From the NCBI GenBank assembly GCA_900316685.1, contig ONDS01000012.1, positions 73,920 to 127,062 on the forward strand: a stretch of 53,143 nt of DNA, written 5' to 3'. The first letter of the stretch is position 1. Every line of letters starts with the position of its first letter. The notes below the pieces were generated by a model. The model made no database searches. It was not told where the DNA came from and saw only the letters and a program-made list of their open reading frames with translations. The translations under genes and the position numbers were made by a program. This stretch comes from an uncultured Prevotellaceae bacterium. GTDB lineage: Bacteria; Bacteroidota; Bacteroidia; Bacteroidales; Bacteroidaceae. Positions 1-53,143 of this stretch are shown here, one piece after another.

Positions 1-1866
1 AGATATTTAGGTAAATGCAAGCATTATGGCATCAACCATGTGCGTTTCCATTCATGGTGCCCGCCCGAGGCTGCCTTCATCGCCGCCGACGCCCTGGGCA
101 TCTATCTCCAACCCGAGCTGCCTTTCTGGGGTGACTTCAAGGCCGACGACGAACGGCTCATGACCTATCTGCACCGCGAGGGAGAGCGTATCATACATGC
201 CTATGGCCATCACCCCTCATTCGTCATGTTCGCCTTGGGCAATGAGTTGTGGGGCTCAATAGAGAAAATGGGTGAATTCGTGGCTGATTACCGGAAGATC
301 AATAGCCACATACTTTATACCTTTGGTTCCAACTACTACCTTGGCTATCAAGGCGTGAAACCCGGAATGGACTATTTCACCACCTGCAGGGTGGGGGGCG
401 AGGCCTGGGGACAGTACGACACCCATACCCGAGGTTCTTTCTCCTTTGCCGACGCTTTCGAAGGAGGCATGATCAACCACTTCGCACCCAACCTCAGCAT
501 GAATTTCGAGGAGGGATGTAGCCGCTCGTCCGTACCTGTCATCAGCCATGAAACGGCACAGTTCCAGACCTATCCCGATTTCGACGAGATGAGAAAATAC
601 ACGGGTGTGCTCACACCATGCAATATGGAAGTGTTCCAACGGCGGTTGCAGCAGGCGGGCATGGGCGACCAAGCCAAGGCGTTCCACCGCGCTTCGGGTG
701 CCTGGAGCTTCGAATTGTATAAAGCCGACATCGAGATGGACCTGCGCACGCGCAATATGGCAGGATTCCAGTTGCTCGACCTGCAGGACTACCCAGGCCA
801 GGGCAGTGCCTATGTGGGTATGCTCGACGCACTGATGGACGAGAAAGACTGTTTCGACGACAATGCGCAATATGCCTGGCAGGGGTTCTGCGCTCCCGTG
901 GTACCGTTGCTGCAGACCGACCGTTATTGTCTGACCGCCGCCGACACCTTGCACGCCACCCTGCTGGTGGCCAACTATGGCGGCCAATCGTTGCGCGGCA
1001 AGAATCTGACCTACCAACTGTCGTATGAAGAGCCGAAAAGCAGGCTGATAGGATTGTCGGAAGGTCATTCGCTGACGGTGGAAACCGACGACCAAGGGCT
1101 CATCACCTTGGGCGACATCCATATCCCCATGGCATCCTTCGGCGGTGAGGCCCGCCAACTATGGCTCAGCCTGACCATGGATGAGGGGCGTATCCACAAT
1201 GAATACAAGCTTTGGGTTTATCCCAACACATCCAATCTCGCTTCGCTGAAAGAAGGCATCCTCATCACCCGTACCATGGATGAGCGGACTGGCAAGAAGT
1301 TGGAAGAGGGGGCCACTGTACTCTTCATGCCCGACAGCACCCTCTTCGCCGACAATACCGTGGGCGGCCTGTTCATGACCGACTATTGGAACTACCGAAT
1401 GTTCAAGACCATCTGCGAGAACAACAAAAAGGCAGTGTCACCAGGCACCTTGGGCATATTGACCGATTCCGGGCATCCCCTGTTCGGCTCTTTCCCCACC
1501 GAGGGGCATACGGATTGGCAATGGTGGCCGGTGGTCAGACACAGCAAGCCGCTCATCCTCGACAACCTGCCTGCCGACTATCGGCCTTTGGTTCAGGTGA
1601 TCGACAATATAGAACGCAACCATAAGTTGGGCATGGTGATGGAGTTCGCCGTGGGTAAAGGGCGGCTGATGCTCTGCATGAGCGACTTGGAAGCCGCCTC
1701 CTCCAGGCCGGAGGGCGAGGCATTCTACCGCAGTCTGCTGGAATATATGCACAGTGCCCATTTCCAGCCCACCACCTCCTTCCGTCTGGGCGAATTGATG
1801 ACATTGCTGAAAAGCAAGGTTGGCGACCGTCAGCTGGACGAATTGAACAACATTTCGCCCTATTGA
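1..1866 (+). CDS. Glycoside hydrolase family 2-type protein (5' end outside window)
   Basis: The reading frame is open from base 1, so the N-terminus lies outside the window; the GTG at 40 is internal. The visible 621 residues hold the catalytic TIM barrel and C-terminal beta domains. Window residues near 75-86 contain the ALGNELWG motif, in which Glu82 is the expected acid/base of clan GH-A enzymes. ISHETAQFQTYPDF near 182-195 supplies the likely nucleophile, Glu184. The roughly 100-residue spacing suits GH2. The substrate (beta-galactoside, beta-glucuronide or other) cannot be told from this part. Any signal peptide would be in the missing end. It is followed by ychF with its own promoter, so it is probably the last gene of its unit. 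Confidence 0.82.
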   Translation, partial: RYLGKCKHYGINHVRFHSWCPPEAAFIAADALGIYLQPELPFWGDFKADDERLMTYLHREGERIIHAYGHHPSFVMFALGNELWGSIEKMGEFVADYRKINSHILYTFGSNYYLGYQGVKPGMDYFTTCRVGGEAWGQYDTHTRGSFSFADAFEGGMINHFAPNLSMNFEEGCSRSSVPVISHETAQFQTYPDFDEMRKYTGVLTPCNMEVFQRRLQQAGMGDQAKAFHRASGAWSFELYKADIEMDLRTRNMAGFQLLDLQDYPGQGSAYVGMLDALMDEKDCFDDNAQYAWQGFCAPVVPLLQTDRYCLTAADTLHATLLVANYGGQSLRGKNLTYQLSYEEPKSRLIGLSEGHSLTVETDDQGLITLGDIHIPMASFGGEARQLWLSLTMDEGRIHNEYKLWVYPNTSNLASLKEGILITRTMDERTGKKLEEGATVLFMPDSTLFADNTVGGLFMTDYWNYRMFKTICENNKKAVSPGTLGILTDSGHPLFGSFPTEGHTDWQWWPVVRHSKPLILDNLPADYRPLVQVIDNIERNHKLGMVMEFAVGKGRLMLCMSDLEAASSRPEGEAFYRSLLEYMHSAHFQPTTSFRLGELMTLLKSKVGDRQLDELNNISPY

Positions 1867-1922
1867 CCGTTGCTCGGAACAACTTACTTGGCCAAATGTG
1901 CTCATTATTGGGAAAATATGCC

Positions 1923-1930
1923 TAATTTTG
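1923..1930 (+). promoter_or_regulatory. Bacteroidetes-type -7 element upstream of ychF
   Basis: TAATTTTG matches the TAnnTTTG consensus and lies 30 bp before the ychF ATG. No convincing TTTG was seen 18-21 bp upstream, so only the -7 half is supported. Confidence 0.45.
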
Positions 1931-1959
1931 CACGCGAGAAACTATAATAAAGAAAAGAA

Positions 1960-3060
1960 ATGGCATTAAAATGTGGTATCGTAGGATTGCCCAACGTGGG
2001 TAAATCAACCTTGTTCAATTGTCTGTCGAGCGCCAAGGCGCAAGCAGCCAACTTCCCTTTCTGCACCATCGAACCTAATGTCGGTGTGATCACCGTACCT
2101 GATGAACGACTCACCAAACTGGCAGAATTGGTCCATCCGGGACGTATCGTGCCCGCCACCTGTGAGATCGTAGACATCGCCGGTCTGGTGAAAGGTGCTT
2201 CCAAAGGCGAGGGACTGGGTAATAAGTTCTTAGGCAACATACGCGAGACGGACGCCATCATACATGTGTTGCGTTGCTTCGACGACGACAATATCACACA
2301 TGTCGACGGCACCATCGACCCCATCCGCGACAAGGAGATTATCGATACCGAGCTGCAACTCAAGGATCTGGAGACGGTGGAGGCTCGTCTGAACAAACAG
2401 CTCAAGCCTGCCGCCGCCGGCAACAAGGAGGCCAAGCTTGAGGTGGGTGTGTTGCAAGCTTACAAGGAGGTGCTCGAACAAGGAAAGAACGCCCGCACTG
2501 TGCAGTTCGAATCCAAGGAGGAGCAGCAGGCGGCCCACGACCTGTTCCTGCTCACCGCCAAGCCCGTGCTTTATGTGTGCAATGTGGATGAGAGTGCCGC
2601 CAAGGACGGCAACGATTATTCGCGCCGTGTGGAGCAGGTGGCTGCCGACGAGGGAGCAGAGATACTCATCATCGCCGCCAAGACCGAAGAAGACATCGCC
2701 TCGTTCGACAACTATGAAGACAAGCAGTTGTTCCTCGACGAGCTGGGACTGGAGGAGAGCGGTGTGAATCGTCTCATCAAGAAAGCCTATTCGCTGCTCA
2801 ATCTCGAGACATTCATCACCGCCGGCGAGATGGAGGTCAAGGCTTGGACCTACCATAAAGGATGGAAGGCACCACAGTGTGCCGGTGTCATCCATACCGA
2901 TTTCGAAAAAGGGTTCATCCGCGCCGAGGTCATCAAATACGACGACTATATCCACTACGGCAGCGAGGCCGCCGTACGTGAGGCGGGCAAGATGGGTATC
3001 GAAGGGAAAGACTACGTAGTGCAAGACGGCGACATCATGCACTTTAGGTTTAATGTTTAA
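1960..3060 (+). CDS. ychF: Redox-responsive ATPase YchF (OLA1 family)
   Basis: This 366-residue protein has the full length of bacterial YchF, a ribosome-associated P-loop ATPase of the Obg/TRAFAC class. Walker A is GLPNVGKS at residues 9-16, switch II is DIAGLVKGASKGEG near 72-85, and the usual GTPase NKxD motif is replaced by NVDE at 208-211, the change that makes this family prefer ATP. The C-terminal 85 residues form the TGS domain. The ATG at 1960 gives the canonical MALKCGIVGLPNVGKS start. It stands alone: the preceding GH2 gene is unrelated and a repeat-rich gap follows. Confidence 0.97.
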   Translation: MALKCGIVGLPNVGKSTLFNCLSSAKAQAANFPFCTIEPNVGVITVPDERLTKLAELVHPGRIVPATCEIVDIAGLVKGASKGEGLGNKFLGNIRETDAIIHVLRCFDDDNITHVDGTIDPIRDKEIIDTELQLKDLETVEARLNKQLKPAAAGNKEAKLEVGVLQAYKEVLEQGKNARTVQFESKEEQQAAHDLFLLTAKPVLYVCNVDESAAKDGNDYSRRVEQVAADEGAEILIIAAKTEEDIASFDNYEDKQLFLDELGLEESGVNRLIKKAYSLLNLETFITAGEMEVKAWTYHKGWKAPQCAGVIHTDFEKGFIRAEVIKYDDYIHYGSEAAVREAGKMGIEGKDYVVQDGDIMHFRFNV

Positions 3061-3095
3061 CCCACCCCGTCCCTCCCAAAGAATACCCACCCCGT

Positions 3096-3176
3096 CCCTC
3101 CCAAGGGAGGGAGTGAAAAAGAGGTTGGGGCAGTTTTTTACAAACCACCCCTGCCCCTCCTTTGGAAAAGGAGGGG
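3096..3176. repeat. Two C/T-rich palindromes downstream of ychF
   Basis: CCCTCCC-AA-GGGAGGG (3096-3111) and a 10-bp-arm palindrome CCCCTCCTTT-GGA-AAAGGAGGGG (3154-3176) lie just after the ychF stop. A third relative is at 23928-23946 after ruvB. They could fold in RNA and end transcription, or be REP-like dispersed repeats. Confidence 0.6.
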
Positions 3177-3196
3177 AGAAGATAGTCCGCTATTCA

Positions 3197-3268
3197 GAAA
3201 TCGCTGCTGTAGGGGCGTGCTTGTCTCGCCCATGAAATCGCTGCTGTAGGGGCGTGCTTGTCTCGCCC
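3197..3268 (+). repeat. 35-bp direct repeat, two copies
   Basis: Two identical 35-bp copies (3197-3231 and 3234-3268) each contain a GTAGGGGCGTGC...CTCGCCC imperfect palindrome. A diverged relative sits at 50822-50847. The GGGGCG...CGCCC plan is that of dispersed REP-like intergenic repeats. Confidence 0.7.
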
Positions 3269-3281
3269 GCAAAGAGGGTAA

Positions 3282-3475
3282 AGAGCAAGGGGCAAGAGAA
3301 TACCCTCAACCCTCAACCCTCAGCCCTCAACCCTCAGCCCTCAACCCTCAACCCTCAACACTCAACCCTCAGCCCTCAACCCACAGCCCTCAACCCTCAC
3401 CCCTCAACCCTCAACCCTCAGCACTCAACCCTCAACCCTCAACCCTCAGCACTCAACCCTCAACCCTCAACCCTC
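3282..3475. repeat. Composite 7-nt-period repeat array upstream of lgt
   Basis: About 25 head-to-tail heptamers (CCCTCAA, CCCTCAG and close variants) run from 3303 to 3475 and stop five bases before the lgt ATG. They are preceded by GAGCAAGGGGCAAGAGAATA (3282-3301), the reverse complement of the TATTCTC TTGCCCC TTGCTC junction seen at 42828. The 5' leader of lgt is therefore essentially repeat. Confidence 0.9.
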
Positions 3476-3480
3476 GTAAT

Positions 3481-4347
3481 ATGCTTAGTTATATCGTCTG
3501 GAATCCCGATGAGGTGGTTTTTCACCTCGGCTCATTTTCCATCCGCTGGTACTCCCTATGCTGGCTGTTGGGATTGGCCTGTGCGTTCTTTATAGTGAAA
3601 TACCTCTACAAGAAAGAGAAGATCAAAGATGAATATTTCGACCCCTTGTTCATCTATTGTTTCCTCGGCATTTTGATAGGAGCTCGCCTTGGCCACTGCC
3701 TGTTCTACGAACCAGGCTATTTCCTCAGCAGTGGCGAACATATCCTGGAGATGTTCCTGCCCATCCATAAGATGGCCGACGGCTCCTGGAAATTCACAGG
3801 CTACGAGGGACTGGCTTCGCATGGAGGCACCCTCGGACTGATGATCGCCCTCTTCCTCTATTGTAAGAAGACGAAGGTTAACCTCTGGCGGGTGCTCGAC
3901 ATGATAGCCATCGCCACGCCTACCACAGCCTGTTTCATACGCTTAGGCAATCTCATGAACTCTGAAATCATCGGCAAGGTGACCGATGTGCCCTGGGCAT
4001 TTATCTTCGAGGCTGCCGGACCAGAATATGCCGGTGTGCCACGCCATCCCGGACAGCTCTACGAGGCCATCGCCTATTTCATATTCTTCTTCATCGGATG
4101 GTATTTCTACAAGAGGAGCCAACGCACCGAAACCTCAAAAAAAGTCGGTTCAGGTTTCTTCTTCGGGCTCTGCCTCACATTGATTTTCACTGCCCGCTTC
4201 TTCATCGAGTTCACCAAAGAAAACCAGGTCGACTTCGAGGAGGGCATGATGTTCGACATGGGACAATTGCTCAGCATACCCTTCATTATCCTCGGCATAG
4301 CCTGTATGAGAGGAGGCAAATGGCTCAGGAAATTGGGAGCGCAATAA
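3481..4347 (+). CDS. lgt: Prolipoprotein diacylglyceryl transferase
   Basis: Lgt moves diacylglycerol from phosphatidylglycerol to the lipobox cysteine of prolipoproteins in the inner membrane. The 288-residue protein is a multi-pass membrane protein with the family signatures SHGG (residues 113-116), [12 protein letters not shown] (154-165) and RHPGQLYEA (188-196). The ATG at 3481 gives a normal-length N-terminus. There is no Shine-Dalgarno sequence; the heptamer array ends five bases upstream. The next gene follows after 33 bp in the same direction, so co-transcription is possible. Confidence 0.96.
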
Positions 4348-4380
4348 GGAGAGGCCCGGAAATCTTGATTTCACTACCAG

Positions 4381-5205
4381 ATGTCCATATTAACAAGAAA
4401 ATACCCTTTTGAGCAAAGCAGGAATTGGTTGGGCGACTGTTTGACCTATAGTGTCATCGTCTTTCTTATACTTTTTTTCCTTCAACCCTTCGGGCTCGGT
4501 CTCTATCCGGCAAACAAATTGGTGTTGTCGCTGGTCTTTGGAGGAGTGACCTTCGTCTGTTGCGCTGTTTATGGATTCCTGGTGTTCAATACCCTGCCGC
4601 TACGCATCCAACCATGGAAGGTCTGGCATCATGCCCTGGCCCTCATCGGTATGGTGCTGTTCGTCGGCATCGCCAATTTCCTGACCTTTTCGCTGGTTTT
4701 CCAGCATTCCCTTACCTTCCATACATTCCTGCTTTTCCTTTATTGGACTTTTATCATCGGTGTCATCATCACGGTGGTGTCGATGGGCATCACCTACACA
4801 CGCCATTTGCGCAACCGTATGGAAACGTTGCTTGAGAACACCACCGATGAACAGCGCGACATCATGATTACCATCCACAACAACAATGTGCGAGGAGAAG
4901 ACCTTACGCTGCCCATCAACGACCTGCTATATATAGAGGCTCGGAAAAACACCGTGATGGTGTATCATGTGGTCGAAGGGAAAACCACCTCGACGGAGAT
5001 ACACGCTACGCTGTCGGCGGTACTCGACGGACTGAAAGATTTCAAGACCATCTTCCAGTGCCACCGCTCCTTTGCCGTCAATCTCAACAATATCACCTCG
5101 GCCAAGGGCAACAGCAACGGCTATCAACTGACCCTCGGAAACTGCCCAACGATGGTGCCCGTATCGCGCACTTATGTCCCTCTTCTTAAGTCGTTTGTCG
5201 CTTAG
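4381..5205 (+). CDS. Membrane-bound LytTR-family transcriptional regulator
   Basis: A 274-residue protein with about four predicted hydrophobic membrane spans in residues 20-142, then a short linker and a LytTR DNA-binding domain (about 168-272). The domain shows the family pattern: DLLYIEARKNTVMVYHV, then FQCHRSFAVNLNNI, then the closing VPVSRTYVPLL. No receiver domain is present, so sensing is likely through the membrane part. It lies 33 bp after lgt. Its most obvious target is the receptor gene downstream, whose promoter is preceded by 20-bp-spaced direct repeats that begin at the end of this gene. The target assignment is inference. Confidence 0.88.
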   Translation: MSILTRKYPFEQSRNWLGDCLTYSVIVFLILFFLQPFGLGLYPANKLVLSLVFGGVTFVCCAVYGFLVFNTLPLRIQPWKVWHHALALIGMVLFVGIANFLTFSLVFQHSLTFHTFLLFLYWTFIIGVIITVVSMGITYTRHLRNRMETLLENTTDEQRDIMITIHNNNVRGEDLTLPINDLLYIEARKNTVMVYHVVEGKTTSTEIHATLSAVLDGLKDFKTIFQCHRSFAVNLNNITSAKGNSNGYQLTLGNCPTMVPVSRTYVPLLKSFVA

Positions 5206-5281
5206 TCATTCGTCCTCGAAGTTAGTCATTCGTCTGTCGCCTTAGTTTTTCGTCCATCTTTTTAGCCGTGTATCACGGTTA
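5202..5281 (+). repeat. Four direct repeats, exact 20-bp period, candidate LytTR operator
   Basis: TTAGTCATTCGTC-type repeats start at 5202, 5222, 5242 and 5262 (the last diverged, TTAGCC) and abut the -33 TTTG at 5282. The 20-bp step places every copy on about the same DNA face. LytTR proteins bind paired direct repeats about two helical turns apart. Confidence 0.65.
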
Positions 5282-5313
5282 TTTGCATCTACGTTTTTCC
5301 ATGCCTATCTTTG
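5282..5313 (+). promoter_or_regulatory. Promoter of the TonB-dependent receptor; predicts a leaderless mRNA
   Basis: TTTG (5282-5285), 20 bp, then TATCTTTG (5306-5313) is a near-consensus Bacteroidetes promoter. The -7 element ends only 4 bp before the ATG at 5318, so transcription should begin at or within a few bases of the start codon. Confidence 0.8.
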
Positions 5314-5317
5314 CGGC

Positions 5318-7408
5318 ATGAAACAACGAATGCTCAATCTCATCATCGTGCTGCTGACCGCTGTCAGCATGTCGGCACAAGTCACCGTTTCAGGCATGGT
5401 AAGCGACGGACACGAACCTCTTGTCGGCGCCAATGTCTTTATATTAGGTACAATAGACGGTTGCCTGACCGACGCATCGGGTCGTTTTTCCTTTACGACG
5501 ACAGCTCAGGGGAATGTCACGCTCAAAGCCACCTACATCGGGTTTGAAGACTTCATGCTTGCTGCGGAGGTGGGCGATATGCATGATATCACTATCACCA
5601 TGCGTTTTCATGCCGCATCTATCGATGAGGTGGTCGTGCTGGCCAGTACCTACAGCTTCGGCAAGAGCGACAACTTCAAGACCATGGATGCCCATGGGGT
5701 GGTGATGTCTGGCAACTCATGTGGCGACATCATTGGTGCCTTGCAGTCGCTGCCTGGCACACAGAAAGTAGGCGAGGATGGCAAACTCTACGTGCGCGGC
5801 GGTGAGAGCAACGAGTGCCAGACATTTATCAATGGTATGCACGTGCTCTCACCCTACAGCACCAATGTGGAAGGGCAGGCACAGCGTGGACGCTTCTCAC
5901 CCTTCCTCTTCAAAGGCATCAATTTCTCATTAGGCGGTTATGGAGGTGAGTACGGACAGGCGCTGTCCTCAGTCCTGCCCATGGAAACCACCGATGTGCA
6001 GACAAGCGACAAGGTTGGTGTGAGCGCGTCGCTGGTAGACTGGAACATCGGTGGTACGAAAGCATTCCCACGGAGCAGCCTTTCGTTCAATGCCGCTTAT
6101 ACCGACATGGGCGTTTACAACCGGTTGTTCACCGATCATGCGGATTGGACCCGTCCATATCGCAAGTTGTCTACCGAGGCCCAATATAAGGTGGACTTGT
6201 CGTCGGCCAGCATGCTTAAATCATATTTCGGCTACGACCTCACCTCAGTAGGTCAGCATATCGATGACAGGCGATTGTCACTTGTCGAACATAACATCTA
6301 TGCCAATGTCACCATGAAAAGTAATATAGGCAGGGGTTATTCACTCTTTGCGGGTATCGCCAACTCTACCTTGCTCAGCAACATTGGCGACGCCCTCACC
6401 CTCGGCGATCATTACCATAACTGGCGCAATGAGATACATCTGAAGATGGATATCCGCAAGGTTTTTTCACCATCTCTGAAGATGTCGGCGGGAGTGGAGG
6501 ATTATTATCGCCACAGTGAGATGACCTACAGTCCCTATCAGTACAATCTCGACCACAATATCCTGGCGGCCCATATCGACGCGCAATGGCGGTTGGTGCC
6601 TCGCTTGTTCCTTCACCTCTCGACAAGAGCGGAGCATTCCAGCTACAACAATGAGCTGGCACTCTTGCCGCGATTTACCTTGAGCTACATTCCCAACCAA
6701 CGATTCCAAACATCCATCATGTTCGGACGTTACAGCCAAGCGGCGGAAGATGACTATCTCGCCAGATGTGACAAACCATTGAGCCAAGGCATTGCTTACC
6801 ATGCTATCTTCAGTATGCAATATAAAAACGACCGCCTCATGCTGCGCGTAGAACCTTATTGGAAGAAATATCGCCATCTGCCTTTGCTGGCCAAGGAGCA
6901 GGGCTCTACGGAAAACCCATTCGAAGACCTTTACCGTTCCGAGGGATATGGTACGAGTCGTGGCGTGGATGCTTTCGTGGAATACGCTCCGGCCAATCAC
7001 CGCCTCCCGTCTCTTTCGCTCGCTTATTCATACAACGACTCAGAGCGATTGTATCTCGACTATGCCACCCTTCGTATGCCATACTATGCCTCACGGCATA
7101 ACCTACGGCTATCTGCCAAATACACCATCGGCAAGGCGATCATCGGTGTCACGGAGTCTTACGCCAGCCGGCGACAGTTCTCCATGGGTAAGTCACCTCA
7201 TTATAACAGTGTCGACCTGAATGTGACCTATCTGCTCCATCCCAAGGTCATCGTCTATGCCTCGCTGAGCAATGTCTTTGGGCGTAACAACATCTTCGGT
7301 TACCGTCCCGATGGTTCCTCCATAACCGCTACACGGAATCGCTTTTTCTACATCGGAATATTTGTTTCACTTAAAAATAATAAAGCTTATGACATCTCAA
7401 ACTTTTAG
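5318..7408 (+). CDS. TonB-dependent receptor with carboxypeptidase-D-like N-terminal domain
   Basis: This 696-residue outer-membrane protein has a signal peptide (cleavage likely after SMSAQ, about residue 21), a carboxypeptidase-regulatory-like beta sandwich (about 22-105: SGMVSDGHEPLVGANVFI), a plug domain (about 125-215: IGALQSLPGTQKVGEDGKLYVRGGESNECQTFINGM region) and a beta barrel ending in an aromatic residue (SNF). It is short for a SusC-type transporter and no SusD follows, so it may import a metal chelate or another small ligand. Its stop overlaps the next gene by 20 bp. Regulation by the adjacent LytTR protein is suggested by the repeat array at its promoter. Confidence 0.9.
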   Translation: MKQRMLNLIIVLLTAVSMSAQVTVSGMVSDGHEPLVGANVFILGTIDGCLTDASGRFSFTTTAQGNVTLKATYIGFEDFMLAAEVGDMHDITITMRFHAASIDEVVVLASTYSFGKSDNFKTMDAHGVVMSGNSCGDIIGALQSLPGTQKVGEDGKLYVRGGESNECQTFINGMHVLSPYSTNVEGQAQRGRFSPFLFKGINFSLGGYGGEYGQALSSVLPMETTDVQTSDKVGVSASLVDWNIGGTKAFPRSSLSFNAAYTDMGVYNRLFTDHADWTRPYRKLSTEAQYKVDLSSASMLKSYFGYDLTSVGQHIDDRRLSLVEHNIYANVTMKSNIGRGYSLFAGIANSTLLSNIGDALTLGDHYHNWRNEIHLKMDIRKVFSPSLKMSAGVEDYYRHSEMTYSPYQYNLDHNILAAHIDAQWRLVPRLFLHLSTRAEHSSYNNELALLPRFTLSYIPNQRFQTSIMFGRYSQAAEDDYLARCDKPLSQGIAYHAIFSMQYKNDRLMLRVEPYWKKYRHLPLLAKEQGSTENPFEDLYRSEGYGTSRGVDAFVEYAPANHRLPSLSLAYSYNDSERLYLDYATLRMPYYASRHNLRLSAKYTIGKAIIGVTESYASRRQFSMGKSPHYNSVDLNVTYLLHPKVIVYASLSNVFGRNNIFGYRPDGSSITATRNRFFYIGIFVSLKNNKAYDISNF

Positions 7409-7913
7409 GCACCACGTGTGCACCGTCGTATTGTTTCTTATCGCTGCAACAAACATCAACGCACAAGGACCTGACATGAACGCGCTCATCCAACAGTCGC
7501 TGTCGAAACTGCAACAACCCACGCCGGAGGCTTACATCACCTGCATCGCTGAGATGAAAAGGATTGATGCCATGTATCCCGACAGTGTACAACCCAAATA
7601 CCAGTTGGCGCTGCAAAGTCTGACCTTTGGTATCATGAATCCTCATGCCCCTGAAACGCAGCGCATACTTGCCGAAGCACAACAAACCATTGAAAAGCTG
7701 TCGGAGATTCCGTCGGCCGACCCTTCCGACATTCATACCCTGCGCGGTTTCTACCTGATGACACTTATTGTGCAGGACCCTATGACGAATGGGCAACGCT
7801 ATTACCTTGAGGTGATGGACAACTATGAGACGGCGCTGAAACTCAATCCCAACAACGAACTGGCCCGGCAACTACAGGAGAAGTTCCTTGAAGGGATGAG
7901 GAGTTATCAATGA
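7389..7913 (+). CDS. Secreted or periplasmic protein of unknown function, coupled to the receptor
   Basis: A 174-residue protein with an N-terminal signal peptide (hydrophobic VVLFLIAATNINAQ, cleavage near residue 23). The mature part is helical and charged, with TPEAYITCIAEMKRIDAMYPDSVQPKYQ-like spacing and AETQ/KLNPNNELARQL near the end that suggest TPR-like helices. The ATG at 7389 lies inside the 3' end of the receptor gene (20-bp overlap), which points to translational coupling and a shared job at the envelope. I do not recognise a named family. Confidence 0.75.
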   Translation: MTSQTFRHHVCTVVLFLIAATNINAQGPDMNALIQQSLSKLQQPTPEAYITCIAEMKRIDAMYPDSVQPKYQLALQSLTFGIMNPHAPETQRILAEAQQTIEKLSEIPSADPSDIHTLRGFYLMTLIVQDPMTNGQRYYLEVMDNYETALKLNPNNELARQLQEKFLEGMRSYQ

Positions 7914-8039
7914 ACTACCGCCATTTCCTGTAGTTAGGAGGTAAAAGTAGTTGGAAGAAAGAAGAAGTTGGAAGACAATACTATGCTTCGTCTTTGGGGG
8001 ACTGAAAACAAAAATATCATCATCTTTTTCACCTTTTAT

Positions 8040-8070
8040 TTTGTGGATTGGTATATTTTTGATATTTTTG
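8040..8070 (+). promoter_or_regulatory. Promoter of tRNA-Arg
   Basis: TTTG (8040-8043), 19 bp, then TATTTTTG (8063-8070), ending 16 bp before the mature tRNA 5' end. Confidence 0.75.
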
Positions 8071-8086
8071 CATCCACTTTTGGAAA

Positions 8087-8160
8087 GGTCCCGTAGCTTA
8101 GCTGAATAGAGCGTCAGATTCCGGTTCTGAAGGTCTTGGGTTTGAATCCCAACGGGATCA
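8087..8160 (+). tRNA. tRNA-Arg (anticodon CCG)
   Basis: A 74-nt cloverleaf. The acceptor GGTCCCG pairs with CGGGATC (one G-U), the anticodon stem is TCAGA/TCTGA around TTCCGGT with anticodon CCG, and the T-arm is TTGGG-TTTGAAT-CCCAA. The discriminator is A and no CCA is encoded. It reads Arg CGG codons. Confidence 0.96.
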
Positions 8161-8168
8161 CTTTACAA

Positions 8169-8216
8169 AATCCGCAAGATTCTGAATTTCAGTTTCTTGC
8201 GGATTATTTCATTTTT
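8169..8216 (+). terminator. Terminator after tRNA-Arg
   Basis: A perfect 11-bp inverted repeat AATCCGCAAGA (8169-8179) / TCTTGCGGATT (8195-8205) is followed by a T-rich run (ATTTCATTTTT). Confidence 0.8.
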
Positions 8217-8355
8217 CAAACGCGCCACATTTGCACCACCAAGCATTAACAACAAGTTTTTACAAACTGCACTATACGCCAAGAAATGGCTCATTAACGC
8301 TTGTTACACATCATGAATAGAGAAGATCGCCATATGGTTTGATTACCGTTTTCAT

Positions 8356-8718
8356 GTGAAAACGGCAAAGATGGGATGTAACCTTGAACCAGAAACCGAG
8401 ATAGCCCCAGGCTTGTGTTTTCCTCATGGTTTTCCAGTCGTGATACATTCTCATGCCAAGCTAGGCCGCCACTGCATCGGGCATCCAGGTGTGCAGGTTG
8501 GCACTTCACGAACAAAGGGTGGGGCACCTGTTATTGGCGACTATTGTTTCTTGGGTAATGGATATCATATTATAGGAAATTGTAAGATTGGAGATTGGTG
8601 TTTTATATCACCAGGGGCTTTTGTTTGTAAAGATATACCAGAAGGTTCTGTCGTGGGATTTGGATTAAACAATATTATATCTAACAAAGGAAAAGAGACT
8701 GTAAGTATGTATCTTTAA
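8356..8718 (+). CDS. Short serine-acetyltransferase-like hexapeptide protein, probably 5'-truncated
   Basis: The 120 residues are a left-handed beta-helix acetyltransferase core similar to the C-terminal half of CysE-like enzymes of polysaccharide clusters: PHGFPVVIHSHAKLGRHCIG, HPGVQVG, GGAPVIGDYCFLGNG, IGNCKIGDWCFISPGAFV, then DIPEGSVVGF. The frame is open back to a TGA at 8314, but no ATG precedes the core. The only early start is the GTG at 8356, inside a 20-bp inverted repeat (CCGTTTTCA-TG-TGAAAACGG, 8346-8365). The alpha-helical N-terminus usual in the family is missing. It precedes rfbA by 11 bp. It is either a short functional enzyme or the end of a gene cut by rearrangement. Confidence 0.6.
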   Translation: MKTAKMGCNLEPETEIAPGLCFPHGFPVVIHSHAKLGRHCIGHPGVQVGTSRTKGGAPVIGDYCFLGNGYHIIGNCKIGDWCFISPGAFVCKDIPEGSVVGFGLNNIISNKGKETVSMYL

Positions 8719-8729
8719 ATTCAATATAG

Positions 8730-9647
8730 ATGAAAGGAATAGTATTAGCAGGGGGTAGTGGCACACGTCTCTATCCAATAACAAAAGGTGTGAGCAAACA
8801 GTTACTCCCTATTTATGATAAACCAATGGTGTATTATCCGATCTCTGCACTTATGTTGGCTGGAATTAGAGATATTCTTATTATCTCTACACCATACGAC
8901 TTGCCAGGCTTCAAACGTTTGTTAGGTGATGGTTCCGATTACGGTGTACACTTCGAGTATGCAGAGCAGCCTTCACCGGATGGACTGGCGCAGGCTTTCA
9001 TCATTGGTGAGAAATTCATTGGAGATGAAAGTGTCTGCCTTGTACTAGGAGATAATATATTCTATGGGAGTGGCTTCACAGGTTTGCTCCGCAAGGCTGT
9101 GAAGGATGCAGAGGAAAATAAGAAAGCTACCGTCTTTGGGTATTGGGTCAGTGATCCAGAACGATATGGCGTAGCTGAATTTGATAAGCTGGGCAACTGC
9201 CTTTCTATTGAGGAAAAACCGAAAGAGCCAAAATCAAACTATGCTGTGGTAGGTTTATATTTCTACCCCAACAAGGTCGTTGATGTTGCGAAGCACATTA
9301 AGCCTTCTGTTCGTGGAGAACTAGAGATTACGACTGTGAACCAGGAGTTCCTGAAAGATGGAGGACTGAAAGTACAGGTTTTTGGCCGTGGTTTTGCTTG
9401 GCTTGATACCGGCACGCACGACAGTCTCGCAGAGGCATCCACCTTTGTAGAAGTGATAGAGAAACGTCAGGGACTCAAAGTTGCATGCCTGGAGGGCATT
9501 GCTTACCGCAATGGTTGGATAAGCGAGGAGCGTGTGCGAGAGATTGCTCAGCCCATGCTTAAGAACCAGTACGGACAGTACCTTTTGAAGGTAATAGACG
9601 AGATGAAAGAAGAGATTACGTCAATATCATTTCAAAATAAGGATTGA
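8730..9647 (+). CDS. rfbA: Glucose-1-phosphate thymidylyltransferase
   Basis: RfbA (RmlA) joins dTTP and glucose-1-phosphate to form dTDP-glucose, the first step toward dTDP-L-rhamnose and other dTDP sugars. The 305-residue protein is full length. It has the nucleotide-binding loop [13 protein letters not shown] (6-18), [15 protein letters not shown] (24-38), the [12 protein letters not shown] region (about 89-100) and [15 protein letters not shown] (about 218-232). It is normally followed by rfbC, rfbB and rfbD, none of which is here; the next gene is the defence operon. This suggests a rearranged or interrupted polysaccharide cluster. Confidence 0.96.
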
Positions 9648-9731
9648 TGCCATAGGCTTCAAGTTTCAGGTTATCCCCTTAAACAATCTTAAAAAAACAC
9701 AAGAAACGCTATCTGTGTCGGGGAAAAAGTG

Positions 9732-9739
9732 TATTTTTG
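9732..9739 (+). promoter_or_regulatory. -7 element of the HsdM-HsdS-ATPase operon
   Basis: TATTTTTG lies 22 bp before the ATG of the methylase and is the only clear promoter signal for the five genes that follow. The -33 half is weak (CTGTG near 9713). Confidence 0.6.
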
Positions 9740-9761
9740 CAGGATATAAAACGAATGTATA

Positions 9762-11306
9762 ATGGATATTGATTTTTCTCGTAATCAGTTTACAGACATA
9801 CTGACGCGCTGTCATAACATCATCAGGGACAACGACAAGTTGTCGCCTGAGGCCGCTTTTGACGAAACGAGCAAAATCCTTTTTATCAAGATACAACGCG
9901 AACGGGCTGACGGGAAGGTATATACAATGTCGGACTACTTTCAGGAGAAAGAGAACTACCGCGAGAAGTATGCCATAGATAATACACCGTACTATCAGTT
10001 CCTGTTTCGTCAGACGAAAGATAAATACCGGGAAGAGGAAATATTCGACGACTATGACACTATTAAAATACGTGAGCATAGTTTTGAGGCTATCATCTAT
10101 TGTCTGGAGACAATGAATCTGGCAACTACCGAAGATGACGTGAAAGGTATCGCCTTTGAGTCGTTTCTCGGAAAGACGTTCCGAGGCGAGCTGGGACAGT
10201 TCTTCACTCCCCGTGCGGTGGTGAATTTTATGGTGTCGGTACTTCATCCGGTAGAAGATATGCTGGTATGTGATCCTTGTTGCGGCAGCGGCGGCTTTCT
10301 CATCTCCGTGTTCGATGAAATCAGGAAGCAGATAGAAGCAGACAAAAATGCAGGTGACGACGATAAAAAGGAGCGGATAAGGAAGCTCTCGACCAGTAGC
10401 CTGTTTGGTGTGGATGCCAATGCCCGGATGGCACGTGTTGCCAAGATGAATATGATTATGCATGGCGACGGCCATACCTGCGTGTATCATTATGACGGTC
10501 TGTTGAATATCAACGGTGTGTTTGAAAACCGTTTCGACCTGATACTGACCAACCCTCCCTTCGGTTCGCGTGTGAACAAAAACCTTCTGATCAGCGAAGC
10601 AGAGCGCTTTACTGATACGCTGAAGAAGCAGCGTAATATTACCTTATACGGTGAGGGTTATGTGAGGTCGTTGGCTCAGGTGGAGGACCATATTGGGCGG
10701 CCACTTCTGTCGCTGTTTGAAACGGGCAAATATACCAACATATCGGAAGTGCTCTTCATAGAGCGTTGTCTGAACCTTCTGAAAGAGGGAGGACGTATGG
10801 GCATAGTGTTGCCTGATGGTGTGCTCAGCAATGAGAACCTGCAGGCGGTGAGGGAATATATAGAAAGCAGGGCGCGTATTCTATTCATCGTGTCGCTTCC
10901 CGACGATGTGTTTCTCTCGTCGGGAGCCGCTGTCAAGTCGAGCATTATGTTCTTCCAAAAATACACGGAAGTGGAGGCTGTACGATACCGTGAAGTGTTG
11001 CAGGAGGAGCGCAATGCCGCAGACGTAAGACATGGCGATATGCTGCGGGAACTCAAGCAAGCGTTAAGGCAGATAAAAGGCAGGAAGGAGCGGGATGCAC
11101 AGCGTGACAAGATAGAAAAGCTGGAAGCACAGATGCACGACGAGACCTTCAGGGCTGTCAGGGAGCGACTGAACTACCGCATTGCACGGGCTGTGTTGGG
11201 TCGGGACAGCAAGAGTCCTCAAGATATGGATTTGAAAACGGAATTGGAGACGCTGGCCAAGGAGTATCAACGGTTTTGCGGACAGACAGATGGGAACGAT
11301 GATTGA
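9762..11306 (+). CDS. hsdM: Type I restriction-modification DNA methyltransferase subunit (HsdM-like)
   Basis: An N6-adenine methyltransferase of 514 residues. An HsdM N-terminal helical domain (about 5-120) is followed by the SAM-binding motif DPCCGSGGF (171-179) and the catalytic NPPFG (264-268), then VLPDGVL (about 347-353). The C-terminal 120 residues are highly charged and likely coiled coil, the region that contacts HsdS. Its 3' end overlaps hsdS by 17 bp. In classical type I systems HsdM2S methylates a bipartite site and HsdR translocates and cleaves, but no HsdR is encoded here. Confidence 0.93.
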   Translation: MDIDFSRNQFTDILTRCHNIIRDNDKLSPEAAFDETSKILFIKIQRERADGKVYTMSDYFQEKENYREKYAIDNTPYYQFLFRQTKDKYREEEIFDDYDTIKIREHSFEAIIYCLETMNLATTEDDVKGIAFESFLGKTFRGELGQFFTPRAVVNFMVSVLHPVEDMLVCDPCCGSGGFLISVFDEIRKQIEADKNAGDDDKKERIRKLSTSSLFGVDANARMARVAKMNMIMHGDGHTCVYHYDGLLNINGVFENRFDLILTNPPFGSRVNKNLLISEAERFTDTLKKQRNITLYGEGYVRSLAQVEDHIGRPLLSLFETGKYTNISEVLFIERCLNLLKEGGRMGIVLPDGVLSNENLQAVREYIESRARILFIVSLPDDVFLSSGAAVKSSIMFFQKYTEVEAVRYREVLQEERNAADVRHGDMLRELKQALRQIKGRKERDAQRDKIEKLEAQMHDETFRAVRERLNYRIARAVLGRDSKSPQDMDLKTELETLAKEYQRFCGQTDGNDD

Positions 11307-12648
11307 CACACTTCAATATTGCACTCTGTCCAACTGGCTATACTCCATTCCGGAGAGCTGTCCCAGTGCGGAGTATGCCAGTCTGGATGCTGTGCTGCTG
11401 GATGACCTCATAGAACGCGTGATGGAGCCGGTGGTGATACAGGACGATGAAATATACACCCGCTTGACCATCAAGACAGGCGGGGCAGGTGCGCAGGTGA
11501 GGAGAAAAGGGGGCGTCCCGGAACGGATTTGTGGAAAGGAGATAGGACGGAAAAACCAATTCAGGGTTCATCGCGGTCAGTTGGTTGTCAGCAGTATCGA
11601 TGCCCGCAACGGTGCTGCGGGCATAGTGCCAGAAGAGGCTGAGGGAAGCGTGGTGACAGACAATTTCTGGGTGTTCACGGTCAAGGACAACAAGGTGGTG
11701 CCATCTTTTTTGCAGTTGCTGCTGTCCAGGCCGGGGGTGCTTTCGCAGATAGAAGCCATCAGCCATGGGACCACCAATCGACAGTATATCACTATCGACC
11801 AGTTTCTTAAGGTAAGGGTTACACTGCCTGAAATGCCGGAGCAGAAGCGGTTTCTGATACAGTATAAACGGCTACAGGACCGAGTGACAAAGCTACAGGC
11901 TGCAATCAACTCATTTGGGGATAGGTGCGAGACCGTCATTAAGACACTTGTAGGCATGACAGATGAATCAAGTGAAACCACAAAAGGAACGCTTTTTACG
12001 GTAGCGTACCAAGACTTGTACAAGTGGAACAGTGGTGAGGCAAAGCAGATAGCCCCTTCCTCAAGCACAATGAGGATGAAGGACTGTATAGCAGAATTGA
12101 TGACTCGGGGCGGCAAGTCGCTGCGGGTAACTCCTCAGAAAACGCCTGCCAAGAGGTTTCACTACGTGGGTATGGAGAATGTGGAGAAACGCCTGGGCCT
12201 TTTGACCGACAAACCGCTGGAAGCGACAGGGCAGGACATCAAGAGTGCATCGGTGGCAGTGCCAAAGGGATATGTAATATATGGAAAGCTGCGCCCTTAT
12301 TTGAACAAGTATTGGTTGAATGAACGCTATCAAGGTGATGTGATATGTTCGTCAGAGTTTCTGGTATTCCGTCCTTCAGAAATTGTCGATCTGCATTATT
12401 TTCTGGCTATCCTTGGTTCGGACTATATACAGAAGCAGATTTCAGGCAAACTGTCCGGGACACGCATGCCTCGTTTGTCAACATCTGATTTTCTGGATTT
12501 GGAAGTGCCTTTTCCAAGCATGGATATACAGGAACAGATAGGGGAAGAATGTTTGCAGATTCAGAAAGAGGTTGATGGCAATCGAAAAAAATTAAAAAAA
12601 CTTAGAGGATTTGAAACGGAGAAATTGTTTGATAAATACGGCATATAG
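11290..12648 (+). CDS. hsdS: Type I restriction-modification specificity subunit (HsdS-like)
   Basis: The 452-residue protein has two target-recognition halves. The first runs about 20-190 and ends in ITIDQFLKVRVTLPEMPEQKRFL, followed by a coiled coil. The second runs about 255-420 and ends in LSTSDFLDLEVPFPSMDIQEQI, followed by a second coiled coil. Two TRDs separated by helices are the mark of a subunit that reads a bipartite sequence. The ATG at 11290 overlaps hsdM by 17 bp. The TRDs differ from each other, so an asymmetric target is expected. Confidence 0.88.
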   Translation: MGTMIDTLQYCTLSNWLYSIPESCPSAEYASLDAVLLDDLIERVMEPVVIQDDEIYTRLTIKTGGAGAQVRRKGGVPERICGKEIGRKNQFRVHRGQLVVSSIDARNGAAGIVPEEAEGSVVTDNFWVFTVKDNKVVPSFLQLLLSRPGVLSQIEAISHGTTNRQYITIDQFLKVRVTLPEMPEQKRFLIQYKRLQDRVTKLQAAINSFGDRCETVIKTLVGMTDESSETTKGTLFTVAYQDLYKWNSGEAKQIAPSSSTMRMKDCIAELMTRGGKSLRVTPQKTPAKRFHYVGMENVEKRLGLLTDKPLEATGQDIKSASVAVPKGYVIYGKLRPYLNKYWLNERYQGDVICSSEFLVFRPSEIVDLHYFLAILGSDYIQKQISGKLSGTRMPRLSTSDFLDLEVPFPSMDIQEQIGEECLQIQKEVDGNRKKLKKLRGFETEKLFDKYGI

Positions 12649-12653
12649 TAGCT

Positions 12654-14360
12654 ATGAAGATTAAGACGCTTTACATAAAGAGCTTTGCCAACATACAGGA
12701 AGAAACCTTTGACTTCGGAAACAGCGAAGGGTTGACCTTACTCATTGGCAATAATGGGAGTGGAAAGAGTAGTCTGCTGGAGTGTATCAGCGACATTTTC
12801 AGCAACCTGTACTTCGAGGAAGAGGGACGGGCATTTAAGTTTGTCTCTCCATTCCAGATTGTCTGGGAGTTGGACGGTGTGGATTATACAGCAGCGTGGG
12901 ATGGCAGCAACCTATCCAAACTTAGTGGAGGCAATGCCGTTAGTCCGTTGACACCATTTCGTCTGCCGCAGGGAGTGGTGGCAATCTATAGTGGCGAGTC
13001 GCAGCGCTTGTGGGAGCATTTCTATGAGCCTTCGTACAAGAATTTCATATCGAGCATCAACAGAAGTGCGGCTGGTGGCCTTGTGGTGCCGGCCTATCCC
13101 AGAATGCTCTTCCTGAATCGCTACTATTGGCATTTGTCATTGTTGTCGTTGTTGTGTTCAGACAATGCGGCCATCAAGAAATTCTGCACCGATGAGTTGG
13201 GCATCGGAATGGTTAACGAAATAAAATTCACTCTTAATACTGCCAACTATCAAGACTATACCGTTACGGATGTGTTGACCTTCGTTAAAAAGCTTGAAGG
13301 GAACAACACCTTTGCATCATTGGATGCGTTCAAGCAGTTCTTGTTGCAGAGCGGTGTGGATAGTGCCATGCTCTTTGAGTATCTGTATCTGGCCTTTACC
13401 TCCAAAAACAAGAAAATTATTTCAGATATTACTGTGAAGTTCAATCAAGGGCTGGAGGTTGATGCGCTGAGTGAGGGCGGCAAGAAGCGGTTGCTGATTA
13501 AGGCTGCACTGGAGTATGCCGGACAGGAGAATACATTGTTTCTGTTAGATGAACCCGATGCTCACGTACACATCAAGAACAAGCGGCAGATAGTTGACAC
13601 GGTAAAGGAGTACACCACTAACCGCCATGTTATGATGACCACTCACTCGCCCTCGGTATGCCGTTTTGTGAAGAATATCCCCTCTATCGTAATGATGGAC
13701 AAAGGCAAGCGGGTGGCAGTAGCAGACCAGATAGAGGCCGGGCATAAACTGACCGATGATACCACACTCTATAACGTGTTGTTCTCCACCAAGAATATTG
13801 TTGTCACCGAGGGAAAGACCGACTGCCTGTATATCAAGAAAGCCCTGGAAAAGCTGACGGGCAGTTTCCCGCTGCTGAGAACTGAAACAGAGTTCATACC
13901 CATCGGTGGTACAGATCCGGAGGTGGACAAGGATTTCCTTGCCAAGATAGCGCAACTGGAAGGCAGAAAGATTATCCGTCTGGTGGATAGAGATGAGGCA
14001 GGACTGAAATGTGCAAGAGCGTTAATTGGCAATGAGAATCTGAAAAAAGTGGATATTACTGATTTTCGGGCAGTCAACGGAAGAACAGATATGTTCTTGT
14101 TGATGCTCCCTCCTGCGACAGGGACAAACTACAGCGAGGATTTCCTAATAGAGGACTACTTTGACCATGCAAAAGTGCTGGCTATATCGAAACAATATAT
14201 CGACCAAAAATTTACCGGGCCGTTCAATGAGTTTCCGAAAGTAAAGAAAGACCTAAAGGAAAGTTTGTTGCCTGAATTTGCAAAGACAACCGTTAATGCG
14301 GCTGACATGGAGGGCTTCACGACGCTGCTGGAAAAGTTGGAAACGAAACTGGCAGAATAA
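12654..14360 (+). CDS. OLD-family ATPase with C-terminal TOPRIM nuclease domain
   Basis: A 568-residue protein with an ABC-type ATPase followed by TOPRIM. ATPase motifs are Walker A GNNGSGKSS (32-40), the signature-like LSEGGKKRLL (272-281), Walker B LFLLDEPDAH (295-304) and H-loop THSP (330-333). TOPRIM motifs are VVTEGKTD (383-390) and LVDRDEAG (443-450), which supply the metal-binding Glu and Asp residues, so nuclease activity is plausible. This architecture is shared with OLD and GajA-like antiphage nucleases. It begins 5 bp after hsdS and ends 16 bp before the DUF262 gene. No UvrD-like GajB partner is present, so it is not a standard Gabija locus. Confidence 0.88.
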   Translation: MKIKTLYIKSFANIQEETFDFGNSEGLTLLIGNNGSGKSSLLECISDIFSNLYFEEEGRAFKFVSPFQIVWELDGVDYTAAWDGSNLSKLSGGNAVSPLTPFRLPQGVVAIYSGESQRLWEHFYEPSYKNFISSINRSAAGGLVVPAYPRMLFLNRYYWHLSLLSLLCSDNAAIKKFCTDELGIGMVNEIKFTLNTANYQDYTVTDVLTFVKKLEGNNTFASLDAFKQFLLQSGVDSAMLFEYLYLAFTSKNKKIISDITVKFNQGLEVDALSEGGKKRLLIKAALEYAGQENTLFLLDEPDAHVHIKNKRQIVDTVKEYTTNRHVMMTTHSPSVCRFVKNIPSIVMMDKGKRVAVADQIEAGHKLTDDTTLYNVLFSTKNIVVTEGKTDCLYIKKALEKLTGSFPLLRTETEFIPIGGTDPEVDKDFLAKIAQLEGRKIIRLVDRDEAGLKCARALIGNENLKKVDITDFRAVNGRTDMFLLMLPPATGTNYSEDFLIEDYFDHAKVLAISKQYIDQKFTGPFNEFPKVKKDLKESLLPEFAKTTVNAADMEGFTTLLEKLETKLAE

Positions 14361-14376
14361 TAAAGGAGGTAGGCTT

Positions 14377-16023
14377 ATGGGACTGAATTTACAGGCATCA
14401 CAACAATATCTGAAGGGTATATTCGGAACGTCGGACGTGTTTATCATTCCAAGTTATCAGCGGCCATACTCATGGGAATATGACCAGTGTTCGCAGTTGT
14501 TCACTGACATCGTGGAGGCTTTTGAGAGCGGAAATGAGTTTTTTGTGGGCAATATCCTGATGGCCAAAAGTCCGGTTGAGAAGAACCGTCCCCGGATTGT
14601 TGACGGACAGCAGCGGTTGCTGACACTATGGCTGATGTTCAAGGTGATGTATCTTATCTATCCGGAACTGAACGACTTGAAGGCGGTGGTTGCCGTGCCT
14701 GCAAGGGAAGGGGATGACACCTTTCCGAAGATAGTGTCGGAGGTGTTTGAAACCAGCGACCCTCAAGAGATACCGTTGATACACGCCAAGAGTCTTGACG
14801 AGCTGGACCGCCAATACAAGTCAGTGCTCGACAAGAAAGGCGCTATCAGGGAAAATCTGTGCAAAAGCAAGATTGATATTAACCTGTTCTATATTTACAG
14901 CTGGGTGTTGGCAAAGCGTCAAGAGTATGGTGACAGCAAGATGAAAGATTTTATTTTCTTCGTGCTGGAGAGTGTGTCTATGCTACCTATAGAGCTGACG
15001 GGAACCAACATGGAAGATGCCAGCGACCGTGCCTTGGTTATCTTTGAGACCCTGAACAACCGTGGTATGGACTTGGAGGATGCTGATATTTTCAAGGAGC
15101 GTCTGTACAGGAAGGCTGTCAATGTGAAAGAGAAGGATACCTTTGTGCAGAGTTGGACAGACCTGAAGTCGATGGTGGAGGATGTCGGAATGAAGATTGA
15201 TGACGTGTTCCGTTATTATTCACACGTCATCCGCGGCCGCAACAATATCACGTACGGTGAAAAGAGCCTCAGACAGTTTTTCCTGCTTGAAAAATTCTCG
15301 CCCTTGCAGAACAAGGAATATAAGGAGATACTCGATGACCTCTACAAGATGTTGCGTGTGCTGAAGTATATAGACACAGAGGCCGGTCAGACAAGTGAGG
15401 TGGGAAAATGGCTGCAAATCATCAATGCCTACACCAACCAGTATCCCAAATATGTGCTGACGACTTATCTTTTTGAGAAAGGTGTAGAGACAGTGGAGCA
15501 TAATAGTACGCAGTTTGTGGAATTGATGAAAGCCATCGTGCGATACTGCTATTTTATGGGTTCTACCACGACAGTTAAGTTCCGACTGTACGAATACATT
15601 AAACAGATAGCCAACGGACAAGACATCGGAGAGAACCGGATAAGCGAACTTGACATCAGCAGGTTCGACTGGGTGGGGCAGTTGCGCAAGGGCTACACCC
15701 TGCTGGCTTACTATCTTACTGCAAAAACACCCTTACCTTACTACAGTATAGACCAGATATATACGCAGGCAGACGTTAAGAGGTGGGTGCCGCAGGACGA
15801 GCAGGAAAGCTACAATAAGATGCTGGGCTGTTTGGGTAACTTGGTTGTGCTCGACATCAACCGTCGTTCTATGAGTTGTGACAAGAAGGCCAATCACTAT
15901 GCTACATCAAGTATCAGTGAGGTGAGGCATCTGTTGGACGGGAGTCCCCGGGTGAATAAAGAGCTTATTTTGCAACGTAACGAGGAGCTGAAGAAGCGGC
16001 TCTACGATTTCTTCTCAGTATAG
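14377..16023 (+). CDS. DUF262-domain protein with degenerate C-terminal DUF1524/HNH region
   Basis: The start at 14377 is preceded by AAAGGAGGT (14363-14370), a rare strong Shine-Dalgarno for this genome. The 548-residue protein has the DUF262 ParB/Srx-like motifs SYQRPYSWEYDQ (26-37) and VDGQQRLLTL (75-84), a long helical middle, and a DUF1524-like end with LGNLVVLDIN (about 486-495) and CDKK. At the place where GmrS/D-type nucleases carry the HNH histidine in an EHIxP motif, this protein reads SIDQIYTQ (457-464), so the histidine is replaced by Gln. DUF262 alone is associated with NTP-dependent sensing of modified DNA. It may act as a sensor rather than an HNH nuclease. Confidence 0.85.
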   Translation: MGLNLQASQQYLKGIFGTSDVFIIPSYQRPYSWEYDQCSQLFTDIVEAFESGNEFFVGNILMAKSPVEKNRPRIVDGQQRLLTLWLMFKVMYLIYPELNDLKAVVAVPAREGDDTFPKIVSEVFETSDPQEIPLIHAKSLDELDRQYKSVLDKKGAIRENLCKSKIDINLFYIYSWVLAKRQEYGDSKMKDFIFFVLESVSMLPIELTGTNMEDASDRALVIFETLNNRGMDLEDADIFKERLYRKAVNVKEKDTFVQSWTDLKSMVEDVGMKIDDVFRYYSHVIRGRNNITYGEKSLRQFFLLEKFSPLQNKEYKEILDDLYKMLRVLKYIDTEAGQTSEVGKWLQIINAYTNQYPKYVLTTYLFEKGVETVEHNSTQFVELMKAIVRYCYFMGSTTTVKFRLYEYIKQIANGQDIGENRISELDISRFDWVGQLRKGYTLLAYYLTAKTPLPYYSIDQIYTQADVKRWVPQDEQESYNKMLGCLGNLVVLDINRRSMSCDKKANHYATSSISEVRHLLDGSPRVNKELILQRNEELKKRLYDFFSV

Positions 16024-16027
16024 ACTT

Positions 16028-17488
16028 ATGGCAGAAAAGATAGACAGTATCAAAGTTGAGCGTTTCAAAGCCTTTAAGGACGAGACAGTGTTCAACATAG
16101 GGAAGCACAACCTCTTGATATACGGCGAGAATGGTGCGGGGAAAAGCTCTCTGTACGATGCACTGAAGGTGGTGTTCTTTTACAAGCGGATAAGCGATGA
16201 CCATCGTGTAGGCGTAACACCCGAGGAACAGCGGGCGCAACTTGCATCATATCTGTCCGGAAAGTATGACCATCGGGGTGCGGCAGGTTACGGAATCACG
16301 GTGAACAATGAAGACTACCTGACCTTCATTGCAAGTGAAGACTATGCTGACTACCATGTCAGTATGATAAGCAATGCTGACATACAAGTCGGGAATTACA
16401 TTTCCTACAAGGAACTTTTGGAAAGAGTGTACTTTCACGGCGATTTGGCAGCCCTCCTTGAAGATGAAGAAAAGACGACAGCTATTGCAGAGTCCGTGAA
16501 CAAAGACTTGAGGGAGTGCTTCAAGGAAGAATACGTTACGGTAGCCATATCGAGAGAGAATGAACTGAAGTGCAGTCTGAAAGGGCCGTGGAGCGGAGAT
16601 ACCTATATAGAGAACATACGCGACTACTTCAATGAAGCCATCATCAATCTGGTGGTACTGGTGTTGCTTCTGAACACTGTCAAGATGTTGGAAGAAGGAG
16701 ACCGCAAGAAGATACGTATTCTGGTACTTGACGATATTATTACCAGCCTTGATGCCTCAAATAGGCTCTTGCTGATGCGCTATGTGCGTAATAGGTTTAC
16801 CAGATACCAGAAGTTTGTTTTCACCCACAACATCAGTTTCTTCAACCTATGGCTTTACACCATGAATAGTATAAAAGGAGAGCAGGGAGAATGGCAAACG
16901 ATGAATATCTACGACTGTGGCGGGAAGCATAAAGTCTATAACTACAAGGCTCCGGGGGAACACGAGAAGAAGCGCAGCCAACAGCTCAGAGAGCGGTTGG
17001 AGTCGGGAGAGGAAGATCTTCAGGACTTGGGCAATGACATACGTCGCTACTTCGAGGAACTGCTTCACGAGTTCTCAAAGATAGTGCATGTGGGAGGGAA
17101 AAATGAGTGCAGCCATATCTTAGACCGTCTGGAGAATGGAAAGACGGTCTATCTGCATGAAGACGAAGGCCATCATTTCAAGACGGCAGAGGATATGCTC
17201 GACCACATGAAAGGTATTATGGGACTGGAGGTGAACGACATAATGATGAAGCAGCTCAGAACAAAATATGCAGACTATCATGCCAACAAATTCTTTAAGG
17301 AAACGGTACTGCCGGTAGTCAGGGAACTGAAGATGTTTCAAAAGTTGTCGATGCATCCTTTGTCGCATGCACATCTGCATGGTGTACCAACTTATACGGA
17401 AAAGGAATTAAGTATGACCATAGTGCTAATAGAGAAGTTTGAGAGTGTGGTGAATGAACTCATGAACTTTGATGTGAGCACGGTGTAA
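16028..17488 (+). CDS. RecF/SMC-like AAA (ABC-type) ATPase of the defence operon
   Basis: A 486-residue P-loop protein with Walker A GENGAGKSS (33-41), a short insert instead of a long coiled coil, and Walker B ILVLDDIITS followed by LDASNR (231-246), then a His switch FTHNIS (265-270). The usual ABC signature (LSxGE) before Walker B is replaced by FNEAIINLVVLVLL, which is unusual. The C-terminal 200 residues are helical with no nuclease motif I can name. It starts 4 bp after the DUF262 gene and closes the operon. Pairs of such ATPases with nuclease-like partners occur in Septu, PARIS and related systems; which, if any, it belongs to is unclear. Confidence 0.8.
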   Translation: MAEKIDSIKVERFKAFKDETVFNIGKHNLLIYGENGAGKSSLYDALKVVFFYKRISDDHRVGVTPEEQRAQLASYLSGKYDHRGAAGYGITVNNEDYLTFIASEDYADYHVSMISNADIQVGNYISYKELLERVYFHGDLAALLEDEEKTTAIAESVNKDLRECFKEEYVTVAISRENELKCSLKGPWSGDTYIENIRDYFNEAIINLVVLVLLLNTVKMLEEGDRKKIRILVLDDIITSLDASNRLLLMRYVRNRFTRYQKFVFTHNISFFNLWLYTMNSIKGEQGEWQTMNIYDCGGKHKVYNYKAPGEHEKKRSQQLRERLESGEEDLQDLGNDIRRYFEELLHEFSKIVHVGGKNECSHILDRLENGKTVYLHEDEGHHFKTAEDMLDHMKGIMGLEVNDIMMKQLRTKYADYHANKFFKETVLPVVRELKMFQKLSMHPLSHAHLHGVPTYTEKELSMTIVLIEKFESVVNELMNFDVSTV

Positions 17489-17811
17489 TAATAAACAGAA
17501 TCCTTTTTGAAAATACAACTGATGGCGCAGTGGCGACACTGTGTCCTTAAATGCTTTTGTGGATTATGGAACAAGAGAATTATATGAAAAATAAAGAACA
17601 ATGGTTTCAGCCAACAGCTGAGACACGTGGATTTCAAGATAAGCGAGATCGGTTGGTCGGGTGGTTCTGCTTCCTCTTCAAGAATTTTGAGCCAGTCTCT
17701 CTGGCTGTCCGAGGAAAGTACATTCTTGTAGGTAGCCTCTCACCGCCTTTTTCACGGCTGAAACGAAGACTTTTATGCCTTTCAAGCAAATGTAACAACT
17801 AACCATACATC
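17489..17811. other. Gene-free stretch after the defence operon
   Basis: I see no supported gene. The 83-codon open frame at 17551-17802 has no family resemblance, promoter or start context. No strong hairpin terminator follows the last ATPase; the T-run CCTTTTTG near 17502 is unpaired. Confidence 0.5.
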
Positions 17812-17947
17812 GGCTGTCCGATAAAATGTGTACCTTTGCTCATGTTATCTGGGTTTTGTTGCAGAAACAAAGGTAACTATAAAGGCTGAAACCTAAGCGA
17901 GGGATTCAGCCTATTTTATGAACGGAGCATAATTTTTAGCGGACAGC
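17812..17947. mobile_element. MITE-like element with IS4-type terminal inverted repeats
   Basis: Ends GCTGTCCGATAAAAT (17813-17827) and ATTTTTAGCGGACAGC (17932-17947) are imperfect inverted repeats. They resemble the TGTCCGGAATAAAAT end of the IS4 remnant at 21080. The 136-bp interior holds a TACCTTTG promoter-like box (17830-17837), its inverted copy CAAAGGTA, and a hairpin GGCTGAA/TTCAGCC (17884-17911) followed by TATTTTAT. There is no transposase. It is probably an internally deleted, non-autonomous derivative. No clear target duplication is visible. Confidence 0.6.
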
Positions 17948-17970
17948 AATAATCAGAATAGCATATTTTC

Positions 17971-18327
17971 TCATTTTATATCGTGATCGGTCATAGCGCA
18001 GACGCAGGAGTCTGACCACACGTTCTCGGCGGTCTCCACCATGTCGATGATGGTGTAGATGGGCAGGATGATGCCCATCACGGCGACGGGTGCTCCGATG
18101 CCTGTCATCAGCGAGAGCGTAAGGAAGTAGCAGCCCATCGGAACGCCGGCATTGCCGACGGCAGAGATGACGGAAACAAACGTCCACAACACGATGGTGC
18201 CGAGGGTGAGTGGTGTGCCTCCCTGCTGCATCACGAAGAGCGAGGTGACGAGGATGAAGGCCGCACAGCCATTCATATTGATGGTACCCACGACGAGTGC
18301 GCCAATCCACAATATCGTATTCTTCAT
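17971..18327 (-). pseudogene. Internally deleted dicarboxylate/amino acid:cation symporter
   Basis: The 118 residues match only the last third of DAACS-family sodium symporters: INMNGCAAF (usual INMDGTAL), the LTLGTIVLWTFVSVISAVGNAGVP segment and a DMVETAENVWSD segment (usual DMxRTxxNVxGD). The first 14 residues (MKNTILWIGALVVG) look like an original N-terminus joined in frame to the C-terminal third. A full protein has about 400 residues, so two thirds of the helices are missing and transport is impossible. A TACCTTTA box (18350-18357, minus strand) still precedes it. Confidence 0.7.
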
Positions 18328-18445
18328 TTTCTTTTATTATATTTCGGATGTAAAGGTACGAACAACTCGTGAAACGGGAAATACCAACATGAGGGTATTT
18401 TGCTGAAAATTGTATAAGATTGGCGATTAGTTCTAAAATTAGTCG

Positions 18446-18453
18446 TAACTTTG
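18446..18453 (+). promoter_or_regulatory. -7 element of tcdA
   Basis: TAACTTTG lies 18 bp before the tcdA ATG; the -33 half is weak. Confidence 0.5.
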
Positions 18454-18471
18454 CAGCCATAAAGGGATTAT

Positions 18472-19329
18472 ATGGCACAAGAAAGGCAACGGTTAGGCGG
18501 GCCGACAGGTTCGGAAATGAGGCGACAGGCAAAACAGCCAATCTTCCGTAGAACAGAACTTCTGTTGGGCGATGAGGCGATGAGCAGCATCGGCGAGAAG
18601 CGCGTCATCATCTTCGGTGTGGGGGGCGTAGGCTCATGGTGCGCCGAGAGTTTGGTGCGTTCAGGAATCAGGTACCTCACTATTGTCGATTCAGACCGTG
18701 TCTGCATCACCAATGTCAACCGCCAGCTGATGGCCACCTCGAAGACTGTCGGTCAGGTGAAAGTGGAGGCACTGAAGGAGCGCCTGCTTAGCATCAACCC
18801 TCAGGCAGAGATCATGGCCCTGCAACAGATATTCACTGCCGAGACTGCTGACAGCTTTGATATCGGCAGTTACGACTACATCATCGATGCCATCGACTCG
18901 CTGAAAGACAAGAAACTGCTGATTCTGATGGCGACACAGACGCGGGCGAAGTTCTTTTCTTCGATGGGTGCAGCTCTGAAACTTGACCCCACAAGGATCA
19001 AAACAGCCGAGTTCTGGAAGGTCCAGGGCGATCCGTTGGCCCGTGCTCTTCGCAAGCGTTTCAAGTGCGACGGACAATATCCCAAGCGCAAGTTCCAGTG
19101 TGTGTATTCGGATGAACTGCTGGAGAACAAAGGCCACAATGCCACCTGTGGCACTGAACAGTGTATGTGTCCAAAAGCAAAGATAGGACCTGGCGACCCT
19201 ACCTTGCTGAATCATGAATGGTGCTCTTCGAAAGCCCGGATCAACGGCACCCTGGCTCACATCACCGCCATCTTCGGTTTTATGCTGGCAGGATTAGTCA
19301 TTCAGGATGCCGTCAAAACAAATTCTTAA
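18472..19329 (+). CDS. tcdA: tRNA threonylcarbamoyladenosine dehydratase
   Basis: TcdA is an E1-like ATP-dependent enzyme that cyclises t6A37 of tRNAs to ct6A. The 285-residue protein has RTELLLGDEAM before the Rossmann motif FGVGGVGSW (about 44-52), IVDSDRVCITNVNRQ with the ATP-contacting Arg-Gln (about 67-81), YIIDAIDSLKDK, and a Cys-containing C-terminal part (CGTEQC). The ATG at 18472 is used because the promoter lies 18 bp upstream. The residues before the core (MAQERQRLGGPTGSEMRRQ) are longer than usual, so an internal start is possible. The gene stands next to a tRNA-targeted island but is itself a normal core gene. Confidence 0.93.
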   Translation: MAQERQRLGGPTGSEMRRQAKQPIFRRTELLLGDEAMSSIGEKRVIIFGVGGVGSWCAESLVRSGIRYLTIVDSDRVCITNVNRQLMATSKTVGQVKVEALKERLLSINPQAEIMALQQIFTAETADSFDIGSYDYIIDAIDSLKDKKLLILMATQTRAKFFSSMGAALKLDPTRIKTAEFWKVQGDPLARALRKRFKCDGQYPKRKFQCVYSDELLENKGHNATCGTEQCMCPKAKIGPGDPTLLNHEWCSSKARINGTLAHITAIFGFMLAGLVIQDAVKTNS

Positions 19330-19398
19330 TCAATCATACAGATTTGTTCTTGTCCACCTCGTGTGCTGTGTTCACCCCATGTTCACCAAGAAAAGAAA

Positions 19399-19427
19399 AA
19401 GCACTTGCGATAAACTCGTAAGTGCTT
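19399..19427 (-). terminator. Terminator-like hairpin next to the left tRNA-Met fragment
   Basis: AAGCACTTGCGA (19399-19410) pairs with TCGTAAGTGCTT (19416-19427); read on the minus strand it is followed by a T-rich run. This is probably the original terminator of tRNA-Met, displaced by insertion of the island. A related hairpin lies at 22592-22620. Confidence 0.65.
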
Positions 19428-19483
19428 GATTTTCATTGTGGACCAGACAGGGCTTGAACCTGTGACCTCCAGATTATGAGTCT
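19418..19483. repeat. Left 66-bp direct repeat (att site): 3' part of tRNA-Met
   Basis: The block 19418-19483 is identical to 22611-22676. It contains the anticodon arm, T-arm and acceptor 3' strand of tRNA-Met(CAT) on the minus strand but lacks the 5' part, so it is not a working tRNA. This is the classic scar of site-specific integration into the 3' end of a tRNA gene. Confidence 0.9.
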
Positions 19484-19504
19484 TAAAAATGATATTTTGT
19501 GATA

Positions 19505-19672
19505 GTTTACGATTTGAAAAAGTATTGATAATCAATAGATTGCGGTTTTGCAATTTTCATTGAAACTCACAAAATACCCCTGACTGAAATGGTTTGTTTA
19601 CGCATTGTTTACGCAGATTTGGAGCACCAGACCATATATTCAGAGCCTTTTACCCCATGTCGTTTACGCAGA
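19505..19672. other. Possible integrase arm-type sites at the left end of the island
   Basis: GTTTACGC recurs at 19596, 19607 and 19662, with GTTTACG at 19505. The 19596/19607 pair is 11 bp apart, one helical turn. Such clusters just inside an attachment site are usual for tyrosine-recombinase arm binding. No integrase gene is present. Confidence 0.4.
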
Positions 19673-19720
19673 ATTTGGGGTTTAATGGACAGCATAAGCA
19701 ACAGTCTACAATCTGGAGGT

Positions 19721-19850
19721 TTCAAATGACCGAATGAATTTGCTCCAAATCACCGAACAACACCTTGCCAAATAACCAAACGAAAAAATGCCAAATAACC
19801 AAATGACATTAAGACAAATAACCAATTAAAAACAAGCCAAACGACCAAAT
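19721..19850 (+). repeat. Six 15-bp direct repeats with exact 23-bp period
   Basis: Copies start at 19721, 19744, 19767, 19790, 19813 and 19836. The consensus is close to GCCAAATAACCAAAT (first copies TTCAAATGACCGAAT and TCCAAATCACCGAAC), separated by unrelated 8-bp spacers. The period is not a multiple of three, so this is not a coding repeat. The array ends 37 bp before the TACCTTTG box of the ATPase gene. It resembles an iteron or operator array. Confidence 0.85.
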
Positions 19851-19887
19851 TGTACGTGAAATATTTTTTCGCTTCAAGAAAAAACAC

Positions 19888-19895
19888 TACCTTTG
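19888..19895 (+). promoter_or_regulatory. -7 element of the DUF4143 ATPase gene
   Basis: TACCTTTG lies 26 bp before the ATG at 19922 and 37 bp after the last 23-bp-period repeat. Confidence 0.6.
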
Positions 19896-19921
19896 CACCG
19901 AAATTATGCAAGATTATTATT

Positions 19922-21058
19922 ATGGTTGAAAAAACTTTCAATTATCGAAAGAGAATTGCAGACATTCTTTTAGAAGAGAAATTAGAAGCAATGGGAGCAG
20001 TTCTTATTGAAGGGCCTAAAGCTTGCGGCAAAACGACTACAGCAGAACAGCAAGCTAAGAGCATCCTGTATATGGATGACCCTGCAAACATACAACAAAA
20101 CCTCCAGCTGGCGGAAACAAACATCAAACGACTGCTTCAAGGTGATACTCCGAGGCTTATTGACGAATGGCAGATAGCCCCTCAAATATGGGATGCAGTA
20201 CGTTTTGAAGTAGACCACAGAAAGGATGATGGTTTGTTCATGCTTACAGGCTCTGCCATTCCTGCAGATAAGTCAAAAATTCGCCATACCGGTGCTGGAC
20301 GTTTCGCATGGCTTACTATGCGCCCCATGACGCTGTGGGAATCGGGAGAATCTTCTGGAGATGTGAGTATCAGAGCTCTTTTTGCCGAACCAGAAAAGGT
20401 TGATGGAGAAAGTATGCTGAAGATGGAAGATATTGCTTTCGCTATTTGCCGAGGTGGCTGGCCTAAATCTCTAACTAAGAAAAGTCAGAAGGCATCACTT
20501 CGTCAAGCCACAGAGTATTTTGAAGCCATAACACGCTCTGACATTTCAAGAGTTGACGGAGTTGAAAGAGATGAGTTTCGTGCCAAGAGGCTTATGCGCT
20601 CATATGCACGATTACAAGGAGCGATGGCCAGCATACCTACTATCATAGAAGACATGAAAACGAATGAGCCAGAAGACATGAGCGACGAAACGGTCTCGTC
20701 ATATATCAAAGCTTTGAAAAAGATTTTTGTAATAGAGGACATGCCTGCCTGGAATCCTAATCTGCGTTCAAAAACCTCCATACGAACTAGCGACACACGC
20801 TATTTTGTCGACCCATCTTTGGCTATTGCGGCTTTAGGTATAGGACCGAATGACTTGCTGAACGACCTAAACACTTTGGGCTTGTTTTTTGAAACGCTCG
20901 CGGAAGGGGCAGCCAATCTAAACACTTTGGCAGAAAAGATAGACACAACAAAAATGAAAAAACCATCATTTAAGATGGTTTTAACTGCTGTCGGACAATA
21001 TGCATACATAAGAACAGATGGCGTAATGGTTGTTCCTATCGGTTGTTTGAAGAATTAA
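19922..21058 (+). CDS. AAA+ ATPase with DUF4143 C-terminal domain
   Basis: A 378-residue member of the ATPase/DUF4143 family, common in Bacteroidales accessory DNA. Walker A is EGPKACGKTTTAE (about 34-46); note PKACGKTT where many have PRxxGKTT. Walker B-like LIDEWQIAP (about 79-87) and the sensor segment LTGSAIP follow. The DUF4143 domain spans about 185-350 with YFVDPSLAIAALG and LGLFFETL. The start at 19922 is chosen from the promoter; the frame is open further upstream. Function is unproven; proposed roles include toxin-antitoxin or defence modules. It is the first gene of the tRNA-Met island. Confidence 0.85.
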   Translation: MVEKTFNYRKRIADILLEEKLEAMGAVLIEGPKACGKTTTAEQQAKSILYMDDPANIQQNLQLAETNIKRLLQGDTPRLIDEWQIAPQIWDAVRFEVDHRKDDGLFMLTGSAIPADKSKIRHTGAGRFAWLTMRPMTLWESGESSGDVSIRALFAEPEKVDGESMLKMEDIAFAICRGGWPKSLTKKSQKASLRQATEYFEAITRSDISRVDGVERDEFRAKRLMRSYARLQGAMASIPTIIEDMKTNEPEDMSDETVSSYIKALKKIFVIEDMPAWNPNLRSKTSIRTSDTRYFVDPSLAIAALGIGPNDLLNDLNTLGLFFETLAEGAANLNTLAEKIDTTKMKKPSFKMVLTAVGQYAYIRTDGVMVVPIGCLKN

Positions 21059-21079
21059 TATTATTTATTTACGATCACT

Positions 21080-21510
21080 AGTGTCCGGAATAAAATAATT
21101 TTGCTCGCGTAATTTATTGGCATTCAGTTTGTTATGGCGAATTTAAATTTTTTGATAAAGATTTCGTTATTTTGGATATAGTATTTATCCAATTTAGATT
21201 CGTCATGCCAACCGGAAAGACCGTTTTCTCCCAACTAATGGACCTTGTCCCTGATTATGAGTTGGGAAAATGTATTGACAAATACCAAGGTGATTACAGA
21301 GCGAAGAAGTTCACGTGTCGTGACCATTTCAAGGTCATGAGCTTCGCCCAGTTCACGGGAAGTTCCAGCCTCAGGGTGATAGAGGCCACGCTGACCGCTT
21401 TTTCCCAAAAGCTTTACCACACAGGTTTGAAGTTGATGCATAAGTCCACGCTTGCTGCAAAGTTCTCACATTTGAGTTGCTTGTGTTGTGTTATGAGCCG
21501 TCTAAATTAA
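21080..21510 (+). mobile_element. IS4-family insertion sequence remnant (left end only)
   Basis: An end-like AGTGTCCGGAATAAAAT at 21080 and a promoter-like AT-rich leader precede a truncated transposase. The right end, the catalytic DDE domain and the matching inverted repeat are absent, so the element is dead. Confidence 0.65.
21205..21510 (+). pseudogene. Truncated IS4-family transposase, DUF4372 N-terminal domain
   Basis: About 85 residues match the DUF4372 N-terminal domain of Bacteroidetes IS4 transposases: GKTVFSQLMDLVPDYELGKC, the FTCRDHFKVMSFAQFTG segment, then SLRVIEATLTAFSQKLYHTG. After STLA the frame runs into unrelated residues and stops at 21510. A complete transposase has roughly 380-400 residues. 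The deletion may predate or accompany assembly of the island. Confidence 0.8.
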
Positions 21511-21516
21511 AGTAAA

Positions 21517-22422
21517 ATGCCTTGTAAGATGAATCAGAAATCACTATTTCCAGCAATAGATGTGGAGAACAAGCATACGCTATTCATTATTGGCAACGGG
21601 TTTGATTTAGCTCATGGGATAAAGTCGCAGTATAGCGACTTTGCGAAGTGGGTGCGACAGCGGGGCAATTACCGCCTTGTACAGATGATGGAGATTTTCT
21701 TCAGTAACAATAGGGACTTTTGGGGGGACATAGAGAAAGCCTTGGGGGAATATGACGAAGAAGAGATAGTGGACCGGTGTAGTCCTGACGAAGGTATTGA
21801 CTATGACCACCCAACTCGTTCAGTGGCAGCCATCGAAGATGGCCCCGATTGGTTGTTTAAGCCAATCTTGGATGAATTCTTAGAGGCGTTTAATCAATGG
21901 GTGGAAAGTATTGACATGGACGATGTAAAAGCAAAGTTTGATTTGCCAGTCGAAAGTCGCTATCTGTCGTTTAATTACACTGAGACCTTGGAAAAAATCT
22001 ATAGCATACCCCAAGAGAATATCCTCCATATCCACGGATCAAGGCTGAAACATGATGACTATATCATTGGCCACGACCAGCCACGCGACCCCAACGATGC
22101 ATATGAGGATGAAGCGGAACTTCTTTTCAAGCAAGATACATGGAGCAAAGTTATAGCATGGATGAATGAATTGGTGAAAGATACCGATGGCATAATAAAG
22201 GAAAACCATGCCTTTTTCAATCTACTTGGTGATATTACAAAAGTGGTTGTTATTGGGCATTCTTTCTATCACGTAGATTACCCATATATGATAGAAGTCG
22301 TACGGCAGACAGGAACGAATGTCCCATGGACAATATCATATCACACCAAAAATGATGAAGAACGAATAACAGACTTTATTGCTCGTACTGGGTTGCATAA
22401 TTATAGATTGTTTGAATTATAA
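21517..22422 (+). CDS. AbiH-family abortive-infection protein
   Basis: A 301-residue protein with the AbiH opening motif LFIIGNGFDLAHGIKSQYSDF (about residues 21-41 in two parts: IGNGFDLAHG and SQYSDF) and LSFNYTETLEKIY with NILHIHGS further on, the conserved order of this family. It ends with VVVIGHSFYHVDYPYM. AbiH proteins stop phage growth by an unknown mechanism; some homologues are annotated only as bacteriophage abortive infection AbiH. The start at 21517 (or the ATG at 21529) follows the IS4 remnant closely. Its place in a tRNA-targeted island fits a mobile defence gene. Confidence 0.88.
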   Translation: MPCKMNQKSLFPAIDVENKHTLFIIGNGFDLAHGIKSQYSDFAKWVRQRGNYRLVQMMEIFFSNNRDFWGDIEKALGEYDEEEIVDRCSPDEGIDYDHPTRSVAAIEDGPDWLFKPILDEFLEAFNQWVESIDMDDVKAKFDLPVESRYLSFNYTETLEKIYSIPQENILHIHGSRLKHDDYIIGHDQPRDPNDAYEDEAELLFKQDTWSKVIAWMNELVKDTDGIIKENHAFFNLLGDITKVVVIGHSFYHVDYPYMIEVVRQTGTNVPWTISYHTKNDEERITDFIARTGLHNYRLFEL

Positions 22423-22513
22423 ACAAGCAATATTACAAGTATAGGGCATGTTTTAATACGAATTATTACTGAATAATGCATCTTGCTAACACCACTTGTG
22501 AACACCAAAAGCA

Positions 22514-22579
22514 TGTTCGCAAGATTTCTCTGTGTTCATGGGTGTTTGAGTTTGCGCTCGGTGTTCGCGTGGTGTTCGC
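22514..22579. other. Possible integrase arm-type sites at the right end of the island
   Basis: TGTTCGC occurs at 22514, 22562 and 22573, the last two 11 bp apart. The 22562 copy lies 49 bp before the right 66-bp repeat. TGTTCACC copies at 19369 and 19380 have the same 11-bp spacing and the same 49-bp distance from the left repeat. Confidence 0.4.
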
Positions 22580-22591
22580 AATCAAAGAAAA

Positions 22592-22620
22592 AAGCACCTA
22601 CAAAATCTTTGTAAGTGCTT
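22592..22620 (-). terminator. Terminator of tRNA-Met
   Basis: A 13-bp stem, AAGCACCTACAAA / TTTGTAAGTGCTT with one mismatch and a 3-nt loop, reads on the minus strand into a TTTTTTCTTTG run, 12 bp after the tRNA 3' end. Confidence 0.75.
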
Positions 22621-22676
22621 GATTTTCATTGTGGACCAGACAGGGCTTGAACCTGTGACCTCCAGATTATGAGTCT
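22611..22676. repeat. Right 66-bp direct repeat (att site) inside intact tRNA-Met
   Basis: Identical to 19418-19483. It covers the 3' 45 nt of the intact tRNA plus 21 bp of downstream DNA. The island between the repeats is about 3.2 kb. Confidence 0.9.
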
Positions 22677-22705
22677 GTTGCTCTAACCAACTGAGCTACA
22701 AGTCC
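22632..22705 (-). tRNA. tRNA-Met or tRNA-Ile2 (anticodon CAT)
   Basis: A 74-nt cloverleaf with D-arm GCTCAGTTGGTTAGAGC, anticodon stem CAGA/TCTG around the CAT anticodon, and T-arm ACAGG-TTCAAGC-CCTGT. The acceptor (GGACTTG/CTGGTCC) has one T-T mismatch. CAT serves elongator Met, initiator Met and, after lysidine modification, Ile; the A-starting initiator features are not seen, so elongator Met is likely. It is the integration target of the adjacent island. Confidence 0.93.
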
Positions 22706-22740
22706 AGTGCAAATGCCACTCGGGGCATGATTTGCGGCTG

Positions 22741-22748
22741 CAAAGATA
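22741..22748 (-). promoter_or_regulatory. -7 element of tRNA-Met
   Basis: TATCTTTG on the minus strand, 35 bp before the mature tRNA 5' end. Confidence 0.6.
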
Positions 22749-22823
22749 AGCCCTTTTCCCCGATTATCCAAACATTTTCGAAGATTATTTGCTAAAAACC
22801 TTCAAAAATCAAATGGAATTGTT

Positions 22824-22831
22824 TATTTTTG
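22824..22831 (+). promoter_or_regulatory. -7 element of ruvB
   Basis: TATTTTTG, 58 bp before the ruvB ATG; no good TTTG at the right distance. Confidence 0.45.
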
Positions 22832-22889
22832 CATTCGAATAACCAACTCCCTCGTTCCTGGAACGGGGAGCCATACGTACGACACGCTA

Positions 22890-23915
22890 ATGGACAGTTT
22901 TGACATACGACACGAAGGGGCGACAGCCGAGAAGGATTTCGAGAATGCGCTGCGACCTCTGCGCTTCCACGATTTCAGTGGGCAGCAGAAGGTGGTGGAT
23001 AATCTCGAGGTGTTCGTCGAGGCCGCCAAATTCCGTGGCGAACCTCTCGACCATACCTTGCTGCATGGCCCCCCTGGACTGGGGAAGACTACGCTGAGCA
23101 ACATCATCGCCAATGAGTTGGGCGTGGGATTCAAGATCACCAGTGGACCGGTGCTCGACAAACCGGGCGACCTGGCGGGCATACTCACCTCGCTCGAACC
23201 TAACGATGTGCTCTTCATCGACGAGATACACCGCCTATCACCCGTGGTGGAGGAGTACCTCTACAGCGCGATGGAGGACTACCGCATCGACATCATGATC
23301 GACAAGGGACCCTCGGCGCGCTCCATACAGATAGACCTCAACCCGTTCACCCTCGTAGGGGCGACCACACGCAGCGGACTGCTCACGGCACCGCTACGGG
23401 CGCGCTTCGGCATCAACATGCACTTAGAGTATTACGACCCTGCCACACTACAACGTATCATCACGCGGTCGGCGCAGATACTACAGGTGCCCATCGACAG
23501 CGATGCCGCATCGGAGATAGCACGCCGTAGCAGGGGCACGCCCCGTATCGCCAACGCCCTGTTGCGACGGGTGCGTGACTTCGCACAGGTGAAGGGCACG
23601 GGGCGCATCGACGTAGGCATAGCGCGTTTCGCGCTGACAGCTCTCAACATCGATCAGTATGGGCTCGACGAGATAGACAACAAGATACTGCTCACCATCA
23701 TCGACAAGTTCAAAGGCGGACCAGTGGGTCTCTCCACCATCGCCACCGCCATCGGCGAGGACGCGGGCACCGTGGAAGAGGTGTACGAGCCGTTCCTCAT
23801 CATGGAGGGATTCGTCAAACGCACCCCGCGCGGACGAATGGTCACGGAACTGGCCTATCAACACCTGGGGCGCAACCCCTATCGGATGGATGGGTATGAG
23901 CAGAGCCTGTTTTAA
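22890..23915 (+). CDS. ruvB: Holliday junction branch migration helicase RuvB
   Basis: RuvB is the AAA+ motor of the RuvAB complex that moves Holliday junctions. The 341-residue protein is full length: Walker [11 protein letters not shown] (about 60-69), Walker [12 protein letters not shown] (about 107-117), sensor 1 [12 protein letters not shown], the arginine-finger segment LRARFG, and a winged-helix C-terminus ending in [22 protein letters not shown]. The ATG at 22890 gives the usual N-terminus. It is transcribed away from the tRNA-Met gene; no ruvA or ruvC is adjacent. Confidence 0.97.
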
Positions 23916-23927
23916 GCCTCCCCCCAA

Positions 23928-24085
23928 CCCCCTCCCAAGGAGGGGGGCAAAGGAGTGAGGGGTGTGAGGTGAGAGATATGTCCGTTGTGGGAATTAAGAA
24001 TTAAAAGTTAAGAGTTAAGAAAAATAGTCTGCCACCAGGCAATCCAACTATTGTCCAAACTCCTAAACTCCCAAACTCCTCCAAA
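23928..24085. repeat. Palindrome and short 7-nt-period repeats between ruvB and coaD
   Basis: CCCCCTCC-CAA-GGAGGGGG (23928-23946) follows the ruvB stop. A run of AGTTAAG-like heptamers lies at 23994-24018, and ACTCCTAA/ACTCCCAA heptamers at 24059-24083. The latter end 22 bp before the coaD ATG. Confidence 0.6.
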
Positions 24086-24105
24086 TAACTCATAAACATC
24101 GAACA

Positions 24106-24546
24106 ATGATCGCAATCTTTACTGGCAGTTTCGACCCCTTTACCATCGGGCATGACGATATCGTCAGGCGCACCCTCCCGTTGTGCTCCTCTTTGGTAAT
24201 CGGGGTGGGCCACAACGAGCGGAAACAGTATATGCACACCGTGGAGGAGCGGGTGGAGGCCATTCGGCGTCTCTACGCCGACGAGCCCAAGGTGAGCGTG
24301 GAGGCATACAGCGACCTGACCGTCGACTTCGCCAAGAGGGTAGGGGCCACGGTCATCGTTAAGGGGGTGCGCAACATCAAGGATTTTGAATACGAGCGCG
24401 AACAGGCCGAGTTGAACCGACGCCTGGGCGGGGTGGAGACGCTGTTGCTCTTCGCCGACCCGGCATTGGCCAGTGTCAGCTCGAGCGCCGTAAGGGAACT
24501 GGTCCATTTCGGACGTGATATAAAGGAATATTTACCCAAACCATGA
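24106..24546 (+). CDS. coaD: Phosphopantetheine adenylyltransferase
   Basis: CoaD transfers AMP from ATP to 4'-phosphopantetheine, the penultimate step of coenzyme A synthesis. The 146-residue protein has the nucleotidyltransferase motif TGSFDPFTIGH (6-16, the GxFDPxTxGH form), KGVRNIKDFEYE (about 86-97), and SVSSSAVRE (about 124-132, the ISSTxVRE motif). The last base of its stop codon region overlaps the ybeY ATG in an ATGA junction, so the two are translationally coupled. Confidence 0.96.
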   Translation: MIAIFTGSFDPFTIGHDDIVRRTLPLCSSLVIGVGHNERKQYMHTVEERVEAIRRLYADEPKVSVEAYSDLTVDFAKRVGATVIVKGVRNIKDFEYEREQAELNRRLGGVETLLLFADPALASVSSSAVRELVHFGRDIKEYLPKP

Positions 24547-24959
24547 TTACATATAATACCGACGGGGTGAAGTGGCCCGACATCAAGAAACGAGCCCTCA
24601 CCGCATGGATCAAACAGGTGGCAGCCTCCTATGGCAAGAAGGTGGGCGAGATAGGTTATATGCTCGTTGACGACGATCGTATCCTCGAGGTCAACCGCCA
24701 ATACCTGGGCCACGATTATTACACGGATATCATCACCTTCGACTACTGCGAGGGTGACATCCTCAATGGCGACATCGTCATCTCTCTCGACACCGTGCGT
24801 TCCAATGCCGAACAGCAAGGCACGGAGTTTCTCGACGAACTGCATCGTGTGTTCATACATGGCATACTCCATCTCTGCGGCATCAACGACAAAGGACCCG
24901 GGGAGCGCGAGATCATGGAGCGTGCGGAGAACAAGGCGCTGAGCATTTTGAGTGTTTAG
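24543..24959 (+). CDS. ybeY: Endoribonuclease YbeY, 16S rRNA maturation factor
   Basis: The 138-residue protein is a UPF0054/YbeY metalloprotein involved in rRNA 3' maturation and ribosome quality control. The metal motif is HGILHLCGINDK (about 111-122). The first two His of the HGxLHLxGxDH consensus are present, but the third is replaced, as I recall for many Bacteroidetes homologues (HGxLHLxGYKDK). DDDRILEVNRQYLGHDYYTDIITF, in two parts, is the conserved N-terminal half. It overlaps coaD by 4 bp. Confidence 0.93.
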   Translation: MITYNTDGVKWPDIKKRALTAWIKQVAASYGKKVGEIGYMLVDDDRILEVNRQYLGHDYYTDIITFDYCEGDILNGDIVISLDTVRSNAEQQGTEFLDELHRVFIHGILHLCGINDKGPGEREIMERAENKALSILSV

Positions 24960-25101
24960 TGTTGAGTGTTTAGTGTTTAGTGTAGAGTGTAGAGTGTTGG
25001 AGGTTTTGGGTTTCTGGACTATTCTCTCACCCCTCACCCCTCACCTCTCACCCCTCACCTCTCACCTCTCACCTCCCACCCCTCGCCTCTCACCCCTCAC
25101 A
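24957..25101. repeat. Composite 7-nt-period array between ybeY and the TPM gene
   Basis: GTTTAGT/GTTGAGT/GTAGAGT heptamers run from 24957 to about 24999. A unique stretch ends in GGACTATTCTC (25016-25026), and CTCACCC/CTCACCT heptamers then run to 25101. The same order recurs at 40452-40672 and 42779-42864. Confidence 0.9.
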
Positions 25102-25118
25102 TCTAATTCTCAAATGAT

Positions 25119-25934
25119 ATGAAAAAATACGTATTCCTGGGGTTGTTCATCCTATTCTGCATCTTAGGAGCTATAGGATCTGCCGAAGAAGACACTTATG
25201 AAGTGTCTTCTACAGAGAGCGCGTCGGCATGGCAACAGAAGGAATGGACCGCCGACAACATACCGATGGTGCACCTGAAGGATGCCACGCAGTATGTGAG
25301 CGATCCTGAGAACCTGGTGGCTGCGGCGCAGCGCGATTCTGCCAACTATCTCCTGCGCCTGCTCGACCGTGAGTGCGGCATAGAGAGCGCCTTCATCGTG
25401 GTGGGACACGTCAAGGGGGGCGACACATTCCGCATGGCTCAGGATGTGGGCAACAAATACGGCGTGGGCAGCAAGGAGACCAACCGTGGATTGGTGGTGG
25501 TGATCGCCGTGGAGGACCATGAGGCGTTCATCGCCCCGGGAAGGGGACTGGAGGGTGACCTCACCGACCTGGAGTGCAACCAGATCAGCAGGGCGTGCAT
25601 CATCCCCAATATGAAACAGAACAACGTGAGTGCCGCCGTGGTACAGACCAGCGGCGCCCTCTACGACAAGTTCAAGACGGGCAAGTTGCCCGCGGCCGAC
25701 CAAATGGAAAGCGAAGAAGACGAAGATCTTCCATGGTGGCTGCAACTGATTATCTACGCCCTCATCATACTCTTCGCTATCTATAGCAACAGCCATGGCG
25801 GTTCGGGCAACTCCGGCGGTATATGGATTTCCACCGGCGGTTTCGGTGGCGGACGGTCGTCGGGCGGCGGCTTCCGAGGAGGAAGTTACGGCGGCGGTGG
25901 CTTCGGCGGCGGCGGATCGCGGTCGAGCTGGTAG
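25119..25934 (+). CDS. TPM-domain membrane protein (YgcG-like)
   Basis: A 271-residue protein with an N-terminal hydrophobic segment (residues 4-20, FLGLFILFCILGAIG), a TPM domain (about 50-175, containing LDRECGIESAFIVVGHV and LVVVIAVEDHEAFIAPG), a second membrane span near 206-222 (LQLIIYALIILFAIY) and a 45-residue Gly/Ser-rich tail ending GGGGSRSSW. TPM proteins are thought to be envelope chaperone- or phosphatase-like factors. It precedes a lemA gene by 103 bp, and TPM and LemA genes are paired in many bacteria. Confidence 0.9.
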   Translation: MKKYVFLGLFILFCILGAIGSAEEDTYEVSSTESASAWQQKEWTADNIPMVHLKDATQYVSDPENLVAAAQRDSANYLLRLLDRECGIESAFIVVGHVKGGDTFRMAQDVGNKYGVGSKETNRGLVVVIAVEDHEAFIAPGRGLEGDLTDLECNQISRACIIPNMKQNNVSAAVVQTSGALYDKFKTGKLPAADQMESEEDEDLPWWLQLIIYALIILFAIYSNSHGGSGNSGGIWISTGGFGGGRSSGGGFRGGSYGGGGFGGGGSRSSW

Positions 25935-25936
25935 GA

Positions 25937-26007
25937 GTGTTGAGTGTTTAGTGTTTAGTGTTTAGTGTTGAGTGTTTGGTGTTGAGTGTTGAGTGATTAG
26001 TGTTGTA
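25937..26007. repeat. 7-nt-period array between the TPM gene and lemA
   Basis: About nine GTTTAGT/GTTGAGT/GTTTGGT heptamers fill most of the gap and end about 30 bp before the lemA ATG. Confidence 0.85.
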
Positions 26008-26037
26008 ATCTCGAAAAATTAATTATATCTCAAAAAT

Positions 26038-26616
26038 ATGAAAAAAGGATTGATTCTTATCGCCGTAGTGGCTGTATTGGCCATTTTCGGCATCGGTGCC
26101 TACAATGGCATGGTTGACAAACAAGAAACGGCTACGAAGGAGTTGGCCAATGTGCAGGCCACCTATCAGCGTCGTGCCGACCTCATCCCCAACCTGGTGG
26201 AGACCGTGAAAGGCTATGCCAAGCATGAGGAGGAGACCTTCAAGGCGGTGGTGGAAGCACGCGCCAAGGCCACGCAGATCACCATCGACCCGTCGAACGT
26301 CACCGCCGAACAGCTGAGGCAGTTCCAGCAGGCTCAGGGCGACCTGAGTACGGCTCTCGGCAAACTCATCGCCGTATCCGAGGCTTATCCCGACCTGAAG
26401 GCCAGTGAGCAGTTCACCAACCTGCAGACGCAGCTGGAGGGCACTGAGAACCGTATCAACGAGGCCCGTCAGCGCTTCAACCAGGCGGTGACCGAATACA
26501 ACCAGAGCATTCGCCACTTCCCCAACTCGCTCTTCGCCGGTATGTTCGGATTCGAGAAGATGGAGAAGTTCGAAGCCGAGGCTGCCGCACAGAAGGCTCC
26601 CGAGGTGAAGTTCTGA
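26038..26616 (+). CDS. lemA: LemA family protein
   Basis: A 192-residue protein with an N-terminal membrane anchor (residues 4-21) and the alpha-helical LemA domain: GMVDKQETATKELANVQATYQRRADLIPNL (in parts, about 24-53), ETVKGYAKHEEETF, then RFNQAVTEYNQSIRHFPNSLFA (about 141-162), the most conserved stretch of the family. Biochemical function is unknown; LemA is linked to envelope stress and protein processing. It lies downstream of the TPM gene and 5 bp upstream of the THUMP-like methyltransferase. Confidence 0.95.
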   Translation: MKKGLILIAVVAVLAIFGIGAYNGMVDKQETATKELANVQATYQRRADLIPNLVETVKGYAKHEEETFKAVVEARAKATQITIDPSNVTAEQLRQFQQAQGDLSTALGKLIAVSEAYPDLKASEQFTNLQTQLEGTENRINEARQRFNQAVTEYNQSIRHFPNSLFAGMFGFEKMEKFEAEAAAQKAPEVKF

Positions 26617-26621
26617 ACACC

Positions 26622-27848
26622 ATGATCCGCGACCTGGATTTTGTACGTGCACATCGTAACGACGATGTGCACTCTTTGGCGTTGCAGGCTGCCAAGTATC
26701 CCGAGGTGGATATGCCGTGGGTGGTGCAGCAGGTGGACGCATGGCAGAGGGCACGCACCAAACTGCCCCGATGGGCTGCCACCGAGGGCATCCTCTTCCC
26801 CCCGCACCTGTCGATGGAGCAGTGTTCCTCGGAGAGCGCAGCACTGTATAAGGCCTCGGTGGTAGAGCGGTGGCTCGCAAAATGGGGCGAGGATAGGCCG
26901 TCGAAGGAGAGACCCACCACCTTGGTCGACCTGACGGGTGGACTGGGGGTTGACCATGCGGCGATGGCCCCTCTTTTCCAGTACTCCTTGTTCGTGGAGC
27001 GGCAGCCGGTTCTTTGTGAGTTGGCACTACATAATTTCCCCCTGCTCGGCTTGGAGCATGTGGAAGTGGTGGAGGCCGACGCCGAGGCGTATGTGGATGG
27101 GTTGCCGATGGTGGATGTCGTCTTTCTCGACCCCGCCCGTCGCGACAACCATGGCGGGCGCACATGGGGCATAGCCGACTGTACGCCCAACATACTGCCA
27201 TTGTTGCCCAAGCTGTTGCAGTGTGCCCACATGGTGATGGTCAAACTGTCGCCCATGCTTGATTGGCATCAGGCTGTCAGGCAACTGGAGCAGGCGGGCG
27301 GACATGTCGACGAGGTGCATATCGTGGATGTGGGTGGCGAGTGCAAGGAATTGCTCTTCGTGGTGACATCACGCGCCGTCGATGCCGCCCCGGCACTTTT
27401 TTGTGTACACGACGGACAATGCTGGACCATGACCGATGAGGAACGGCAGGTGCCATGTGCATACGTAGCCGACGAGTCGACGCTACAGGCTGTCGGCACA
27501 CTCTGCGAACCTTATCCTTGCATCATGAAAAGCGGGTGCTTCGGCATGCTCTCCCATCGTTATGGATTGAGCGCCGTCTCGCCCAACAGCCATCTCTTCG
27601 TGGGCCATGCACCTACAGGTCCTCTCCCCGGTAGGATGTTCCACGTGCAACAGGTGTTCTCGCTCAACAAAAAAGCATGTGCCGAGGCGCTGCAAGGCGT
27701 CAGCCATGCCAATATCACCACCCGCAATTTCCATCTCACGCCCGACCAACTGCGCAAGAAACTCCGTCTGCGCGATGGCGGCGATGTTTTCCTTTTCGCC
27801 ACCACCTTCCAGCGCCGTGCCGTCCTGTTCAAGTGCGTGAAAAAATGA
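26622..27848 (+). CDS. THUMP-like domain class I SAM-dependent methyltransferase (PG_1098 type)
   Basis: The 408-residue protein has a Rossmann methyltransferase core: VDLTGGLGVDHAAM (about 104-117, SAM loop), a LFVERQPVLCELAL segment, then VVFLDPARRDNHGGR (about 166-180), the family hallmark. A ferredoxin-like segment and a C-terminal THUMP-like domain follow (IMKSGCFGMLS, SHLFVGH, ITTRNFHLTPDQLRKKL). A THUMP-like domain suggests an RNA substrate, but none is established. It starts 5 bp after lemA, so it is in that operon. A parS-like sequence falls inside it at 27637. Confidence 0.85.
   Translation: MIRDLDFVRAHRNDDVHSLALQAAKYPEVDMPWVVQQVDAWQRARTKLPRWAATEGILFPPHLSMEQCSSESAALYKASVVERWLAKWGEDRPSKERPTTLVDLTGGLGVDHAAMAPLFQYSLFVERQPVLCELALHNFPLLGLEHVEVVEADAEAYVDGLPMVDVVFLDPARRDNHGGRTWGIADCTPNILPLLPKLLQCAHMVMVKLSPMLDWHQAVRQLEQAGGHVDEVHIVDVGGECKELLFVVTSRAVDAAPALFCVHDGQCWTMTDEERQVPCAYVADESTLQAVGTLCEPYPCIMKSGCFGMLSHRYGLSAVSPNSHLFVGHAPTGPLPGRMFHVQQVFSLNKKACAEALQGVSHANITTRNFHLTPDQLRKKLRLRDGGDVFLFATTFQRRAVLFKCVKK
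27637..27652. promoter_or_regulatory. parS-like sequence within the THUMP-like methyltransferase
   Basis: TGTTCCACGTGCAACA differs by one base from the parS pattern TGTTNCACGTGAAACA. It encodes a conserved-looking FHVQQ stretch, so coincidence is quite possible. Confidence 0.25.
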
Positions 27849-27873
27849 AAAGAAAAGAAAAGCGGCCATTCTT

Positions 27874-27905
27874 CTTGTCATTTTATCTTTTTTTTCGTAC
27901 TTTTG
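27874..27905 (+). promoter_or_regulatory. Promoter of the GNAT-like gene
   Basis: CTTG (27874-27877), 20 bp, then TACTTTTG (27898-27905). It lies 49 bp before the chosen ATG at 27954. Confidence 0.65.
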
Positions 27906-27953
27906 CAAAGGATTATGCTTTCTCGGCAAATCCCACTCTTAAACGCATCAACC

Positions 27954-29093
27954 ATGTCAGTAGAAATCAAGAAAGTAGAGACAAAGAAAGACTTGAAGAA
28001 GTTCATAGAGTTTCACTACTCTCTCTACAAAGGAAACAAATACGACGCCCCTAATCTTTACAGCGAGGAGGTGAAAACGCTGAGCAAAGACAAGAACTCC
28101 GCGTTTAAGTTTTGCGAGGCGGAATATTACTTAGCCTATAAGGATGGGCAGTTGGTGGGGCGTGTGGCGGCCATCATCAACCACAAGGCCAACCAGCGTT
28201 GGAACCACCAACGGGTGCGCTTCGGTTGGATCGATTTCGTGGATGATATCGAGGTGTCGAGGGCGCTGTTGGATGCCGTGGCCGACTATGGGCGAAGCAA
28301 GGGCATGAACGAGATGGTCGGTCCTCTCGGGTTCACCGATATGGACCCTGAGGGCATGCTCATGGAAGGCTTCGATGAACTGGGCACCATGGCCACCATC
28401 TACAACTATCCCTACTACATCAAGCACATGGAGCAGTTGGGCGGCTTTGAGAAAGACAACGACTATGTGGAGTACAAACTCTTCGTGCCTTCAGAGGTGC
28501 CTGAGAAGTTTGCCAAGATTGCCGACATGATACAACGGCGCTACAACCTGCGTGTGAAGGGCCTCACCAAGAAAGAGGTGTATGAGGGGGGCTATGGACG
28601 CAAACTCTTCGAGGTGCTCAACGAGGCGATGAAAGACCTGTACGAGTATTCCGAACTTTCCGATGAGCAAATCGACGAGTATGTCAGGATGTACATGCCC
28701 GCACTCGACCTCGATATCGTGGCCATCATCGAGGATGGCAACACGGGCAAGGTGGTGGGTGCCGGTGTCTGTGTGCTGTCTCTCACCCGGGCGTTGCAGA
28801 AATGCCGCAAGGGAAGGCTCTGGCCCTTCGGATGGTGGCATATCCTCAAGGTCATCAAATTCCACAAGTCGGATATCGTCGACCTCCTGCTCATCGGCGT
28901 GTTGCCCGAATACCGCAGCAAGGGTGCCAACGCCTTGCTCTTCAGCTATCTCATACCGCGGTTCTACCGCATGGGCGTGAAGTGGGGCGAGACGCACGTG
29001 GAAATGGAAACCAATGGCAAGGTGCAGAGCCAGTGGCAACACCTCAACCACGAACTGCATAAGCGTCGCCGCTGCTACAAGAAGAAGATTTAG
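27954..29093 (+). CDS. GNAT-fold acyltransferase-like protein
   Basis: A 379-residue protein of a large Bacteroidetes family annotated as N-acetyltransferase or hypothetical. The N-terminal KKDLKKFIEFHYSLYKGNKY is the family opening; FGWIDFVDDIEVSRALLDAV and MVGPLGFTDMDPEGML mark the first GNAT-like half. A second half ends in LLLIGVLPEYRSKGANALLF, where RSKGA resembles the acetyl-CoA-binding Q/RxxGxG/A loop. The ATG at 27954 gives the usual MSVEIKKV start; an upstream in-frame ATG exists at 27915. Substrate unknown. Confidence 0.8.
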   Translation: MSVEIKKVETKKDLKKFIEFHYSLYKGNKYDAPNLYSEEVKTLSKDKNSAFKFCEAEYYLAYKDGQLVGRVAAIINHKANQRWNHQRVRFGWIDFVDDIEVSRALLDAVADYGRSKGMNEMVGPLGFTDMDPEGMLMEGFDELGTMATIYNYPYYIKHMEQLGGFEKDNDYVEYKLFVPSEVPEKFAKIADMIQRRYNLRVKGLTKKEVYEGGYGRKLFEVLNEAMKDLYEYSELSDEQIDEYVRMYMPALDLDIVAIIEDGNTGKVVGAGVCVLSLTRALQKCRKGRLWPFGWWHILKVIKFHKSDIVDLLLIGVLPEYRSKGANALLFSYLIPRFYRMGVKWGETHVEMETNGKVQSQWQHLNHELHKRRRCYKKKI

Positions 29094-29095
29094 AG

Positions 29096-29127
29096 TTCGG
29101 GAGTTCAGGAGTTCGGGAGTTCAGACA
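29096..29127 (+). repeat. 7-nt-period array upstream of parE
   Basis: Four to five GTTCGGGA/GTTCAGGA units directly after the GNAT gene stop. A short relative occurs at 40605-40620. Confidence 0.65.
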
Positions 29128-29177
29128 TTTTCATGCAACTAACTTGTAACTCGTCAACTAAGAAACAACATTTTTAA

Positions 29178-31127
29178 ATGGACAACAATATACCCACCAC
29201 AGAAGACCTCTCCCCAAAATATATTGAAGACAATATCGTGCACCTCTCCGATATGGAGCATGTGCGCAAACGCCCCGGTATGTATATCGGCCGACTGGGC
29301 GACGGTTCTTTGCCCGAAGACGGTATCTATGTGTTGTTGAAGGAGGTCATCGACAACTCCATCGACGAGTTCAAGATGAATGCCGGAAAACGTATTGAGA
29401 TAGATATCGAAGACCATCTCAGGGTGAGGGTGCGCGACTATGGCCGAGGCATACCGCAAGGAAAACTCATCGAGGCGGTCAACGTGCTCAATACGGGTGG
29501 CAAATACGACTCCAAGGCATTTAAGAAGAGCGTGGGCCTCAACGGAGTGGGCGTGAAGGCGGTGAATGCGCTGAGCACCCATTTCGAGGCAGCTTCCTAC
29601 CGCGAGGGCAAGGTGAGGAAAGTGGTGTTCGAACGTGGTGAGTTGAAGGACGACCAGACGCAGACAACCACCGACGAGACGGGCACACTGATATTCTTCG
29701 AACCCGACAACACGATGTTCAAAAACTATCGCTTCCAGGATGATATCGTGGAGACGATGTTGCGCAACTACACCTACCTGAACACCGGGCTGACCATCAT
29801 GTACAACGGAAGGCGCATCCTCAGCCGCAACGGATTGGAAGACCTGCTCAACGACAGCATGACCAACGAGGGCATCTACCCCATCATACACATGAAGGGC
29901 GAGGACATAGAGATAGCCTTCACCCATACCAACCAATATGGCGAGGAGTATCATTCGTTCGTCAACGGTCAGCACACCACCCAGGGCGGCACGCACCAAA
30001 GCGCATTCAAGGAGCATATCGCCAAGACCATCAAGGAATTTTCGGGCAAGAACTTCGAATATGGCGACATTCGCAACGGGTTGGTGGCAGCCATCGCCGT
30101 GAATGTGGAAGAGCCGGTGTTCGAGAGCCAGACAAAGATAAAACTTGGTTCGCTCACCATGAGCCCCGACGGGGTTTCCATCAACAAGTATGTGGGCGAC
30201 TTCATCAAACAGGAAGTAGACAACTACCTGCATAAGCATGCCGACGTGGCGGAAATCATGCTGCAGAAAATCTCGGAGAGCGAGAAAGAGCGCAAGGCCA
30301 TGGCGGGGGTGACCAAACTGGCGCGCGAACGGGCCAAGAAAGCCAACCTGCACAATCGCAAGCTGCGTGACTGCCGCATACATTTCTCCGATGCCAAGAA
30401 CGACCGCAAGGAAGAGAGTTCCATCTTCATCACCGAGGGCGATTCGGCCAGCGGAAGCATCACCAAGAGCCGCGACGTAAACACCCAGGCGGTGTTCTCA
30501 CTCCGGGGAAAACCGCTGAATTGCTTCGGACTGACCAAGAAGGTGGTGTACGAGAACGAGGAGTTCAACCTGCTGCAGGCTGCCCTCGATATCGAGGATG
30601 GGCTCGACACGCTGCGCTATAACAAGGTGATTGTGGCCACCGATGCCGATGTCGACGGCATGCACATACGCTTGCTTATCATCACCTTCTTCCTCCAGTT
30701 CTTCCCCGACCTGATCAAGAAAGGGCATGTCTACGTGCTGCAAACTCCACTGTTCCGCGTGCGCAACCGACGCACCAAGGTCAAGAACAAGCAGGTGGTG
30801 GCCGAGGCGGACGCCAAGTTGCAGAAAGGCGAGAAGAAAAGCGACTTCATCACGCGTTATTGCTATAGCGACGAGGAGCGCCAACAAGCTATACACGATC
30901 TGGGACCCGACCCGGAAATCACCCGTTTCAAGGGTTTGGGAGAAATCTCCCCCGACGAGTTCGTCCATTTCATCGGCCCCGACATCCGGCTGGAGCAGGT
31001 GACACTGCATAAGACCGACCAGGTGCAGAAGCTTTTGGAATATTACATGGGCAAGAACACCATGGAACGCCAGAATTTCATCATCGACAACCTGGTGATA
31101 GAGGAAGACCGGCCGGAAGAATTTTGA
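29178..31127 (+). CDS. parE: DNA topoisomerase IV subunit B (ParE type)
   Basis: ParE supplies the ATPase of topoisomerase IV, which decatenates chromosomes. At 649 residues it is the short Bacteroidetes form. The GHKL ATPase has KRPGMYIGR (32-41), [10 protein letters not shown] with the catalytic Glu (about 55-64), DYGRGIP and [19 protein letters not shown]. The TOPRIM part has EGDSASGS (about 420-427) and [10 protein letters not shown] (about 490-499). I favour ParE over GyrB because of the length, but the two are close. It lies in front of an S41 protease gene; no parC is adjacent. Confidence 0.9.
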
Positions 31128-31210
31128 TTTTTGATTTTCCGATTTTCCGATTTTCCGGTTTTCCGTAATAACGTAATAACGAAATAACGTAATAACGAAA
31201 TAACGAAAAA
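31127..31210 (+). repeat. 7-nt-period arrays between parE and the S41 protease
   Basis: GATTTTCC units (period mostly 8) run from 31127 to about 31160, then AATAACG/TAATAACGA units to 31207. They end 40 bp before the protease ATG and give an AT-rich leader. Confidence 0.7.
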
Positions 31211-31248
31211 AGCCAAACAAAAACTGAACGAAAAAAAAGAAAGAACCA

Positions 31249-32820
31249 ATGATGAAAAAATATATAGCAATGGCATTGTTGCTCATTCCTGTGGCGGCAA
31301 TGGCCCAATTCGTTATCGAAACGCCTAACCCGATGGCCAAGTTCCGCATGGCGCAGATGGCCATCAACAATCTCTATGTCGACAAGGTGGACGACAACAA
31401 GCTCGTGGAGGATGCCATACGCGGCATGCTCAAGGAACTTGATCCTCACTCCACCTATTCCACCCCTGAAGAGGTGAAGGCGCTCACTGAGCCCCTGCAA
31501 GGTAATTTTGAGGGTATCGGCATACAGTTCAATGTGGTGGAGGATACGCTCATGGTCATCCAACCCGTGACCAACGGACCATCGGAGAAAGTGGGCATCG
31601 TGGCTGGCGACCGTATCGTGTCGGTGAACGACACTGCCATCGCGGGGGTGAAGATGAAGAAGGAGGACATGATGAAGAGGCTGCGCGGTCCGAAGGGCAC
31701 GAAGGTGAAACTGGGAGTGGTGCGGCCGGGAGCGGGCAAACCGCTTAGCTTCATGGTCGTACGCGACAAGATTCCCGTCTACTCCATCCATGCGTCCTAC
31801 ATGATACGTCCCGAGGTGGGCTATGTGCGTATCGAGCAGTTCGCCCAAAACACCTACAATGAGTTCATGAATGCGGTGCAGAAACTGCGCGCACAAGGCA
31901 TGAAGACGCTCATCATCGATTTGCAGGAGAACGGCGGTGGCTATCTGCAGACTGCCGTCCAGATAGCCAATGAGTTCTTGCAGCGCGGCGACCTCGTGGT
32001 CTATACCGAGGGCCGTAGCACACCGCGGCAGACGTTTACCGCCGATGGGAGGGGCAGTCTGCGCGACCTTCAATTATATGTCCTTGTCAACGAGTTCTCG
32101 GCCTCGGCTTCGGAGATTCTCGCTGGCGCCATGCAAGACCAAGACCGCGGCTTCGTGGTGGGGCGGCGCTCCTTCGGCAAGGGCTTGGTGCAGCGGCCCA
32201 TCGAGTTTTCCGATGGGTCGATGATACGCCTCACCATCTCACATTATTACACACCTTCGGGCCGTTGCATACAGAAGCCGTATAAGAAAGGCGACCTGAA
32301 AGATTACGAGATGGATTTCGAAAACCGGCTCAAGCATGGTGAGTTGACCAATCCCGACAGTATACATTTCGCCGACTCGCTCAAGTTCCACACCCTGCAT
32401 GAGCATCGCACGGTGTATGGCGGCGGTGGCATCATGCCCGACTATTTCGTGCCTCTCGACACTACCAAATATACGCGGTTCCACCGCAAGCTGGCTGCGA
32501 AAAACCTCATCATCACAGCCAATCTGAGGTATGTGGACCAACACCGCAAGGAACTGAAAAGGCAATACGCGTCGTTTGAGGCGTTCTTGAACCAGTTTGA
32601 GGTTCCCCAATCCGTGGTCGACGATATCCTCGCAGAGGCGAAAAAACAGGGCATAGAGCCAAAGGATGATGATGAGTTGCAACGTACCTTGGGATACCTG
32701 CGCACGCAACTCAAGGGACTCATCGCACGCGACCTCTGGGATATGAACGAGTATTTCCAGATAGTCAACCAAAACAACGATATCGTGCAGAAGGCGCTGG
32801 AGTTGATAGCCAAAGGCTAA
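31249..32820 (+). CDS. S41 family carboxyl-terminal processing protease
   Basis: A 523-residue exported serine protease of the CtpA/Prc group. Signal peptide residues 1-20 (LLLIPVAAMAQ), PDZ domain about 85-165 (GIGIQFNVVEDTLMVI, GIVAGDRIVSVND), and catalytic domain about 180-355. NEFSASASEILAGA (about 280-293) carries the nucleophilic Ser and RRSFGKGLVQ (about 307-316) the general-base Lys. A C-terminal helical extension follows. It probably trims or degrades periplasmic proteins. Confidence 0.93.
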   Translation: MMKKYIAMALLLIPVAAMAQFVIETPNPMAKFRMAQMAINNLYVDKVDDNKLVEDAIRGMLKELDPHSTYSTPEEVKALTEPLQGNFEGIGIQFNVVEDTLMVIQPVTNGPSEKVGIVAGDRIVSVNDTAIAGVKMKKEDMMKRLRGPKGTKVKLGVVRPGAGKPLSFMVVRDKIPVYSIHASYMIRPEVGYVRIEQFAQNTYNEFMNAVQKLRAQGMKTLIIDLQENGGGYLQTAVQIANEFLQRGDLVVYTEGRSTPRQTFTADGRGSLRDLQLYVLVNEFSASASEILAGAMQDQDRGFVVGRRSFGKGLVQRPIEFSDGSMIRLTISHYYTPSGRCIQKPYKKGDLKDYEMDFENRLKHGELTNPDSIHFADSLKFHTLHEHRTVYGGGGIMPDYFVPLDTTKYTRFHRKLAAKNLIITANLRYVDQHRKELKRQYASFEAFLNQFEVPQSVVDDILAEAKKQGIEPKDDDELQRTLGYLRTQLKGLIARDLWDMNEYFQIVNQNNDIVQKALELIAKG

Positions 32821-32843
32821 GGATAGTCGGTAGGAAGGCAGAC

Positions 32844-32876
32844 AATAAGCGCAATCCCTGAAGGATTGCGCTTATT
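32844..32876. terminator. Bidirectional terminator between the S41 protease and the DEAD-box helicase
   Basis: A perfect 14-bp stem, AATAAGCGCAATCC / GGATTGCGCTTATT with a 5-nt loop CTGAA, lies between converging genes and has T-rich flanks on both strands. Confidence 0.9.
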
Positions 32877-32892
32877 TCATATTTCACATTTC

Positions 32893-34884
32893 TTATTTCT
32901 TTTTCGGTTTGCGGCGTGCCCAGCCCTCTTCTGAGAAATCGGGTTCCTCGCCCACCAGTTGTATGTTGTTGCCCTGGAAGAACTGCCGCCAGTCGTCTTT
33001 CTTGCCACTCTCCTTGATCGGTGCGTCGTTCTCCATGCGGGCGGCACCACGCTGACCGCGGCGTGAGGGTTTCTCAGAGGCTGGATTGTTGCGCTTCGAC
33101 TTCTTCTCAAAGGCCTTGAAACCATCGGTATCACGGGTTCCACGTGAAACCCGCTCGGCCTTCTGCCCTCTGTCCTCGGTCTTCCTGCTCCTTGCTCCTT
33201 GCTCCTTGCCCCTTGCCCCTTTATCATCCGCATCGTTGCAGCGCACGGTGCGTCCTTTGTAGGTGGTGCCGTCGAGGGCGTGCATCACGCGCTCGGCATC
33301 TCCCTCGGGCACCTCGATATAGGAGATGGTGTTGAGCAGGTCGATATGTCCCACCTCCTGGCGGCCACGCATGTGCTTGTTGATGAACTGCATCACCTCG
33401 CCCGGATAGAAACCATCGGCCTTGCCAAGGTTGATGAACAGGCGTTGGAAGCCCTGTTCGGCGGTGCGAGGACCGCGGCGGCGGTTTTCACCCCTTGCTC
33501 CTTGCCCCTTGCCCTTTGCTCCTTGCTCCTTGCCCTTAGCCCCTTTCTTGGTGCTCTCCGGTTTGAGGATCTCCGGCGCATCGGCGTAGTAGGCGAGGAA
33601 CTTGCCAAACTCCAGTGATACGATTTTCTTGATTAGGTCTTCTTTTTCCAGGTAGAAGAAATGGCGGTTGATATCGTCCATAAACGGAGCTATCTCCTCC
33701 TCGTTCACATCCACCTTTTCTATCTGGTCCATCACCTTATAGAGCTGTTTGGTGCATATCTCGCGGGGTGAAGGTATCTCGCCCTCCACGAACTGCTTGC
33801 CTATCTCTTTCTCTATGGCGCGTATCTTGTGTTTCTCGCGGGTGTGGACGATGGAGATGGAGGTGCCTTTCTTGCCGGCACGTCCTGTTCGTCCGCTGCG
33901 GTGGGTATAACTCTCTATGTCGTCGGGCAGACCGTAGTTGATGACGTGGGTTAGGTCGTCGACGTCCAGTCCGCGTGCCGCCACATCGGTGGCCACGAGC
34001 AGCTGGGTGAGGTGTTGGCGGAATTTCTGCATCGTCAGGTCGCGTTGCTGCTGCGACAGGTCGCCGTGCAGCGACTCGGCGTTGTAGCCGTCGTGTATGA
34101 GTTTGTCGGCTATCTCCTGCGTCTCTATCTTTGTGCGGCAGAACACGATGGCGAAGATGCGTGGGTGGAAGTCTACGATGCGTTTGAGCGCCAGGTATTT
34201 GTCTTTGGCGTGCACCATATAGTAGATATGGTTCACGTTTTCCGCTCCCTCATTGCGGCTGCCCACCACTATCTCTTTGTGGTCGTGCAGGTAGTTCTTC
34301 GCTATGGCTTCTATTTCGCGGCTCATGGTGGCTGAGAAGAGCAGCGTATTGCGCTCTTCGGGTACACCCTTGAGTATCTCGTCGATACTCTCCGAGAAAC
34401 CCATGTTGAGCATCTCGTCGGCCTCGTCGAGCACCACGTTGCGCACGTCGTTGAGCTTGGCCACGCCGCGGTTCATCAGGTCGATGAGTCGGCCCGGGGT
34501 GGCCACGATGATCTGCACCCCTTTGCGCAGCGCGTTGATTTGGTTGACGATGGAGGTGCCTCCGTAGACCGCCACGATGCGTATGCCCTCCATGTAGCGG
34601 GCATATTCTTTCATGTCGTCGGTAATCTGCAGGCATAGCTCGCGAGTGGGTGCGAGGATGATGGCTTGGGTGATGTTTTGTGTGGTATCGATGCGCTGTA
34701 GCAGAGGGATACCGAAAGCAGCGGTTTTTCCTGTTCCCGTCTGCGCCAGGGCAATCACGTCGTTGCGAGTTCCGAGCAGGTAAGGTATGACTTCTTCTTG
34801 TACGGGCATGGGCTGTACGAAGCCCATCTCTTCGATGGCGCGTCGTATCGGTTCGCACACGCCGAGTTCTTCAAATGTCTTCAA
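32893..34884 (-). CDS. DEAD-box RNA helicase with DbpA-type RNA-binding domain
   Basis: The 663-residue protein starts at a TTG (34884-34882), which gives the family opening KTFEELGV; the longer open frame upstream is an artefact of the 81-bp repeats. Motifs in order: Q motif, I AQTGTGKT, Ia PTRELCLQ, II LDEADEML, III SATMS, VI HRSGRTGRAG. A DbpA RNA-binding domain (LFINLGKADGFYPGEVMQFI...TYKGRTVRC) lies near 495-570. Two linkers, KGAKGKEQGAKGKGQGARG and KGARGKEQGARSRK, on either side of that domain are encoded by heptamer arrays. Likely role: ribosome assembly or mRNA remodelling at low temperature. Confidence 0.93.
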   Translation of the reverse strand: MKTFEELGVCEPIRRAIEEMGFVQPMPVQEEVIPYLLGTRNDVIALAQTGTGKTAAFGIPLLQRIDTTQNITQAIILAPTRELCLQITDDMKEYARYMEGIRIVAVYGGTSIVNQINALRKGVQIIVATPGRLIDLMNRGVAKLNDVRNVVLDEADEMLNMGFSESIDEILKGVPEERNTLLFSATMSREIEAIAKNYLHDHKEIVVGSRNEGAENVNHIYYMVHAKDKYLALKRIVDFHPRIFAIVFCRTKIETQEIADKLIHDGYNAESLHGDLSQQQRDLTMQKFRQHLTQLLVATDVAARGLDVDDLTHVINYGLPDDIESYTHRSGRTGRAGKKGTSISIVHTREKHKIRAIEKEIGKQFVEGEIPSPREICTKQLYKVMDQIEKVDVNEEEIAPFMDDINRHFFYLEKEDLIKKIVSLEFGKFLAYYADAPEILKPESTKKGAKGKEQGAKGKGQGARGENRRRGPRTAEQGFQRLFINLGKADGFYPGEVMQFINKHMRGRQEVGHIDLLNTISYIEVPEGDAERVMHALDGTTYKGRTVRCNDADDKGARGKEQGARSRKTEDRGQKAERVSRGTRDTDGFKAFEKKSKRNNPASEKPSRRGQRGAARMENDAPIKESGKKDDWRQFFQGNNIQLVGEEPDFSEEGWARRKPKKK
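33136..33151. promoter_or_regulatory. parS-like palindrome within the DEAD-box gene
   Basis: GGTTCCACGTGAAACC matches the inner 14 bases of the ParB-binding parS pattern TGTTNCACGTGAAACA. Only the outermost base pair differs. Coding parS sites are normal, but no ParAB gene is in the window. Confidence 0.4.
33185..33221 (-). repeat. Coding 7-nt-period array, linker after the RNA-binding domain
   Basis: On the coding strand the units are AAGGGGC and AAGGAGC. Read in all three frames over 21 nt they give the KGARGKEQGARS-type linker. The same heptamers make the second array of the intergenic composites at 3282 and 42828. Confidence 0.85.
33491..33545 (-). repeat. Coding 7-nt-period array, linker before the RNA-binding domain
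   Basis: About eight AAGGGGC/AAGGAGC/AAAGGGC units encode KGAKGKEQGAKGKGQGARG. The array length is compatible with the reading frame on both sides. Confidence 0.85.
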
Positions 34885-34911
34885 ATTATTGTGTATTAAT
34901 GTTTTGGGCTG

Positions 34912-34942
34912 CAAAGGTAGTGCAAACCGAAGACAATACAAA
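34912..34942 (-). promoter_or_regulatory. Promoter of the DEAD-box helicase
   Basis: On the minus strand TTTG (34942-34939), 19 bp, TACCTTTG (34919-34912), 28 bp before the TTG start. Confidence 0.75.
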
Positions 34943-35130
34943 ATAAATAACAAAGTTTTTATTTTTATTGTTGAGGTGCCGCCTGCCTTATGTAAAGGTA
35001 GTGCAAACCGAAGACAATACAAAATAAATAACGAAGTTTTTATTTTTATTGTTAAGGTGCAGCCTACCTTATGTAAAGGTAGTGCAAGTTGGGCGGAATA
35101 CAAAATAAATAACGAAGTTTTATTTTTTGG
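34913..35130 (-). repeat. 81-bp tandem repeat, about 2.7 copies, containing the helicase promoter
   Basis: Copies begin at 34913, 34994 and 35075 (the last partial). Each holds TTTG-N19-TACCTTT on the minus strand; only the gene-proximal copy has the consensus final G. Because 81 is a multiple of three the frame stays open, which creates a false N-terminal extension of the helicase. Confidence 0.9.
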
Positions 35131-35386
35131 ATTCAGCCGGACCGATGCTTTGAGTTAGCTTTTATGGTTTTATGGTTTTCGCTATAATCTTGTACGTATG
35201 AATACGTTTTTCTTTCAATTTTAAATAATTTGTGCAAAAATACAATATCTTTCTTATATTTATGGCGAAATTTACGGAATTCCGTTATCGTATAACAAAC
35301 ATTAACGATAGGGTGGTTGTCAATAAAGACAAGTTAACAAATTGGGATATGCCTTTCGCCGCAAACTGTTCTTTTGGGTTGAAATA

Positions 35387-35418
35387 CTTGCAGATATCGG
35401 TTTGTTGTCATATCTTTG
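35387..35418 (+). promoter_or_regulatory. Promoter of the LOG-family gene
   Basis: CTTG (35387-35390), 20 bp, TATCTTTG (35411-35418), 41 bp before the ATG. Confidence 0.7.
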
Positions 35419-35459
35419 TACTCTACTTTCGTATTAGGTATTCAAAAAATGAAGTCAAG

Positions 35460-35996
35460 ATGAAGATAGGTGTTTTCTGTTCTGCCAACGAGATGATAGA
35501 CCGTGATTTTTTCGCGGCCACTCGCGAGTTGGGTACATGGATTGGCAAGCATGGTCATACCCTGGTATTCGGTGGGTGCGACATGGGATTGATGCAGTGT
35601 GTGGCCAAGGCTGTGCATGAGGCGGGAGGCCAGACCATCGGGGTGGTGCCCACTAAGGTGGAAGAGCATGGGAGGGTGTCGGAATATGTGGATGTGCATA
35701 TACCCACCGCCAACCTGAGCGACCGCAAAGACCTGCTATTGGCGCATAGCGATGTGTGTGTGGCCCTGCCGGGTGGGGTGGGCACACTCGACGAGATCTT
35801 CACCGTGGTGGCTTCGCATACCATCGGTTATCATTCCAAGCGAGTTATCTTGTATAATGTGAAAGATTTTTGGAAAATGCTCATCGGCTTGCTCAACGAT
35901 ATCGAAATTCAGGGCATGCTTCGAGGGCGTCGCGAGGATTATATCCAGGTGGCCGACACCTTTGAAGAGTTGGTAAGTTTGTTGGACCCCCGCTAA
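35460..35996 (+). CDS. LOG-family protein (TIGR00730, nucleoside 5'-monophosphate phosphoribohydrolase)
   Basis: A 178-residue Rossmann protein with FGGCDMGLM (about 38-46, variant of the GGGxxGLM loop) and the catalytic PGGVGTLDE (about 101-109, PGGxGTxxE motif). LOG enzymes release the base from nucleotide monophosphates; in plants they activate cytokinins, and in bacteria the true substrate is often unknown. The ATG at 35460 is chosen because MKIGVFCSAN is the usual start and the promoter lies just upstream; the frame is open farther upstream. Confidence 0.88.
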   Translation: MKIGVFCSANEMIDRDFFAATRELGTWIGKHGHTLVFGGCDMGLMQCVAKAVHEAGGQTIGVVPTKVEEHGRVSEYVDVHIPTANLSDRKDLLLAHSDVCVALPGGVGTLDEIFTVVASHTIGYHSKRVILYNVKDFWKMLIGLLNDIEIQGMLRGRREDYIQVADTFEELVSLLDPR

Positions 35997-36015
35997 TCTC
36001 CTAGGAATAAAGTTT

Positions 36016-36047
36016 GTGCCGAAAGTGATGAAGACCACTTTCGGCAC
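36016..36047. terminator. Terminator between LOG gene and FprA gene
   Basis: A perfect 12-bp stem GTGCCGAAAGTG / CACTTTCGGCAC with an 8-nt loop lies between converging genes and is followed by GCTGTTTTC on the plus strand. Confidence 0.85.
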
Positions 36048-36079
36048 GATTGCTGTTTTCAGATTTCAAAAAATGATTG

Positions 36080-37264
36080 TTATGCTTCCTTGAGTCGGGC
36101 GGCCATGGCGCGTCCGAGGGCCTCGCATTGCTGGCGCGTCTCCTCGGTGAGTGCCTGTTTCATCTCCACAGGTTCGCCGACGGCCTCGAAATGCAGGTGG
36201 TTGTCGTTCCACTCCTGGATTTTTGCCACGGCCTTGCTTGCCCAGCCGAAACTGCCGAACCAGCCAAACAAGCGGCCCTTCATGTCCTTGCCGGCGATTT
36301 CCGACAACAGCACGTCCATCTCATGATACAGTCCTGTGTTGTAAGTGGGTGCGCCGACTATCAGGCCGCGGTAGCGGAAGATGTCGCGTAGGATATAGGA
36401 ATGGTGGGTTTTCGACACATTGTAGAGCACGATGTTCTTCACACCTGCTTCGCTTGCGGCACGGGCGATGACCTCGGCCATGCGCTCGGTGTTGCCGTAC
36501 ATCGTGCCATAGCATACCACCAAGCCTTCTTCCGCCTCGTAACGACTCAGCCGGTCGTAGATGTCGACCACCTTGCCCACATATTCATGCCATACGGGGC
36601 CGTGGGTGGAGCAGATGTATTCGATGGGCACACCGGCGAGTTTCTTCAGGGCGTTCTGCACGGGTGTGCCGTATTTGCCCACGATATTGGAGTAGTAGCG
36701 GGTCATTTCCAACCAGAACGTGTCGCAATTGATGTCTTGGTCGATGACACCGCCATTGAGAGCTCCGAAACAGCCGAAGGCATCGCCTGAGAACAACGTC
36801 TTGGTCGAGGCGTCGTAGGTGACCATCGTTTCCGGCCAGTGCACCATGGGGGTGAGGAAGAATTGCAGGGTATGCTGGCCCAACGACAGGCTGTCGCCGT
36901 TTTTCACCTCCATGCCGGCCTCTTCGATGCCGTAGAATCCCGCCATCATGCCGAAGGTTTTCTTGTTGCCCACGATTTTCACATCGGGATAGTATTTCTT
37001 GATGAGGGCGAGCGAACCGCTATGGTCTGGTTCCATGTGGTTGACCACCAGATAGTCGATGGGGCGGTCGCCAATCACGCCGCGGATGTTTTCGATGAAC
37101 TGTACGAAGAAGTCTACCTCTACGGTGTCGATGAGGCACACCTTCTCGTCGTTGATAAGATAGGCGTTGTAGGAAACGCCGTTGGGCAACGGCCACAATC
37201 CCTCGAACAGGGTCTTGTTGCGGTCGTTGACACCTACGTAATGAATGTCGTTGGTGATAATCAT
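36080..37264 (-). CDS. A-type flavoprotein FprA (flavodiiron protein)
   Basis: Flavodiiron proteins reduce O2 to water or NO to N2O in anaerobes. The 394-residue protein has a metallo-beta-lactamase-like diiron domain with VNHMEPDHSG (about 78-87, H-x-E-x-D-H ligands), the VHWPETMVTYD loop, GDAFGCFG and STHGPVWH (about 224-231). A flavodoxin domain follows from about residue 250 (VCYGTMYGNTERMAEVI). The start is the ATG at 37264. It lies 22 bp downstream of the PfkB kinase gene across a heptamer array, same direction. Confidence 0.95.
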   Translation of the reverse strand: MIITNDIHYVGVNDRNKTLFEGLWPLPNGVSYNAYLINDEKVCLIDTVEVDFFVQFIENIRGVIGDRPIDYLVVNHMEPDHSGSLALIKKYYPDVKIVGNKKTFGMMAGFYGIEEAGMEVKNGDSLSLGQHTLQFFLTPMVHWPETMVTYDASTKTLFSGDAFGCFGALNGGVIDQDINCDTFWLEMTRYYSNIVGKYGTPVQNALKKLAGVPIEYICSTHGPVWHEYVGKVVDIYDRLSRYEAEEGLVVCYGTMYGNTERMAEVIARAASEAGVKNIVLYNVSKTHHSYILRDIFRYRGLIVGAPTYNTGLYHEMDVLLSEIAGKDMKGRLFGWFGSFGWASKAVAKIQEWNDNHLHFEAVGEPVEMKQALTEETRQQCEALGRAMAARLKEA

Positions 37265-37266
37265 AA

Positions 37267-37305
37267 TATTGTTGAGGGTTTAGGGTTTAGGGTTGAGTGT
37301 TAAGG
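37267..37305 (-). repeat. 7-nt-period array between the PfkB gene and FprA
   Basis: GTTGAGG, GTTTAGG, GTTTAGG, GTTGAGT units on the plus strand fill the gap and run into the last codons of the kinase gene (which ends LNTQP). Confidence 0.8.
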
Positions 37306-38243
37306 GCTTCTTGCAACTCTTTCTTCATGCTTTCGCCGAATTCCACGGGGATGGAGTTGCTGATGTGTTTACAGCACTCGGCGCAGAACAGCTGGGCGCA
37401 GTGTATCACCTGGTCCCACTGCTCTTCCGTCAGGCCTTCGTCGATGGTGTCGCGCGTGATGCCGTATCTCATCATGCCATACACGATGCCGGCATTGAAG
37501 TTGTCGCCGGCGCCGATGGTGCTCACGGTGTTGGTGGCTATCACCGGATAACTCTTCTTCAGTGTGTTGGTGCGCAGTTCCACGGGATGGGCCCCACGGG
37601 TGTAGATGAATTTCTTGCAGTAGAAGGCGATTTCCGCATTGTAAACGCGGTCGGGGTCGTCTTTCTTGTACAGCACCTGGAAATCCTCGAAACTGCCACG
37701 CACGATGTCGGCGTATTCCAGGTTCTCAAGCAGGTTGGGGGTGATTTTCATCACATCGTCGCGATGCGACGAGCGGAAGTTCACATCGTAGTAGAGGATG
37801 GCACCCCTGTTCTTGGCGTATTCGAGAAAGCCGATTACCTGCGGGCGTATCACTGGGTTGACGGCGTAATAGGAACCGAACATCACGATGTCGTCGCGCT
37901 GCACATCGGGATAGATGAAGTCGAGCTGGTCGTGGGGATGGTCCTTGTAGAACAGGTATTCCGCATCGTTGTTGTCGTCGAGAAACGCCAACGAGATGGG
38001 CGACTTGCTGCCGGGGTAGACATTGATGTTGTCGGCATTCACATGGTTATCCTTGAGAAACTGGATGGTGGTGCGGCCTACACGGTCGTTGCCTGCCTCG
38101 CTGATGAACGAGGCTTCTACGCCTGAACGGCCGAGCGAGATGATGCCGTTGAACACACTGCCGCCGGGCACTGCACCAATGGGCTGGTCGTTCTTGAAGA
38201 TGATGTCAAGAACCGTCTCGCCTATTCCGAATACTTTTCGCAT
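37287..38243 (-). CDS. PfkB-family carbohydrate kinase (fructokinase-like)
   Basis: A 318-residue ribokinase-fold kinase. The N-terminal GETVLDIIFKNDQPIGAVPGGSVFN (first 35 residues, in parts) holds the substrate-binding GG, and TIGAGDNFNAG near 262-272 is PfkB signature 2 with the catalytic Asp. Many Bacteroidales homologues are annotated as fructokinase. The start at 38243 gives MRKVFGIGE and sits 30 bp after the promoter; the longer frame is spurious. The C-terminus (EALNTQP) overlaps the heptamer array. It is divergent from the M16 protease gene. Confidence 0.92.
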   Translation of the reverse strand: MRKVFGIGETVLDIIFKNDQPIGAVPGGSVFNGIISLGRSGVEASFISEAGNDRVGRTTIQFLKDNHVNADNINVYPGSKSPISLAFLDDNNDAEYLFYKDHPHDQLDFIYPDVQRDDIVMFGSYYAVNPVIRPQVIGFLEYAKNRGAILYYDVNFRSSHRDDVMKITPNLLENLEYADIVRGSFEDFQVLYKKDDPDRVYNAEIAFYCKKFIYTRGAHPVELRTNTLKKSYPVIATNTVSTIGAGDNFNAGIVYGMMRYGITRDTIDEGLTEEQWDQVIHCAQLFCAECCKHISNSIPVEFGESMKKELQEALNTQP

Positions 38244-38272
38244 ATAGAGTGTGGTGTTGCTGTTTTGGGACA

Positions 38273-38302
38273 CAAAATTACGAAAAAAAAGATAAATACA
38301 AA
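38273..38302 (-). promoter_or_regulatory. Promoter of the PfkB kinase gene
   Basis: Minus strand TTTG (38302-38299), 18 bp, TAATTTTG (38280-38273). Confidence 0.7.
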
Positions 38303-38332
38303 GCAAACGGCGCGTTTTTTTCCTTTTTGTAG

Positions 38333-38340
38333 TAACTTCG
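38333..38340 (+). promoter_or_regulatory. -7-like element of the M16 protease gene
   Basis: TAACTTCG, one base off TAnnTTTG, ends 8 bp before the ATG at 38349, so the leader would be only a few nucleotides. Confidence 0.45.
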
Positions 38341-38348
38341 CGCCCGAA

Positions 38349-39599
38349 ATGAGATATAATACACATACTTTGCGATGCGGCTTGCGCATCATCCACCAAC
38401 CGGTGGCGGCGCCGGTGGTGTATTGCGGCTATGCCATCAATGGTGGCTCACGCGACGAGGAGCCTGGGGATTACGGGCTGGCACATTTCTGTGAGCACAT
38501 GACCTTCAAGGGAACCGCCAAGAGGCGTTCCTGGCATATCCTCAATGCGTTGGAGCGAGTGGGGGGCGACCTCAACGCGTTCACCAACAAGGAGGATACC
38601 GTTTATTATGCGGCCATACTGGCCGAGCACCTGCCTCGGGCCGTCGACCTGCTCAGCGATATCGTCTTCCACAGTCAGTATCCGCAGGCGGAGATTGACA
38701 AGGAGGCCACCGTCATCTGCGAGGAGATAGAGAGTTACAACGACTCACCCGCCGAACTGATATACGACGAGTTCGACAATGCCCTTTTCCACGGTCATGC
38801 CTTGGGCCATCATATCCTGGGCACGGCGGAGCGTGTGCGGTCGTTCACCACGTCCGATGCCCTGCGGTTCACACGCCAGTTCTATAGGCCGGAGAACATG
38901 GTGTTCTTCGTCTCGGGCGATGTGTCGTTCCCCCGCCTGGTGCGATTGTTGGAGCGGGCCACCGCCGATTTGCCCGATGCCTCGCCACTCATGCCCGACA
39001 GCGAAGCACCCGCTGCCATCCTGCCGCCTTTTGAGGCAAGGACCATCCATGAGGAACGGTCCACCCACCAGGCACATGTGCTCTTGGGCACGCGTGCCTA
39101 CAGCATCCATCATCCCCTGCGCATGCCGCTCTATCTGTTGAACAACATGATGGGCGGTCCAGGCATGAACTCGCGCCTGAACATGGCGTTGCGTGAGCGC
39201 CGCGGATTGGTTTATGCTGTTGAGAGCAGCATGGCGAATTATAGTGATACGGGGGTGTGGACCACCTATTTCGGTTGCGACCTGCATGATGTGGACCGTT
39301 GCCTGAAGGCTGTGCGAACGGAGCAGGATAAGTTGCGCGACCACCTGTTGACACCTCATCAACTATCAGCTGCCAAACGGCAACTGAAAGGGCAGATAGG
39401 CGTATCCTGCGATTCGCGGGAGTCGTTCACCCTCGGCTTCGGCAAGAGTTTCCTGCATTATGGCTGGGAGAGCGATGTCGACAAACTATATGCCCGCATC
39501 GATGATATCACGGCCGAGCAGGTGATGCAGACGGCGCAGGAGCTGTTCGACCCTGCCCACGAGCTGGTGTTGTGCTACGGAGATTCTACTCAGCGATAG
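38349..39599 (+). CDS. M16 family zinc peptidase (processing-protease type)
   Basis: A 416-residue single-unit M16 protease. The inverted zinc motif HFCEH (HxxEH) lies near residues 47-51 with the downstream Glu in ICEEIESYNDSPAE. LGHHILGTAERVRSF and the second-domain RxxxxY motif (RRGLVYAVESS near 274-284) are present. No signal peptide is seen. The start MRYNTHTLRCGLRI is set by the promoter; the longer frame back to 38265 crosses the divergent promoter. Its end overlaps the converging SUMF1-like gene by 14 bp. Confidence 0.92.
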   Translation: MRYNTHTLRCGLRIIHQPVAAPVVYCGYAINGGSRDEEPGDYGLAHFCEHMTFKGTAKRRSWHILNALERVGGDLNAFTNKEDTVYYAAILAEHLPRAVDLLSDIVFHSQYPQAEIDKEATVICEEIESYNDSPAELIYDEFDNALFHGHALGHHILGTAERVRSFTTSDALRFTRQFYRPENMVFFVSGDVSFPRLVRLLERATADLPDASPLMPDSEAPAAILPPFEARTIHEERSTHQAHVLLGTRAYSIHHPLRMPLYLLNNMMGGPGMNSRLNMALRERRGLVYAVESSMANYSDTGVWTTYFGCDLHDVDRCLKAVRTEQDKLRDHLLTPHQLSAAKRQLKGQIGVSCDSRESFTLGFGKSFLHYGWESDVDKLYARIDDITAEQVMQTAQELFDPAHELVLCYGDSTQR

Positions 39600-40443
39600 C
39601 CGAGGCGCTGATGGCCAACCGCACACAGGTCTTGGTGGATGTCCATTCCGGGCGGTCGAAGGTGGCAAAGGAGCGCACCCATCTGTTCCTGCCTACGTTG
39701 AACGACCGGTAGACATGTTCCTTGCCGGTGTTGGGACCCGTAGGGTTGGTTTGCGATGTAGGCAGGTATTCACCCATGAAATCGAAGCACCATTCGAAAT
39801 ATTTCTGATTGCCGAACAAATAGCTGTTGGCGGGTATCAGCGAGGTGTATTCCCATTCGGCCTCGGTGATGAGTCGGTAAGGCTTGCCTGTGGCATTGGC
39901 GATGGATATGGCCAGGTTGTTGGCGTCATACCATTTTTTCGCATTGTAATATTCGTCCTTGTTGCCTATGATGGGGTTGCCCAGGATTTTGGAGGCCGTA
40001 CCGATCTTGATGGGGGTCTTGCTGATGTAGAACGACGACAGCGTGACCTGATGCACCGGTTCACTTTTCATCGCCACGCTATGGCGGGCATCGTAGCCCA
40101 TGTTGAACACACCGCCGCGCACCAACACCATCGTGATTTTCTCTCCTTCGATATCGATGTCGAAGGATTCGGGATAGGCTTTCCGGTCGGTAATCCGATA
40201 TTCGCCGTAAACAAGTCGTCCTGTGCCGCCGTTGGGCTTCTCTTCCTCGATGGAGGCCACATCGGCCATCGGGATGCGGGCTTCTGTGCCTGAGATGCTG
40301 AGCAGGATGTGGCTGTTGGCTTGGAATTCTTTGATTTCGCCGCTTAAGACGGTGCCGTTTTTCAGTGTAACCTTGGTATAGGCGTTCTGTGAGAAAGCCC
40401 ATGAGCTGACGAGTAGCAGCAATAATGTGATCAGTTGTTTCAT
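39586..40443 (-). CDS. Secreted SUMF1/FGE-fold protein
   Basis: A 285-residue exported protein: signal peptide 1-19 (LLLLLVSSWAFSQ), a small beta domain (about 20-70, VTLKNGTVLSGEIKEF) that resembles an Sm-like fold, and a formylglycine-generating-enzyme-type domain (about 104-280) with MVLVRGGVFNMGYD, VHQVTLSSFYISKTPI and YRLITEAEWEYTS. The closing TCVRLAIS corresponds to GFRLA. The catalytic Cys pair of true FGE is not apparent, so a binding or structural role is more likely than sulfatase activation. It lies downstream of the large heptamer array at 40452. Confidence 0.85.
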   Translation of the reverse strand: MKQLITLLLLLVSSWAFSQNAYTKVTLKNGTVLSGEIKEFQANSHILLSISGTEARIPMADVASIEEEKPNGGTGRLVYGEYRITDRKAYPESFDIDIEGEKITMVLVRGGVFNMGYDARHSVAMKSEPVHQVTLSSFYISKTPIKIGTASKILGNPIIGNKDEYYNAKKWYDANNLAISIANATGKPYRLITEAEWEYTSLIPANSYLFGNQKYFEWCFDFMGEYLPTSQTNPTGPNTGKEHVYRSFNVGRNRWVRSFATFDRPEWTSTKTCVRLAISASAIAE

Positions 40444-40451
40444 CGTTTTTT

Positions 40452-40672
40452 AATGTTTAGTGTTGAGTGTTTAGTGTTGAGTGTTCTTAAATGTTGAGTG
40501 TTTAGTGTTGAGTGTTGAGTGTTTAGTGTTGAGTGTTTAGTGTTGAGCGTTTAGTGTTGAGTGTTCTTAAATGTTGAGTGTTTAGTGTTGAGCGTTTAGT
40601 GTAGGAGTTCGGGAGTTCAGACATTGCTCCGCTGTGGACTATTCTCTCACCCCTCACCCCTCACTTCTTGCT
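40452..40672. repeat. Composite 7-nt-period array between wbqC-like and SUMF1-like genes
   Basis: About 20 GTTTAGT/GTTGAGT heptamers run from 40452 to 40604, interrupted twice by the same TTCTTAAAT insert. A GAGTTCGG stretch and GGACTATTCTC (40636-40646) follow, then CTCACCC heptamers to 40672. It fills all 230 bp between the genes. Confidence 0.92.
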
Positions 40673-40673
40673 C

Positions 40674-41309
40674 CTAAAGAAAGAACACACTTTCGTTGCC
40701 TTCGTTGAAGAGCAGGTCGAGGATGCTCAGGTTGGGAATGAACCCATAGGAGGAGCGATATACCTGGTAATACTCCTTGGGGCTGAAGTCGGGGTCTTCC
40801 TCGCTGTGTTTGGGACGGATGGCGCTTCGGAAATCGTCCATTGCCGTCTCTTCGGGCCTGGCGTACGTCTCGGTGTGATGTATGTCGGGCTGTATGTCCA
40901 ACCACTGACAGAGCAGTAGGGTGATCTCCAGATTGAAATCGTAGAGATATTCCCATCGTTTTTCAAAGAACGGATGCAGCTCGTCGGCGTAGTACTCGAA
41001 GAAAGGCGACTCGCCGTATGCTGTCTGCAGGGCGTTCCAATGCAGGCGACGCCAGTTGCCGTGGTCGCTGATGCGGATGTCGCGCATGAGCGTCTTTCCC
41101 TCGTCGTGTGTCACGGGGATGGTGAGGGCGAGTGCGCCGTTAGGCGAGGCGATGATGCACCGGTTGCGGTAGGTCTGTTTCTGGAAGTTCTCCATCCGTT
41201 CCAACCACACATGGTCGTAGCGATGCAGCTTCTGGTACCACTGAACCGGTCCGAAATAGGTGGTTGACAATAAAACCTCGCCTCTCACTTCACGCCTCTC
41301 ACTTCTCAC
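40674..41309 (-). CDS. WbqC family protein
   Basis: About 211 residues with the WbqC pattern: TTYFGPVQWYQKLHRYD (about 16-32), FQKQTYRNRCIIASPNG (about 44-60), LTIPVTHDEGKTLMRDIRIS, and SPFFEYYADELHPFF. WbqC-like proteins are found with polysaccharide or CoA-type transferases but have no settled activity. The start is uncertain: the GTG at 41309 lies inside a heptamer array that would code for RSERREVRGE, while a TTG about 14 codons later gives STTYFG. It lies 13 bp after lepB. Confidence 0.85.
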   Translation of the reverse strand: MRSERREVRGEVLLSTTYFGPVQWYQKLHRYDHVWLERMENFQKQTYRNRCIIASPNGALALTIPVTHDEGKTLMRDIRISDHGNWRRLHWNALQTAYGESPFFEYYADELHPFFEKRWEYLYDFNLEITLLLCQWLDIQPDIHHTETYARPEETAMDDFRSAIRPKHSEEDPDFSPKEYYQVYRSSYGFIPNLSILDLLFNEGNESVFFL

Positions 41310-41328
41310 CTCTCACCTCTCGCTACTT
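41277..41328 (-). repeat. 7-nt-period array spanning the lepB/wbqC junction
   Basis: CTCACTT/CTCACCT/CTCGCCT heptamers fill the gap between the lepB stop and the first certain codons of the WbqC gene, so the array either is its leader or encodes its first 11 residues. Confidence 0.8.
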
Positions 41329-42765
41329 GATATTATCCACCATGCGGAACATGCGGCTCCACCTGATCTTCGAGCCCAGGTCTTCGGGATTGATGGAGAG
41401 CCAGATGAAGATGGGTTTGCCCACGACATGGTCTTCGGGCACGAAACCCCAGTAACGCGAGTCGGCGGAATTATGGCGGTTGTCGCCCATCATCCAGTAG
41501 TAGTCCATCTGGAAGGTATATTCCTTCGCTTCCTTGCCGTTGATGAATATCTTGCCGTCCTTCACCTCCAGGTCGTTGCCTTCATACACACGGATGGGAC
41601 GGTCGTAGATGGCGATATTGTCCATCGTGAGTTGGATGCTCTTTCCCTTGGCGGGAATCCATATCGGACCGTAATTGTCGCGTGTCCAGCCGTAGTTGCC
41701 GTTCACGGGGTAGGTCTTGCCCGAATCCATGTGGTTGTCATCGGTCACCGGACGTACGTATTCCACGTAGTCGGGCATCTTGGCCAAAGCCTCAGCGGCC
41801 TTGTGTGTGAGCGGCATATATCCGTTCGTGTTCATGCTCTGGATGTCTTCCATCGTGATGGCCAGCTCCTCGAGGGTGGCATCGGGGATCATCTGCTTCA
41901 GACGTACGAAATAGGAGTACTGCACATTGTCAGGTTCTTTGTTCTGCTTGCCATCGAGGTACACGATACGGTCCTTGATTTGCAGAGTCTGTCCCGGCAG
42001 TCCCACGCAGCGTTTCACATAGTTCTCGCGGCGGTCGGTGGGTCGGGTGATGATGTCGCCGAACTCCGCGGGGTTGGATTTCACGATTTCCGCGCCTCGG
42101 CTCATCACTGTCTTATAGTAGTCCCAACGCTGTTGGGGCGTGAGCGAGTCGACGGGTGTGCTGCTCGGGGTGTTCTGGATGCCGTAGGCATAGCAGTACT
42201 GGTAGTAGTCTTGTGCCTGGTAACGCTCGTCGCTCATCACCGTGTCGCCGGCAGGATAGTTGAACACCACGATGTCGTTCAGTTCCACATGACCCAATCC
42301 GCTTACCCGGCGGTATTTCCATTGTGGCCATTCGATGTACGACTTGGTGCCGAACACGGGCAGTGTATGCTGGGTGAGCGGCATGGTGAGCGGTGTCTGC
42401 GGGATGCGCGGACCGTAACTCAACTTGCTCACGAACAGGTAGTCGCCTCTGAGCAGCGATTTCTCCAGCGAACTGGAGGGGATGACGTAGTTCTGGAAGA
42501 AGAACAGGTTGATGAAATAGACGGCCACTAAGGCGAAGATGATGGCGTCGACCCAGCTCATGAGCACACGGATGGGCTTCTCCGAGTCTTTCCACCATTG
42601 CCAGTTGATCTTCTTGGTGATATATACATCGAAAATGAAGGGTACGACAATCAGTCCCAACCAGCTCTTCACCCAGAAGAGGAAGAGTAGGTAAAGCACC
42701 AGGACGATGATGAATTTCGTCCATTGCTTCTTCATGTTCAGATTTGCTTTTCTCTTGTCGATCAT
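41323..42765 (-). CDS. lepB: Signal peptidase I
   Basis: The leader peptidase that removes type I signal peptides. At 480 residues it is the long Bacteroidetes form. Two N-terminal membrane spans (about 17-50 and 70-92) come before the catalytic segment IPSSSLEKSLLRGDY (about 96-110), in which the Ser sits in SSSLE instead of the usual SxSM. YVKRCVGLPGQTL (about 235-247) carries the general-base Lys, and GDNRHNSADSRYWG (about 430-443) is box E. An internal ATG at 42735 (MKKQW) is an alternative start. Gene order dapB-lepB-wbqC in one direction suggests an operon. Confidence 0.95.
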   Translation of the reverse strand: MIDKRKANLNMKKQWTKFIIVLVLYLLFLFWVKSWLGLIVVPFIFDVYITKKINWQWWKDSEKPIRVLMSWVDAIIFALVAVYFINLFFFQNYVIPSSSLEKSLLRGDYLFVSKLSYGPRIPQTPLTMPLTQHTLPVFGTKSYIEWPQWKYRRVSGLGHVELNDIVVFNYPAGDTVMSDERYQAQDYYQYCYAYGIQNTPSSTPVDSLTPQQRWDYYKTVMSRGAEIVKSNPAEFGDIITRPTDRRENYVKRCVGLPGQTLQIKDRIVYLDGKQNKEPDNVQYSYFVRLKQMIPDATLEELAITMEDIQSMNTNGYMPLTHKAAEALAKMPDYVEYVRPVTDDNHMDSGKTYPVNGNYGWTRDNYGPIWIPAKGKSIQLTMDNIAIYDRPIRVYEGNDLEVKDGKIFINGKEAKEYTFQMDYYWMMGDNRHNSADSRYWGFVPEDHVVGKPIFIWLSINPEDLGSKIRWSRMFRMVDNIK

Positions 42766-42778
42766 ATCTTTTAGTTTG

Positions 42779-42864
42779 ATGTTGATGGTTTAGGGTTGAT
42801 GGTTTAGGGTTGAAGGTTCTTTGGACTATTCTCTTGCCCCTTGCTCCTTGCCCCTTGCTCCTAA
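42779..42864. repeat. Composite 7-nt-period array between dapB and lepB
   Basis: GTTGATG/GTTTAGG heptamers (42779-42813), then GGACTATTCTC (42823-42833), then TTGCCCC/TTGCTCC heptamers to 42864. The last unit reaches the dapB stop codon. Confidence 0.9.
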
Positions 42865-43616
42865 AAATGAAACATATCGCTGATGGTGAGCAGGCCGCTG
42901 TGGTTGGCGGTGTACTCGGCGGCGAGCACCGCTCCTAAGGCGAACCCTTTGCGCGAGTGGGCATCGTGGGTGATGGTGATGCTGTCGGCCTCGGAGTCGT
43001 ATTGGATGGTGTGTATGCCGGGCACCTCGTCGCGGCGCACACTGTCAATGGCCAGAGCGTCGGCGGCACAGGCTTGTTCGCCGCTCACACTGCCGTCGGG
43101 AGCCACCAGTGTTCCCTTCGTCCATGTGTTCAGGCGGTCCATCTCGTCGACGATATCCTCTGCCAGCGTGATGGCTGTGCCCGAGGGAGCGTCGAGCTTA
43201 TGGATATGGTGGGTCTCCTTCATGCGTACGCCATATTGTGGGAAGGAGTTCATGATATGCGCCAGGTAGCGGTTCACGGCTTGGAAGATAGCCACGCCCA
43301 CCGAGAAGTTGGATGCCCAGAACAGGGTCTGTCCACCCTCGTTGCAGAGGCGGCGCACCTCGTCGCCGTGCTCTTTCATCCAGCCCGTCGAACCCGACAC
43401 CACCTTGACACCCTTCTCAAAGGCTTTCAGGTAGTTGCCATAAGCTGCCATGGGATTGGTGAACTCTATGGCCACATCGGCCTCGGCGAAACGTGCCGAC
43501 TCAAACTCATCCTGGTTGTCGATGTCGATGATGCTGACGATCTCATGACCGCGTTCCACGGCTATCTGTTCTATCATACGGCCCATCTTGCCGTAACCGA
43601 TCAATGCTATTTTCAT
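42861..43616 (-). CDS. dapB: 4-hydroxy-tetrahydrodipicolinate reductase
   Basis: DapB reduces hydroxy-tetrahydrodipicolinate with NAD(P)H in lysine and diaminopimelate synthesis. The 251-residue protein has the Rossmann loop IGYGKMGRM (6-14), IEFTNPMAA (about 50-58), GSTGW (about 75-79), and the catalytic region ETHHIHKLDAPSGTA (about 134-148). The family motif is HHRxKxDAPSGTA, and here Ile-His replaces the usual Arg-His. It is first in the dapB-lepB-wbqC run. Confidence 0.96.
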   Translation of the reverse strand: MKIALIGYGKMGRMIEQIAVERGHEIVSIIDIDNQDEFESARFAEADVAIEFTNPMAAYGNYLKAFEKGVKVVSGSTGWMKEHGDEVRRLCNEGGQTLFWASNFSVGVAIFQAVNRYLAHIMNSFPQYGVRMKETHHIHKLDAPSGTAITLAEDIVDEMDRLNTWTKGTLVAPDGSVSGEQACAADALAIDSVRRDEVPGIHTIQYDSEADSITITHDAHSRKGFALGAVLAAEYTANHSGLLTISDMFHF

Positions 43617-43638
43617 ACGATAATTGATAATTTCCGTG

Positions 43639-43669
43639 CAAAATTACGGAAAATCGAGTGCAGAACAAA
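43639..43669 (-). promoter_or_regulatory. Promoter of dapB
   Basis: Minus strand TTTG (43669-43666), 19 bp, TAATTTTG (43646-43639), 23 bp before the ATG. Confidence 0.75.
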
Positions 43670-43774
43670 ATGAACTCGTTCTTTTTGTTCTGCCGAGATG
43701 TAGTAATTTAACTAAAATTACGGAAAAGCAGACAAAAAGCGGCCATTACGAATGTCAATCTAATAAAATTTCCG

Positions 43775-43782
43775 TACTTTTG
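43775..43782 (+). promoter_or_regulatory. -7 element of the DUF2851 operon
   Basis: TACTTTTG, 26 bp before the ATG at 43809, divergent from the dapB promoter. Confidence 0.6.
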
Positions 43783-43808
43783 TGGTTTGAAAAGCCATAA
43801 GAACGACG

Positions 43809-45194
43809 ATGGAACAACTATTGCATTATGTGTGGAAACATAAGATGTTGCCGTTGGAGCCGTTGGCAACCAGCAATGGACAGCAGGTGGAGGTGGTCGA
43901 CCCGGGATTGCACAACCGCAACGCCGGACCCGACTTCTTCAATGCCAAGGTGAAGATTGATGGCGCGCTGTGGGTGGGCAATGTCGAGATACACGACCGT
44001 GCCAGCGACTGGTACGCTCATGGCCACGACCGCGATGCGGCCTACGACAATGTGGTGCTCCATGTGTGCGGCGAGATCGACACCCCGGTGTGCAACAGCC
44101 AGGGCCGCCTCTTGCCGCAACTGCGCCTGGAGGTGCCTGGGCATGTGGCCGCCCACTATGCCGAATTGATTACCGCCGACAAATATCCGCCCTGCTACCG
44201 TATCATCCCCTCGCTCTCGAAACTGGTGGTGCATAGTTGGTTGAGCGCCCTGCAGACGGAACGGTTGGAGCGGAAGACGGTGGATATCGACCGCCGTCTC
44301 CGACAGGTCAACGGCGATTGGGAGGCAGCCTATTTCGCCACCATGGCCCGCGCCTTCGGGTTCTCCCTCAATGGCGATGCCTTCGAGCAATGGGCTCTGT
44401 CGATGCCCCTGCATGCCGTCGACCACCACCGCGACGACCTGTTCCAAGTGGAGGCATTCTTCTTAGGGCAGGCCGGACTGCTCGACCCCGCGTCCGTTCC
44501 CGAGCGCCATCGAGAGCAAGCACTCGCCGACGACTATTTCCTGCGTCTGCGCTCGGAGTATGCGTTCCTGAAAAACAAGTTCTCACTCACCACCATGGAC
44601 CCCAAGCGATGGAAATACCTGCGGTTGCGCCCGCAGAATTTCCCACAGATACGTATCGCCCAGTTGGCCAATCTCCATTTTGAGCGGCGAACGGGTCTGC
44701 GCTCATTGGTGGAATGCGTGGATGTCAAGGCACTTCGCCAACTCTACACCACACAGGTGACACCCTATTGGGCCACACATTATGGCTTTGGCCGTGAAAG
44801 CGACCGCATCGACAAGCGTCTGACGCAGAAGACGGTCGATGTGCTCATCCTCAATGCCGCCATTCCCATGCTTTTCGCTTACGGGCGTAGCCAAGGCGAA
44901 GAACGGTTGTGCGACCGCGCTTTCGACATCCTCGAACAGTTGGAGGCCGAGGACAACAGTATCGTGCGCATGTGGAGCGAATGTGGGTTGGAGGTGTCGA
45001 CGGCTGGCGACAGCCAGGCCTTGATACAACTGAAGAAGGAGTATTGCGACCGCCACGACTGTCTGCGCTGCCGTATCGGCCACCAATACCTTAGCCTGCC
45101 GCTCTCGGCCGCTGAAAGAAGGGGGGAGTATCCTGCCGACAAGGAGGGAAAAACATTTGTTATCAATCTCAATACCACCAAGGACAATGGGTAA
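43809..45194 (+). CDS. DUF2851 family protein
   Basis: The 461-residue protein matches the Bacteroidetes DUF2851 family from end to end: MEQLLHYVWKHKMLPLEPL at the start, LHNRNAGPDFFNAKVKIDG (about 36-54), WVGNVEIHDRASDWYAHGH (about 57-75), then a YDNVVLHVCGEID segment. The VEIH...DW...HxHxxD block looks like a PD-(D/E)XK nuclease-type core, but function is unknown. It heads an overlapping operon with a thioesterase, dprA and dusB. Confidence 0.92.
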   Translation: MEQLLHYVWKHKMLPLEPLATSNGQQVEVVDPGLHNRNAGPDFFNAKVKIDGALWVGNVEIHDRASDWYAHGHDRDAAYDNVVLHVCGEIDTPVCNSQGRLLPQLRLEVPGHVAAHYAELITADKYPPCYRIIPSLSKLVVHSWLSALQTERLERKTVDIDRRLRQVNGDWEAAYFATMARAFGFSLNGDAFEQWALSMPLHAVDHHRDDLFQVEAFFLGQAGLLDPASVPERHREQALADDYFLRLRSEYAFLKNKFSLTTMDPKRWKYLRLRPQNFPQIRIAQLANLHFERRTGLRSLVECVDVKALRQLYTTQVTPYWATHYGFGRESDRIDKRLTQKTVDVLILNAAIPMLFAYGRSQGEERLCDRAFDILEQLEAEDNSIVRMWSECGLEVSTAGDSQALIQLKKEYCDRHDCLRCRIGHQYLSLPLSAAERRGEYPADKEGKTFVINLNTTKDNG

Positions 45195-45618
45195 TATCAG
45201 CAAGAAATTCGCCGCCATAGCCGAAAAAGGACCTTATGTGTTTGAGGCGCGCATGGAGGTGCGTGATTACGAATGCGACATCGAGGGCATCGTCAACAAT
45301 GCCAACTACCTGCATTATATCGAGCACACACGCCATCTCTTTCTCAAGAGCAGGGGGGTGAGCTTCGCCAAGATGCACGAGATGGGTGTCGATGCGGTGG
45401 TGGCCCGGGTCACCATGCAATACAAGGTGCCCCTCCGCTGCGACGATGCGTTCATCTCGCGCCTGGCAGTCACCAAACAGGGAGCCAAGTTCGTGTTCCA
45501 ACAAGACTTGTTCCGCGAGCGCGACGGGATGCTCTGTTTCCGAAGCACCGTCGACCTCGTCTGCTTGGTGAATGGCAAGCTGGTGCGTGAAAGTCCTTAT
45601 GACCAACTGTTGCTATGA
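45187..45618 (+). CDS. Hotdog-fold acyl-CoA thioesterase
   Basis: A 143-residue 4HBT-type thioesterase. The hotdog core has the catalytic-helix segment DIEGIVNNANYLHYIEHTRHLFL (in parts, about 24-46), with Asp24 in the position of the usual catalytic acid; the strands VARVTMQYKVPLRCDD and AKFVFQQDLFR follow. Its ATG overlaps the DUF2851 stop by 8 nt and its stop overlaps the dprA ATG by 4 nt, so all are co-translated. Confidence 0.88.
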   Translation: MGNISKKFAAIAEKGPYVFEARMEVRDYECDIEGIVNNANYLHYIEHTRHLFLKSRGVSFAKMHEMGVDAVVARVTMQYKVPLRCDDAFISRLAVTKQGAKFVFQQDLFRERDGMLCFRSTVDLVCLVNGKLVRESPYDQLLL

Positions 45619-46745
45619 ATACCAAAGAAGTGATTTATGCCATGGCGCTGACGCGGCTCAACCATTTCCGTTCGGCAGCCATCTATCAGTTATACCAAGC
45701 TTTGGGCAGCGCCACGGCCATCGTGGAGCAGCGCGGCCACTTGCGCGAGGTGCTGCCCGAGGTGTCGCCACGCCTGGAGGAGGGACTGCAAGGGCTGGAT
45801 GCTGCCCTGCGCAGGGCGGAGGAAGAGCTGGCCTTCTGTGCCAACCATGAGATCATGCCGCTCACACCAGACCAGCCTCTCTATCCCGACCGGTTGAAAC
45901 AGTGCGACGACGCTCCCTTGGTGCTTTATTACAAAGGGACGGCCAACCTCAACCAGCGACGGGTGCTGTGCATGGTGGGCACACGTCGTAACACGACCTA
46001 CGGGCAGGACATCATCCAACGGTTCATGTCCGAGCTGCGTGCCCTCTGCCCGCAGGTGCTCGTGGTCAGCGGTTTGGCCTACGGGGTCGATATCCTTGCC
46101 CATCGGCAAGCCTTGCAGCAAGGGTATGAGACGGTGGGCGTGTTGGCTCATGGCCTCGACGACCTCTATCCGTCGCGGCACCGCGACACCGCCAATAAGA
46201 TGGTTTCGCAGGGCGGACTGCTCACCGAGTTCATGGCTGGCACCAATGCCGACAAGATCAATTTCGTCAGACGCAACCGCATCGTGGCGGGCATGTCCGA
46301 TGCTTGCATCGTGGTGGAGTCGGCGGCACATGGAGGCAGTCTCATCACCGCCGAGATAGCCAGGGGCTACGCACGCGAGGTGTTCGCCTTCCCCGGCAGG
46401 GTGGGCGATGCCTATTCCGAGGGATGCAACAACCTGATACGCGACAATGGGGCGGCCCTGCTCACCGGCGCCGCCGACTTTGTGAAAGCCATGGGATGGG
46501 AGGAGGATGCGCAACTGGTGAAAGCTCAGCACGAGGGCATCGAACGCCAACTCTTCCCCGACCTCAGCGACGATGAACGGCAGGTGGTGGCGACGCTTAC
46601 GCGACAGAACGACTTACAGGTCAACATGCTGTCGGTGCAGTCGGGCTTGCCTGTGCATAGGCTCACGGCTGTGCTCTTCGAACTCGAGATGAAGGGAGTG
46701 GTGCGCACGCTCGCCGGTGGCATGTATCATTTGATGAAGATATGA
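45615..46745 (+). CDS. dprA: DNA-processing protein DprA
   Basis: DprA binds incoming single-stranded DNA and loads RecA in natural transformation. The 376-residue protein has an N-terminal helical domain, the Rossmann-like core with MVGTRRNTTYG (about 116-126), VVSGLAYGVDILAHRQAL (about 149-166), the NRIVAGMSDACIVVES segment and AFPGRVGD (about 255-262). A C-terminal winged helix ends in LELEMKGVVRTLAGGMY-like residues. It overlaps dusB by 4 bp. Confidence 0.96.
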   Translation: MNTKEVIYAMALTRLNHFRSAAIYQLYQALGSATAIVEQRGHLREVLPEVSPRLEEGLQGLDAALRRAEEELAFCANHEIMPLTPDQPLYPDRLKQCDDAPLVLYYKGTANLNQRRVLCMVGTRRNTTYGQDIIQRFMSELRALCPQVLVVSGLAYGVDILAHRQALQQGYETVGVLAHGLDDLYPSRHRDTANKMVSQGGLLTEFMAGTNADKINFVRRNRIVAGMSDACIVVESAAHGGSLITAEIARGYAREVFAFPGRVGDAYSEGCNNLIRDNGAALLTGAADFVKAMGWEEDAQLVKAQHEGIERQLFPDLSDDERQVVATLTRQNDLQVNMLSVQSGLPVHRLTAVLFELEMKGVVRTLAGGMYHLMKI

Positions 46746-47725
46746 AGATAGGAAAGATTGATTTGGGAGATAGGCCGGTGCTGCTGGCACCGATGGAGGA
46801 TGTGACCGACATCGGGTTCCGCCATCTGTGCAAACGCTATGGCGCCTCGATGGTCTACACCGAGTTTGTGAGTGCCGAGGCGTTGGTACGCTCCATCAAG
46901 AGCACGATGAACAAACTGACTATCAGCGATGAGGAACGCCCCGTGGGCATACAGATTTACGGGCGCGACGTGGAGAGCATGGTCGAGGCGGCCAAGATAG
47001 TGGAGCAGGCCGCTCCCGATGTCATCGACCTCAATTTCGGCTGTCCAGTGAAGAAAGTGGCGGGCAAGGGTGCCGGTGCCGGCATGTTGCGCAACATACC
47101 CTTGCTGCTCGATATCACCCGCGAGGTGGTCAAGGCGGTGAAGGTGCCCGTGACGGTGAAGACACGCTTGGGATGGGACAAGACCGACCTCATCATCACC
47201 GACCTGGCCGAGCGCCTTCAGGATTGCGGCATACAGGCACTCACCATCCATGGACGTACGCGCTCACAGATGTATACTGGCGAGGCCGACTGGACGCTCA
47301 TCGGCGAGGTGAAGAACAACCCCCGTATCCATATCCCCATCATCGGCAATGGCGACATCACCTCGCCCGAGGAGGCGAAGATGGCTTTCGACCGCTATGG
47401 CGTGGATGGGGTGATGGTGGGCAGGGCCACCTTCGGACGACCGTGGATTTTCAAGGAGATACGCGACTACTTGGATGGCCGACCTGCTGATGAGGCCATG
47501 GATTTCAATTGGAAACTCGATGTGTTGAAAGAGCAGTTGCGTATCAACGTAGAGCGTATCGACGAATACCGGGGCATCCTGCATACGCGACGCCATTTGG
47601 CGGCCAGCCCCATCTTCAAGGGCATACCCAACTTCCGCCAGACGCGCATCGCCATACTCCGCGCCACGACCTGCGACGAACTCCTCGCCCTGCTCGATCA
47701 AGTGAAAACAGACTTTTCATTGTAG
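46742..47725 (+). CDS. dusB: tRNA-dihydrouridine synthase (DusB type)
   Basis: An FMN enzyme that reduces uridine in tRNA D-loops. The 327-residue protein has LLAPMEDVTDIGFR (about 14-27), DVIDLNFGCPVKKVAGKGAGAGML (in parts, about 92-115, with the conserved Cys), TVKTRLGWD (about 139-147), ALTIHGRTRSQMYTG, and IPIIGNGDITSPE (about 199-211). It is the last gene of the DUF2851 operon and is followed by a strong hairpin. Confidence 0.95.
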   Translation: MKIGKIDLGDRPVLLAPMEDVTDIGFRHLCKRYGASMVYTEFVSAEALVRSIKSTMNKLTISDEERPVGIQIYGRDVESMVEAAKIVEQAAPDVIDLNFGCPVKKVAGKGAGAGMLRNIPLLLDITREVVKAVKVPVTVKTRLGWDKTDLIITDLAERLQDCGIQALTIHGRTRSQMYTGEADWTLIGEVKNNPRIHIPIIGNGDITSPEEAKMAFDRYGVDGVMVGRATFGRPWIFKEIRDYLDGRPADEAMDFNWKLDVLKEQLRINVERIDEYRGILHTRRHLAASPIFKGIPNFRQTRIAILRATTCDELLALLDQVKTDFSL

Positions 47726-47738
47726 TCTTCTATAGCGC

Positions 47739-47773
47739 GCTACAGATACTATAGCGCCTATAGTATCTGTAGC
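47739..47773. terminator. Bidirectional hairpin between dusB and the Fur-family gene
   Basis: A perfect 16-bp stem GCTACAGATACTATAG / CTATAGTATCTGTAGC with a 3-nt CGC loop. It lies between converging genes, with a T-rich stretch on the plus strand (GGTTTTTATATTTTTT) further on. The CTATAG core recurs around it at about 10-nt steps. Confidence 0.75.
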
Positions 47774-47793
47774 GTCTATAGCATCTATGGTTT

Positions 47794-48219
47794 TTATATT
47801 TTTTCCGAGCATTCGGGGCAAAGCCCTTTCAGCACGTAGTTCACGCTCTGGAGCGTGAACCCGTCGGGCAGCGGCACCACAGGCACATGCAGATGCTTCA
47901 GACAGAAGGTGCGGCGGCATTCGACACAGAAGAAATGGGTATGTTCGTCTTCCACCGTACAGTCGCAATCGTCGGAGCAAACGGCATATTTCAGCGATCC
48001 CGAACCATCGTCGACGGCATGGATGAGCCGATGCAGAAGGAAGAGCGTGAGCGTGCGCGAGATGGTCGACTTATCCACCGAGGGCAACAACCGTTCCAAT
48101 TCCGGCAGCGAGATGGTCTCGTCGCCGCGGTACATCTCGCGCAGTATGAGCAGCCGCATGGCGGTAGGCTTGATGTCACGGTGTTCCAGTTTATGTACGA
48201 AAAATTCCTCGTCTCTCAT
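47794..48219 (-). CDS. Fur-family transcriptional regulator
   Basis: A 141-residue metalloregulator of the Fur/Zur/PerR family. The winged helix is in residues 10-75 (IKPTAMRLLILREMYRGDETISL, SVDKSTISRTLTLFLLHRLIHAV). The dimer/metal domain has HTHFFCVECRRTFCL (about 90-104) with a CxxC pair and a second Cys pair CPEC near the C-terminus, forming the structural zinc site. The metal it senses cannot be assigned. It lies 33 bp downstream of the GH13 gene and may be read through from it. Confidence 0.9.
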   Translation of the reverse strand: MRDEEFFVHKLEHRDIKPTAMRLLILREMYRGDETISLPELERLLPSVDKSTISRTLTLFLLHRLIHAVDDGSGSLKYAVCSDDCDCTVEDEHTHFFCVECRRTFCLKHLHVPVVPLPDGFTLQSVNYVLKGLCPECSEKI

Positions 48220-48252
48220 ACGTGTTCTTGGTCTTTCTTAGCCAATCCCTAT

Positions 48253-50004
48253 CTATTGCAATTTCACGATGGCGTAAGATGTGGGGGGCATGTGAATGGT
48301 CATGTCGCCGCTTTTCTTGTCGTGCTTGATGTCGAAACGGTCGCCGGCCAATAGTTTCGTCTTCTTGAATTTCACGTTGATATGGAATGTGGCCTCCGAG
48401 GCTTCCGCTCTGGGGTTGAGCATCACCAGCACCACATCCTTTCCTGCTGCGCGGGCGTACACGAAAGGATAGACGTCGGGCGACGAGGCGTCGGCAGCGG
48501 GATAGATGGGCACAAATTCCGCATAATTGGCCAGGGCCGGTTCACTATGGCGCAACTTGATCAAGCTACGTGTCTTGTTGAGCAATGAGTTGGGGTCTTT
48601 TTCCTGCGCCTCGACGTTGGGAGCATCAGGCGACGGGTCGACCGGAAGATAGAGCTTCGAGGCATCGGCGGTGGAGAATCCCAGGTTTTTCCCGTCGCTC
48701 CATTGCATGGGCGTGCGTGCCCCGTTGCGAGGCTGGTAGGCACCCTCCACCTGAGGCCAATTGCCGGGTAATTGTCGCATGCCTATCTCGTTGCCGTAAT
48801 AAAGGAAAGGCACACCAGGCATGGTGAACCCGAAGGCATAGATGATTTCCAGTTCCTTGTCGCTGCGGCGGTTGCCCAGTCGTGCATTGTCGTGGTTGCC
48901 CAAAGGCAGGCTGATATACCCTTTGCCTACGGTCTTCCGATATTGGTCCATGTAACTCTTGAGAAAAGCCGTGATGGTGCCTTTTCCCTCCGCATCGAAA
49001 TAACTATGCCCCTCGCTCACACCGTTGAGTATTCGCCAACTTTCCTTTTGGAACAAGTCGTTGTAACCATCGAACCAGTGGAAGAAATCGACATGGAAAC
49101 AGTTGTCGAGCGCATCGGCGGGGTAAGACCATTCCGCCACCATGAACCCACGCGGATATTCTTTCTCCAGCAGTTGGCGTATCTCGCGCCAGAAAAGTTT
49201 CGTGGCGTTCTCGTTGGTGTTGAAGAATTGTTCATTGCCCCTCACGGCGCGGGTCTTGACCAGTGCGCCGGCCATATCGGCACGGAATCCGTCGGCACCC
49301 ATATCCATCCAGAAGCGCAGCACATCCTTCAGGTCTTCGCGCATGGCCAACACATCGGGATGGTTGACCGGCAACTGCCACGGCTGGTCAGGGTCGGGGT
49401 TGGCGAATCCGAAGTTGAGAGCCGGCTGGCACCAATAGAAATTGCGCATGAACTGTCCGTTGCGCTGACCGTAGCCTTTGATGAACGACCCTGCGAACTC
49501 GCGGGGAGGATCCACCCAGTTGGTCTCGGTCCAGATGTAATAGTTGGAGTATTTGTTCTTCTCTTGTTTCTGCGACTCCACAAACCACGGGTGGTCGATG
49601 GCGGTATAGCTGATCACATAGTCGAAGATGACGTGCATGCCCCGTTTGTGTGCCTCCTCGAACAGTTGGCGGGCATCTTCGTTGGTGCCATAGCGCGGTG
49701 CTATCTTGTAATAATTGCGGATGTCGTAGCCCGCATCCAAAAACGGGGAATCGAAGAAGGGGTTGAACCAGATGGCATCCACACCGAGGCTCTTCACATA
49801 GTCGAGTTTGCTGATGATGCCCTGAAGGTCGCCTATGCCGTCGCCATCGGAGTCACAGAAAGTCTGCGGATAGATTTGATAGAAGACGGCGTTTTTCGCC
49901 CATTCCGGCATATTGGGCACTTCGTATTTCCCCGTAATGGTTTGCGCCGTGGCCGAGAGTGATAGCGTGGCGGCGATGAGAAGTGTATTTTTCTTGATGC
50001 TCAT
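48253..50004 (-). CDS. Secreted alpha-amylase family (GH13) glycosidase
   Basis: A 583-residue exported enzyme with signal peptide 1-20 (LLIAATLSLSATAQ). GH13 regions are in order: YQIYPQTFCDSDGDGIGDL (about 42-60), VIFDYVISYTAIDHPW, GADGFRADMAG (about 235-245) with the nucleophile Asp, FMVAEWSYP (about 292-300) with the acid/base Glu, and LGNHDNAR (about 366-373) with the third Asp. The C-terminal beta domain ends MPPTSYAIVKLQ. Sequence resembles alpha-glucosidase or trehalose-synthase-like subfamilies. No SusCD pair is adjacent. Confidence 0.93.
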   Translation of the reverse strand: MSIKKNTLLIAATLSLSATAQTITGKYEVPNMPEWAKNAVFYQIYPQTFCDSDGDGIGDLQGIISKLDYVKSLGVDAIWFNPFFDSPFLDAGYDIRNYYKIAPRYGTNEDARQLFEEAHKRGMHVIFDYVISYTAIDHPWFVESQKQEKNKYSNYYIWTETNWVDPPREFAGSFIKGYGQRNGQFMRNFYWCQPALNFGFANPDPDQPWQLPVNHPDVLAMREDLKDVLRFWMDMGADGFRADMAGALVKTRAVRGNEQFFNTNENATKLFWREIRQLLEKEYPRGFMVAEWSYPADALDNCFHVDFFHWFDGYNDLFQKESWRILNGVSEGHSYFDAEGKGTITAFLKSYMDQYRKTVGKGYISLPLGNHDNARLGNRRSDKELEIIYAFGFTMPGVPFLYYGNEIGMRQLPGNWPQVEGAYQPRNGARTPMQWSDGKNLGFSTADASKLYLPVDPSPDAPNVEAQEKDPNSLLNKTRSLIKLRHSEPALANYAEFVPIYPAADASSPDVYPFVYARAAGKDVVLVMLNPRAEASEATFHINVKFKKTKLLAGDRFDIKHDKKSGDMTIHMPPTSYAIVKLQ

Positions 50005-50048
50005 GGTGGTAAAGGATGATGGTTTTTGATATAGGGGTATATTTTTTG

Positions 50049-50080
50049 CAAAAATACGTCTTTATCCCGTCATTACCAAA
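50049..50080 (-). promoter_or_regulatory. Promoter of the GH13 gene
   Basis: Minus strand TTTG (50080-50077), 20 bp, TATTTTTG (50056-50049), about 45 bp before the ATG. Confidence 0.75.
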
Positions 50081-50150
50081 CAAAAACGTATAAAACACAT
50101 CGAATCCCCATCCACCATGATATACAAGTGGGATCGGACCATTGTAATAA

Positions 50151-50182
50151 AAGGAAGGGTGCCATCGCCGGCAACCTTCCTT
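50151..50182 (-). terminator. Terminator of the small-ORF transcription unit
   Basis: AAGGAAGG (50151-50158) pairs with CCTTCCTT (50175-50182), extended by TGCC/GGCA. On the minus strand a TTTTATT run follows. It ends the unit that starts near 50602, not any plus-strand gene. Confidence 0.7.
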
Positions 50183-50277
50183 TGTTTAACAAATACAAAT
50201 AAAAGCTGGAAAAACTGAGTATGATGATAAATGATGGTTAGTATTCTATTCCTAAAAGGCATTGCTGCGGCTGTACT

Positions 50278-50397
50278 TCAGTGCCATGTCGTTTCGGGCA
50301 ACTGGATGGCAGGAATGGGACGGTCTGTGGCCGAGTTGGTGAGGGGTGAGAGAACCCGGCATCCGAGTGCTGCTGTGAATGATTTGAACTTTTTCAT
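50278..50397 (-). CDS. Candidate small protein, 39 residues, unknown function
   Basis: The ORF starts MKKFKSFTAALGC and ends at the TGA at 50278. It is basic at the N-terminus, Pro/Thr-rich later (TDRPIPAIQLPETTW), and has one Cys. I recognise no family. Support is contextual: a TATCTTTG promoter (50615-50608), a roughly 200-nt G-poor leader, and a hairpin terminator at 50151-50182 on the same strand frame exactly this ORF. It could be a peptide precursor, a small regulator, or only a decoy ORF in a non-coding RNA. Confidence 0.4.
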   Translation of the reverse strand: MKKFKSFTAALGCRVLSPLTNSATDRPIPAIQLPETTWH

Positions 50398-50601
50398 AAA
50401 CGTAATTCTTTTGTCGTTAATGTTGTTGAATGTTGTTTTTTGTTGTTTTCGTTGTTTGATGATTTTTGTTGTTTTTAATTGTTTTCTTTGTATTTTTTGT
50501 TGTTACTGTTTTCATTGTATTTTTGTTGTTGCTGCTTTCGTTGTTTTTTTCGTTTTTTTGTTGTTGTTGTTTTGTTGTCGTTGTCGTGTTGTTTGTGATT
50601 T
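50398..50601 (-). other. G-poor CAA-rich leader of the small transcription unit
   Basis: On the minus strand this stretch is almost only A, C and a few T, with many AACAAC and AAAACAAC runs and very few G. Such RNA should be nearly unstructured. No credible coding frame is seen on either strand; the plus-strand frame there is Phe/Leu/Cys low complexity. Confidence 0.6.
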
Positions 50602-50607
50602 CCGATG

Positions 50608-50640
50608 CAAAGATACGCCCATGAAAAGCCCCATTCCAAC
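50608..50640 (-). promoter_or_regulatory. Promoter of the small-ORF transcription unit
   Basis: Minus strand GTTG (50640-50637), 21 bp, TATCTTTG (50615-50608). Confidence 0.65.
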
Positions 50641-50726
50641 TTTTTTTGAGTTTTTCGTTATCGTTTGCGGCGGCGGTCCACGCTATTTTGCGGCGAAAAC
50701 GGGAAAAAGCGTCAAGGATGTCGCAA

Positions 50727-50756
50727 AAGGGGCGACAGATTATTCTGCCGCCCCTT
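50727..50756 (-). terminator. Terminator of the secreted-protein operon
   Basis: A 13-bp stem with one mismatch, AAGGGGCGACAGA / TCTGCCGCCCCTT, 4-nt loop; on the minus strand it is followed by TTTTGC. It lies 116 bp past the stop of the 63-residue ORF. Confidence 0.7.
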
Positions 50757-50821
50757 CACACCATTGGCTAATGACACCACTCATGCCAGGTGTTGAACGT
50801 AAGAGGAAATATGGGTTTGTG

Positions 50822-50847
50822 GTAGGGGCGGTGCCTCGTGCCCGCCC
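50822..50847. repeat. REP-like GTAGGGGCG...CGCCC palindrome
   Basis: GTAGGGGCGGTGC...GTGCCCGCCC is a relative of the two copies at 3197-3268, 47 kb away, again in intergenic DNA. Confidence 0.55.
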
Positions 50848-50871
50848 GCAGAATGAAGTTAAATCAGCAGG

Positions 50872-51063
50872 TTACCGCCCGGCCACCCTTTTCTTTCCCG
50901 CCTGTATGTAGATGCCTCTCGGCAACGGTGTGTTGCCGTCCATGCGTATGCCGGAAACGGAGTATTTGGCACCGTCGGCATCGGTGTTGGCGGTCTCCTG
51001 CGAATGGATTTCCAACATGTCGGCCATGGCCAGCGTAGCAATAAGTAAAAGACGTAATTTCAT
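50872..51063 (-). CDS. Small exported protein, likely deletion derivative with Prevotella C-terminal tail motif
   Basis: The 63 residues are a signal-peptide-like N-terminus (MKLRLLLIATLAMADMLEIHS) joined after about 12 residues to YSVSGIRMDGNTPLPRGIYI, then QAGKKRVAGR. The second part resembles the YxxxGxRV...RGIYIxNGKKV tail found at the C-terminus of many large secreted Prevotella proteins. A protein consisting of only the two ends suggests loss of the middle. It starts 33 bp after the 154-residue gene on the same strand. Confidence 0.6.
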   Translation of the reverse strand: MKLRLLLIATLAMADMLEIHSQETANTDADGAKYSVSGIRMDGNTPLPRGIYIQAGKKRVAGR

Positions 51064-51095
51064 AATCAGGTGTTGTGTATGATTATTTTGACAAA

Positions 51096-51554
51096 TCATC
51101 TATGGAAACTATATTGAATCCTGTCACTGAAGATGAATGACAGATGATGGGATGAGAGTCCTAATATATTTACATAAAGTGTGTAAATCTCATTAGAAGG
51201 ATAATCTTTTAGATTTCCATCATCATCATAAGATTCACTTCGCCCTATGTCACTAATGCATAGCATGTATTTCCCGTATTTCTGCCTATTTACCAAACTA
51301 TAGTTGAAGGATTCAACACTCACCTGATTGTCATCAGACAGGTAATACCAATAACACTGCTTCATGAATAATTTATTCTCATGATAAATCCTAAAGTTGA
51401 ACAGCGAATCAGTAATCTCCACTTCAAGATAAAACGGGCATGGGCTATCCTCATCCAGTGCCCAAGTCCCGATAAGGTCGGACTGGCTGAACGATTGGGC
51501 CATTGAAGCCACACTGATGAACAACGCTATTAATGATACTGTTGTTTTTTTCAT
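51096..51554 (-). CDS. Secreted lipocalin-like protein of unknown function
   Basis: About 152 residues with a signal peptide (TTVSLIALFISVASMAQ). The mature part begins FSQSDLIGTWALDEDSPCPFYLEVEI, a pattern of lipocalin-like (DLxGxW) beta barrels in Bacteroidetes, and continues as beta-rich sequence with many Tyr and Ser. The ATG at 51554 is preferred over 51560. The gene is AT-richer than the core genes and shares strand with its neighbours. Confidence 0.65.
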   Translation of the reverse strand: MKKTTVSLIALFISVASMAQSFSQSDLIGTWALDEDSPCPFYLEVEITDSLFNFRIYHENKLFMKQCYWYYLSDDNQVSVESFNYSLVNRQKYGKYMLCISDIGRSESYDDDGNLKDYPSNEIYTLYVNILGLSSHHLSFIFSDRIQYSFHR

Positions 51555-51718
51555 AATCACTCTTATTACTATTTAAAGCCTTTAATGATGTATATGTGCA
51601 TCAAAAAGTATCAAAATCCCCGTCCCCGTGATACCACTCCTCCGTCGTACGTCCCCAGAATATACGGACTTGGGGATGGCACGAGGTATTAGCCTATGCC
51701 AACATCAGTAACTTAGTT

Positions 51719-52573
51719 TCATTTACATACCCTTAGCATTTTCAAAGGAGTACTGCCGTATTTATATCTCTTTCCTTCCATAGTTACAGGATAATACAAT
51801 ATCCAATTGACATTTTCATCATCATCTAATAAATCATCTCTACGGTTATGTAATACGCCTTTACTAACACTCCAAGTAAGCAGTGTGTTTCGCACTTGTC
51901 CATTTAATTCATGTAATTGGTTATCCCAAAAATGCCATTGAAAAACTTGGTCGTCTTTAATAAACAGAATAGTACTATAACCACCATAACTTCCATCTTC
52001 ATTATTTGAACTCCATAGGATGGCATCTGCATCTCTTAATTGAGGATGAAGTTTGTAAGCATTGATGAGTGCGTCTCTTCCCATTCTCGAATTAATGACA
52101 TCAAAATCAAACCATAGGCATTTCGGTATGATTTTATTGGTGGTCTCCACATAAAGACCTGTCTCTCCCACGTCGGTAATACCTTTGATGTGGCCTCGGT
52201 CGTCTAAACAAGCGATGACAAACATACGTGTGCTGTCAACCGTTAGACATTCCGTAGCATTCATAAACGGACTGCTGCAGTATTTCTCCCAGTCCATATA
52301 AACGGCCAACATAAACAGTTTTCTCTCTTTTGACAAATCTACGAAATGAGGTTTTATTTTATCATAGAACCCCCATTGTTCCTCCACCTGTTTCTTCCCA
52401 TCAGGATGAGACGGCAACCATGCATTGAATTCGTCTAAAGACTTTTGAATCAGACGCGTATAACAATCCTCGTCCAAACTATGATAAACATCAACCAAAT
52501 AGGACAGGTTGTTCTGACCCAGTAAAACATACGGGCAAAATGATAAGAATAGTATATAAACAAACCTTCTCAT
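51719..52573 (-). CDS. Secreted protein of unknown function, possible immunity partner
   Basis: A 284-residue protein with a signal peptide (FVYILFLSFCPYVLLGQ, cleavage near residue 19). The mature part has many aromatic residues and mixed alpha/beta character: SLDEFNAWLPSHPDGKKQVEEQWGFYDKI (in parts), DVINSRMGRDALINAYKLHP, GGYSTILFIKDDQVFQWHFW. I recognise no family. Its ATG lies 5 bp after the stop of the upstream toxin-like gene, so the two are coupled, as effector and immunity genes usually are. Export would fit a target outside the cytoplasm. Confidence 0.6.
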   Translation of the reverse strand: MRRFVYILFLSFCPYVLLGQNNLSYLVDVYHSLDEDCYTRLIQKSLDEFNAWLPSHPDGKKQVEEQWGFYDKIKPHFVDLSKERKLFMLAVYMDWEKYCSSPFMNATECLTVDSTRMFVIACLDDRGHIKGITDVGETGLYVETTNKIIPKCLWFDFDVINSRMGRDALINAYKLHPQLRDADAILWSSNNEDGSYGGYSTILFIKDDQVFQWHFWDNQLHELNGQVRNTLLTWSVSKGVLHNRRDDLLDDDENVNWILYYPVTMEGKRYKYGSTPLKMLRVCK

Positions 52574-52578
52574 ATATT

Positions 52579-53143
52579 CTATCTTTTAATTTTTCTAATT
52601 AAAAATACAGCATCTATTGGTTTAAAATCTATAGCCCTTACATTAAAGATACTTTGTCGAAAATATAGTTTATTTTTTTCTGGAACAAATGGATAATAAC
52701 GCAATTTTCTAATATTATCTGTATGTGAATAGTTTCCTTTTTTCCACATTGCTGTTATTACGTCCCCATCATTGATTCGTTGTTTTATAAAATCTGGATC
52801 AAAGAGCATCTCTTGTGCTCCAGACATGTTAGAAACACTTCCAAATTTATCTTGTAATATCTGTCTATAGTCTTGTATGCTTAGTTCTACTCCTTTATCT
52901 TCTACATAATTATAATTCTTTAGATAATAATCATATAAGTTCTTATCCCCAGAAATCTCTGTTAGGGTGGCTGCTAAACAATCGTTGGTCTTATTACTGA
53001 CATATGGCAAATCAAATGTTAGATCATAATGAATATCTGTATTGAAGAAATTCCACGCGCTCCTGCCTGGTTTTACCGCTGTTCCCCACCACATGTTCAG
53101 ACCTTGTTCCTTTGAGTTCCAATATCCGGATTCCGCTCCTGAT
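52579..53143 (-). CDS. C-terminal part of a possible polymorphic-toxin or papain-fold protein (5' end outside window)
   Basis: The frame is open to the window edge; the ATG at 53094 is internal. The visible 187 residues begin SGAESGYWNSKEQGLNMWWG. Asn-Asp-Cys in NDCLAATLTEISGD (about 54-67), then NYSHTDNIRKL (about 136-146) and a late Asp (FKPIDAVFL), give the Cys-His-Asp order of papain-like folds found in C39-type peptidases and in toxin C-termini. The region is AT-rich. The large N-terminal part needed to prove a polymorphic toxin is not visible, so the call is tentative. Confidence 0.5.
   Translation of the reverse strand, partial: SGAESGYWNSKEQGLNMWWGTAVKPGRSAWNFFNTDIHYDLTFDLPYVSNKTNDCLAATLTEISGDKNLYDYYLKNYNYVEDKGVELSIQDYRQILQDKFGSVSNMSGAQEMLFDPDFIKQRINDGDVITAMWKKGNYSHTDNIRKLRYYPFVPEKNKLYFRQSIFNVRAIDFKPIDAVFLIRKIKR

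Follow-up and report, generated by a model that had tools for sequence, protein, structure and literature searches.

A probable phage-defence operon in an uncultured Prevotellaceae bacterium combines a methylase-specificity pair, an OLD-family protein and variable downstream genes

The window, meaning the whole stretch of 53,143 nucleotides analysed here, comes from contig ONDS01000012.1 of an uncultured Prevotellaceae bacterium. It contains five co-directional and intact open reading frames on the forward strand, preceded by a putative promoter element:

9732-9739, + strand: putative Bacteroidota -7 promoter element TATTTTTG, 22 bp before the M start
9762-11306, + strand: M, 514 aa, N6-adenine methylase (Pfam N6_Mtase, 1e-40; motifs DPCCGSGGF and NPPFG)
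11290-12648, + strand: S, 452 aa, specificity subunit (Pfam Methylase_S, 7.7e-17, in two stretches)
12654-14360, + strand: OLD, 568 aa (Pfam AAA_15, 2.7e-19; AAA_21; Toprim, 0.0011)
14377-16023, + strand: DUF262, 548 aa from the ATG at 14377 (Pfam GmrSD_N, 3e-31)
16028-17488, + strand: gene 5, SMC-like, 486 aa (Pfam SMC_N, 3.1e-13; AAA_13, 1.2e-12)

An earlier note, made from the DNA alone, had described the same five genes with junctions of -17, +5, +16 and +4 bp, and the coordinates reproduce all of them (the start of DUF262 was placed at 14377 by reading, and the program-made ORF list begins at a TTG at 14278). Its view that M and S form a methylase pair in a locus without HsdR also agrees with the Pfam results, since neither these nor the ORF list reveal an HsdR within the operon. 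The element at 9732-9739 fits TANNTTTG, which we take to be the Bacteroidota -7 consensus; this pattern was found 48 times in the window versus 23 expected.

The operon lies within a longer segment that is shared with a contig (L030) of an uncultured Prevotellaceae genome:

8087-17647, no strand assigned: apparent mobile block of 9561 bp, sharing 99.57% identity with L030 4435-13994; the sequences to its left and right are unrelated between the two contigs
8087-8161, + strand: tRNA-Arg (ccg) at the left edge of the shared block, corresponding to L030 4435-4509

In L030 the block also starts at the tRNA-Arg and keeps all five reading frames, and the 4.7 kb to its right there have no match in the present genome. 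The dnaX gene on the L030 contig shares just 72% identity with this genome, so that a recent transfer of the block between species is indicated, unless one of the two assemblies is chimeric. Because the 99.6% identical copy in another species sits between unrelated flanks, the block appears to move as a unit. It also encodes a hexapeptide transferase and a nucleotidyl transferase; no integrase was detected among the seven block genes scanned, and no direct repeats pairing the tRNA with the right block edge were seen.

The third gene product combines an ABC ATPase and a C-terminal Toprim domain in one polypeptide, which is the arrangement that defines the OLD nuclease family. Its fold matches that of Thermus OLD (6p74) over the full length, the Toprim match (19.5 bits) lies below the Pfam cut-off of 23.1, and the Toprim residues E386, D445 and D447 are conserved across related loci in the alignment. 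By sequence and fold the protein also resembles AriA/PtuA-type ATPases: its best PADLOC model is a PtuA (5.1e-36), and PADLOC AriAB profiles match it as well (best stretch 266-452, 66 bits).

An alignment of OLD and four relatives from a sample of the same order was used to scan genome contigs, and the best 80 of the 171 relatives obtained were kept. Three of these loci (L085, L096, and L098) lie on contigs already represented in the order sample (as L024, L025, and L028), and their OLD proteins formed part of the query alignment; in L084 OLD lies in two frames, of which only the longer piece was aligned, and in L067 it is cut near the contig end. Among these best 80 of 171, S is found upstream of OLD in every locus (78 by phmmer, L071 and L082 by Pfam Methylase_S), with a gap of at most 60 bp or an overlap in 65, and M is present in 74, the six loci without it (L032, L078, L088, L096, L107, and L109) all starting at contig ends. 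Their hosts belong to Bacteroidota, Spirochaetota, Bacillota, Pseudomonadota, Campylobacterota and other phyla. The same trio is carried by a Flammeovirga plasmid, where it is annotated merely as N-6 DNA methylase, subunit S and ATP-binding protein. A search of viral contigs with OLD gave 11 loci, of which L163 alone has the order nuclease-M fusion, S, OLD; the other ten contain OLD-like ATPases, five with only a weak match to M some distance away (two of these five also with a weak one to S) and the rest with neither.

Within the order sample, six further genomes gave an OLD match; S or M-S adjoins OLD in five of these and not in the sixth (L029), whose match is partial. As all these loci had been picked by OLD similarity, the same sample was also searched in reverse with M. 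At least seven other genomes were matched, a count that is not exhaustive (G368, whose locus L024 has the M-S-OLD order, is absent from it), and in six of them M is close (E <1e-85). M-S-OLD is present in three of the six (L026, L027, and L028), two are truncated where their contigs end (G315 and G055), and in the last (L190) M-S is followed by PtuA and PtuB (PADLOC 7.8e-73 and 7.3e-61). No OLD was found in the examined stretch around M of the seventh genome (G273) or around a second, distant M of G221. Together with the conserved Toprim acids and the fold match, the occurrence of S upstream of OLD throughout the 80 loci bears out the earlier assignment of OLD to M-S: the two are linked far beyond chance, and M-S-OLD is the unit of the family.

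In 67 of the best 80 loci (of 171), M begins with an HSDR_N_2-like nuclease domain, as detected by phmmer with the first 165 residues of the L028 M, whose N-terminal domain is HSDR_N_2 in Pfam (1.1e-26). The window M begins where this domain of its relatives ends. The domain is likewise absent from M of L030, L031, and L099. A tree of M proteins (73 of 75 rows used, L043 and L045 being too short) groups these three and the window in one clade with support of 98/96; L099 drew a long-branch warning. L058 and L089 also lack a nuclease match on M, but both proteins are fused or partial. The ORF preceding M in L058 is a phage integrase. The D-ExK motif of the nuclease domain is intact in 56 of the 67 loci and degenerate in 11 (including L064, where the nuclease part is split over two frames); the degenerate state corresponds to five changes on the M tree, which sets no direction. 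The earlier note had taken HsdR to be the missing component. This holds in that none is present in the locus and fails in that the nuclease of most M-S-OLD loci sits on M, and it is this M-fused domain that the window branch lacks. An HSDR_N_2 protein acting in trans was considered and rejected; the genome yielded a single copy, a gene of 149 aa next to holA that was judged to be housekeeping. The Toprim acids of OLD are intact in 75 of the 80 loci, including loci with a degenerate or missing M nuclease, and the EDD acids are kept in 10 of the 11 with a degenerate one. Because these acids persist even where the M nuclease is degenerate or absent, OLD is likely the cutter in the window branch.

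The genes downstream of the core are far more variable. OLD, DUF262 and gene 5 had been proposed in the earlier note to constitute one effector replacing HsdR, and a comparison with homologous operons retains only OLD in this set: DUF262 occurs in 5 of the 80 loci (L030, L043, L092, L098, and L096, the last a 91-aa fragment) and gene 5 in L030 only, itself a 99.6% copy. The next relative, L031, has neither (identity 75% for M, 61% for S and 75% for OLD). The note had named a lack of conservation of the last three genes with hsdMS as a refutation of its view, and this applies to two of the three. Since this locus lacks both and others carry different genes, DUF262 and gene 5 are best regarded as cargo. 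PtuA-PtuB (Septu) pairs stand alongside OLD in L044, L052, and L063, pAgo is present in L041, L043, L083, and L092 (with DUF262 after it in L043 and L092), a GIY-YIG/DUF4357 protein forms a cluster of six, and Schlafen, FRG, FokI/Mrr (FokI-like) and protein kinase genes were found behind or between the core genes, these identities being based on part of the members of each cluster.

The window DUF262 protein retains YQR, DGQQR and the F..LN..G stretch, and its HNH motif is degenerate (IDQIYT versus IEHILP or similar in relatives). EHxxP is present in all three distinct longer relatives (L028, identical to L098; L043; L092) and in four of five shorter ones, the fifth of which retains EH. Homologues of this protein were detected in eight other genomes and none in viral contigs. 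Five of the eight were fetched, and an HsdR-like gene lies near DUF262 in three of them (L204, L205, and L206), so that this type of DUF262 would seem to be an R-M-linked accessory in its own right.

For gene 5, eight distinct relatives were identified (L017-L021, L142, L143, and L145), all ABC ATPases of 455-812 aa. Among the seven whose upstream genes were scanned (all except L018), six directly follow an Eco57I-type (type IIG) gene and that of L021 comes after a helicase gene. In alignments of six and five sequences (nine distinct proteins besides the L030 copy), R339, E343 and H447 are invariant; in the window protein the pattern reads R339-x3-E343 ... P444-L-S446-H447, and the position preceding the histidine is S, C or T. 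According to the accessible part of one report, RloC and PrrC have in common Arg-x3-Glu-x36-52-His (the spacing being that of RloC), often with Ser before His, and every motif residue of RloC is required for tRNase activity (PMC2610378). Gene 5 fits the rule of R-x3-E followed by (S)H, but its E-to-H spacing of 103 lies outside the 36-52 of RloC, as do those of L019 (114) and of the seven other relatives (56-66). Profile comparison with AAA_13 proteins gave a probability of 98.3% over the ATPase and R-x3-E. The C-terminal part alone reached only 1.5% in hhalign (16 columns, score 19.4, versus a highest score of 14.2 among 40 column shuffles), and we therefore make no claim of homology to PrrC/RloC for the C-terminal nuclease part, the resemblance being suggestive but statistically weak. 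The structure model was too poor for use (mean pLDDT 48.8). We consider gene 5 a candidate PrrC/RloC-like effector, with about even odds of its being an RNase. A HEPN motif (Rx4-6H) was rejected, as the string RTKYADYH falls in an insert absent from relatives.

A search for close relatives of gene 5 gave five weak matches in 392 other genomes of the order and none in plasmids and phages. Viral contigs gave none with a single protein query and 21 loci with an alignment query. Nine viral-contig proteins passed phmmer, four of which (three distinct) are full gene 5 relatives; the remaining five, with E between 5.7e-8 and 7.8e-6, lack the N..SH string, which thus marks only the nearer gene 5 family.

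Taken together, the five-gene cluster probably serves phage defence, and our preferred reading, to which we give a probability of roughly one half, sees in the operon a mobile defence unit of a restriction-like type with a conserved M-S-OLD core. Together, M and S would act as a bipartite N6-adenine methylase marking self DNA. In related systems a PD-(D/E)XK-type nuclease domain is fused to M, and because the window branch is without it, cleavage of unmarked DNA would most likely fall to the Toprim nuclease of OLD, switched on by its own ABC ATPase when M-S meets an unmethylated target or when modification fails. DUF262, in which the HNH motif is degenerate and the nucleotide-binding motifs are intact, would most likely act as a sensor or regulator, and gene 5 most likely as a second, abortive effector, possibly a PrrC/RloC-type RNase.

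It is possible, though on balance unlikely, that OLD is instead a guard of M-S that sets off abortive infection once M-S has been disabled by an anti-restriction protein of a phage. There are precedents for such a role in PARIS, which senses Ocr, and in PrrC, which senses inhibition of its R-M enzyme, both described as R-M guardians in the accessible part of a review (PMC12707154). The match of OLD to AriA/PtuA-type ATPases, the intact M nuclease that most relatives would have to guard (56 of 67) and the ability of a Septu pair to stand in for OLD are all consistent with this explanation; however, the window branch and the 11 degenerate loci are without an obvious nuclease to guard, and yet the Toprim acids have been kept (in 10 of these 11). 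It seems rather improbable that the locus is a decayed R-M system in which M-S is left as an orphan methylase, with OLD, DUF262 and gene 5 each serving defence on its own and merely sharing the operon. The missing nuclease of the window M, the degenerate HNH of DUF262 and the free variation of downstream genes between loci would agree with decay, but the close spacing of S and OLD across several phyla (65 of 80 loci) and the integrity of all five window frames, also in the 99.6% copy of another species, argue against it. An HsdR encoded elsewhere that restricts in trans with the window M-S would agree with the one strong HsdR of this genome, on contig C12, and with the genome being only 89.8% complete. 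It is nevertheless very improbable, given that the C12 HsdR is in a separate locus with its own HsdM and HsdS, that the C12 M is just 23% identical to the window M (over residues 126-471), and that the C12 HsdR as a phmmer query was matched in 2 of the 80 related loci, on the opposite strand (at most 9 kb searched on each side, often less; a divergent HsdR could escape).

If OLD is indeed the cutter of a mobile restriction-like unit, the family may, as a tentative extension, represent a further context class of OLD nucleases, in which M-S steers OLD so that the M nuclease can decay or vanish, and a second, suicidal layer comes from exchangeable genes, in the window operon a DUF262 sensor with a dead nuclease and an RNase resembling PrrC. 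OLD nucleases, for which little is understood of what triggers them and what they target, would then gain a direct cue for self and non-self, namely adenine methylation at a bipartite site, and the natural variants with and without the M nuclease domain permit a clean test of the role of OLD. One core with many downstream genes would also be a source of candidate defence effectors, including the gene 5 family, which is also found behind type IIG genes.

Among known systems, the BsaXI-type RM+S enzymes (8w0p) share with this family an M that is a nuclease-methylase fusion and an S that is, as a rule, separate, and the window M matches RM.BsaXI residues 210-634 (8.2e-25). It differs in lacking the nuclease part and in the OLD ATPase-Toprim protein after S, and the N-terminal domain of the L028 M has no sequence match to the BsaXI N-terminus. 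Type I R-M loci similarly contain HsdM and HsdS and may hold accessory genes inside the operon, as with R-linked ORFs, whereas a cognate HsdR is missing here. Gene 5 has the ABC ATPase and the R-x3-E...SH pattern of PrrC (EcoprrI) and RloC in the accessible part of PMC2610378, unlike which its E-to-H distance is 103 and its C-terminal part has no significant profile match. The DUF262 domain with YQR and DGQQR is similar to those of GmrSD/type IV DUF262-DUF1524 proteins, PADLOC HEC-06 and Orf5, but the DUF1524 nuclease motif EHxxP, a rule taken from the accessible part of PMC12707154, is not kept in the window protein.

With OLD nucleases the third protein shares the ABC ATPase, the C-terminal Toprim acids and the whole-length fold match. 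OLD classes are defined by gene context, and those named in the accessible part of PMC10568477 do not include M-S; the window OLD thus differs in context from class 1, class 2 (Gabija), class 3 (retron) and the proposed class 4 (PARIS), and by Pfam the five genes contain no GajB UvrD-like helicase, nor does the operon hold a reverse transcriptase or a separate AriB. Septu (PtuAB) is close in that the top PADLOC model of OLD is a PtuA and that PtuA-PtuB replaces OLD in L190, and differs in that the window OLD has a C-terminal Toprim and no PtuB HNH partner in the operon.

The methylation-associated defence system (MADS) comprises eight genes. M, S and OLD match NCBIfam MAD2, MAD5 and MAD3 at 251, 37 and 28 bits, far under the respective cut-offs of 720, 400 and 420, and PADLOC mad2, mad5 and mad3 at 3e-38, 3.4e-22 and 1.3e-24 (gene 5 matches mad3 at 1.8e-13); no other MADS component was matched. 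Effectors and guards linked to R-M systems, such as PrrC and PARIS, have been reviewed as R-M guardians (PMC12707154, in part), HEPN nucleases adjoin R-M genes (PMC3710099, in part), and OLD-Toprim modules lie beside BREX in a source whose accessible part also points to the ABC-ATPase-anchored R-M-like systems of Krishnan 2020 (PMC12839542). A partial literature search found neither an M-S-OLD core that has lost its M nuclease nor the five-gene set described. The kind of locus is already known, and the window operon is a variant of a widespread, apparently unnamed restriction-like family.

The type IIG genes of six related loci from other contigs or genomes (L017, L019, L020, L142, L143, and L145) lie directly 5' of ABC ATPases resembling that encoded by the fifth gene of the operon, and these six ATPases all carry R-x3-E...[SCT]H. 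Gene-5-like ABC ATPases may represent a widespread effector family linked to restriction-modification (R-M).

The M and S proteins are fused into a single protein of 787-879 aa in L058, L070, L085 (the same contig as L024), L091, L093, L097, L100, L102, and L105. Among these fusions, the nuclease motif (D-ExK) is degenerate in L070, L085, L091, L093, L097, L102, and L105, and these seven form one clade.

The following features were detected around the operon and elsewhere in its genome (G000):

Window 17971-18327, minus strand: C-terminal piece (118 aa) of a sodium:dicarboxylate symporter, just past the right edge of the mobile block
Window 21517-22422: AbiH abortive-infection gene, ~4 kb past the operon (Pfam 2.4e-51)
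G000 contig C12, L022 6277-14305: separate hsdM-yhcG-hsdS-hsdR locus

In the C12 locus, an IS200-like transposase ORF separates hsdS from hsdR. The nucleotidyl transferase gene of the mobile block is intact in the window; in the near-identical copy of the block in L030, this gene (5078-5994) is split into two frames.

Directly 3' of M-S-OLD, pAgo followed by DUF262 was observed in two Flavobacteriales-type loci (L043, 3990-8121; L092, 10742-14851), and pAgo without DUF262 was present in L041 and L083. A GIY-YIG/DUF4357 gene also recurs 3' of OLD (L071, L077, L083, L087, L106, and L107); those of L087 and L106 correspond to the PADLOC candidate PDC-S14.

With regard to known defense systems, the position of OLD after the same M-S pair is occupied in L190 (9680-11900) by a PtuA-PtuB pair, i.e., Septu.
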